Shown here: one piece after another, positions 1 to 40,150 of the stretch | How positions within the stretch are numbered: the stretch's first letter is position 1 | Layout: each line of letters opens with the position of its first letter | Assembly: GCA_019359125.1 (NCBI GenBank) | Contig: JAHHHY010000022.1 | Coordinates: 1-40,150 of the forward strand | Direction of reading: 5' to 3' | Length of the DNA stretch: 40,150 bases | DNA from: Pleurocapsa minor GSE-CHR-MK 17-07R | Lineage (GTDB): Bacteria > Chloroflexota > Anaerolineae > Aggregatilineales > Phototrophicaceae | The notes under the pieces: generated by a model | Database searches by the model: none | Told to the model about the DNA's origin: nothing | Seen by the model: only the letters and a program-made list of their open reading frames with translations | Program-made: the position numbers and the translations under genes

Positions 1-1
1 C

Positions 2-127
2 AAAAGATATGGATTATAATGTCTTCTGTAGTCACGGGGTGCACTCCACTCGAATTCGCACTTTAAGTGTGTGCCGTCCTCGTGACTACTTCAAATTTCC
101 ATCCTCATAAAACCCGCACCACTGGTT
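2..127. repeat. Terminal inverted repeat, left copy (126 bp)
   Basis: Reverse-complementing 40025-40150 gives this segment with four mismatches and no gap over 126 bp. Inside lies a 62-bp core (28-89) bounded by GTAGTCACG and CGTGACTAC, with further partial self-complementarity, so the core could fold into a long imperfect hairpin. The inner edge overlaps the last codons and stop of the minus-strand glycosyltransferase gene. The mismatches argue for two genomic copies of a dispersed element rather than a copied read artefact. Its nature (MITE, REP-like palindrome or gene-end hairpin) is unknown. Confidence 0.9.
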
Positions 128-1809
128 TGTATGCAATTTAATTGATAGATTTGGATTCCTGGTTGGTGCCAAACAGTTGCAGTATGCATGAAAAGGTCAT
201 TTCCAAGCTGTGGTGGGCGTACCTGTTCGAAAACGACTGCGTAACGCTTCAACCGATCTCGAAGCTCGAAAATTTCGTTCGGTACAGGCTCATTAAGTGC
301 AGCTGAAGTGCGAACGGCATCATTCGTTAGCGCATCCGAAAAGACTATGAAATCAATTCCTGCTGCACAAAGCTTGTCATCCGAGGGAAATGATGCACCT
401 GTCCCATAGGTTTGAAAATGTGGAAATCGAACTGGATCAACTGAAACATTGTAGGCACCGACCAAGTAAAGGCTTGTTTGAGGAGCTAGATTTTCGTAAA
501 TCCATTCTTGCGCCAAAGTCCGTGTATCGGTAATGCTAATCGATTTTACGAAGGATATCGAAAAAACCATTGGCCAAATAACAACAGCAATGCTAGAAAC
601 AAAACAGAGTTCGCGACTTACTTTTAAAGCAAGGAAAATTTTTTGAGCGCCTAAACCAGCCAGTATGGCTAGGACTGGGATGATTGGAACCAGTAATTGG
701 TCACTGTGTCCTGGTCTGACAGTGCGTAAAAATAAACTTCCATAAATGACCAATTGGAAAATCAAGAAAACATAAAAGATATGAATGTGCAAACGACGTA
801 TGTTCCATATGGTTAAAACCACGCTAAATACGACCAAGATTGAGACCGGGATACCTAGAGCGACAACAAACAAATATTGGATTTCAAAGTACAACCCAAA
901 CGGCGTTACTTGAGAGATATTGACCCCTTCTAAATAAACAGACGAAATATAGTGAATGTCGCTAATAAATTTTCTAAACGCAAAAACCGTTCCAGGCGTA
1001 GAAATCAGAAACGCTAAAGGTATAGAAAAAAGAGATAATGAAACCAGAGTCCAATGACGTTTATCTTGAATAACTATAGTCAGCCCAGTTAAGACAACTA
1101 CAAAGGCTACTGGTGCTGCGTTGTATCTCGATCCTGTTGCTAGTCCTGCCGCTGCACCTGCCAAAATCAAATTCATGACCGCTTTACGGTAATTGTCCTT
1201 AATTTTTAGTGTTCGAACACAACTCCAAATGCTTAAGGCAGTAAAGCCTGCCGCCATACTACTTGTAGTGGCATAATGCGCATGTTGCACCATCGGCAAT
1301 GACACCGTAACTATCAGAGCTGCAAGAAATGCAGCGTAAAATCCAGAAAGTAAACGTACTGCGCCGTATGTGGCAGCAACAGCCAGCAATCCGCCTAAAG
1401 CTGACCAACTTCTACCCATAATATAAAGTGAAAAGTCTGCAATTTGTCGTTGACTCTGACCTGTAATTTCGTTTAGTGACTTGTCGTTTTTCCCTGTAAG
1501 TGTGTTTATGAATAAATTCAGATTAATTAAGAGTGACGGGTTTTCAAAAAAGTCAGGGTTTAACCTTCTTTGAGCTGCCATCTGGACGGGAATCGCAACA
1601 TAAAAATATTCATCCGGGTGAACCGCAGATTCTAAAGGCAAAAAATTTCCCGCTTGGTCGGAGGGAAAAAGTACCATGTTGGGTTGACCAAAGCTGATTC
1701 CAACAACGCGAAAAATAAATGCGAGCAACAACAAGGCTGTTACGATAAGGATTTCATAGCCTTGTTTATTCAGGTGCGAGAATGAAAGCATTAAGCGTTT
1801 ATACCCCAA
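91..1809 (-). CDS. GT-C fold membrane glycosyltransferase (GT39/ArnT-like), AT-rich
   Basis: This 572-residue protein has about ten hydrophobic segments, beginning near residue 20. After the first segment comes HPDE (residues 64-67), the acidic loop motif seen in dolichyl-phosphate-mannose-type and ArnT-like GT-C enzymes that move a sugar from a polyprenyl carrier on the outer face of the membrane. The second half has further membrane segments and a soluble C-terminal domain. The donor and acceptor cannot be read from the sequence. The gene is much more AT-rich than the core of the window and lacks its strong third-position GC bias, which suggests transfer. The last eleven codons lie inside the terminal repeat, so the C-terminus may have been supplied by that element. 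A paralogue with the same HPDE motif lies at 4606-6126. Confidence 0.72.
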   Translation of the reverse strand: MGYKRLMLSFSHLNKQGYEILIVTALLLLAFIFRVVGISFGQPNMVLFPSDQAGNFLPLESAVHPDEYFYVAIPVQMAAQRRLNPDFFENPSLLINLNLFINTLTGKNDKSLNEITGQSQRQIADFSLYIMGRSWSALGGLLAVAATYGAVRLLSGFYAAFLAALIVTVSLPMVQHAHYATTSSMAAGFTALSIWSCVRTLKIKDNYRKAVMNLILAGAAAGLATGSRYNAAPVAFVVVLTGLTIVIQDKRHWTLVSLSLFSIPLAFLISTPGTVFAFRKFISDIHYISSVYLEGVNISQVTPFGLYFEIQYLFVVALGIPVSILVVFSVVLTIWNIRRLHIHIFYVFLIFQLVIYGSLFLRTVRPGHSDQLLVPIIPVLAILAGLGAQKIFLALKVSRELCFVSSIAVVIWPMVFSISFVKSISITDTRTLAQEWIYENLAPQTSLYLVGAYNVSVDPVRFPHFQTYGTGASFPSDDKLCAAGIDFIVFSDALTNDAVRTSAALNEPVPNEIFELRDRLKRYAVVFEQVRPPQLGNDLFMHTATVWHQPGIQIYQLNCIQTSGAGFMRMEI

Positions 1810-1915
1810 TCAAATATAACAATTGATGAGAAATTGCAATTTACCAGACAGAGAATAGTTATGCAATTACTTCTGTTCACTTTTTGATCCCATGCCTAAA
1901 GTTCGCTTGGAATGC
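1810..1915. other. Composition boundary between AT-rich left end and GC-rich core
   Basis: Base composition changes abruptly within this 106-bp spacer: the left side is AT-rich, and coding DNA of high GC starts at 1916. I see no transposase, tRNA, or direct repeat that would mark an insertion edge here. The minus-strand promoter of the glycosyltransferase should lie in this spacer, but I could not assign boxes with confidence. Confidence 0.5.
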
Positions 1916-2890
1916 TTATCTGATCTTCAGGCGCAGGAATGACTCGCTGGAAAAGCCAAGCGATTCGTAAAACGCCCGCGCGCGATCATTGGCGCGTTCG
2001 ACATTGACCATCAGCGTGTTCAGGCCCAGCCGCTCGGCTCGGCGCATGGCCGCTTCCAGCAAGGCAGCGCCAATCCCCCGGCGCTGATAGGTGGGCAGCA
2101 CCGCCATATCGTTGATGATGCCGCGCCCTTCGGTCAGGCTGCGCACGACCGACATGGCGATGAAGCCGACCACCAGCGGCGGATTCTGCCGGGCGACCGC
2201 GACATACACATCCAGCCCGACCGACTCGCGCAGGCGCAGAATCGTCTCGCGATAGTCGTCACGCGTCAGCCCGCGATTGGCGGGAATCAGCGCCAGCAAC
2301 GCGGTAATTTCCTGCGCGTCGTTCAGCTCCGCCGGGCGAATATAAAAGTCTTTGCCTTCATCGTCATTGCGCTCGCTGGACACCACGCCGGCAGGCTGAT
2401 GCCCGGCCAGCCACTGGGCCACCGCCTCGCGGTGCGTGCGGAAAGGCAGCAGCGGCAGCGCATCGCGCGGGAACACTTTCGCTTCCAGCGCATCATCCCC
2501 GCCTTTCACTTCCCCGCCCAGCACCCGCGCCCGATAGAAAATCATGATGCCGCTCAGGGGCGGGCCTTCCGGGAACGAATTGACGCCGAACAGCTCTACC
2601 AGCTCGACATCGAGGCCGGTTTCTTCTTTGGCCTCGCGGATAGCGGCGTCTTCCGCGCCCTCATCTTCTTCGACAAAGCCGCTGGGCAGCGCCCACTGGC
2701 CCTTGTGCGGCGGATGATTGCGGCGGATCAGCACCAGCCCGTCATCGGCCTCGATGACGATGCCGACCGCCGGCACCGGATTGACGAAATGGATGTAACC
2801 GCAGTTATCACACGCTTTGCGCAGGCGACCACCTTCCACGCGTTCGCCCAGCGTATGCCCGCATACCGGGCAGTAAATCAGCTTCGCCAT
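1916..2890 (-). CDS. Zinc-ribbon NUDIX hydrolase fused to a GNAT acetyltransferase
   Basis: The 324 residues hold three parts. The first is a zinc ribbon (C7, C10, C27, C30). The second is a NUDIX domain with a complete box: G71, E77 and R85-E-A-K-E-E-T-G92, matching Gx5Ex7REUxEExGU. The third is a GNAT domain from about residue 178, with the acetyl-CoA loop QRRGIGAAL and the typical AFYESLGF end. NUDIX enzymes of this ribbon type cleave nucleoside-diphosphate linkages, some of them NADH or ADP-sugars; the GNAT part would acetylate an amine. Neither substrate can be read here. The start ATG lies three bases after the stop of the LysM lipoprotein gene, so the two are probably co-transcribed. 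Confidence 0.88.
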   Translation of the reverse strand: MAKLIYCPVCGHTLGERVEGGRLRKACDNCGYIHFVNPVPAVGIVIEADDGLVLIRRNHPPHKGQWALPSGFVEEDEGAEDAAIREAKEETGLDVELVELFGVNSFPEGPPLSGIMIFYRARVLGGEVKGGDDALEAKVFPRDALPLLPFRTHREAVAQWLAGHQPAGVVSSERNDDEGKDFYIRPAELNDAQEITALLALIPANRGLTRDDYRETILRLRESVGLDVYVAVARQNPPLVVGFIAMSVVRSLTEGRGIINDMAVLPTYQRRGIGAALLEAAMRRAERLGLNTLMVNVERANDRARAFYESLGFSSESFLRLKIR

Positions 2891-2893
2891 CGC

Positions 2894-3895
2894 CTAGCTC
2901 CCCGCGGGAATGATGAGCTGCTGGCCAATCTGAAGCGCATTCGGGTTGCTCAGGTTGTTGGCATTAACGATGGCCTGGATGGTCGTGCCGTACTGCGCCG
3001 CGATGGTGGACAGTGTGTCGCCGGAACGCACGGTATGCGTCTGCTGGCCGGCTGGCTGGGCCGCGGTCGCCGGGCTGTCGAACGGCGAATCGATCGTCGC
3101 GGTCGGGGCGATGCCGTCACCCACTGGCACAGTCGGCCCGGTTTGCGTGCCGATGATCAGCGGGGTGAGCGTATTGATCGGGACGACGGCCTCCGGCGTC
3201 ACTTCAAAACAGCCTTCGGTGGGCAGGCGAAGCTGGTCACCAGGGAAAATCGTCGGATTATCCGAGTCCAGCTCCGGATTCACGGCCAGCAGGTCAGCTA
3301 GGCGAACCTCGAATGACTGCGCGATGGCAAACGGGCTGTCGCCGGATTCGACGATATAGATGCACGGGTCATCCACGCCGGGCAGCGACGTGGGCGTGAT
3401 CAATCCGGACGGCGTGCTGGTGGGCACGGCCTGGAGCGTCAGCCCTGCCGGGCCGGTCGGCGTGGGGGCCGGGGTATCGGGCGTCAGGAAGCCCATCGGC
3501 AGGCGCGGCGTCAGGAAGCCGGTCTGCCCCAGCGGCGCGGCAGTCGCCAGGCTTTGCTGGGACAGCGGCGGGAGCGGCGTGGGCGTGGGCGTGCCTTCGT
3601 CCACAAACAGCGGCAGCGGCTCAATCGTCGGCAGGCCAATCGGCAGCGTGGCAATCTGATTCAGGTCCAGCGTGGCGACAGAGCCCGGCGGGAGCGTCTC
3701 GCTGGGGGTCAGTGTGGGCAGCTCGGTTGTCGCTGAAACTTCCGGCACGGCGGCAATCTGGGTGACGGGAGAGCGCGTCAGGGCAATCGGCGACGGCTGC
3801 AACTGTTCGCTGCCGGAACGGAAACATCCGGCCAGCATCAGCATCAGCCCCACAAGCCCTGTTCTAACCATTCCGCGCCGAATTAAGTGCCGCAT
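2894..3895 (-). CDS. LysM-repeat lipoprotein
   Basis: The N-terminus is basic, then hydrophobic, and ends in the lipobox L-A-G-C24, so this is a lipoprotein of about 333 residues before processing. A long Pro/Thr/Ser-rich linker leads to two LysM domains. One is near residues 178-226 ([16 protein letters not shown], then GDQLRLP) and one near 285-331 ([17 protein letters not shown], then IGQQLIIP). LysM domains bind GlcNAc-containing glycans such as peptidoglycan. No catalytic domain is visible, so a wall-anchoring or scaffolding role is inferred. It is the first gene of a two-gene unit with the downstream NUDIX-GNAT gene. Confidence 0.88.
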
Positions 3896-3927
3896 CGCTC
3901 ACCACACCTGGTTACATGCATCTCGTG

Positions 3928-3956
3928 ATATTACAACAGGCAAACGAAATGGGCAA
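3928..3956 (-). promoter_or_regulatory. Promoter of LysM-NUDIX operon
   Basis: On the minus strand TTGCCC (3951-3956) is followed after 17 bases by TAATAT (3928-3933), close to the housekeeping sigma consensus and 32 bases upstream of the lipoprotein ATG. It is back to back with the putative promoter of the regulator gene at 4014. Confidence 0.6.
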
Positions 3957-3968
3957 AGGGTGTGCTGG

Positions 3969-3977
3969 TGCTATACT
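3969..3977 (+). promoter_or_regulatory. Extended -10 promoter of PadR-like gene
   Basis: TG-c-TATACT is an extended -10 element 36 bases upstream of the ATG at 4014. No good -35 box is visible at 16-18 bases, which fits an extended -10 promoter. Confidence 0.5.
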
Positions 3978-4013
3978 CGTACCCATCGCGCTGTTCATGG
4001 GAAAATTTCCATT

Positions 4014-4646
4014 ATGCTGTCCGATCTCGAGCTTACGATCCTCAGCCTGATCGCACTGAAACCGCGCACCCTGAGTGAACTGGACCTGGCGATGGACCAG
4101 CATGCACTGCTGCTCACGCTCAATCCCAGCCGAAACTCGCTGTCTTTTCTCGTCGATGGCCTGATTCATGGCGAGCTGATCGTGCGCGGCCCGGAGGCAT
4201 CGGGTGAACCGCTGCTCAGCCTGACCGAGGCTGGCATCGGCGTGGTGCAGACAGCCGTGTCTGACCTGATCCGTGAGCCGGTCGCGCTGGGCGAGCGTTT
4301 CGAGCTGGCGCTGGCCAATCTGGATGTACTGAAGCCGCAGCAGGCCTATTTCGCGCTGCAGCAGCGCCGCGCTGCCATCGAGCGCCGGGCACAGAAACTG
4401 GCCGCACGCGGGGATGCCTCGCCCTACACGCTGGCTGTGGCCCATGCCCGCGCCATTGCCGCCGCAGAGCTGGCCTGGCTGGATCAGTGCATCACCGACT
4501 GGCGCACGAAATACCCCGGCGTCACGCGCAGCGAGGACTATGCCCAGTCGCGCGACACCGCGGAACATACGCAGCTGCACAAGCCGACCAAGCCTGAAAA
4601 AGCCATCAGGGAGATGCAGCGCATCGACCCACCCGCGGAGGCGTGA
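4014..4646 (+). CDS. PadR-like winged-helix transcriptional regulator
   Basis: From the ATG at 4014 the product is 210 residues. Longer upstream reading in this frame crosses the LysM gene and its promoter and is not credible. The first 85 residues read as a winged helix (LSDLELTILSLIALKPRTLS, then a recognition-helix region and a wing near GELIVRGP), and the rest is a long alpha-helical tail rich in Arg and Ala. This matches the PadR layout of an N-terminal DNA-binding domain and a C-terminal dimerising helix pair, although the usual PadR signature is weak. Its target is unknown; divergent transcription from the LysM operon makes that operon a candidate. Its 3' end overlaps the convergent gene at 4606 by 41 bases. 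Confidence 0.65.
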   Translation: MLSDLELTILSLIALKPRTLSELDLAMDQHALLLTLNPSRNSLSFLVDGLIHGELIVRGPEASGEPLLSLTEAGIGVVQTAVSDLIREPVALGERFELALANLDVLKPQQAYFALQQRRAAIERRAQKLAARGDASPYTLAVAHARAIAAAELAWLDQCITDWRTKYPGVTRSEDYAQSRDTAEHTQLHKPTKPEKAIREMQRIDPPAEA

Positions 4647-6126
4647 GGCTGTAGACAGTATAGCCACCGCTTCGGAAAGCCGCCTCGGTGGTGAAGCCAG
4701 CCTCCTCCAGTGCATCCAGCCACGGGCGCGCGCTGGCATTCGGCGGCGACGTAAAATAGCGATCCTCGCATTCATCCAGCGCGACCGCATCGCGGACCAG
4801 CGCATCCGGATCAGGGTAATACACGCGCCGCTTGTCTGACCATTCGCCCATATAATAGCCCAGCTGCCAGTTCAGCCAGTGGTCGTAGACCACCGCCGCG
4901 ACATGCTGGCTGTTCAGGTAATCGGCCACGGGCGCGATGCCAGCGGCGTCGGGAAAACTGGTCGTCTCCCCGCCATAGCCAAAGCGCCCGCTGGAGGCAT
5001 CGACAGCCGACACGATCAGCGCGAAGGCAATTGCGACGGCCGCCAGCTCTGCTTCCTGGCGCATCAGCCGAAACGCGATCACGCCGTGAATCCACATGCC
5101 GGCGCGCACCGACAGCAGGATCAGCACCGGCATGATCGGCAGCACGTAGCGGTCATAGGTATTGGCACCCGCCAGCACATGCCCGACGACATAAAGCATC
5201 AGCCAGGCCAACAGCAGCGCCTCCAGCCCCAGCGCGCGGTCGCGCAGTCCAGTGAGCAGCCGAATGGCGAAGCTGATCGGAATCAGCAGGATGAAGACCG
5301 CCGTCGTCCCGCCCAGCAGCCCCAGCAGATAGCGTAGCGGCCAGAAGAATGCGCCCGGCTGGGAGATGCGGGCGAAGTCCGGCGCGTTATTGGCGGCGGC
5401 CAGCGCCAGCACATTGACAGGCGCGGCCCGCACCGCCTCCCACGCCAGCAGCACGACCAGCCCCAGCCCGGCACCGACCGCAGAGCGCAGGCATCCGCGC
5501 AGTGTCAGCCGGTTGAGCGCGTACGGCAAGATCAGGCACAGCGGCGCAAACAGCACGCCCTGCTGCTTGCACAGGAAGGCCAGCCCCAGCAGCAGGCCGC
5601 CAAGCAGCCAGCGCCGCCGCAGACAGGCCAGCGCCGCGGCCGTACCCAACGCCAGCATCAGCATGTCGGTGAAGGCCGAGCCGCTGAAGCCGATCAGCAC
5701 GGGCGAACAGGCCGCCAGCAGCCCGATCCAGATGCCCGGCGTGCTGCGTCCGCCCAGGTCACGGCCGATGCGCAGCATGACCGCCACGAACACCAGCCCG
5801 GCCAGCAGCGCCGGGATGCGCGCCGAGACTTCCCCCGCCCGCAGGCTGAGGTCGAGCACGCCCGCCGGATTGGCCACCACGCCCGTGAGCGTCATGCTCA
5901 GCGCCTGCGCATACAGGGCCAGGGGCGTCTTGTCCAGCGGGCCGCTGAACAGCCAGTCGCCATTCACAGCCGCGTGGCGCGCAAACGTGGCGAACAGCGC
6001 CTCATCCGGATGAAAGCGATGGTCGCCAAAGCCGTAATGCGCGCGCAGCAGCCACGCACCCAGCAGCACGATCACGCCCAGCAGCATCCATCGGCCGATC
6101 GGCTTCCGCAGTGGCAAAGTGCTCAT
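4606..6126 (-). CDS. GT39/ArnT-like membrane glycosyltransferase
   Basis: This 506-residue polytopic membrane protein starts with a basic segment and one membrane span, then H39-P-D-E42 in the first external loop, the acidic motif of the GT-C family. About ten further spans follow, with a soluble tail from around residue 390 rich in aromatic residues. Enzymes of this type use polyprenyl-phosphate sugars to modify proteins, lipids or glycans outside the membrane. The sugar is not predictable. It has the normal GC-rich composition of the core, unlike its AT-rich paralogue at the left end. It is divergent from the HAD gene, with a 76-bp spacer. Confidence 0.78.
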   Translation of the reverse strand: MSTLPLRKPIGRWMLLGVIVLLGAWLLRAHYGFGDHRFHPDEALFATFARHAAVNGDWLFSGPLDKTPLALYAQALSMTLTGVVANPAGVLDLSLRAGEVSARIPALLAGLVFVAVMLRIGRDLGGRSTPGIWIGLLAACSPVLIGFSGSAFTDMLMLALGTAAALACLRRRWLLGGLLLGLAFLCKQQGVLFAPLCLILPYALNRLTLRGCLRSAVGAGLGLVVLLAWEAVRAAPVNVLALAAANNAPDFARISQPGAFFWPLRYLLGLLGGTTAVFILLIPISFAIRLLTGLRDRALGLEALLLAWLMLYVVGHVLAGANTYDRYVLPIMPVLILLSVRAGMWIHGVIAFRLMRQEAELAAVAIAFALIVSAVDASSGRFGYGGETTSFPDAAGIAPVADYLNSQHVAAVVYDHWLNWQLGYYMGEWSDKRRVYYPDPDALVRDAVALDECEDRYFTSPPNASARPWLDALEEAGFTTEAAFRSGGYTVYSLTPPRVGRCAASP

Positions 6127-6141
6127 GGCAGGCCCATAATA
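6112..6141. promoter_or_regulatory. Possible overlapping divergent promoters
   Basis: Plus strand TGGCAA (6112-6117), 17 bases, CATAAT (6135-6140) could serve the HAD gene. On the minus strand the same AT-rich spot reads TATTAT (6136-6141), nine bases before the ATG of the glycosyltransferase. Both boxes are only moderate matches. Confidence 0.35.
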
Positions 6142-6202
6142 CGCATCATTCGCAGGTCATTTATGCAGCAGCCCATCCACCCACTCCCTGGAGAACGCAC
6201 CC

Positions 6203-7009
6203 GTGCCCCATCATTTATCCAATATTCGCGCCGTGATTATGGACGCAGACGGCGTCCTGTGGCGCGGCGACACGCCCATCGACGGCGCTTCCCGCTGGAT
6301 CAGCCATCTTCAGGCGCAGGGGATTCCCTATATCATCGCGACCAACAACAGCAGCAAGTCCCCACAAGAGTACCAGCAAAAGCTGGAACGGCTGCAAATT
6401 GCCCGCGTGACGCCGGAGCATATTGTCAGCTCTGGCATGGTGACCGCCAGTTTTCTGGCGCGGGAATATCCGGCTGGCGCGACTGTGTTCGTGGTCGGCG
6501 GCGACGGCCTGCGCGAGCTGATCGCGGCGGCAGGCATGACCCTGGTGACGGACGAGCAGCCCGATGTCGTCGTCGTGGGCATCGATTTCGCGCTCACCTA
6601 CGACAAATTGCGCCGCGCGTCTGACTTCATCCGGCGGGGTGCGCGCTTCATCGGCACCAATGCTGACCGCACGTTTCCGCTGCCGGAGGGTCCTGCACCC
6701 GGCGCGGGCAGCATCCTGGCGCTGCTGCAAACCGCCACCGATGTCGCGCCCGAAGTGATGGGCAAGCCTGGCAGGGCGATGTTCGAGACGGCGCTGGCGG
6801 TGATGGGTGCCGCAGCCGAGCACACGCTCATGATCGGGGACCGCATGGATACCGATATCCTGGGCGCAATCGACGCAGGGCTGATGACCGCGCTGGTGCT
6901 GACCGGCGTGGACACCCGCGATACCGCCCGCACCTACCCCACCCAGCCCGACATCATCACGCCAGACCTGAACGCGCTGCTGGATACCTGGCTTGGAGTT
7001 AAAAGTTGA
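6203..7009 (+). CDS. HAD superfamily (class IIA, NagD/AraL-like) phosphatase
   Basis: The 268-residue protein starts with GTG at 6203, preceded by GGAGA eight bases upstream. Motif I is D14-A-D16-G-V, where D14 would be the phosphorylated nucleophile. Motif II is TNNSS near residue 49, motif III the Lys in MGKPG near residue 190, and motif IV MIGDRMDTD near residue 213. The cap between motifs II and III is of the C2 type found in NagD, AraL and p-nitrophenyl phosphatases. These hydrolyse small sugar phosphates or nucleotides, often as housecleaning enzymes. The substrate is unknown. Confidence 0.88.
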   Translation: MPHHLSNIRAVIMDADGVLWRGDTPIDGASRWISHLQAQGIPYIIATNNSSKSPQEYQQKLERLQIARVTPEHIVSSGMVTASFLAREYPAGATVFVVGGDGLRELIAAAGMTLVTDEQPDVVVVGIDFALTYDKLRRASDFIRRGARFIGTNADRTFPLPEGPAPGAGSILALLQTATDVAPEVMGKPGRAMFETALAVMGAAAEHTLMIGDRMDTDILGAIDAGLMTALVLTGVDTRDTARTYPTQPDIITPDLNALLDTWLGVKS

Positions 7010-7139
7010 AAGGGGAAAGTTAAAAAGGACAAAAGCGTTGAAAGTTAAAAGGGGAAGGTTAAAAAGGACAGGCGCAGGCATGATTCACGCGTCTCCATAT
7101 CGCCCCTCTTAACTTTTAACTTTCCCCTTTTAACTCTCT
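6997..7139. repeat. Purine-rich direct and inverted repeats between convergent genes
   Basis: Two degenerate tandem copies of a GTTAAAAGGGGAAAGTTAAAA-like unit (about 6997-7033 and 7034-7070) are followed after roughly 35 bases by an inverted copy (about 7105-7138). The transcript could form a long hairpin in either direction, ending just at the stop codons of the HAD gene and endonuclease V. A bidirectional terminator is the simplest reading; the direct duplication suggests slippage or an expanding element. Confidence 0.6.
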
Positions 7140-7820
7140 TTATCCCATCTGCCCGGCAGCATTGTGCGCGGCGCGGATCGGCTCTGGCAGGCGATATTTG
7201 CCCGTGCAGGCCATCGTCACGGCGATACTGCTGGCCAGGTCGATGCGGTGCCCGGCGGAGATATACACCGACTTGACGTGCGGACGCGTGCGCAGTGCCG
7301 CGCCAATCAGATCCCCGCGATGCACCAACGGCGCCCATGCCCCGCGCTCATGTGGCGGCTCATCATGCCGCCCGACAAACAGCGTCTTGCCACAACCGAT
7401 CGTCGGCCGGTCGAGCCACAGCCCCATATGCGCGGCGATGCCGATGCGCCGGGGATGTGCGCGCCCCATCCCATCAAAGATGAAAACATCTGGCGCAGAC
7501 ACCAGCTTCTCGAACGCCTGCACCAGCACCGGCCCCTCGCGAAACGTGAGCAGGCCGGGCACATAGGGAAACGGCGTCGGCATTTGCGCGGTCACTGTCT
7601 CGATGATGGCAAACGAGGGAAACGCCAATACCACAACCGCGGCCTGCGACCAGGCCACGCCATCGGCGTTGGGCTGCACGCTCACGTCCACGCCAGCGAC
7701 CAGCATCCCCTCGCGCAGCGTCAGCGGCGGGCCATCAATCAACTGGCTGGCCAGCGACACCTGCAGCTGAACAGCCTCTGCCGGGGTCATCTGCCAGTTA
7801 TGAAGCGCACGTATCTGCAT
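7140..7820 (-). CDS. nfi: Endonuclease V (deoxyinosine 3'-endonuclease)
   Basis: The 226 residues match the whole endonuclease V family: VAGVD45VS, then YVPGLLTFRE95GP, then FD116GMGRAHPR and the GCGKT segment. D45, E95 and D116 are the expected metal ligands, and Y86 with the following PG belongs to the wedge that separates the strands at the lesion. The enzyme nicks DNA one phosphodiester 3' of deoxyinosine, starting alternative excision repair of deaminated adenine. The ATG is four bases downstream of the stop of the DinB-fold gene, so the pair is probably one transcript. Confidence 0.95.
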   Translation of the reverse strand: MQIRALHNWQMTPAEAVQLQVSLASQLIDGPPLTLREGMLVAGVDVSVQPNADGVAWSQAAVVVLAFPSFAIIETVTAQMPTPFPYVPGLLTFREGPVLVQAFEKLVSAPDVFIFDGMGRAHPRRIGIAAHMGLWLDRPTIGCGKTLFVGRHDEPPHERGAWAPLVHRGDLIGAALRTRPHVKSVYISAGHRIDLASSIAVTMACTGKYRLPEPIRAAHNAAGQMG

Positions 7821-7824
7821 CGGC

Positions 7825-8289
7825 TTAGCGCAGCGTCAGCGTCTCGGCCGACGCATGGCCGCGAATATAGCCGATCCAGCCGCGCAGCGTCAGCGGGCCA
7901 TAGGCATTGTGTGGCACGGTGACCGCCAGCTCCTCAGGCGACAATGAACGCACCAGCGCGACGGATTCGCGGCGCACAGCGTCAAACAACGCGATCAGCT
8001 CGGGCTGGGCCACCGTGTGGTCCGGACGATACCCATCATATTCATCCTCCAGCAGAGGCGCGCCCTGCGCCACACGCATCCGGCTGAGCGACCAGCGCTC
8101 GATGCCGACGACATGCGCAATCAGCCGCTCGCTTGCCGCGGTCTCGGGCGCCTCGGCGATACGCTTCAGCGTCGACTCCCCTGCACGCTCGAGCATATCG
8201 GCCAGCGCATCTGCGGACTGGCCTTTGTTCGGGCGTTCAAACATGAATCCCGCGAAGGTGTAGAAGGCGCGTTCACGGAGAGTCGGCAT
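7825..8289 (-). CDS. DinB-superfamily (four-helix bundle) protein
   Basis: I take the ATG at 8289 (product 154 residues, beginning MPTLRERAFY); an open frame extends to 8361 but would run through the rpoB terminator. The product has the helical pattern of the DinB/YfiT superfamily: LIAHVVGIERWSL supplies a first His, followed by helices with Glu and Arg and a late GHASAE segment that can supply a second His near the C-terminus. Members bind a divalent metal and include thiol transferases such as bacillithiol or mycothiol S-transferases; the name comes from damage-inducible DinB of Bacillus, not polymerase IV. The function here is unknown. It precedes nfi by four bases. Confidence 0.7.
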   Translation of the reverse strand: MPTLRERAFYTFAGFMFERPNKGQSADALADMLERAGESTLKRIAEAPETAASERLIAHVVGIERWSLSRMRVAQGAPLLEDEYDGYRPDHTVAQPELIALFDAVRRESVALVRSLSPEELAVTVPHNAYGPLTLRGWIGYIRGHASAETLTLR

Positions 8290-8330
8290 CGGATGATCTT
8301 TCTGCAAATTCGCACAACAGACACTTGTAC

Positions 8331-8370
8331 AAATAATAACGCCGCCCCATGAGCGTATCACGCGGCGGCG
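8331..8370 (-). terminator. Intrinsic terminator of rpoB
   Basis: On the minus strand CGCCGCC (8364-8370) pairs with GGCGGCG (8340-8346), with a 17-base loop containing a smaller GCGTGATACGC hairpin, followed by the T-rich TTATTATTT (8331-8339). It lies 34 bases after the rpoB stop codon. Confidence 0.8.
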
Positions 8371-8404
8371 CTTAATATTTCATCAGGCTGACGAACTGGC
8401 CAGC

Positions 8405-12364
<3,960 letters not shown>

Positions 12365-12371
12365 AGCATCG

Positions 12372-12378
12372 CTCCTCT
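12372..12378 (-). promoter_or_regulatory. Shine-Dalgarno deciding the rpoB TTG start
   Basis: AGAGGAG on the minus strand, seven bases before TTG (12362-12364). This spacing favours TTG over the out-of-frame ATG that lies only two bases away. Confidence 0.75.
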
Positions 12379-12421
12379 ACTTGACTTCCACTGCGAAATA
12401 TCACTCACAGGCTGACAACAG

Positions 12422-12453
12422 AAAAACGGAAAGCGTCACTTATGGACGTTCCG
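12422..12453 (-). terminator. Attenuator-like hairpin in the rpoB leader
   Basis: On the minus strand CGGAA-CGTC (12445-12453) pairs with GACG and TTCCG (12434-12437 and 12427-12431) around a seven-base loop and a two-base bulge, followed at once by TTTTT (12422-12426). It lies about 70 bases after the predicted transcription start and 58 bases before the rpoB start codon. It would stop leader transcripts unless read through, which suggests attenuation of rpoB expression. Confidence 0.6.
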
Positions 12454-12526
12454 CTGTTGTGCTGTGATTAAGGTTGGCATATCGAACATCTGCAAATCGA
12501 GGATTTGGATTCCCGTGTAATGGACT

Positions 12527-12556
12527 AGTATAGGATGGTTCCGCCCCGCTTGTCAA
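12527..12556 (-). promoter_or_regulatory. rpoB promoter
   Basis: Minus strand TTGACA (12551-12556), 18-base spacer, TATACT (12527-12532): a near-consensus housekeeping promoter. The leader would be about 155 bases long. Confidence 0.85.
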
Positions 12557-12644
12557 TCTGTAATTGCCCGCATAAGGGCAATATCCGCGACCAGTTTTCC
12601 CCCGTGGCACGCCAATCGCAGGGCGGGCGTTGGCGTAAACTTGA

Positions 12645-12673
12645 TTGCATCCGCGCCATCTTGATTCTATACT
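12645..12673 (+). promoter_or_regulatory. dnaG-rpoD promoter
   Basis: TTGCAT (12645-12650), 17-base spacer, TATACT (12668-12673), placed 29 bases before the dnaG ATG. The -10 is the same hexamer as in the rpoB promoter. Confidence 0.75.
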
Positions 12674-12702
12674 GGAGTCCCCTTTTACGAGGCCCGTGAA
12701 TC

Positions 12703-14793
12703 ATGTCCGTTGCCGACGACATCAAATCCAAGCTGGATATTGTCACCTATATTCAGCGGACGACACCGCTGAAGCGCGCGGGCCGCGTCTACAAGGCCTG
12801 CTGCCCGTTCCATAATGAGCGCACGCCCAGCTTCGTCGTCAACCCGGATACGCAGTCATGGCGCTGCTTCGGCGCATGTGCCGAGGGCGGCGATGTGTTC
12901 AAATTTGCCATGAAGCAGAATGGCTGGACCTTCCGCGAATCGCTGGAAGAGCTGGGGCGCATGGTGGGCGTGGAAGTGCGCCAGCAGACGCCCGAACAGA
13001 AATCGCGCGATGAAGCCAGCGACCGCCTGCGCGGGCTGGTGAAGCTGGCCGCCGAATATTATCACGAGCGACTGCTGGATCCGTCTGACGCCGATGCTGC
13101 CGCCACGCTGGATTATGCGCTGCACAGGCGCGGCCTGACGCTGGAAACGATCAAAAAATTCCAGATCGGCTATGCCCCGAACCGCTGGGACGGCCTGATG
13201 CGCTATCTGATCGACTTCGGCTCCAGCGAAAATGACCTGATCGTGGCCGGCCTGATCAAGCGCAACGACCAGGGCCGCGTGTATGATGCCTTCCGCAACC
13301 GGCTGATGATTCCCATCCGCGACGAACGCGGCCGCCCGGTCGGGTTTGGGGCGCGTGCGTTGGCCGCCGAAGACAATCCCAAGTACCTGAATTCGCCGCA
13401 GTCGCCCATCTTCGACAAGAGCCGCATCCTGTTTGCGCTCAATCTGGCCGCGCCCGCCATCCGCTCATCGGAACAGGTCGTAATCGTGGAAGGTTATCTG
13501 GATGCCATTCAGGCGCACCAGGCCGGCTATACCAACGTCGTCGCCCAGATGGGCACCGCCTTCACCGAGCATCAGCTCAGGCTGGTGGCGCCGCGCTGGG
13601 CGCACAAAATCATCCTCGCACTGGACGCCGACGCCGCCGGGCAGAATGCCACGCGCCGCAGCCTGGAAGTGGCGCGGACGACGCTGGAAGATGACCTGAC
13701 CGGCAAGCTGGGCGTCGAGTTTCGCGTGCTGCACGTGCCCAATGCCAAAGACCCGGACGACTTCATCCGAGAACAGCCGGGCGACTGGCCGAGTCTGATT
13801 GACGAAGCCATGCCGGTGGCCGATTTCGTCATCGGCATGGAGATGGCCACGCTGCCGCCCAATGCCAGCATCCAGGAGCGCGAGGCCGCCGCCATGCGCC
13901 TGCTGCCGCTGCTGTCTGCCTCTGAAGATGACCTGTACCGCGGCTCAAATATCCAGCGCCTGGCGATGAAACTGCGCCTGCCGGAACGCGATATGCTGAT
14001 GTGGGCAGCCGAGCATCAGAAAACCAGACAGGCCAGGCCGCCCCGCCCTGCCCCGGCAGAGCCAAAACAACCCGTCACAACCGGCCCTGACGACGCATAT
14101 ATGGAATACAGGGATGAAGACGCTTACGACGACTTCACTCCGTATGTCGAGGTCGGCAGCAGCATCGAGTCGACCGCCACACCCGCCGTGCCTGTACTGC
14201 CGACGCGCCCGCGCCCTGCCCCCACTGAAATTGATATGGAGGCCTACTGCCTGCGCGCGCTGTTCGAGCAACCGGGCAATTATTACGCGGTCAACCGACG
14301 CATGCGCGAACTAGCCGAGGACGACGCCACGCTGCAAAGCGGGCCACTGGGTGATTTCTGCGCCGAGGACTTCACGCGCACTGCCCATCAGGAGCTGATG
14401 CGCCAGTTCATGGGCGCGTTGCAGCAGGACGAATTCGAATTTATCGACTACCTGCGGCACAATCTGGATGAGAACCTGGCGCATGAGCTGGTCGCCATCA
14501 TGCACACGCGTGAGCAGTCGTTCGCGCTGCACCTGCATCAGCGGCAGCTGGGCGATCTGGAGCGCGTGCTGGCGCTGACCGAACGGCAGACCGCACTGCT
14601 GGACCACAGTGCCGAGTTGATCGAGAAGGCGCTGCGCCTGCGCGAAAAGCGGCTCGCCCGCGAACGACAGGAGATCGTGTATCTGTTGATGGAAGGCATG
14701 ACAAACGAAACCGGGAGCTTGATGACGCACGCCACCAACACGCTGAAAGCCAAAGAACGGATAGACCGTGCGATCAGCGGTCAGACAAGCTAA
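12703..14793 (+). CDS. dnaG: DNA primase
   Basis: The 696-residue protein has the three bacterial primase parts. The N-terminal CHC2 zinc domain reads C34PFH37 and later RC55FGAC59, so the last two cysteines are three residues apart instead of the usual two. The catalytic core has VVIVEGYLDAI near residue 259 (the TOPRIM glutamate) and ILALDADAAGQ near 304 (metal-binding aspartates). The C-terminal part, after a charged, Pro-rich linker at about 440-510, is the helical region expected to bind the replicative helicase. The enzyme makes RNA primers for DNA replication. It lies 69 bases upstream of rpoD, as in the classical macromolecular-synthesis operon, without rpsU. Confidence 0.97.
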   Translation: MSVADDIKSKLDIVTYIQRTTPLKRAGRVYKACCPFHNERTPSFVVNPDTQSWRCFGACAEGGDVFKFAMKQNGWTFRESLEELGRMVGVEVRQQTPEQKSRDEASDRLRGLVKLAAEYYHERLLDPSDADAAATLDYALHRRGLTLETIKKFQIGYAPNRWDGLMRYLIDFGSSENDLIVAGLIKRNDQGRVYDAFRNRLMIPIRDERGRPVGFGARALAAEDNPKYLNSPQSPIFDKSRILFALNLAAPAIRSSEQVVIVEGYLDAIQAHQAGYTNVVAQMGTAFTEHQLRLVAPRWAHKIILALDADAAGQNATRRSLEVARTTLEDDLTGKLGVEFRVLHVPNAKDPDDFIREQPGDWPSLIDEAMPVADFVIGMEMATLPPNASIQEREAAAMRLLPLLSASEDDLYRGSNIQRLAMKLRLPERDMLMWAAEHQKTRQARPPRPAPAEPKQPVTTGPDDAYMEYRDEDAYDDFTPYVEVGSSIESTATPAVPVLPTRPRPAPTEIDMEAYCLRALFEQPGNYYAVNRRMRELAEDDATLQSGPLGDFCAEDFTRTAHQELMRQFMGALQQDEFEFIDYLRHNLDENLAHELVAIMHTREQSFALHLHQRQLGDLERVLALTERQTALLDHSAELIEKALRLREKRLARERQEIVYLLMEGMTNETGSLMTHATNTLKAKERIDRAISGQTS

Positions 14794-14862
14794 AATCGTG
14801 ACCAGTATTACATTACCCTGAAAATTCGGTCACTTAATGCGCGCAGTTTGTGGACACAACGA

Positions 14863-16536
14863 ATGACCAAAAAACGCACACGTATCGACCAGGCTCGTCC
14901 TGAACAACCTGACAAGAAACCAGCCGACGAACTGGATGACAGTGACGATCTGGATGAAACCGGCTTCGACAATGCCGCCGACATCGACGATGACTTCGGC
15001 GACGATGACGATGCCGCCCTGTTCGACATCCGGCGGCTGAAAGACGACATCCCGGCTGGCGAGCTGTCGGACGAATTTGACCTTGAAGACGCGGACGATG
15101 ACAGCCTGGATACCCGCCTGGCCGACCGTGATCAGCTGTCTGATGACCCCGTGCGCATGTACCTGAAGGAAATCGGCCAGGTGCCCCTGCTGGACACCAA
15201 CCGCGAAACCTGGCTGACCACCCAGATCGCCGCCGAACGCCTGCTTCAGGCTATCACCGATGCGGTCAGCCATCCCGACCATGTCGGCGATGACGACGCG
15301 CTGCCCACCGCCGAGCAGATTAGCTCGGCCGCCTATGCCGCCCTGCTGACGGCCTGGGACGCAGCGGTCACGCTGGCCGTGACGATCAAGCTGGACCCGC
15401 CCAGCATGTCGGGCATCATCGACGAGATGGAAAATGTGCACGAAAACTGGGACGCCACCCAGAGCTCGTACATGCGCGAATACCTGCGCCAGCGCGAATT
15501 TGACGGACGCGAGGGCCGCTGGACCGACCTGGCCAACCGCCTGTTCGACGTGTTTCATGCGCTGTATCTGCTGCCGCCGATCGAGCGCGAACGCCTGCGC
15601 CTGTATTTCGAGCGCCACGGCCGGATTCCGCCGCAGGAGACGTACAAGGAATGGCTGGCCAAAGACCTGGCCGGCGCCGAAGACCTGCCGCTCATGTTCG
15701 AGGCCATCGAACGCAGCGCCGAGCAGGCCGTCGAATCGCTGACACGCGCCAATCTGCGCCTGGTGGTCAGCGTGGCCAAGCGCTATATGGGCCGCGGCAT
15801 CAACTTTCTTGACCTGATTCAGGAAGGCAATATCGGCCTGCTGCGCGCCGTGCAGAAGTTCGACCACACCAAAGGCTTCAAGTTCAGCACCTACGCGACC
15901 TGGTGGATTCGCCAGGCGATCAGCCGCGCCATCGCCGACCAGGCGCGCACCATCCGCATCCCTGTGCATATGGTGGAGACGATCAATCGGCTGACGCGCA
16001 TCCAGCGCCAGCTCACGCAGGAGTTGGGTGCCGAGCCGAACGCCGAGCAGCTCGCGCTGGAGATGCAGGACGGCCTGACCGCCGAAGAAGTGGAAGCGAT
16101 CAAGTCGCTGCGCCGCGAGGGGATGCGCCTGGACCCCGGACTTCAGCGCCGTCTGCGCCGCGCCGCCCAGAAAGTGCGCAAGATTCAGCGCCTCAGCCAG
16201 GAGCCGATGAGCCTGGAGATGCCGATTGGCCAGGAAGACAACAGCCTGCTGGGCGATTTCATCGAAGACGACAAGGTGCCGGGGCCGGTGGATGCCGCCA
16301 GCAAGCAATTGCTCAAAGAGCAGATTCGCTCTGCGCTGGGCGTGCTGAGCGACCGCGAGCGCGAAGTGCTGGAGATGCGTTTTGGCCTGGCCGACGGGCA
16401 GGACCACACGCTGGAAGAAGTAGGCAAGCACTTCGGCGTGACGCGTGAGCGCATCCGCCAGATTGAAGCTAAAGCCCTGCGCAAGTTGCGCCACCCCACC
16501 CGCAGCCGCCAGCTGCGCGATTATCTGGAAGGCTGA
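14863..16536 (+). CDS. rpoD: Primary RNA polymerase sigma factor (sigma-70/SigA)
   Basis: I take ATG 14863 (557 residues); an in-frame TTG at 14848 is a possible alternative. A very acidic N-terminus, comparable to region 1.1, is followed by region 1.2 ([16 protein letters not shown] near residue 96) and a non-conserved helical insert of about 170 residues. Region 2 has [17 protein letters not shown] and [14 protein letters not shown] for -10 recognition and melting. Region 3 follows, then region 4 with [15 protein letters not shown] and the helix-turn-helix [18 protein letters not shown] for -35 recognition. This is the housekeeping sigma factor, consistent with the TTGACA/TATACT-like promoters seen in this window. 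It probably shares the dnaG transcript. Confidence 0.96.
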
Positions 16537-16556
16537 TTCGTCAGCGCGCGGAGCCT

Positions 16557-16583
16557 GCCGGGGAACGCTTAGGAATCCCCGGC
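16557..16583. terminator. Hairpin between convergent rpoD and lipoprotein genes
   Basis: GCCGGGGA (16557-16564) and TCCCCGGC (16576-16583) form an eight-base stem with an 11-base loop. The hairpin overlaps the end of the minus-strand gene. There is no T-run, so termination efficiency is uncertain. Confidence 0.5.
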
Positions 16584-17255
16584 GGCCCGCCCTTCCCAGA
16601 TGCGCAGCTCATCAAAACGGATATCCGCGTCACCGTCTGCCACAACCGCCGCCGACAGGCCCGCGAAGCCGCGGTGATAGCGGTCGTCGGTCGTTTCGGC
16701 CACAAACTGTCCGTTGACCGTCAGCGAGAGATACTCGCCCACGCACGCGATACGAATGCGGTTGATGGCCTGATCCTGCTGCACCGCATCGGTGCGCGTC
16801 CACGGAATCAGCGGCGGGACCTCGTCTGTCGCTCCCCGGCGAATCGTATAATAGCCATCGCCGCTGATGAGGAAATAGTAACCGTCGCCATTGTTGGTGG
16901 GCGCGGCGCGGCACATCAGGCCGTAAGCATTGTTGCGGAACGTGCTCACCTGCTGGGCATCCACCTGAATGACGACATCGGTGTGCGCCGTGCTGTTCAG
17001 CACCCAGGTGAAGCCGCGGTCACGGGCCTCGGCCCGATACGCGCCGTCCTCGACGCGGAAATTCACGCCCTGCTCCACGTTGGCATAATTTTCCCACTCG
17101 TACGACGCGTCAAAGTCGACCGCATCCAGCAGCTCACCCTGCGCGATGGTCAGGCTGGGCCGGGCGGCACAGCCCGCCAGCAGCAGCGCCAGCATGGCGA
17201 GGGCGCAAACGCCCAAAAGCCTTGTCAGTTCCGGGATTTTGCTGTCAATTCGCAT
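16569..17255 (-). CDS. Lipoprotein with a LamG/DUF1080-like beta-sandwich
   Basis: The N-terminus has a hydrophobic stretch ending in LLLAGC29, a clear lipobox. The mature part of about 200 residues is beta-rich, with the alternating pattern of concanavalin-like or 3-keto-disaccharide hydrolase (DUF1080) folds: a GYYFLISGDGYYTIRR hairpin, then NRIRIACVGEYLSLTVNG, an FVAETTDD loop, and a last strand ADIRFDELRIWEG. Such domains bind or cleave carbohydrates, but no catalytic residues can be named here. An exported sugar-binding role is inferred. Confidence 0.7.
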   Translation of the reverse strand: MRIDSKIPELTRLLGVCALAMLALLLAGCAARPSLTIAQGELLDAVDFDASYEWENYANVEQGVNFRVEDGAYRAEARDRGFTWVLNSTAHTDVVIQVDAQQVSTFRNNAYGLMCRAAPTNNGDGYYFLISGDGYYTIRRGATDEVPPLIPWTRTDAVQQDQAINRIRIACVGEYLSLTVNGQFVAETTDDRYHRGFAGLSAAVVADGDADIRFDELRIWEGRAAGDS

Positions 17256-17274
17256 AGGTTCACCATCGATATCG

Positions 17275-17302
17275 TTGCCGTCAGGGTCTTAGGGTGTATA
17301 AT
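17275..17302 (+). promoter_or_regulatory. Promoter of the DUF151 nuclease gene
   Basis: TTGCCG (17275-17280), 16-base spacer, TATAAT (17297-17302); the ATG follows 66 bases later. Confidence 0.65.
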
Positions 17303-17368
17303 CGCAGTGAACCACGTCCGATAGGTGATATTCAATCGCCGGTTAAAGCCGCTTCAGAAGAAAAAACT

Positions 17369-17887
17369 ATGATTGAAGTTGTAATAGATACCATCCGTAT
17401 GAGCCTGATGTCCCAGTATCGCGTGGTCATCCTGCGTGATCAGACCAGCGACCGCTACCTGCCTATCTGGATAGGCCCGTGCGAAGCCGATGCGATCACC
17501 GTGGAGCTCAACGAGGTTACCTCGCAGCGCCCGCTGACGCACGATCTGATCCGTTCGGTCATCCGCGAAATGGGCGGCCGCGTCGTGCACATCCTGATTA
17601 ACGAGCTGCACAACGATGTGTATTATGCGCGCATCGTCGTCGATGTGAATGGCAAGGAAATCGAAATCGATTCGCGCCCCAGCGATGCGCTGGCCGTGGC
17701 CGTGCGCGTGAAGGTGCCCATTTTTGTCAACGAGTCGGTCATGGAACGCGCGTCCATCCACCCCGAAGACGACGTGGAACAGAGCGCGCCCCCACCCAAC
17801 GAGGAAGCAGGCGAAGACCGTCTGAGCGCGTTCAAGGATTTCGTCAACAGCCTGGACCTGGACGAACTGGACGACGAAGACAACTAG
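17369..17887 (+). CDS. Bifunctional nuclease-family protein (DUF151)
   Basis: From ATG 17369 the product is 172 residues. The DUF151 core covers residues 1-135 with YLPIWIGPCEADAI, LTHDLIRSVI and IEIDSRPSDALAVAVR, the family's most conserved block. The tail is acidic and disordered-looking and ends in a short helix (LSAFKDFVNSLDLDEL). Plant members have combined RNase and DNase activity; bacterial members, found widely in Actinobacteria, Thermotogae and Chloroflexota, are little studied. It has its own promoter and is followed by two hairpins, so it is probably monocistronic. Confidence 0.88.
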   Translation: MIEVVIDTIRMSLMSQYRVVILRDQTSDRYLPIWIGPCEADAITVELNEVTSQRPLTHDLIRSVIREMGGRVVHILINELHNDVYYARIVVDVNGKEIEIDSRPSDALAVAVRVKVPIFVNESVMERASIHPEDDVEQSAPPPNEEAGEDRLSAFKDFVNSLDLDELDDEDN

Positions 17888-17906
17888 TCTGCACATCACC
17901 CTGAAG

Positions 17907-17941
17907 CAGGCTGTGCGGCCGGTTATGTGGCCACCAGCCTG
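17907..17941 (+). terminator. First of two hairpins downstream of DUF151
   Basis: CAGGCTG (17907-17913) pairs with CAGCCTG (17935-17941), extended by an inner GGCC/GGCC stem. There is no T-run. It could be a processing or stabilising structure, or part of a double terminator. Confidence 0.5.
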
Positions 17942-17956
17942 TCCATTCTGCATCCC

Positions 17957-17997
17957 AAAACGGCGGCGCGGCGACACAATCAGCCTCACGCCGTTTT
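17957..17997 (+). terminator. Intrinsic terminator-like hairpin before dnaB
   Basis: AAAACGGCG (17957-17965) and CGCCGTTTT (17989-17997) form a perfect nine-base stem ending in TTTT. It lies only 13 bases before the dnaB ATG at 18011, so either it terminates the DUF151 transcript or it regulates dnaB by folding over its leader. Confidence 0.65.
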
Positions 17998-18010
17998 ATG
18001 TCCCCAAGCG

Positions 18011-19384
18011 ATGGAACTGCCCATGAATAATGCACCCACCACATACATGCAGGTGAACCAGTCGCCCTTCAGCCAGGAAGCTGAGGAGGCGGTGCTGGGT
18101 GCTGTGCTGATCAACCCCGATGCCTTCCTGGCGCTGGCGGCTTTCCTGAAGCCCGACGACTTCTTTTTTGTGCGTCACCAGTATATCTGGGAAGCTTTCA
18201 TGCGCATCAGCGAACGGCGCGATCGGGTCGACTATATCACCGTGCACGAGGAACTGCGCACGCTGGGCAAGCTGGACGATGTGGGCGGCGCGCCCTATCT
18301 GCTTCAGCTCACCAACAGCACGCCCACCAGCGTGCACGCCGAAATCTACGGTCGTCTGGTCGAGCGCACGTCGCTTCGCCGCAAGCTGATCAAAGCGGCT
18401 GACGATATTAAGGCGCTGGCTCACGAGGAATCGCGCCCGATCGAGACGGTCGTGGCCGACGCCGAGGCCAAGCTGTTCGCCGTGACCGAGAGCGGCGCCC
18501 GGCGCGATTTGAAATCGCTCAAGGAAGCCGTCGATGAATACTTCGACCAGACCGAATACCGCATGCTCAACCCCGATATCCCGCGCGGCCTGCCCACCGG
18601 CTTCCGCGACATCGACGAGCTGCTGGGCGGGCTGCAGCGCTCCGACCTGCTGATCTTCGCCGGACGCCCCGGCATGGGCAAGACCTCATTCCTGCTGTCA
18701 GTCGCGCTGAACGCCGCGCGCGTGGGCGGGCGCATCGCCATCTTCACGATGGAAATGGGCACCGAGCAGATCGTGCAGCGCCTGATGTCGATGGAAACCG
18801 GCATTAATACGCAGAACATGCGCGGCGGTCGGCTGAGCCAGTCCGAATGGTCGAAGTTCGTCAAGGCCTCCACCCGCCTCAGCACCATGAATATGTTCAT
18901 CGACGACACGCCGGGCGTCTCGCCGCTGGAGCTGCGTACCAAGTGCCGCCGCATGATGCACGAGCACGGGCTGGACCTGGTGATCATCGATTACCTCCAG
19001 CTCATGAGCGTGGGCGGCTATGAGAACAACCGCGTACAGGAAATCAGCTATATCAGCCGCAGCCTGAAAGAGATGGCCCGCGAGCTGGATGTGCCGGTAT
19101 TCTCGGCAGCGCAGCTTTCGCGTGCGGTGGAGCAGCGCCAGGACAAGCGCCCGGTGCTGAGCGACCTGCGCGAATCCGGCTCGCTGGAGCAGGACGCCGA
19201 CATCGTCGCCTTCCTGTACCGCGACGAGGTGTATAACCAGGCGACGGAATTCCCCAGCATGGCGGAAATCATCATCCAGAAGCACCGTAACGGCCCGACC
19301 GGCACGGTCAATCTGCATTTCGAAAAGTCGCTGACCAAGTTCAGCGATGCGCGCACACAATCCGCCAACCTGCGTGACCTATGA
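18011..19384 (+). CDS. dnaB: Replicative DNA helicase DnaB
   Basis: I choose ATG 18011 (457 residues); ATG 18023 is equally possible, and the frame open to 17927 would cover the terminator. The N-terminal domain (SQEAEEAVLGAVLINP) is the primase-binding bundle. The C-terminal RecA-like domain begins with RGLPTGFRDIDELLGGLQ. It has Walker A GRPGMGKTS near residue 217, Walker B LVIIDYLQLM near 322, and RELDVPVFSAAQLSRAVEQR with the DLRESGSLEQDAD block near the end. It is the hexameric helicase that unwinds DNA at the fork. Its stop overlaps the ATG of the DnaD-domain gene by four bases (ATGA), so translation is coupled. Confidence 0.97.
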   Translation: MELPMNNAPTTYMQVNQSPFSQEAEEAVLGAVLINPDAFLALAAFLKPDDFFFVRHQYIWEAFMRISERRDRVDYITVHEELRTLGKLDDVGGAPYLLQLTNSTPTSVHAEIYGRLVERTSLRRKLIKAADDIKALAHEESRPIETVVADAEAKLFAVTESGARRDLKSLKEAVDEYFDQTEYRMLNPDIPRGLPTGFRDIDELLGGLQRSDLLIFAGRPGMGKTSFLLSVALNAARVGGRIAIFTMEMGTEQIVQRLMSMETGINTQNMRGGRLSQSEWSKFVKASTRLSTMNMFIDDTPGVSPLELRTKCRRMMHEHGLDLVIIDYLQLMSVGGYENNRVQEISYISRSLKEMARELDVPVFSAAQLSRAVEQRQDKRPVLSDLRESGSLEQDADIVAFLYRDEVYNQATEFPSMAEIIIQKHRNGPTGTVNLHFEKSLTKFSDARTQSANLRDL

Positions 19385-20112
19385 CCCGATTTGACGGATT
19401 CGAGCCCGGCGTACCGCGCATCTTCACGCTGCCTGCCGCGTTCGTCACCCGCGCCCTGCCGTTTGTGCACACGCTGGCGGAGATGCAGGTGGTGCTGTTT
19501 GCGTTTTACGCCGTGCAGCAGCGCGAAGGCGCGTTTCGCTGCGTGCGCCGCGCAGACTTCAGCGGGCACGAGACGCTGGCCGCCGCACTGGCGACAGCGG
19601 TGCCCCATCAGCGTACCGAAGATGCGCTGGACGCGGCGCTGTCGGCCGCTGTGGAGCATGGCATCCTGCTGGCGGTGACCGTGCGCGACCCTGCCTTTGA
19701 AACCGGCGAGGAAACGCTCTACTTCATCAATGCCGAGCCGGGGCGCAAAGCTGTCGCCCAGATTCTGCGCGGCGAGTGGACGCCCTCCCGCGACGGGCGC
19801 ATCGTGGATATCCTGCCCGAACGCCCGAATGTGTTTGCCCTGTATGAACAGAATATCGGCCCGCTGACGCCGATGATCGCCGACAGCCTGAAAGACGCGG
19901 AAAACGAGTTTTCATCCGCCTGGCTGGCCGATGCGATCAAGACAGCCGTCGAGAACAATGTGCGCAACTGGCGCTACATTAAAGGGGTGCTGGACCGTTG
20001 GAAGCGCGATGGAAGGCGCGAAGGAATAATGCATGAAGCCGCTAAAGAACCTGATGAACCTACCGGGAGCCGATTCACAGGCGGGGAATTTGCCGACTTC
20101 ATCGAATCCTGA
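19381..20112 (+). CDS. DnaD-domain primosome protein
   Basis: The 243-residue protein starts within the dnaB stop (ATGA). The first 140 residues resemble a winged-helix DnaD N-terminal or phage replication-protein domain. Residues near 155-213 match the DnaD C-terminal domain (VFALYEQNIGPLTPMIADSL, then the helix ending NWRYIKGVLDRW, its Y-x3-I-x3-W signature). In Bacillus, DnaD acts with DnaB and DnaI to load the replicative helicase. Here it sits between the helicase and the loader-like ATPase, which fits a primosome unit. Its last 80 bases overlap the start of the ATPase gene in another frame. Confidence 0.82.
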   Translation: MTRFDGFEPGVPRIFTLPAAFVTRALPFVHTLAEMQVVLFAFYAVQQREGAFRCVRRADFSGHETLAAALATAVPHQRTEDALDAALSAAVEHGILLAVTVRDPAFETGEETLYFINAEPGRKAVAQILRGEWTPSRDGRIVDILPERPNVFALYEQNIGPLTPMIADSLKDAENEFSSAWLADAIKTAVENNVRNWRYIKGVLDRWKRDGRREGIMHEAAKEPDEPTGSRFTGGEFADFIES

Positions 20113-21424
20113 CATCGAGCCGCCCGCCAGCGGCACCTGTGCGCTGTGCGGCGGACCAGACCTGTGCGGCGGCATCGGCTATGTGCGCTATGACCTGCCG
20201 GTGGGCGACCCGAATTTCGGCAAATTGTTCCGCTGCCCCAGCTACAAGCCGGCGGCCGGCGAACGCCGCGAAACGCTGCGCCGACTGGGCAACCTGGACG
20301 TGTTTCGCGACCGCACGCTGGATAACTTCATGGCCACCAATCCGGAGGCCTCGCCCGGGCAGCAGCAAAGCCTGCAACAGGCGCTGGACGCGGTGCGCCA
20401 GTATGCCGCCCAGCCCACCGGCTGGCTGATGCTGGAAGGCCCGTATGGCAGCGGCAAAACGCACCTGGCGGCGGCCATCGGCAATGTGTGCCTGGAGCGC
20501 GAAGAAAGCGTGATGTTCATCACCGCGCCAGACCTGCTCGACCACCTGCGCCTGACCTATACAGCCAGCTCAGACACCAGCTACGACGACCTGTTCGACC
20601 GCATGAAGAACGCGCCGATGCTCATTCTGGACGACCTGGGCGCGGAAAATCCCAGCGGCTGGGCGCAGGAAAAGCTGTTCCAGCTGCTGAACTATCGCTA
20701 CAACTACCGCCTGCCCACCGTGATTACCACCAACACCGACCTGAACACGATGGACCAGCGCATCTCAAGCCGCCTGCGCGACCTGTCGGTCATCCGCCGC
20801 ATCGTGATCAATGCGCCCGATTATCGCTCGCCCGGGCACAGCAATATCGGCGCGCTGTGGGATTTTTCGCTCTACCGCGAAATGACCTTCCAGCAGTTCG
20901 ATACACGCAGCAACCTGTCGTCGGACTACCGCGAAAACCTGGAACGCGTGGCCAATGCCGCCTGGGAATATGCCGCACAGCCCTCTGGTTGGCTGTTCAT
21001 CATGGGCGACAGCGGCACCGGCAAGACGCATCTGGCGGCCAGCATCGCCAACCAGTACGCGGCGCAGGGGGGCAGCCTGATTTTCGTCACCGCGCCCGAC
21101 CTGCTCGATCACCTGCGCCTGACCTTCAGCCCAAACTCGAATGTGACGTTTGACCATCGCTTCAACGAGGTCAAGAATGCGCCGCTGCTGGTGCTGGATG
21201 ACCTGGGCACCGAGAGCGCCAGCGCGTGGGCCAAAGAGAAATTATTCCAGATCATCAACCATCGCTACCTGACGCGCATGCCCACTGTGTTCACCACGTC
21301 GAAAGACCTGGGCGACCTGGATGTGCGCCTGCGTACGCGCATTCTAGACCGGCGCATCTGCCGCGTGATGGCGATTACAGCGCCGTCGTTCCCGTCGCGC
21401 ATGAACCGCAAACCGACTGAATAG
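20033..21424 (+). CDS. Tandem-AAA+ DnaC/DnaI-like helicase-loader ATPase
   Basis: The ATG at 20033 has AAGGA seven bases upstream, so this start is well supported despite the 80-base overlap with the DnaD gene. The 463 residues begin with a cysteine-containing element (C36, C39, C45, C68), a likely zinc site. Then come two full copies of a DnaC/IstB-type AAA+ domain. Copy one has Walker A GPYGSGKT (136-143), Walker B LILDD (197-201), sensor TTNTDL and SSRLRD. Copy two has GDSGTGKT (325-332), LVLDD (386-390), TTSKDL and RTRILD. The copies share long identical stretches (TAPDLLDHLRLT, YAAQP-GWL, KEKLFQ-like), so one arose by duplication. Known DnaC and DnaI proteins have one such domain. A helicase-loading role is inferred from the operon. 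Confidence 0.87.
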   Translation: MKPLKNLMNLPGADSQAGNLPTSSNPDIEPPASGTCALCGGPDLCGGIGYVRYDLPVGDPNFGKLFRCPSYKPAAGERRETLRRLGNLDVFRDRTLDNFMATNPEASPGQQQSLQQALDAVRQYAAQPTGWLMLEGPYGSGKTHLAAAIGNVCLEREESVMFITAPDLLDHLRLTYTASSDTSYDDLFDRMKNAPMLILDDLGAENPSGWAQEKLFQLLNYRYNYRLPTVITTNTDLNTMDQRISSRLRDLSVIRRIVINAPDYRSPGHSNIGALWDFSLYREMTFQQFDTRSNLSSDYRENLERVANAAWEYAAQPSGWLFIMGDSGTGKTHLAASIANQYAAQGGSLIFVTAPDLLDHLRLTFSPNSNVTFDHRFNEVKNAPLLVLDDLGTESASAWAKEKLFQIINHRYLTRMPTVFTTSKDLGDLDVRLRTRILDRRICRVMAITAPSFPSRMNRKPTE

Positions 21425-21434
21425 CCTGATTCAT

Positions 21435-21456
21435 GCCCGACCTGTGGCTGTCGGGC
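21435..21456 (+). terminator. Hairpin after the dnaB operon
   Basis: GCCCGAC (21435-21441) pairs with GTCGGGC (21450-21456) around an eight-base loop, 11 bases after the loader stop codon. No T-run follows; probably the operon end. Confidence 0.55.
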
Positions 21457-21478
21457 CGCATTAAACGAGCCTGAATGC

Positions 21479-22375
21479 ATGACCGGATTCTTCTCTTTCA
21501 CTTCGTCCTCTGCGCCGATCACGGTGACACCGTACACCAAGCGCAGTCGTCATCTCGTGCGTGACCTCATGTCGCGCAATTACTGCACGCATGTGCATCT
21601 GGACTGGCATGACAGCGATCACTGGATGGACCTCGAAGGGTCGCAGATTCGGCTGGCGTGGCAGGGCGGCACGCTGGTGGGGCTGCTGGCGCTGTCCGAG
21701 CCGCTGAACGGTGCGTGCTGGATTCGCATGGCGGGGGTGCAGGATCACCGCGACCCGCAGGCGGTGCTGGGCGCGCTGTGGACAGACATGCGGCAGGTGC
21801 TGGCACAGGCGCAGGTGCGTCAGGTCGCCATCCTGCTGATTCGCGACTGGCCGGCGCAGTTTCTGGGCGACTATGGCTTCGTCATGCGCGAGGACATCAT
21901 CACGCTCAAGCGCAGCGACAGCACCCCGCCGCAGCTCATGCAGTTGCCAGAGGTCAGCATCCGCATCACGCGAAGCGAGGACATCAGCACACTGGCGGCC
22001 ATCGACCATCGCGCCTTTGTGCCGCCGTGGCAGATTTCGCGCGAGGATGTCCGCCAGGCAGAGCGCGTGGCCGAGCACAGCACGGTCGCCGTGGTCACGC
22101 GTGAAGGCGTGCAGCGCATCGTCGGCTATCAGATGAGCACGCTCTATTTCGACGGCTGCCATCTGGCCCGACTGGCCGTGGACCCGGACGCGCAGAATCT
22201 GGGCGTGGGCACGGCGCTGGTGGGCGAATCGCTGCGCTACTTCATGAAGCGCGGCGTGTATGTGATGACGGTCAACACCCAGGCGACCAATGCCGCCTCG
22301 CAGCATGTCTACGAGAAGCTGGGCTTCCACCGCAACGGCTATGACCTGCCGGTCTATGCCGTGAACCTGGCCTGA
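21479..22375 (+). CDS. Double GNAT-fold N-acetyltransferase
   Basis: The 298 residues seem to hold two GNAT folds. The N-terminal half (about 15-150) keeps a strand and helix pattern but has no clear acetyl-CoA loop, so it is probably degenerate. The C-terminal half (about 160-298) is a full domain, with LARLAVDPDAQNLGVGTALV, the Q/RxxGxG/A-type pyrophosphate loop, and NAASQHVYEKLGF. It resembles RimI-like enzymes. The substrate is unknown. It sits alone between a hairpin and a convergent lipoprotein gene, with only three bases to that gene's stop. Confidence 0.78.
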   Translation: MTGFFSFTSSSAPITVTPYTKRSRHLVRDLMSRNYCTHVHLDWHDSDHWMDLEGSQIRLAWQGGTLVGLLALSEPLNGACWIRMAGVQDHRDPQAVLGALWTDMRQVLAQAQVRQVAILLIRDWPAQFLGDYGFVMREDIITLKRSDSTPPQLMQLPEVSIRITRSEDISTLAAIDHRAFVPPWQISREDVRQAERVAEHSTVAVVTREGVQRIVGYQMSTLYFDGCHLARLAVDPDAQNLGVGTALVGESLRYFMKRGVYVMTVNTQATNAASQHVYEKLGFHRNGYDLPVYAVNLA

Positions 22376-22378
22376 CGA

Positions 22379-22840
22379 TCAGCTTCCCAGGCTGTTCAGC
22401 GCATTTTCAAACGCGCGGGCATCGGCCGGGACCAGGTCGGCATTGAGCTGCATCAGCACATTGTCTTTGACGAACACATACACCACGCTGCGGCGCAGTT
22501 CTGAATCTGAACGCAGGCGCTCGATATAGGCCGTCCAAGACTCCAGGCCAGACGCGCTGTTGAAAAACAGCAGCTGCCCGCCATCAGGCGCAATCTGATC
22601 GATGACAAAGGTATAGCGGTCGCTGAAAGACAGCGGGGCATCGCGCCCGACCGACATATCGCGGATCAGGCTTTGCACCGGCAGGCCCGCCGCCGCAAAC
22701 GCATCGCGCACATTCGCAATCGACCAGCGGCCAAACGGCGGCTGCGTAGGCTCCGCCTGGCCACCGCAACCGGTCAGCAGCAGCAGCATCGCCAGCCCGG
22801 CCATTGCCAGCACGTTCATCAACGGGTAACGTTTACGCAT
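22379..22840 (-). CDS. Small hypothetical lipoprotein
   Basis: The 153-residue protein has a signal sequence ending in LLTGC25, a lipobox, and AAGGAG eight bases before the ATG. The mature part of about 128 residues is a mixed alpha/beta domain, with SFSDRYTFVIDQIAPDGGQ and VVYVFVKDNVLMQLNADL as likely strands. I do not recognise a family. The FVIDQIAPDGGQLLFFNS stretch reads like a solvent-exposed binding domain. It is divergent from the KARI-like gene. Confidence 0.7.
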   Translation of the reverse strand: MRKRYPLMNVLAMAGLAMLLLLTGCGGQAEPTQPPFGRWSIANVRDAFAAAGLPVQSLIRDMSVGRDAPLSFSDRYTFVIDQIAPDGGQLLFFNSASGLESWTAYIERLRSDSELRRSVVYVFVKDNVLMQLNADLVPADARAFENALNSLGS

Positions 22841-22900
22841 GGAAACAACTCCTTACACGAACCAGTTTGTATTTTACCCAAGACTTGCACAGGTGCCCGT

Positions 22901-23905
22901 ATGACGGTGGTTTATCACGATAACGATGCCGATATGTCCCTGCTGGCCGGTAAAACGGTCAATGTGGTCGGCTATGGCAATATGGGCCGCCCGATCGCAC
23001 TGAATCTGCGCGACAGCGGACAGCGCATCATCGTCAGCGAGCCGACGACTGAAAAAGAACAGCAGGCCGCCGCTGAAGGGTTCCAGGTGATGACGGCCAG
23101 CGAGGCCGCACAGCAGAGCGATATCATCTTCCTGCTCCAGCGCGACGAAGACATGCCGCGCGTGTACCTGCAGGAGGTATCGCCGCAGCTGCGCCGCGGC
23201 CAGATGCTGGTCTTCAGCAGCGCCTATAACGTGGCCTATGGCTTCATCGAAGCGCCGCCGTTTGTCGATGTCGGGCTGATCAGCGCCAAGACGCTGGGCC
23301 CGGCTGTGCGCGAGCGGTTTATTTCCGGCGAAGGCTTCGCCAGCTTCGTCGCCGTGGCGCAGGATGCCAGCCGGCAGGCATGGCCGCAGCTGCTGGCGCT
23401 GGCCCGCGCGATGGGCGCGCTGCGCGGCGGCGCGGTCGAAATTGGCTTTGAGCACGAGACCGAGCTCGACCTGTTCGTACAGCAGGCCATCCTGCCGATC
23501 TTCCACGCCGCCGTGCTGATGGCCAGCAAGCTGCTGCTACAGCAGGGTTATGCGCCGGAAGCCGTGTTTACCGAGCTGTATCTGTCTGGCGAAACCAGCG
23601 ACTACCTGAAACATGCGGCGCAGGAAGGCATGATGCAGGCGCTCAATGCCAGCTCGAAAGTGGCGCAGTTTGGCATGCTCAGCCGCTATGAACGGTTTGC
23701 CGACTTCAAGATGGAGCGGCTGATGGAATCGGCCCTGCAGGAAATCCGCAATGGCAAGTTCGCGCAGGAATGGTCCAAAGAAGCGGCCACCGATTATATC
23801 CGCCTGAAGCAGCTGATGACCCAGCACAAGAAGCTGGATGTGTGGGAACTGGAACAGCAGACCCGCGAAATGCTGCGCCCGGACGACTTTGGCGACGACA
23901 TTTAG
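22901..23905 (+). CDS. Divergent ketol-acid reductoisomerase-like protein
   Basis: The ATG at 22901 has AGGTG seven bases upstream; the 334-residue length is that of class I KARI (IlvC). The N-terminus VYHDNDADMSLLAGKTV and the Rossmann loop GYGNMG (24-29) follow the family closely, but the KARI signature GYGSQGHA has become GYGNMGRP. Against the usual family sequence the catalytic-site histidine of AHGFN is replaced (S107 in SSAYN) and APKGPGH has become SAKTLGP, with K130 kept. In the metal site DLFGEQ has become D190-L-F-V-Q194-Q, losing one glutamate. The ECLHE ligand block is also altered. It probably binds NAD(P) but may not do the KARI reaction. Position equivalences come from reading by eye. 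Confidence 0.75.
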   Translation: MTVVYHDNDADMSLLAGKTVNVVGYGNMGRPIALNLRDSGQRIIVSEPTTEKEQQAAAEGFQVMTASEAAQQSDIIFLLQRDEDMPRVYLQEVSPQLRRGQMLVFSSAYNVAYGFIEAPPFVDVGLISAKTLGPAVRERFISGEGFASFVAVAQDASRQAWPQLLALARAMGALRGGAVEIGFEHETELDLFVQQAILPIFHAAVLMASKLLLQQGYAPEAVFTELYLSGETSDYLKHAAQEGMMQALNASSKVAQFGMLSRYERFADFKMERLMESALQEIRNGKFAQEWSKEAATDYIRLKQLMTQHKKLDVWELEQQTREMLRPDDFGDDI

Positions 23906-23949
23906 CAAACATTCACGGAAGATTTACGCCGCGTGCACCTTCCATACGC

Positions 23950-23980
23950 TTGACTATCTGTCACGTTTTGTTGATACAGT
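23950..23980 (+). promoter_or_regulatory. Promoter of the DUF427 gene
   Basis: TTGACT (23950-23955) is followed by an extended -10, TG-a-TACAGT (23972-23980), with a 19-base spacer; GATACA at 17 bases is an alternative. The ATG is at 24005. Confidence 0.55.
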
Positions 23981-24004
23981 CTGATTGAAAGGTTACTCAT
24001 TCCC

Positions 24005-24325
24005 ATGAAGTACATCGTAAAGGCACGCAGCTCTGGCGAACAGATCGCCCAGGGTGATACCGACGCAAAAACCGTCCGCGAGTTTGAGGGCAATCTGTAT
24101 TTCGCGCCTGAAGCGGTCGATATGACGCACCTGAAAGTGACCGAGCGCATTTACACCTGCCCATACAAGGGTGTGTGCTACTGGATCGACCTGGAAAACG
24201 GCGCAGAAAAAGCCACCAACGTCGGCTGGGTGTATCGCCAGCCCAAGGCCGGCTACGAATTCATCAAGGATCAGATTGGCCTGTATGCCCGCGATACTGC
24301 CGGCACGCAGATGGTCAAGGAATAG
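24005..24325 (+). CDS. DUF427 domain protein
   Basis: The 106-residue protein is almost entirely one DUF427 domain: the FEGNLYFAPEAVD strand pair, then the diagnostic YTCPYKGVCYWIDL near residues 50-63, and GWVYRQPKAGYEFIKDQIGL. The family is small, soluble, widespread and functionally uncharacterised. The cysteines in the signature could bind metal or be redox-active, but that is a guess. It has its own promoter and terminator. Confidence 0.88.
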   Translation: MKYIVKARSSGEQIAQGDTDAKTVREFEGNLYFAPEAVDMTHLKVTERIYTCPYKGVCYWIDLENGAEKATNVGWVYRQPKAGYEFIKDQIGLYARDTAGTQMVKE

Positions 24326-24340
24326 ATTCGGAAGCACGAA

Positions 24341-24388
24341 CAGGCCGGTTCTGCGCAGTCCCCCCTCTGAGCAGCCCGGCCTGTTTTT
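24341..24388 (+). terminator. Intrinsic terminator after DUF427
   Basis: CAGGCCGG (24341-24348) pairs perfectly with CCGGCCTG (24376-24383) and is followed by TTTTT (24384-24388). A smaller CTGCGCAG palindrome lies in the loop. Confidence 0.85.
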
Positions 24389-24401
24389 CTGAATACGCCC
24401 C

Positions 24402-24430
24402 TTCCAAAGTGCGCCATTCCTCCTTACACT
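24402..24430 (+). promoter_or_regulatory. Leaderless-type promoter of trmB
   Basis: TTCCAA (24402-24407), 17-base spacer, TACACT (24425-24430), then exactly seven bases to the ATG at 24438. Transcription would start at or next to the first codon, and no Shine-Dalgarno fits in between. Confidence 0.5.
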
Positions 24431-24437
24431 GTGGCGC

Positions 24438-25460
24438 ATGACTGCACAGCACACGCTTCCCCCTTTTCATACCCAGCACAGCGCGTTATCGCTGCCGTGG
24501 CCGGTCGACTGGACGCAGTTTTTCGGCAGCACGCGCCCGCTGGTGCTCGAAATTGGCTTTGGCACCGGCACGTTTCTGGAGCATCTGGCGGCGACGCACC
24601 CGGACAAGCATCTGGTCGGGCTGGAAATCTCCAATCAATGCCTGGTGAAAGCCGAGCGCATGATCGCGCGTCACCGGTATAGTCACGTGGCCGTGATACA
24701 CAGCCGCGCCGAAACCGCCCTGCACCATCTGTTCACGCCCGCGTCGCTGGACGCCGTTTACGTCAATTTTCCCGATCCATGGTTCCGCAAAGAGCACAGT
24801 CATCGCCGCCTGATGCAGCGCGATACGCTGGATGCCATCGTCAGCCGCCTGAAGCCCGGCGGTGAGTTTTTTCTGGCCACGGACATCCGCGATTATGCCG
24901 ACATGGCCGCCGACCTGCTGGCAGACACGCCCGCGCTTCAGTCGCTGAACGACGGCGCATGGTCGCCCCAGCCCACGCCCGGCCGCATCGTGACCAAATA
25001 CGAGGCGAAAGCCCACCGCGAGGGGCGTAGCTGTTATTACTTTGCCTGGCGCCGGACGGAAGTCCCTGTCCCTGAACTACCTGTAATAAAGGAATGGCCT
25101 ATGCCGCACATCGTGCTGGAAAGCCCGCTCTCGCTGGATACCATCCGCGAGGCATTCGCGCCGTTTCACGCGCATGACGGGGATATTCACGTGGGCATCA
25201 ATGAGGTCTTTCGCGGGCGCAACAGCCTGCTGTTCGAGATTCACGCGTCAGAGCCGACGATCGAGCAGCACACCGCGCTGTCGCTGTCACCGCATTCGGG
25301 AGCCGGGCCGGGGTCGTTCACCCTGCAAATGACCACGATTGGCCATCCACGCCCCACCCGCGGCATCCATCTGGCCGTGCGCGGGCTGGCCGACTGGATC
25401 CTGGCGCTATCGCCAGAGCAGAGCAAAATCAGAAACGAAAAGCTGGCTGACGGGGAGTAG
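24438..25460 (+). CDS. trmB: tRNA (guanine46-N7)-methyltransferase with C-terminal extension
   Basis: The first 210 residues or so are a complete TrmB: the SAM site LEIGFGTGTFLEHLA, LVGLEISNQC, VYVNFPDPWFRKEHSHRRLM with the family's PDPW block, FFLATDIRDYADMA, and TKYEAKAHREGRSCYYFAW at the usual C-terminus. It methylates N7 of G46 in the tRNA variable loop. Another 125 residues follow (about 216-340), rich in beta strands, with no motif I recognise. C-terminal extensions are known in TrmB of some thermophiles such as Aquifex, where they help stability. Whether this one is homologous is unknown. The promoter suggests a leaderless mRNA. Confidence 0.93.
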   Translation: MTAQHTLPPFHTQHSALSLPWPVDWTQFFGSTRPLVLEIGFGTGTFLEHLAATHPDKHLVGLEISNQCLVKAERMIARHRYSHVAVIHSRAETALHHLFTPASLDAVYVNFPDPWFRKEHSHRRLMQRDTLDAIVSRLKPGGEFFLATDIRDYADMAADLLADTPALQSLNDGAWSPQPTPGRIVTKYEAKAHREGRSCYYFAWRRTEVPVPELPVIKEWPMPHIVLESPLSLDTIREAFAPFHAHDGDIHVGINEVFRGRNSLLFEIHASEPTIEQHTALSLSPHSGAGPGSFTLQMTTIGHPRPTRGIHLAVRGLADWILALSPEQSKIRNEKLADGE

Positions 25461-25465
25461 ACGTC

Positions 25466-25505
25466 AAAAAGCGCCGAGGGCAGGCATGACCCAACCCATC
25501 GGCGC
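25466..25505 (-). terminator. Intrinsic terminator of the exoD-like gene
   Basis: Minus strand GCGCCGA (25499-25505) pairs with TCGGCGC (25471-25477), followed by TTTTT (25466-25470). Confidence 0.8.
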
Positions 25506-25525
25506 GCGGCACGTGGTCTGGACTA

Positions 25526-26230
25526 TTACGGCGTCAGCGTCTCGACAATCGCGGGGACGACCGTCGCCGTCGCTTCGGCTTCACCGCCGCCCGCCAGCTG
25601 GCCCACGGTGACCACACCGCCAATAATCAGCAGCACCACCAGGCTGAAATAAATCAGCGAGCCGATGCTGGCCAGATAGCCCAGCAGCACGAACAGGCCG
25701 TCTTTGGTCAGCATGCCCGCCGAAATCAGCACCACGGCAAGTGCCGGGAAGGTGTTCGATCCGGGGATGAACGACACCGGCAGCGAGAACAGGACCGCAG
25801 CCAGCAGCATCACGATGCCGTTCAGGCGGTTGACCGGCCCGACAGTCGTCAGCTTGCCCAGGCGCGGGCGCAGCAAACGCTCGATGCGCGTCATCACGCC
25901 CGCCCCGCGAATCAGCGCCTTGGACAACGCCGGCGTGGGGATCTCGCGCTCCAGAAAGCGGCGCGGCATCCACGGCACGCGATTCAGAATCACGCCAAAG
26001 GTGAGCAGGATGACGATCAGGCCGAAGAAATTGCTGATGAACGGCACCGGAATCGGCGTCAGAAAGGGCACCATGAACACGATGCACAGCAGCAGGATGC
26101 CCTGTTCACCGATTTCAGACATCAGGCGCTGAATGGTGGTTTTGTCTTCGGGCAGGGAATGCGCCACGTCGGTCAGGGTTTCAGACAGGGGCTTGTGGGT
26201 ATCGCGGAATTCCACGTTGGTGACAGTCAT
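25526..26230 (-). CDS. ExoD-family membrane protein
   Basis: The 234 residues carry the ExoD pattern: a soluble N-terminus, hydrophobic segments around 45-85 with PFLTPIPVPFISNFFG, the amphipathic PWMPRRFLERE stretch, then VNRLNGIVMLLAAVLFSLP and three further spans. ExoD was found through effects on exopolysaccharide production and alkali tolerance in Rhizobium, but its molecular activity is unknown. Its C-terminus extends into a short acidic tail. It is divergent from the gene at 26345 and followed by a clear terminator. Confidence 0.85.
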   Translation of the reverse strand: MTVTNVEFRDTHKPLSETLTDVAHSLPEDKTTIQRLMSEIGEQGILLLCIVFMVPFLTPIPVPFISNFFGLIVILLTFGVILNRVPWMPRRFLEREIPTPALSKALIRGAGVMTRIERLLRPRLGKLTTVGPVNRLNGIVMLLAAVLFSLPVSFIPGSNTFPALAVVLISAGMLTKDGLFVLLGYLASIGSLIYFSLVVLLIIGGVVTVGQLAGGGEAEATATVVPAIVETLTP

Positions 26231-26344
26231 AGGATTATCAGGCTCGCTTTTTTACACAGGTTACGCGGTATAGTATCTGTAGTTTGGTCGTAAATCTCAA
26301 GCATAAAGGATGCGCATGGCACATTCTGGTCAGGAATCTGCATC

Positions 26345-26779
26345 ATGAACCAGAAGCTGAACACGCTGACCCAGGCCATGTCGGTGGCCTCGGCCGTCGG
26401 CGGGATGGCGCGCAAGGCGGTCGAATATCAGTTTATCGGCCAGCCCCATACCACAGTGTACGCCCATATCGCCCATGCCAGCGTAACCATTGAGCGCAGC
26501 GCCGGGGGCAACGTGCTGATCGCGGGCACGCTGCAGCCGCCCGTCGCCTGGCGCACGACCGCCGAACAGGACGAGGCGGGCATCTATTTCGTGGCGATGC
26601 GCCGTTCCAGCCTGGGCAAAAGCCTCGTGAGCGCCAGCTTTATGCTGCGCGTGCCGGAACACATGCACCTCATCCTCAGGCTGGACACCGCCCACCTGAC
26701 GGTGAACAATATCAGCGGCACCTTTGACCTGCCCGCAGGCACATCCGGCCTGCTTCAGCTTTCTGACGGCAGCCCGTAG
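26345..26779 (+). CDS. Unknown protein, beta-rich
   Basis: The 144-residue protein has no signal peptide or membrane span. The middle alternates hydrophobic and polar residues (HTTVYAHIAHASVTIERSAG, then SFMLRVPEHMHLILRLDTA and LTVNNISGTFDLPAG). This looks like the repeated strands of DUF4097-type beta-helix domains, where GNV/NISG turns recur, but it is too short to be sure. It ends 23 bases before the MBL gene, so the two are probably co-transcribed. I cannot assign a function. Confidence 0.6.
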   Translation: MNQKLNTLTQAMSVASAVGGMARKAVEYQFIGQPHTTVYAHIAHASVTIERSAGGNVLIAGTLQPPVAWRTTAEQDEAGIYFVAMRRSSLGKSLVSASFMLRVPEHMHLILRLDTAHLTVNNISGTFDLPAGTSGLLQLSDGSP

Positions 26780-26802
26780 CCGTTCAGCCGATTGGATCTC
26801 CC

Positions 26803-27822
26803 ATGCGCAGTCTGCCAGCCATCGAACGATTCGACACCGGAGACATCCGCATCTACCGCATCCCGGTCGAGGCTTTTCCGGGCAACTTCATCGCCTATGC
26901 CTTCGTGGTGCTGGGCGCTGGCGTGCCCACGCTGGTCGATACCGGCTCCGGGCTGGGCTACAGCAATGATGACCTGCTGGACGGGCTGAACGCGCTGCAT
27001 GACAACTTCGGCGAGCCGCTGGCGCTGACTGATATCGGGCGCATTTTCGTCACGCACGGCCACATCGACCATTTCGGCGGCGTGGGCTTCGCGCAGGAGC
27101 GCACCGGCGCGAAAGTGGGCATTCACCGGCTGGACCGGCGCGTGCTGATCGCCTATGAAGAACGCGTGGCGGTGGCCACCAAAGACCTGCGCGTGTATCT
27201 GGACCGCGCCGGCGTGAAGCCCAGCCTGCGCGATACGCTGATGGCGCTGTACGGCTTCGCCAAAAAGGAATTCCGGTCTGTGCCGGTCGATTTTTCGCTC
27301 GAAGACGAAGGCGAAATCGATGCCTTCCGCTTTTATCACACGCCCGGCCACTGCCCCGGCCAGGTATGTATTCAGGTGGGCGATATCCTGCTCAGCGCAG
27401 ACCACATCCTGTCGCGCACCACGCCGCACCAATCCCCCGAAAGCATCACCAATTACACCGGCCTCGGCCATTATTTCGATGCCCTGACGCGCATGGAGCG
27501 CGTGGAGGGTGTGCGCCTGACGCTGGGCGGCCACGAAGACCCGATTCATGATCTGGCCGGGCGCATTCAGGAAATCCGCGCCAGCCACCAGCGCAAGCTG
27601 TCGCGCACGCTGGACATCATCACCGCCAGCCCGCAGCCGATGACCATCAGCGACATCTCCAAAGTGATGTATCCCGACAAGCATGCCTATGATGTGCTGC
27701 TGGCGCTGGAGGAAGTGGGCGCGCACGTGGAGTATCTGGATGAATACGGCTATCTGGCCGTCAGCAACCTGGATGAGCTGGAGCGCGAAGACAACCCGCC
27801 GCTGAAATATGCACTGGCCTAA
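26803..27822 (+). CDS. MBL-fold metallohydrolase with C-terminal winged helix
   Basis: The 339-residue protein has the dinuclear zinc motif H85-G-H87-I-D89-H90, then HTPGHCPGQ near residue 180, an ILLSADHIL aspartate near 200, and a final GGHEDP histidine near 244. From about 255 on it has a helical and winged-helix tail (TLDIITASPQPMTISDISKV), as in LACTB2-like and other RNA- or thioester-hydrolysing members. The substrate cannot be told from the sequence. The ten C-terminal residues are not conserved-looking. It is the last gene of its unit; a 155-bp regulatory gap follows. Confidence 0.85.
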   Translation: MRSLPAIERFDTGDIRIYRIPVEAFPGNFIAYAFVVLGAGVPTLVDTGSGLGYSNDDLLDGLNALHDNFGEPLALTDIGRIFVTHGHIDHFGGVGFAQERTGAKVGIHRLDRRVLIAYEERVAVATKDLRVYLDRAGVKPSLRDTLMALYGFAKKEFRSVPVDFSLEDEGEIDAFRFYHTPGHCPGQVCIQVGDILLSADHILSRTTPHQSPESITNYTGLGHYFDALTRMERVEGVRLTLGGHEDPIHDLAGRIQEIRASHQRKLSRTLDIITASPQPMTISDISKVMYPDKHAYDVLLALEEVGAHVEYLDEYGYLAVSNLDELEREDNPPLKYALA

Positions 27823-27916
27823 CCCGCCTATACTCGTGCAGATTGCATAATCATTAGCCCCCAATGTATTAACCAATATGGCAAGTTTCAACAATCATTC
27901 TTAAACTTCAGACAGA

Positions 27917-27929
27917 GGTTTGTTAAACC
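27917..27929. promoter_or_regulatory. Candidate operator upstream of sugar ABC operon
   Basis: GGTTT-GTT-AAACC is a perfect five-base inverted repeat with a three-base centre, in the AT-rich spacer 27823-27977, just upstream of a TATATT hexamer (27938-27943). It could bind a sugar-responsive repressor. No regulator gene is adjacent, and no well-spaced -35 box was found. Confidence 0.35.
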
Positions 27930-27977
27930 AAGCTGTCTATATTTAGTCTGTACAACCATATTTCTGGAGGCTCTACA

Positions 27978-29330
27978 ATGCGTTTGAAGAATGTTTTACT
28001 GGCTGGTGCCATCAGCGCCCTCGCCGCCCTGTCGATTGCCCCGGCGATCGCCCAGGAAGTTATCGAAATCCCCACCTGGATCGCCTTTACCGATGCTGGA
28101 CGCCTGGGCTGGACGCAGGAACGCGCTGCTGAGTTCAATGCAGCCTTCCCCCAGTACAACGTGACCGTGACCGGCTACTCGAACTATGAAGAACTGTTCG
28201 CCTCGACCGCACTGGCCGCCGAACAGGGCAACCTGCCCGCCGTGGTTCAGTACTTCGAAGTGGCGACCCAGGACGCCCGCGACAGCGGCTACTTCACCTC
28301 GATTGCGGAAGCCCTGAATGGCCGCACCGAAGTGAACGGTATCCCCGTGAACCTGGATGACATCATCGCCCCCGTGTCGGCCTACTACACCGTGGACGGC
28401 AACTTCACCTCGATGCCGTGGAACACCTCGTCGTCGATCATGTTCACCAACCTGACCATGGCCGCCGCCGCTGGCGTTGAAGCCATCCCCACCACCTGGG
28501 CCGAAATGGATGCCGCCTGCACCCTGATCATGGCCGCTGACAATGCGCCCGAATACTGCTTCACCTGGCCGAACCACGGTTGGTTCTTTGAACAGTGGGT
28601 CGCCCAGCAGAATGGCCTGTATGCCAATAACGACAACGGCCGCGCCGATCGCGCCACCGAAGTCGCCTTCAACAACGAAGCCGGCGTCGCCCTGCTGACG
28701 TGGCTGGACGAACAGGCCGCCAAGGGCCACCTGTACTACAGCGGCGCCCAGGGTGGCGATTCGTGGGCCACGGTCGACCAGGCCTTCAGCACCCAGCAGG
28801 TCGCCATGGCCGTGTACAGCAGCAGCGACACCGCCCTGTACACCCAGACCGGCGTGGACAACGGCTTTGAAGTGGTCGCCTCCTTCCTGCCCTACAACGA
28901 AGCGACCGGCTGGACCGGTAACATCATCGGCGGCGCCAGCCTGTGGCTGACCGCTGGCCTGTCTGAAGAAGCTCAGGACGGCGCCCTGACCTGGCTGCTG
29001 TGGCTGACCAACACCGAAAACGCCGCCTCCTGGCACCAGGTTACCGGCTACATCGCCATCCGCAACAGCTCGGTGGACCTGCTGGCTGAAGAAGGCTGGT
29101 TCGACGAGAACCCGAACTTCCGCGTCGCCTCTGACCAGCTCGCCCAGAGCGAAGTCACGCCCGCGACCGCTGGCGCCCTGCTCGGTGGCTTCCCCGCCAT
29201 CCGCAACATCGTCACCCAGGCCATCGACACCGTCCTGCTGACCGATGAAGATCCGGCCGCCGTGCTCGATGCCGCCGCTGCGGAAGCGAATGCGCTGCTG
29301 GAAGAATACAACCTGCTCAACGCCGAATAA
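27978..29330 (+). CDS. Carbohydrate ABC transporter substrate-binding protein (UgpB/MalE-like)
   Basis: The 450-residue protein starts at ATG 27978 after a TGGAGG Shine-Dalgarno. It has a Sec signal peptide ending at AIA-Q26 and no lipobox. The mature protein has the family 1 extracellular solute-binding layout, with TGYSNYEELFASTALAAEQG near the first lobe, NTSSSIMFTNLTMAAAAGV, and a FEVVASFLPYNEATGWTGN loop with aromatic residues for sugar stacking. Codon use is very uniform and GCC/ACC/CTG-heavy, which suggests high expression. It heads an operon with two permeases. The sugar is not predictable; glycerol-3-phosphate, maltose and related oligosaccharides are typical of the family. Confidence 0.9.
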   Translation: MRLKNVLLAGAISALAALSIAPAIAQEVIEIPTWIAFTDAGRLGWTQERAAEFNAAFPQYNVTVTGYSNYEELFASTALAAEQGNLPAVVQYFEVATQDARDSGYFTSIAEALNGRTEVNGIPVNLDDIIAPVSAYYTVDGNFTSMPWNTSSSIMFTNLTMAAAAGVEAIPTTWAEMDAACTLIMAADNAPEYCFTWPNHGWFFEQWVAQQNGLYANNDNGRADRATEVAFNNEAGVALLTWLDEQAAKGHLYYSGAQGGDSWATVDQAFSTQQVAMAVYSSSDTALYTQTGVDNGFEVVASFLPYNEATGWTGNIIGGASLWLTAGLSEEAQDGALTWLLWLTNTENAASWHQVTGYIAIRNSSVDLLAEEGWFDENPNFRVASDQLAQSEVTPATAGALLGGFPAIRNIVTQAIDTVLLTDEDPAAVLDAAAAEANALLEEYNLLNAE

Positions 29331-29369
29331 ACAGGCGTTTGAGCGTCAACGCCAGACCGTAACCACGCG

Positions 29370-29398
29370 TAGGGGCGGTGCCAACCACACCGCCTCTA
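29370..29398 (+). promoter_or_regulatory. Intercistronic stem-loop after binding-protein gene
   Basis: TAGGGGCGGTG (29370-29380) pairs with CACCGCCTCTA (29388-29398) except for one G-T, around a seven-base loop. Such hairpins after the binding-protein gene are known to protect its mRNA and keep permease expression lower. Confidence 0.6.
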
Positions 29399-29440
29399 CC
29401 GCTATTTATGGCCTTCGCCGCCGTTGGTGAGCATACCCGC

Positions 29441-30637
29441 ATGAACCCATCCACGCCTCTCCTCGTCCTTGCCGTGGCCGCCGCAGTCGGCGCGGTCCTG
29501 CTCAATCTCCTGCTTCGCAAACAATCGCGCGGGATGCTGCTGGTGTCTGCCGTCGGGGCTGTCTCCGGCGCGGTCGGCGCAGCAGCCTTCATGGTGCCGC
29601 TCAATTTCTGCACCTTTGAAGCAGAACGCGATCCGGTCGATTTCTGGTTCGGCATCGGGCTCAGCGCCATCGGCATCCTGGCCGTCACCGGGCTGGCCTC
29701 ATGGGTGCTGAATTCGATCCTTCAGCGGCGCAGGCTGTTTGAAGTGCAATCATCGCCGGGTGCATTTCGCGGCTCCGGGCTGGCCTTCCTGTTCCTGGCA
29801 CCCACGCTCATCATCCTGGTGCTGTTCCTGTATTACCCCTTCATCGACACGTTTCGCCTGGCGACGCTGCTGGCCCGCCTGGGTATCCCGCGCACGGCCT
29901 TTGTGTGCGTGGACAACTTCACCCGTCTGGTGAGCAACAACGACTATTTGCAGGTGCTGGGCAACACCATCTGGCAGTCGATTGCGATTGTCGGCTTCAG
30001 CATCGGCCTCGCCCTGCTGATCGCGCTGGCCGCATATCAGCCTGTCAAAGGCGCGCGCATTTACCGCGCCCTGCTGATCTGGCCGTACGCCATCTCGCCC
30101 GTCGTGGCAGGCATCATCTTCCTGATCCTGTTCAACCCGACCGGCGGCATCATCAACTACGCGCTGCAAAGCGCCTTTAATTTCAGCATCCCCTGGCTGA
30201 ACAATCCTTCAGCGGCGCCGTGGGCCGTCATCATCGTCAGCGTGTGGAAATCCCTCGGCTTCAACATCCTGTTTTACATCGCCGGACTACAAAACGTGCC
30301 CAAAGACCTGCTGGAAGCCGCCGCCATCGACGGGGCCAATATTTTCCAGCGCTTCTTCCGCATCACGGTGCCGATGCTCTCGCCGATCACCTTCTTCCTG
30401 ATCATCACCAACACGACCTACGCGTTCTTCGACACCTTCGGCACCATCGACACCCTGACTGGTGGCGGGCCGCTGCGCTCGACCGCGTCGATGATGTATT
30501 CGGTCTACGAAGTCGGCATCCAGAACAACGACCTGGGCAAAGCCGCCGCGCAGTCGATCGTGCTGTTTATCTTCGTCATCGGGCTTACCATCGTGCAGTT
30601 CCGCACGGCTGGCCAGCGCGTGAATTACGGCGCCTAA
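29441..30637 (+). CDS. ABC sugar permease, MalF/UgpA type, with N-terminal membrane extension
   Basis: I take ATG 29441 (398 residues) because GGTGAG lies nine bases upstream and the earlier in-frame ATGs sit in or next to the intercistronic hairpin. The normal permease part starts near residue 110 (GLAFLFLAPTLIILVLFLYY) and has six spans plus the cytoplasmic EAA loop (EAAAIDGANIFQRFFRITVP, near 292) that docks with the ATPase. The first 100 residues add about three extra hydrophobic segments. MalF also has additional N-terminal spans, but this one is not obviously homologous. Partner of the next gene. Confidence 0.88.
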   Translation: MNPSTPLLVLAVAAAVGAVLLNLLLRKQSRGMLLVSAVGAVSGAVGAAAFMVPLNFCTFEAERDPVDFWFGIGLSAIGILAVTGLASWVLNSILQRRRLFEVQSSPGAFRGSGLAFLFLAPTLIILVLFLYYPFIDTFRLATLLARLGIPRTAFVCVDNFTRLVSNNDYLQVLGNTIWQSIAIVGFSIGLALLIALAAYQPVKGARIYRALLIWPYAISPVVAGIIFLILFNPTGGIINYALQSAFNFSIPWLNNPSAAPWAVIIVSVWKSLGFNILFYIAGLQNVPKDLLEAAAIDGANIFQRFFRITVPMLSPITFFLIITNTTYAFFDTFGTIDTLTGGGPLRSTASMMYSVYEVGIQNNDLGKAAAQSIVLFIFVIGLTIVQFRTAGQRVNYGA

Positions 30638-30652
30638 AAGGAGGCATGTCTC

Positions 30653-31525
30653 ATGTCCGCAGCCACCACCGACATCTCCATGGACGCCGAGCGCGCCGCC
30701 ACCGGCTGGCGCAGGCTGGTGCCCACGCGCTGGATCGCGCATCTGGCGCTGATCGTCTCGTGCGCCATCATCGCCTTTCCGCTGTTCTATGCGGTCATCG
30801 TGGCCACACAGACCAACAGCGAGGTGTATAGCTACCAGTTCACGCCGGGGACCGCCTTCAGCGACAACTGGAACATCGTCATGAACCTGAACAAAATCGG
30901 CGGCTACATGGTCAACAGCGTGCTGGTGGCACTGGCCGTCACCACGGGTAAAGTCATCCTGTCGCTGCTGTCCGGTCTGGCCTTCGTGTATTTCAGGTTT
31001 CCGGGCAAGTGGATCGTGTTCGGCTTCGTGCTGCTCACGCTGATGATGCCCACGGAAATCCTGGTCATCGCGCTGTTCCGCTTCGTCAGCAGCATCGGCC
31101 TGTCGAACTCGTACGGCGCGCTTATTCTGCCGTTCCTGGCCAGCGCGACCGGCACATTTCTGTTTCGCCAGCATTTCATGAATATCCCGGCAGAGCTGAG
31201 CGAGGCGGCCCAGCTTGACGGGGCCAACCCGTGGCAGTTCCTGTTCAAGGTGCTGGTGCCGATGAGCTGGAACACGATTGCCGCGCTGGCGGTCATTCAG
31301 TTTATCTACGTGTGGAATTTCTACCTGTGGCCCGCGCTGATTATGCAGGGGCCGGAACGCCAGGTGATTCAAGTGGGCCTGCGCACGCTGGTGGCCGGGG
31401 ATACCGCGCTGCGCTTCGGCCCGATGATGATGGGCGCGGTCATCGCCAGCATCCCGCCGCTGATCGTCTTCCTGCTGCTGCAAAAGCAGTTCATGAGCGG
31501 CTTCGCCCTCGCGCGCGACAAATAG
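30653..31525 (+). CDS. ABC sugar permease, MalG/UgpE type
   Basis: The 290-residue protein starts at ATG 30653 with AAAAGGAGG upstream, 15 bases after the previous stop. It has six spans, with an inner-face EAA loop (EAAQLDGANPWQFLFKVLVP near residue 184). A MalG-like C-terminus ends with FLLLQKQFMSGFALARDK, as in UgpE and MalG. With the partner permease it forms the channel of the importer. No ATPase gene is present; family systems often share a common MsmK-like ATPase encoded elsewhere. Confidence 0.92.
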   Translation: MSAATTDISMDAERAATGWRRLVPTRWIAHLALIVSCAIIAFPLFYAVIVATQTNSEVYSYQFTPGTAFSDNWNIVMNLNKIGGYMVNSVLVALAVTTGKVILSLLSGLAFVYFRFPGKWIVFGFVLLTLMMPTEILVIALFRFVSSIGLSNSYGALILPFLASATGTFLFRQHFMNIPAELSEAAQLDGANPWQFLFKVLVPMSWNTIAALAVIQFIYVWNFYLWPALIMQGPERQVIQVGLRTLVAGDTALRFGPMMMGAVIASIPPLIVFLLLQKQFMSGFALARDK

Positions 31526-31546
31526 TGCGCTGGGGATAGTTTCTGA

Positions 31547-31589
31547 TTTCGGGGCGCGATCGTGTCAGCTTGCGGTCAGCGCCCCGAAA
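31547..31589. terminator. Hairpin between convergent permease and MNIO-like genes
   Basis: TTTCGGGGCGC (31547-31557) pairs perfectly over 11 bases with GCGCCCCGAAA (31579-31589). It overlaps the last codons of the minus-strand gene. No T-run, but stable in either direction. Confidence 0.65.
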
Positions 31590-32382
31590 ACGCCCGCACG
31601 CGCTCGGCCAGCAGCGGCATATCCCGCGCGATGACTTCCGTCTCGCTGCGCCACTCAAAGCGCTCACCCACCCCGCCATACTCAAACGACAGCATGTCCG
31701 GCTGGGCGCCACGCGCTTTCAGCTTGTCCAGCGCCATGTCCAGAAACGGCCAGTCGTCGGGCTGCATGCCAAAATGATCGCGCCGCTGCCCCTCGATGGT
31801 CACAATGCCGGTCACATGCACTTCGCGCGTGCGCTCCAGCGGCAGCGCATCCAGATACTGTGACAGATCCCAGCCCAGCGCCTCGCACGTCAGCCGCGCA
31901 TGCGAGAGATCGAGCAGCAGGCCGGCCCCGGTAGCACGCAGCACATCGCGGATGACATCGGCATTCACGCACAGCGTCACCGCGCCATCTTTGCGCTTGA
32001 GCGGGATATTCTCCACGATCACGCGCCCGGCACCCACCCGGCTGACGGCCAGCGCGATATCGCGCAGCATCGTCTCGATGACGCGGGCTTCCCCGGCTTT
32101 ATCGGGCTGGGCCGTCCAGCGGAAATCACTCAGGCGGGGGAATAAATGCACATTGAGATAGCGGGTGTCCGTCTCGCGCAGCTGGCGCTCAAGCACGCCC
32201 CAGTCGCGCTGGGCCAGCTTGCCATCCCCGGCGATCAGGTCGAAATGCACATAGACCGGCGCAAACGCCCGCGCCTCAGCAATCAGCCAGTCCCAGTTGG
32301 GCAACTTGAAGCGATCCAGTACAATCGCCTTTTGCCCGAGCAACGCCGCCGCCTGTGGCGAATAATTGATGGCAAGCTGCAT
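31576..32382 (-). CDS. DUF692/MNIO-like TIM-barrel protein
   Basis: The 268-residue product starts at the ATG at 32382 with AGGG seven bases upstream; a longer frame to 32652 would overlap the divergent gene. It reads as a TIM barrel with metal-ligand-like residues placed as in DUF692: H46, H79, E124 in VENIP, D158 and H161 in LLLDLSHA, H189 in EVHVTG, D202-H203 in RDHFGM, and E234. DUF692/MNIO enzymes carry two or three irons and oxidise peptide cysteines or asparagines (for example MbnB and TglH), but many homologues have other contexts, and related xylose-isomerase-type barrels exist. No precursor peptide is seen next to it. Confidence 0.66.
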   Translation of the reverse strand: MQLAINYSPQAAALLGQKAIVLDRFKLPNWDWLIAEARAFAPVYVHFDLIAGDGKLAQRDWGVLERQLRETDTRYLNVHLFPRLSDFRWTAQPDKAGEARVIETMLRDIALAVSRVGAGRVIVENIPLKRKDGAVTLCVNADVIRDVLRATGAGLLLDLSHARLTCEALGWDLSQYLDALPLERTREVHVTGIVTIEGQRRDHFGMQPDDWPFLDMALDKLKARGAQPDMLSFEYGGVGERFEWRSETEVIARDMPLLAERVRAFSGR

Positions 32383-32424
32383 ATATACACCCTCTTTTCC
32401 GGCCCACGTCAGGGAAACCGAGCG

Positions 32425-33156
32425 ATGAACGATGACACCGCGCGCTGGCTGAACGCGCTCAATCAGCAATTCTACCAAACCGTGGGCGCGTCGTTTGATG
32501 CCACGCGGGGCGCACCGTGGCCGGGCTGGAAGCGACTGGTCGCACACGTGCCCGCGGCCAGTCCGCTGCGCGTGCTGGATATTGGCTGTGGCAATGGGCG
32601 TTTCGGGGCGTTTCTGGCTGACACCCTGCCCGACAGGCCTATCGTCTATCACGGGCTGGATACAGACGCCGGCCTGCTTGACTCAGCACGGGCGGCGCTG
32701 TCCGGGCGCGCTCACATGTCAACACGGCTGGAACAGCGCGATATCGTATTTGGCGCGCTGCCGGATGCGCGTTATGACGTGGTGGCGCTGTTCGGCGTGA
32801 TGCATCACGTGCCGGGGCGGGCACGCCGCCTCGACCTGATGGCGCGCATGGCCGACTGCCTGGCTCCGGGCGGGCTGCTGGCCATCGCCTGCTGGCGCTT
32901 TGGCGATTACCCCCGTTTCACCGGGCGCATCCAGCCGTTCCCGCCCGACATCGCCGCTGACGCCGAGCCGGGTGACGCGCTGCTGGACTGGCGCGCCGGG
33001 GAGCAAAATTCCGCGCTGCGCTACTGCCATCACTGCGATGACGACGAGATTGCCGGCCTGGTCGCGGCATCTGGCCTGCGGCTGGCGGACGCCTATCGCG
33101 CTGACGGCTTTTCCGGCGCGGTTAACGCCTATCGGCTGCTCACCACGGACGCGTGA
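32425..33156 (+). CDS. Class I SAM methyltransferase, Trm9/ALKBH8-like
   Basis: From ATG 32425 the product is 243 residues. The SAM site is VLDIGCGNGRFG (near 56-67), then GLDTD, then VVALFGVMHHVPG (the motif before catalysis). The N-terminus NQQFYQTVGASFDATRGAPW and the segment LRYCHHCDDDEIAGL recall Trm9 and the methyltransferase domain of ALKBH8, which methylate carboxymethyl-uridine at the wobble base of tRNA. Assigning the same substrate here is inference: the family also includes proteins of unknown target. It is divergent from the MNIO-like gene, 42 bases away. Confidence 0.75.
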   Translation: MNDDTARWLNALNQQFYQTVGASFDATRGAPWPGWKRLVAHVPAASPLRVLDIGCGNGRFGAFLADTLPDRPIVYHGLDTDAGLLDSARAALSGRAHMSTRLEQRDIVFGALPDARYDVVALFGVMHHVPGRARRLDLMARMADCLAPGGLLAIACWRFGDYPRFTGRIQPFPPDIAADAEPGDALLDWRAGEQNSALRYCHHCDDDEIAGLVAASGLRLADAYRADGFSGAVNAYRLLTTDA

Positions 33157-34201
33157 AAAAGTCGTCGTCGTCCTCGACAATCGCTTCACGCAGCATGGCC
33201 GCGCTGGGCGCAAAATTCCCCACGTGGCGGATGACGATGCCGCTGGCAAAATTGGCCAGCGTGACCGCCTCCAGTGACGTGCCACCAGCGGCCAGCGCCA
33301 GCGCGATCACCGCGACGGCCGTGTCGCCCGCGCCGACCGTATCGTATACGTCGGTCACCTGCGGCGCCGGGCAGTGATGCAGGGCGTCGGCATCGGCCAG
33401 CACCGCGCCCTGCGCGCCACGCGTGATGACCAGCGCCCGCTTCAGACCAAATTTCGCCTTGATATTGTGCGCTGCTTCGGCGTAATCATCGGCGTCGGGC
33501 GGCAGCTCATGGTCAGGCGCCAGATGCGCATTGGCTTCCTCGGCATTGCACTTAACCGCGTCGAAGCCGGCAAACGGCTCAAACGCGCCCTGCGTGTCGG
33601 CCACCAGCAGCTGGCCGGTCTTCCGGCTCAGCTTGCGCCCCATGTCGGCCAGCTGGCGCGTGACAAAGCCCAGGTTGTAATTTGAATACAGCAGCACATG
33701 ATCGTCTTCAGCGGCCACTTCCATCAGGCTTTGCGCGGTCGCCAGCGCCGCCGGAGAGACGGGTTCACGCGAGACCTTGTCGATGCGGGCGACCTGCTGC
33801 GGGAAGCGCAGGCCCATCGCCGCCATGATGCGCGTCTTGACGGTCGTCTGCCGTTTGGCATCCACCACCAGGCGCGGCTCCACGCCCGACTTCGCCAGCG
33901 TCTCTTTCAGCGCGGCACCCTCAGTGTCATTGCCCACCACGCCCACCAGCGCGGCACGCCCGCCCAGCGCAGCCACATTGACCGCCGGGTTGGCCGCCCC
34001 GCCCGCGATCAGGCGGCGCTGTTCAAATTCCAGCACAGGCACCGGTGCCTCGCGGCTCATGCGTGTGGCCTTGCCGATCAGGTATTCATCCAGAATCACG
34101 TCGCCGATGATGGTGGCATTGATGCCGGAAAAACGGTCAATCAGCGCCAGCAGGCGGGCTTTATCCGGCGGGCGATAGGGAATGGTTGGCAGTCGGGTCA
34201 T
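33140..34201 (-). CDS. PfkB-family kinase, heptose-7-phosphate kinase-like (RfaE1/HldE N-domain)
   Basis: The start is the ATG at 34201, overlapping the stop of the upstream gene (ATGA), so translation is coupled. The 353-residue kinase has DRFSGINATIIGDVILDEYL, the substrate loop RRLIAGGAAN (63-72), and the ATP/catalytic block YDTVGAGDTAVA near residue 288 with the general-base Asp. Gap-free GGAAN followed by NVAALGG is typical of RfaE/HldE kinases that make heptose-1,7-bisphosphate, but ribokinase-like relatives use other sugars. Context with a GT9 heptosyltransferase-like enzyme supports heptose. No nucleotidyltransferase domain is attached. Its 3' end overlaps the convergent methyltransferase gene by 17 bases. 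Confidence 0.8.
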   Translation of the reverse strand: MTRLPTIPYRPPDKARLLALIDRFSGINATIIGDVILDEYLIGKATRMSREAPVPVLEFEQRRLIAGGAANPAVNVAALGGRAALVGVVGNDTEGAALKETLAKSGVEPRLVVDAKRQTTVKTRIMAAMGLRFPQQVARIDKVSREPVSPAALATAQSLMEVAAEDDHVLLYSNYNLGFVTRQLADMGRKLSRKTGQLLVADTQGAFEPFAGFDAVKCNAEEANAHLAPDHELPPDADDYAEAAHNIKAKFGLKRALVITRGAQGAVLADADALHHCPAPQVTDVYDTVGAGDTAVAVIALALAAGGTSLEAVTLANFASGIVIRHVGNFAPSAAMLREAIVEDDDDFFTRPW

Positions 34202-36036
34202 GAGGAAAGGCCTTTTCGCGGCTGCATCAGCACCGCAAGCACGAATCTGGGCAGACGCAGCATACGTTTGAAGCGCCACGGCTGCAAGTACAGCCGGTAT
34301 AACCATTCCAGCCCAAGCTGACGAAAACGCTCTGGCGCACGCGGCACCACGCCAGCAATAAAGTCGAATGAGCCGCCGACGCCCATCGCCATGGTCACGC
34401 GCAGGCGCGGCGCGTTGCGTGCGATCCATTTGTCCTGTTCCGGCGCGCCGTAGGCCACCAGCAGGATGTTCGCGCCGCTGGCGTTCACCCGTTCGACCAG
34501 CGCGGCTTCTTCTTCGGGACGCGGACTGCCCGCATACACTCCGGCAATCTTCAGCTCCGGATAACGGCGCATCAGTTCATCGGCGGCACGCTGGGCCACC
34601 CCCTCGGCAGCACCCAGCAGAAACAGCGACCAGCCTTCGCGGGCAGCCCGTTCGGCGATGGCTGGCACGCCGTCTGAACCAGTCACGCGCTCCGGCAGCG
34701 GCTGGCGCAGGCGGTGCGCTGCCCACAACAGGCCGACGCCATCCGGCACGGTCAGGTCGGCGCGGCGCAGGATGGTGGCAAAGTTAATATCCTGCTGCGC
34801 GATCATCATGAATTCCGGATTGACCGTGCACACATGATGCAGGATGTCCGGTTCCTCGGCCACCCAGCGGGCGATCAGCCCCAGCCAGTCTTCGTACGTG
34901 ACCGACGACACCGGCAGGCCGAGGATATCGACCGTTTTGCCCCAGCGCACAGACGACCGCGGCAGCGCGGGCACATGCGCCTGGCCCGCCGCAACCTGGC
35001 CGTCCAGCACGCGCCGGGCAGCCTCGGCGACGTCGTGCGCGGTCACCATGGCGAGGCAGGTGCGGGCGGCGCAGCCAGCGCGCAGGCCGGTGCTGTGGCC
35101 GACATAGCTGCACGGCGAGCACTCAGGCGCTGTCCGCACGATGAGGGCCGGGGAATTCGGCGTATACGGCGCCCATGCATACGGGTTGCCGGGGCCAAAA
35201 ATGGCGACCAGCGGCGCGCCCGCAGCCGCCGCCATGTGCATGACGCCGCTTTCAGCGCCGATGAACACGTCTGCGCTTTCCAGCAGCGCGCCCAGCTGCC
35301 CCAGCGTCGTCCTGCCCGAAACATCAATCGCGGGCTGGGTCATGGCGGCACGCACTGACGCCGCATCATCGGCCGGGCCGCCCACCAGCACGACCTGCGC
35401 CCGGCGTTCGCGGGCCAGCATGTCGGCGGCGCGGGCAAAGCCCTCCGGCGTCCAGCGGCGCGCCAGGCTGTCCCCACCGCCGCCCGCATGCACGATGACG
35501 CGTAGGCCATCGGCCTGGGGAATCGCCGTATTCGCCCAGGCGCGATCCGCCTCGGTGATGGCCATGCGCGGCTGGCGCGGCGTCGTGTCCGCGCCCAGCA
35601 GGCCAGCCAGCGACAGCCAATAGTCCGACTGGTGCAGCGCGCCGAAGCCGTCATCGCGGATGCGTTCATTCAGGAACCAGCCGCGCCCGTTGTCCAGCCC
35701 GATACGCCTGCGGGCGCCGCTGCCCAGCGCCAGCGCCGCATATTTCAGCGTCCCGCCGCGCGTGGTCAGGTGATGCAGCAGCATGATGGCATCCGGGCGA
35801 GACCGGCGGGCACGGCGAATCAGGCCGAGCAGCGCGGGCACGGCACGCCAGCGCGTCAGCCGGGGCGCGCTGATGATCTCATCCACGCACGACAGGCCGT
35901 CGGCCAGCGGCGCGGCGTGCGGCGTCGTCAGCAGCGTGATATGGGCGTCTGGATGCGCCTCACGCAGGGCGTCCAGCGCGGGCATCGACAGGATCAGGTC
36001 GCCGAGGTCGGCCATCTGCACAACGAGGATGCGCAT
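34198..36036 (-). CDS. Two-domain glycosyltransferase: GT9 fused to GT26 (WecG/TagA-like)
   Basis: The 612 residues are one uninterrupted chain. Residues 1-335 are GT9 (ADP-heptose:LPS heptosyltransferase-like): MRILVVQMADLGDLILSMPA, VIVHAGGGGDSLARRW, and the donor site FIGAESGVMHMAAAAGAPLVA. Residues about 365-590 are GT26: TVNPEFMMIAQQ, LTVPDGVGLLWAA (catalytic Asp), ERVTGSDG, NILLVAYGAPEQDKW, GVGGSFDFIAG. GT26 enzymes transfer ManNAc-type or glucosyl residues to lipid-linked acceptors. A fusion suggests two successive steps of one glycan. Two bases separate it from the upstream GT4 gene. Confidence 0.93.
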   Translation of the reverse strand: MRILVVQMADLGDLILSMPALDALREAHPDAHITLLTTPHAAPLADGLSCVDEIISAPRLTRWRAVPALLGLIRRARRSRPDAIMLLHHLTTRGGTLKYAALALGSGARRRIGLDNGRGWFLNERIRDDGFGALHQSDYWLSLAGLLGADTTPRQPRMAITEADRAWANTAIPQADGLRVIVHAGGGGDSLARRWTPEGFARAADMLARERRAQVVLVGGPADDAASVRAAMTQPAIDVSGRTTLGQLGALLESADVFIGAESGVMHMAAAAGAPLVAIFGPGNPYAWAPYTPNSPALIVRTAPECSPCSYVGHSTGLRAGCAARTCLAMVTAHDVAEAARRVLDGQVAAGQAHVPALPRSSVRWGKTVDILGLPVSSVTYEDWLGLIARWVAEEPDILHHVCTVNPEFMMIAQQDINFATILRRADLTVPDGVGLLWAAHRLRQPLPERVTGSDGVPAIAERAAREGWSLFLLGAAEGVAQRAADELMRRYPELKIAGVYAGSPRPEEEAALVERVNASGANILLVAYGAPEQDKWIARNAPRLRVTMAMGVGGSFDFIAGVVPRAPERFRQLGLEWLYRLYLQPWRFKRMLRLPRFVLAVLMQPRKGLSS

Positions 36037-36038
36037 GC

Positions 36039-37121
36039 TCAGCCGACCGCCTGTTCAAATGCGGCCAGCGCGCCAGCGGCGGCAGCCTCCCAGTCAAATG
36101 CACGTGCCTGCGCGTGCCCTTTCGCGATCAATTGCCCACGCAAAGCGGCATCATCGCTCAGGCGGCCCAGCGCCGACGCAATCGCGCCGGTGTCGCGCGG
36201 ATCGACCAGCAGCGCGGCGTCTCCGGCTACTTCGGGCAGGCTGCTGGAATTGCTGCACAGCACGGGCGTCCCGCACGCCATCGCCTCCAGCACCGGAAAG
36301 CCGAAGCCCTCGTACAGGCTGGGAAACACGAACGCCAGCGCGCCGGCATACAGCGCGCCCTTGTCGGCATCGTCGATGAAGCCGGTGCAGATCACGCCGT
36401 GCGCGTCCGCCACCCACGCCGGGTCAAACAGCCAGCCCTGGGCGCCCGCCAGCACCAGCGCGGCATCGTCACCGGGATGCGCGGCCTGCCACTGGCCATA
36501 CGCGTCCACCAGCCCGGCGATATTTTTGCGCGGCTGCAGCGTGCCCAGGTACAGGAAGTAGCGTTCGGGAAGGCCATATTTCGCCCGCGCCTGCGCGACA
36601 TTGCCCATGAGTGGCGCGCTGAATCCCGGATAGACCACGCGGATTTTCGTTTCAGGCGCCCCATAAAACGCGCCCAGGTCGCGGGCAGTAGCGGCGCTGT
36701 CGGCCAGCACGACGCTGGCGCGCCATGCACTATAACCCGTCGTCAGGTCGAGATAGGCGCGCTGGCGCGGCGGATGCGCGGCGGGAAACAGCCGATAACC
36801 GAGGTCATGCACGGTGACCGCAGCGCGCCCGGCAAAGGCAAACGGCAGCGTGTGCGCGGGCACCCACAGCAGGTCGGGCCGGTCGCGTGTCACGGCCAGC
36901 GCCAGCCGAAGATGCGTCCAGGCGCGGCGAAATGGAATCACGCGCCAGGTCACATGCTCGTATGCGGGAAACAGGTCAGCGGAAGGGATATCGCGGAAAT
37001 ACAGCGTGATGCGATGATGCGCGGCCAGCGGCAGCAGCGCGGCGATCATCTCGCGGGCATAACGTTCAGTACCAGTGACACGGGAGGCGGTTGTGCGGCT
37101 GGCATCAATCGCGAGGTGCAC
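36039..37121 (-). CDS. GT4-family glycosyltransferase
   Basis: I take GTG 37121, giving MHLAIDASRTTASRVTGTER, the usual start of such enzymes, one base after the stop of the upstream gene. The frame continues to 37223 but overlaps that gene with a Cys/Trp-rich stretch unlike a protein start. The product is 360 residues. The GT-B fold shows YFLYLGTLQPRKNI (donor-domain start) and SLYEGFGFPVLEAMACGTP, the E-x7-E signature of GT4. Sugar and acceptor are unknown; it is in an operon with the GT9-GT26 fusion. Confidence 0.92.
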   Translation of the reverse strand: MHLAIDASRTTASRVTGTERYAREMIAALLPLAAHHRITLYFRDIPSADLFPAYEHVTWRVIPFRRAWTHLRLALAVTRDRPDLLWVPAHTLPFAFAGRAAVTVHDLGYRLFPAAHPPRQRAYLDLTTGYSAWRASVVLADSAATARDLGAFYGAPETKIRVVYPGFSAPLMGNVAQARAKYGLPERYFLYLGTLQPRKNIAGLVDAYGQWQAAHPGDDAALVLAGAQGWLFDPAWVADAHGVICTGFIDDADKGALYAGALAFVFPSLYEGFGFPVLEAMACGTPVLCSNSSSLPEVAGDAALLVDPRDTGAIASALGRLSDDAALRGQLIAKGHAQARAFDWEAAAAGALAAFEQAVG

Positions 37122-37122
37122 G

Positions 37123-38007
37123 TCAGCCCCGCCGGCGCGCCAACCGGGGCAGCAGCCACAGCACCAGCACCGTGACCAGCGCGACTGGCCAATAGGTGGC
37201 GGCGCTGGCCGTAAAGTTGGCATCCAGCAGGCCGCTGGACGCGATGGCGCCCACCAGCCCGGCGATCATCAGCACCAGCGCGGATGTGAACAGGCTGCGC
37301 CCAAACGGGCGGCCCAGCACGGCGGTCAACAGCGCAGCGACGCCAACGCCCGTGAGCAGCAGCGGCCACGCACGCGGAAAGTCGAGCAGATTGAAGACGA
37401 AGAAGGCCAGCCCCAGACCGACCATTGCCAGGATCAGCAGGGCGAAGAACAGCACGCCACGGCTCCAGCGGCCGGTGCCCAGCCAATGCGCGAGCAGCGT
37501 CAGCGTGACGCCCGCGCCCGCGGCGGCCGCAAGCTGAAGCGTCTCGACCTGCGCGCCGGACGACAGCGTGAGCGTCAGCCAGGCGCCGATGGCGATCAGG
37601 CTGAGCGCGGCGGCCAGCGATCCCAGCGACCCACGGCGCAGGGTTTCCGCGCGCGGCATCGCCATCTGCGGCACATACACCACCGGCTCATACTGGGCGG
37701 GCACGGCAGCGCGATAGCTGGCGCGCGCGTCCGGCTCCTCGTCTTCTTCGGCCAGGTCGTCATCTTCCACGGTCGGCGGGGCGGCATTGGCGGCCAGCAG
37801 CGCATTGAGCGCGGCCTCCACGTCAAAGTCGCTCTGGAACAGCGGGTCGACCCCGTCCAGCAGCGGATCGACCACTGTGGGCGCGGTTTCGGGTGCCTCG
37901 ACAGCGGACGGCTGTTCGGGCGCGGCGGGCGATTCAGCCGGTTCAGGCGTGTTTTCGGCCGGACTGTCGCCGCTATTCAGTTCGTCGTGCGGATGTTCAT
38001 CAGTCAT
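37123..38007 (-). CDS. Membrane protein with acidic N-terminus
   Basis: Starting at ATG 38007, the 294-residue product has about 110 acidic, Pro/Glu-rich, disordered-looking residues, then about six closely spaced hydrophobic segments (for example LAAALSLIAIGAWLTLTL and ALVTVLVLWLLP). No known family is apparent. An extension to 38136 would run antisense to the tRNA and its promoter. It is the first gene of the glycan operon, with the next gene one base away, so a role in assembly or anchoring of the glycan machinery is possible but unproven. Confidence 0.75.
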   Translation of the reverse strand: MTDEHPHDELNSGDSPAENTPEPAESPAAPEQPSAVEAPETAPTVVDPLLDGVDPLFQSDFDVEAALNALLAANAAPPTVEDDDLAEEDEEPDARASYRAAVPAQYEPVVYVPQMAMPRAETLRRGSLGSLAAALSLIAIGAWLTLTLSSGAQVETLQLAAAAGAGVTLTLLAHWLGTGRWSRGVLFFALLILAMVGLGLAFFVFNLLDFPRAWPLLLTGVGVAALLTAVLGRPFGRSLFTSALVLMIAGLVGAIASSGLLDANFTASAATYWPVALVTVLVLWLLPRLARRRG

Positions 38008-38014
38008 GCGCTGT

Positions 38015-38043
38015 ATTGTGTCCAGTTTTTCCGCACGGCGCAA
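38015..38043 (-). promoter_or_regulatory. Leaderless-type promoter of the glycan operon
   Basis: Minus strand TTGCGC (38038-38043), 17-base spacer, CACAAT (38015-38020), then seven bases to the ATG at 38007. Spacing matches the trmB case. Confidence 0.5.
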
Positions 38044-38047
38044 GGCC

Positions 38048-38076
38048 TTGTCAGCGGGGCACGCGACCGCTATAAT
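38048..38076 (+). promoter_or_regulatory. tRNA-Cys promoter
   Basis: TTGTCA (38048-38053), 17-base spacer, perfect TATAAT (38071-38076), 12 bases before the tRNA. Its -35 box is only four bases from that of the divergent glycan-operon promoter. Confidence 0.85.
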
Positions 38077-38088
38077 GCCATTCACTTC

Positions 38089-38159
38089 GGCGACGTGGCC
38101 AAGTGGCAAGGCAAAGCTCTGCAAAAGCTTGATCACCAGTTCGAATCTGGTCGTCGCCT
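38089..38159 (+). tRNA. tRNA-Cys (GCA)
   Basis: The 71-base gene folds as a cloverleaf: acceptor GGCGACG/CGTCGCC, D stem GCC/GGC, anticodon stem AAGCT/AGCTT around CTGCAAA (anticodon GCA), T stem ACCAG/CTGGT with TTCGAAT, and discriminator U, the identity base for cysteine. CCA is not encoded. A strong promoter precedes it and an intrinsic terminator follows. Confidence 0.96.
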
Positions 38160-38161
38160 CT

Positions 38162-38195
38162 CAGGTATCCCGAAATGGGATACCTGTTTTATTTT
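38162..38195 (+). terminator. tRNA-Cys terminator
   Basis: CAGGTATCCC (38162-38171) pairs perfectly with GGGATACCTG (38177-38186) around five bases, followed by TTTTATTTT (38187-38195). Confidence 0.93.
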
Positions 38196-38209
38196 CGGGA
38201 GCCCATCTC

Positions 38210-38404
38210 ATGAGCGATCCGCAGCCCGACGCCAAGCCAGCCCAGCCGACGCCTGAAAAGCCGGTCGTCGAAATCACCCTGCCTCCGATCCCCAATTATT
38301 CCCTGTCCAGCGAATGCCCGGCATGCGGCTTTCCCACGGTGCGCCGCGTCTGCAAGGTCCGCTGTGACCGTTGCGGCTTCATGTGGGATTGCAGCGAGCT
38401 TTAG
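38210..38404 (+). CDS. Zinc-ribbon miniprotein
   Basis: The 64-residue product starts at ATG 38210, just after the tRNA terminator. The first half is Pro-rich and flexible (with VVEITLPPIP), the second is a zinc ribbon, ECPAC39GFP then VRCDRCGFMWDC, with six cysteines (36, 39, 48, 52, 55, 61), four of which in two CxxC knuckles can hold one zinc. No family name can be given. The normal GC-rich codon pattern supports a real gene. Its stop is three bases from that of the convergent DHFR-like gene. Confidence 0.7.
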   Translation: MSDPQPDAKPAQPTPEKPVVEITLPPIPNYSLSSECPACGFPTVRRVCKVRCDRCGFMWDCSEL

Positions 38405-38407
38405 GCA

Positions 38408-38959
38408 TCACGACTGCCCATTCACCTGATAATGCATAAAGGCTGCACCATTGTTATAGATTTTGGCATCCAGCAGCGTCAGCCCCGCAGACGCGCCCTG
38501 CGGTCCACACACGGGAATGCCGCTGCCAAACAGTACCGGATTGACCTTCAAAATGATGTCGTCCACCAGATGCTCGGCCATCAGCGATGCGGCCAGTGTC
38601 CCGCCGCCGCACAGATAAATCGCTCTGCCTGGCTCACCTTTCAGGCGTCGCACGAACGACGCGGCATCCTCGCGAATCACCTTCAGCGAGGGGTGATCGT
38701 ATTCGGTCATCGTAGCGGAAAAAACATACTGCATGGTGTCGGGATAGGTGGGCGAAGGCTGGCCGGGCTGTGCGCCATATTTGAAGCCAACCTCGTAGGT
38801 GCGCCGGCCCATCAGCACAGTGTCGTAGTCGCGCAGGCTGGTCAGGTAATCGGTGATGTGCTGGCCTTCGGTCAGCATGCCGTCAAAGGACCCATCCGCC
38901 CGCTCAATAAAGCCATCTACGCTGGTCGCCACGTAGTACACCAGTTTGCGAGTTTGCAT
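38408..38959 (-). CDS. Dihydrofolate reductase/RibD-like protein
   Basis: I use ATG 38959 (183 residues), since GGAGG lies eight bases upstream; an in-frame ATG at 38989 is less likely. The fold shows LVYYVATSVDGFIERADGSF (first strand and substrate loop), YDTVLMGRRTYEVG (NADPH-binding helix start), and IYLCGGGTLAASLM (the GGG nucleotide loop). This is the RibD C-terminal domain superfamily that includes YwjB/YyaP-like proteins of unknown substrate, not classical FolA. An NADPH-dependent reductase activity is likely. Confidence 0.85.
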   Translation of the reverse strand: MQTRKLVYYVATSVDGFIERADGSFDGMLTEGQHITDYLTSLRDYDTVLMGRRTYEVGFKYGAQPGQPSPTYPDTMQYVFSATMTEYDHPSLKVIREDAASFVRRLKGEPGRAIYLCGGGTLAASLMAEHLVDDIILKVNPVLFGSGIPVCGPQGASAGLTLLDAKIYNNGAAFMHYQVNGQS

Positions 38960-39050
38960 AGCAGCTTCCTCCGTTATACAAATAGTCATACAACGGCGAG
39001 GATATCACAGGTTTTTGAGACTTCAAAGGGTCACAACATATCACAAGCAG

Positions 39051-39203
39051 TTAATAGTACTTCACGCGTAAGTCATGCACCATGTCCTCGAAAACGCCTG
39101 CCTTCAACCAGCGCTGAGTCTGCTGATACAAGATCTCCGACGGCGGCAAGTCATTGGGCATACAGCGCCAAGGAGCACCCGTCTTGAGGATGTAGCTACT
39201 TGC
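39051..39203 (-). pseudogene. IS5-family transposase fragment
   Basis: The minus strand, read from 39203 to 39051, encodes SSYILKTGAPWRCMPNDLPP followed by SEILYQQTQRWLKAGVF and EDMVHDLR. This is the DUF4096-type N-terminal region of IS5/IS1031-group transposases (RTGxPWRxLPxDLPP, then QQTQRWxKAGVF). About 50 codons survive; the start, the DDE catalytic domain, and the ends are missing, and a stop follows shortly after VHDLRVKYY. It is dead, and lies exactly at the edge of the AT-rich right end (the next gene's stop is at 39196). Confidence 0.82.
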
Positions 39204-39930
39204 CTGGAATTAGCTTATAGTACACAGTATCCATCCCCAATTTTGAGTTCACTGTTTTTATTTCAATAGCGATTTTTTCGGTATTGTCATCTACTGGCCA
39301 GTATTTACAGTAAACAAAACTTGACTTTGGCGAGTTTCTGTTATTGCTTGAAATTTTACGTTCCATGGACCAACCAAGAGGTAATATTACTGGATCTAGT
39401 CCACTTCCTTCTAGTGTGCCTTTCAAAATTACAGTGTCAGTCCTTTCTAGACTTAAATTTTCAGTGGTCACACTCACATATCCAATCCCCCAAGTTTCAC
39501 GCTTGTCGATAATTCGCTGGATTTTCGCTGTGATTTCACTGATTTCTAATCTCGGATTTGAAGATTCGACTAATTGACTAGGTTCAAAAGCAGGATCACT
39601 AAATGCATCTTCATCAAAGAATATGTGTTTAGGATAGTTCATATCTAGATAAATTAATGGTAAAATTAGCGCGATTGCAAAATAGACAGCTATGCCTAAA
39701 GCAATTGAAACAACAATCCACTCTGCGCCAATTAGAATTCCTATTGGTGAAATAATCAACCCAACCCCAATCACAATAAAAATTGAGTAGGCACTGAACT
39801 CTCCTGAATGATCTTTTCGATCATCTTTTCTGTGTTGTGAAATTCTTTTGGAAAATGCTATAAAATAGCGCCTAATAAGAAACCAGGAGATCATAAACCA
39901 GCTATAAGCTAGTATAAACCAAAGTAGCAA
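39196..39930 (-). CDS. AT-rich hypothetical membrane protein
   Basis: The reported 244 residues start with TTG at 39930 and no good ribosome site. The frame stays open upstream through a hydrophobic, signal-like stretch (WLIAIIASILTI, then a Ser/Asn-rich part) up to a TAA inside the terminal repeat, without any ATG, so the true start may be lost. Four hydrophobic segments occupy the first 100 residues (ILAYSWFMISWFLI, FIVIGVGLIISPIGILIGA, VSIALGIAVYFAIALILPLI), followed by a soluble beta-rich domain of 140 residues. I know no family. Composition differs from the core, as at the left end. Confidence 0.6.
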   Translation of the reverse strand: MLLWFILAYSWFMISWFLIRRYFIAFSKRISQHRKDDRKDHSGEFSAYSIFIVIGVGLIISPIGILIGAEWIVVSIALGIAVYFAIALILPLIYLDMNYPKHIFFDEDAFSDPAFEPSQLVESSNPRLEISEITAKIQRIIDKRETWGIGYVSVTTENLSLERTDTVILKGTLEGSGLDPVILPLGWSMERKISSNNRNSPKSSFVYCKYWPVDDNTEKIAIEIKTVNSKLGMDTVYYKLIPGK

Positions 39931-40024
39931 GCTTATATCAGCTATTGTGGATTCACTACTTCCTGATGGATTATTGTCTACATTTGAGGATGATATTGTT
40001 AAAATGGAAGCGATTATTGCTATT
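39931..40024. other. AT-rich segment between last gene and right repeat
   Basis: It contains the open N-terminal continuation of the minus-strand membrane gene and, on the plus strand, a 23-codon frame starting ATG 39990 that ends inside the repeat (40061). I see no promoter or RNA gene. Confidence 0.4.
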
Positions 40025-40150
40025 AACCAGTGGTGCGGGTTTTATGAGTAGGAAAATTTGAAGTAGTCACGAGGACAGCACACACTTAAAGTGCGAATTC
40101 GAGTGGAGTGCACCCCGTGACTACAGAAGACATTATAATCCATATCTTTT
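40025..40150. repeat. Terminal inverted repeat, right copy (126 bp)
   Basis: Inverted copy of 2-127, 122 of 126 bases identical by eye, with the palindromic core at 40063-40124 bounded by GTAGTCACG and CGTGACTAC. It ends exactly at the window end, which suggests that assembly stopped in this repeat. Confidence 0.9.

Follow-up and report, generated by a model that had tools for sequence, protein, structure and literature searches.

Why do both ends of this contig carry the same 126-bp sequence in inverted orientation, and what does the palindrome inside it do? The window, which is the whole stretch of DNA that we analyzed, is an entire contig (C8; 40,150 bp) from an assembly of 23 contigs and 4.85 Mb. 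The initial annotation had reported an inverted repeat at the window's ends, and direct comparison bears this out: positions 2-127 align without gaps to 40025-40150 read as its reverse complement, with 122 matches among 126 positions and differences at 75, 99, 101, and 103. A 62-bp palindromic core lies at 28-89, and its second copy lies at 40063-40124. We consider it likely that a single explanation accounts for these features: each window end is the left end of an insertion sequence (IS) related to the IS982 family, and the palindrome is a hairpin in the leader of the transposase mRNA that silences read-through transcripts.

As we read the sequence, the features at the two ends are:

1-126, minus strand: left end of an IS copy, variant A; the IS begins at 126 and is cut off by the contig end at 1
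111-126, minus strand: terminal inverted repeat of the left end, ACCAGTGGTGCGGGTT (16 nt); agrees with the IS982 end consensus, and its inverse is at the right ends
127-131: presumed target duplication of 5 bp, TTGTA (TACAA when read along the IS); matches the flank of the right end on C19, a pairing that is not significant
28-89, minus strand: leader hairpin, 62 nt; 5' arm GTAGTCACG (89-81), 3' arm CGTGACTAC (36-28) with the start codon; the two arms pair
33-35, minus strand: transposase start codon GTG; pairs with CAC in the 5' arm
1-35, minus strand: opening codons of the transposase gene (VTTEDIIIHIF), truncated where the contig stops
89-94, minus strand: predicted -35 box TTGAAG
66-71, minus strand: predicted -10 box CACACT (weak); the 17-nt spacer contains most of the 5' arm
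near 59, minus strand: predicted transcription start of the variant A copy
40026-40150, plus strand: left end of the second IS copy, variant B
40026-40041, plus strand: left terminal inverted repeat, second copy
40021-40025: presumed 5-bp target duplication TATTA; matches the flank of the right end on C21, a pairing that is not significant
40063-40124, plus strand: leader hairpin, second copy
40058-40063, plus strand: predicted -35 box TTGAAG, second copy
40081-40086, plus strand: predicted -10 box CACACT, second copy
40117-40119, plus strand: transposase start codon GTG, second copy
40117-40150, plus strand: first codons of the transposase, second copy

The element resembles the IS982 family

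Each window end appears to be the left end of an IS982-like IS of about 0.9 kb. (The length is taken from relatives.) According to the accessible text of a review of the IS982 family (PMC7335449), its members are about 1 kb long, have ends of the form AC(N)6T(N)5TT, encode a single transposase, and make direct repeats of variable length. The same text defines the family by a DDE transposase that lacks a K or R at 6-7 residues after the E and has one about 17 residues after it, and calls the mode of transposition unknown (PMC7335449). The terminal repeat ACCAGTGGTGCGGGTT matches the end consensus letter for letter.

A complete relative (locus L034), from a genome of the same family, is 880 bp long with matching ends and encodes a transposase of 262 amino acids. 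The 77-amino-acid transposase C-terminus on contig C6 of the source genome is 51% identical to it. The transposase from L034 matches the Pfam family DDE_Tnp_1_3 (2.7e-08). Across 10 full-length proteins from relatives, D97, D173, and E201 are invariant, and we assign these as the catalytic triad. In the first aligned relative, the residues 6 and 7 positions after E201 are L and T, so there is no K or R there; R219, at +18, is conserved to 90% or more. The fragment from the source genome shows the C-terminal 77 residues, including the E; both D residues are outside it.

The element's relatives are like IS982 in their ends, their length of about 0.9 kb, their single transposase gene, and their invariant D, D, and E. 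They are unlike it in their score: against NCBIfam's IS982 model, the full protein from L034 (P0002) scores just 63.8 bits (1.7e-17), and the 77-residue fragment scores 13.8 bits, both below the curated cut-off of 130. Because of this, we describe the element as IS982-like and not as a certified member. Furthermore, the transposase from a second relative (L056) is only 22.6-27.4% identical to 39 of the 40 plasmid matches listed (64 records in total), most of which are annotated as IS982. (The remaining listed match, on a Deinococcus plasmid, is 42.1% identical.) Given the low NCBIfam score and the low identity to most of the listed IS982 plasmid matches, the element seems to belong to a divergent subgroup of IS982-like elements.

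Among 396 genomes of the class, 13 have relatives of the 77-residue fragment at E ≤ 1e-10, and among 154 genomes of the order, 9 have them at E ≤ 1e-12; both counts include the source genome. One further relative is in a metagenome-assembled genome whose record is titled Devosia sp., and another is on a Deinococcus plasmid. In viral contigs, a scan with the family profile found no relative, and a scan with a single protein gave one match of 24 residues. Among relatives with both ends on one contig (n = 12), the length is 870-966 bp. An exact direct duplication of 5 bp flanks 7 of these 12 (1.57 expected under the null; P = 1e-4), and 2 more have one of 6 bp. (These are 12 of 14 elements with both ends; L080 and L081 were dropped, with end identities of 5 and 6 of 14.)

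Some related loci have unusual structures. L035 and L036 resemble internal deletions, in which the leader hairpin and the start are joined to the C-terminus of the transposase between terminal repeats. L071 (G512:C146) has a frame that opens like the OrfB of another IS, which we take to be of the IS3 type, and continues as an IS982-like transposase; it might be an insertion into another IS.

A leader hairpin covers the transposase's start codon

If the left end is read in the transposase's direction, the terminal repeat is followed by the 5' arm GTAGTCACG, the loop region, and then ..GGAGTGCACCCC GTG ACT ACA GAA GAC ATT... Both window copies translate as VTTEDIIIHIF, and relatives L068 and L069 begin with MTTEAIIIHIF. 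The 5' arm holds an anti-start sequence. The transposase's start codon lies within the 3' arm CGTGACTAC, and we read the palindromic core as a start-codon hairpin. Judging from the sequence comparisons below, it is well supported that this palindrome is a hairpin in the transposase's mRNA leader and covers the start codon.

The initial annotation had proposed folding the core. As DNA, the 62-bp core folds at -13.3 kcal/mol (z = -3.76), and 0 of 200 shuffled sequences fold as well. As RNA, the whole 126 nt folds at -34.5 kcal/mol (z = -2.25), and 6 of 200 shuffled sequences do as well.

We also folded the leaders of related elements. Thirty-six loci were offered, of which 7 had no match to the N-terminus. 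From the other 29, we dropped 5: L066 has no start codon, L095 and L097 have lost the N-terminus, and in L099 and L114 the start codon has been lost by mutation. The remaining 24 and the two window copies give 26 leaders. Twenty-four of these (all except L053 and L083) fold better than dinucleotide shuffles (p ≤ 0.05). Ordinary coding sequences from two plasmids reach the same threshold at 5 of 65 starts, in a control with 70-nt leaders and 100 shuffles as compared to 53-119 nt and 200 shuffles for the IS leaders (77 nt for the window copies). (The control uses 65 of 72 features; transposase genes and cut genes were left out.) In 16 of 26 IS leaders, versus 13 of 65 controls, less than 10% of the start codon's pairing state is unpaired. 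It is buried beyond the shuffles (p ≤ 0.05) in 16 of 26 leaders; the other 10 fall short.

The two arms of an element fit each other. An element's own arms pair at -23.9 kcal/mol on average, versus -13.9 kcal/mol if the arms are swapped between elements, and none of 20,000 permutations was as good. When 5' segments were swapped between elements, an element's own segment ranked first in 17 of 25 cases. In the minimum-energy folds of the 26 leaders, the first base of the start codon forms an A-U pair in 13 and a G-C pair in 5, and is unpaired in 8. Where it is paired, an ATG start faces CAT and a GTG start faces CAC. In four of the five relatives with long leaders (L078, L079, L080, L081, and L083), the hairpin is mainly over the Shine-Dalgarno region and the first base of the start codon is unpaired; the hairpin of L081 covers the start as well. 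Also, all three reading frames are stopped ahead of the hairpin in 7 of 20 leaders (on average 2.3 frames are closed, versus 1.5 in shuffles; the window's own row spans flanking bases, and we conclude nothing from it).

The pairing with the start codon is maintained by compensatory changes

We aligned 20 of the 26 leaders with MAFFT, from the sequences alone. (The five long-leader elements and the second window copy were left out.) RNAalifold predicts just five pairs from this alignment, and these include all three positions of the start codon. For the 9-bp stem as defined in the window, 72.9% of the cells in the alignment pair, versus 20.9-41.2% if the partner is slid. Sixteen cells have changes on both sides, versus 3.8 in shuffled alignments, and the covariation score is 0.288 versus 0.118; none of 500 shuffles reached 0.288. 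At the first nucleotide of the start codon, 12 sequences have U-A, 4 have C-G, and 4 have neither. The alignment indicates that the pairing with the start codon is kept through compensatory changes among the relatives.

Two of the five measures are weaker and separate the stem less well from its controls. Pairs with any change on both sides number 4, versus 2.6 in shuffles (83 of 500 shuffles reach 4), and further pair types number 12, versus 9.1 (11 of 500 reach 12). A stem slid by +3 exceeds the true stem on both of these measures, with 7 and 13. Also, most of the aligned sequences lack the outermost two pairs of the stem seen in the window: 14 of 17 do not form the one, and 14 of 20 do not form the other.

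A predicted promoter spans the 5' arm

If the hairpin covers the start codon, where do the element's own transcripts begin? Among the 20 short-leader elements, 19 have a TTG that could serve as a -35 box early in the leader, mostly right inside the terminal repeat. (The exception is L073, which has TAGAAA at this place.) If the -10 score is anchored at the -35 box, then the average across the 20 elements has a clear peak at a spacer of 17. The best -10 score at spacers of 16-18 averages 2.37, versus -1.47 for the null (standard deviation 0.62), and none of 2,000 mononucleotide shuffles was as high. A caveat is that these scores come from a promoter matrix for E. coli, which may not suit the host's sigma factor. 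The 21 promoter positions for individual elements were looked for near the leader's start only, and they are not evidence by themselves; it is the shuffle test that counts.

We predict a σ70-like promoter with the 5' arm in the spacer between -35 and -10, so that transcription would start after the 5' arm. Because the 5' arm sits within the promoter's spacer, native transcripts are predicted to lack it. When the leaders are cut at the predicted start, the mean probability that the start codon is unpaired rises from 0.14 to 0.49, with an increase in 18 of 20 leaders. The other two (L069 and L102) close instead, and one of the 18 (L058) opens only from 0.00 to 0.03. For the element in the source genome, the -10 box CACACT is weak and the start codon goes no further than from 0.00 to 0.15 after the cut.

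A proposed lock against read-through transcription

The hairpin is probably a lock against read-through. If RNA polymerase reads into the element from a host gene, then the transcript would contain both arms, would fold over the start codon, and would not be translated. The element's own promoter would give a transcript that starts downstream of the 5' arm and that can be translated. As an outcome, the element would be shielded from activation by host promoters near its insertion site. This would be a testable reason why a widespread and poorly studied IS family may stay quiet downstream of active host genes. Our computations cover the identity of the IS, its copies, their shared 127-nt ends, the compensatory pairing with the start codon, and the promoter-like spacing across the group. 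From these we infer that native transcripts would be translated and read-through transcripts would be silenced.

This class of mechanism is known. In IS10/Tn10 and IS50/Tn5, the read-through mRNA folds back, which protects against external promoters, and the native transcript starts inside the fold and escapes it. By analogy, the IS982-like element would share a read-through fold over the ribosome-binding site or the start, as well as the escape of the native transcript. In our computed structures, the leader with both arms present does fold over this region. Unlike here, the transposases and end sequences of IS10 and IS50 are of unrelated types, and the anti-start arm of the IS982-like element is inside the predicted promoter spacer. 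Two other elements with leader structures are IS200, which has an HUH transposase, and ISPpu9, which is from the IS110 family.

In the IS982-like element, as in IS200, the stem-loop is in the 5' leader. The accessible text on IS200 describes a stem-loop in the 5' leader of tnpA that occludes the ribosome-binding site (PMC12594629, PMC3196728) and ends without terminal inverted repeats (PMC3196728). In contrast to IS200, pairing here extends over the start codon itself, and a change between ATG and GTG is compensated in the other arm. For ISPpu9, a fold in the 5' untranslated region of tnp over the ribosome-binding site lowers the translation of the transposase, and an antisense RNA opens the long leader, as described in the available part of that study (PMC8450116). 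The likeness is that a leader structure limits transposase translation (reported for ISPpu9, predicted here); the differences are the length of ISPpu9's leader and its opening by antisense RNA.

These precedents also suggest another reading, in which the hairpin is present in all transcripts, native ones included, and keeps translation constitutively low, perhaps until an antisense RNA or a protein opens it. ISPpu9's leader fold lowers translation in just this way (PMC8450116), sequestration of the ribosome-binding site by IS200's stem-loop is similar (PMC12594629), and the weak predicted promoter in the source genome's element would fit. But from the conserved spacing of the -35 and -10 boxes, transcription is predicted to begin after the 5' arm, and 18 of 20 leaders have a more open start codon once they are cut at these predicted starts. 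We view constitutively low translation as improbable, though it is the strongest of the alternatives.

A second alternative is that the hairpin acts as DNA. Covariation by itself cannot separate a role in RNA from a role in single-stranded DNA, and a hairpin that folds well as DNA and lies just inside the left terminal repeat might be a subterminal palindrome that the transposase binds or that is extruded as a cruciform, for transposition and not for translation. However, the hairpin is at one end only: in the six right ends of this assembly and in those of the relatives inspected, hardly anything separates the transposase's stop codon from the terminal repeat. Also, the arms change and yet keep pairing with whichever start codon is present, which a DNA-binding site would not need, and the hairpin's spacing is tied to the promoter-like boxes. 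A role in DNA thus seems unlikely, and somewhat more so than constitutively low translation.

Copies of the element break the assembly

The initial annotation had argued that the repeat is present as two real copies, and hence at least twice in the genome, and had proposed searching the assembly for more. The search found near-identical copies of the left end at seven contig ends (the start and end of C8, the starts of C15, C22, C9, and C4, and the end of C5), with seven different flanks. They fall into two variants, set apart by the four mismatches: A (the start of C8, C15, C22, and C5) and B (the end of C8, C9, and C4). Neither variant A nor variant B shows any internal difference over the first 124 nt of the IS. 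Right ends are at six contig ends: both ends of C20, the ends of C21, C19, and C4, and the start of C6. All six finish in CCCGCACCACTGGT, the inverse of the terminal repeat. They encode the C-terminus of the transposase, with 77 residues on C6 and the last 35 of these on the other five. Apart from C6, the right ends show no differences over 124 nt; C6 has two in that stretch. The start of C6 is a diverged copy and reaches 252 bp of the IS.

Why does the repeat seem to be about 126 bp long? All seven left ends have exactly 127 nt in common with another copy of the same variant, and so do 5 of the 6 right ends (compared without C6) with another right end. Because 12 of 13 ends have this same 127-nt overlap, we infer that the length is an artefact of a de Bruijn assembly with k = 127, which would break at any repeat longer than k. 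The real repeat runs on into the transposase gene. A search of the assembly with a full-length transposase from a relative gave seven matches, all C-terminal pieces, and the interior of the IS was not found, so the source genome shows its transposase only as end fragments. What looked like a terminal repeat of the contig is an ordinary break point at an IS, with a likely cause, which matters for joining these contigs.

The copies also bear on what kind of repeat this is. The initial annotation had offered a MITE, a REP element, or a recombination site that folds as a single strand, and had noted that many copies with a fixed flank would support a mobile or REP-like element. The two real copies, the further copies in the genome, a mobile element with a fixed flank, and a real fold are all supported, but none of the three named identities is. 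A short, palindromic, multi-copy sequence does suggest a MITE, a REP-type element, or an attC-like site (the last is our addition). We rejected these because the repeat enters the transposase's frame and because the right ends with the inverse repeat encode the transposase's C-terminus: the copies are ends of a longer element that were cut by the contigs, with transposase sequence at both sides. Also, no Rfam family matches at the repeat with a gathering score. We therefore consider these identities very improbable. Equally improbable is a pure assembly artefact (one mis-joined locus, or chimeric ends), which would fit a repeat that stops at contig ends with a fixed length, but not seven left ends with seven different flanks and two variants; only the length is artefactual.

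Can the presumed target duplications show which contigs to join? Exact 5-bp partners exist for the flanks of 4 of the 7 left ends, compared to a mean of 2.9 if the columns are shuffled (P = 0.34). The start of C8 matches the end of C19, and the end of C8 matches the end of C21. TATATA is common to the start of C22 and the end of C4. The end of C5 and the start of C4 (both TAATA) and the end of C20 (TAGTA) have no partner. Since the matching is no better than chance given the target preference, we do not claim any joins from it.

There are also solo fragments in the genome. L008 (C21:119565-119610) and L009 (C20:3461-3518) are diverged left ends, 87% and 81% identical, that break off in or soon after the hairpin's 5' arm and look like remnants of old copies. 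L037 (C17:188704-188861) is a solo remnant of a right end, with part of the transposase's C-terminus and the terminal repeat.

As DNA, the hairpin was not found in public plasmids (blastn, E of 1e-5), in genome contigs (30-base pattern), in viral contigs (25-base pattern), or in 60 related genomes except for the source genome itself. In these searches, the source genome's IS appears to be known from its own genome only, with relatives at the protein level.

The hairpin may extend across the IS982 family

We examined 12 IS982-type transposases from plasmids, out of the 40 matches listed (11 are annotated as IS982, and L087 is annotated as a transposase). Ten of the 12 leaders fold better than mononucleotide shuffles (p ≤ 0.05); the exceptions are L087 and L119. 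In L084, all three bases of the ATG pair with an arm that contains CAT. L122, and L121 with its annotated TTG, also have a start that is paired at all three bases. In the other plasmid leaders, the pairing is over part of the start or just upstream, and L087 has nothing. So the hairpin may be family-wide in IS982, which is less firm than for the subgroup. Whether the whole IS982 family has a read-through lock, with an anti-start arm that lies in the promoter's spacer and co-evolves with the start codon, seems to us evenly balanced. If it does, then one short stretch of DNA would tell the element's own transcripts from those of the host.

With the terms searched, no leader hairpin turned up in the IS982 review, and the word hairpin occurs there once, about frameshifting (PMC7335449). 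In the open-licence literature that we searched, with listed papers judged by title or abstract, we did not find a leader lock for IS982 described, nor its placement in a promoter spacer, which does not prove that these are unreported. There is practical interest in how IS982 transposases are silenced, because the accessible text lists members that raise or abolish the expression of neighbouring resistance genes (PMC7335449).

The segment between the two copies

The segment between the IS copies is ordinary chromosome with essential genes: frames at 8405-12364 (minus strand), 12703-14793 (plus strand), and 17927-19384 (plus strand) contain, in that order, the Pfam domains of rpoB, dnaG, and dnaB. 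Homologous recombination between the two inverted copies could in principle invert these 40 kb. The 5-mers that flank the IS at the two ends of C8 would fit un-inverted insertions, without statistical force.

At the left end, the frame at 91-1809 (minus strand) encodes a PMT-type membrane glycosyltransferase (Pfam), runs into the IS copy, and stops inside it. The left IS copy probably truncates or abuts this gene. The frame points into the transposase gene, which is the situation that the lock would guard against.

The window's only Rfam match with a gathering score is a tRNA at 38089-38159 (plus strand).
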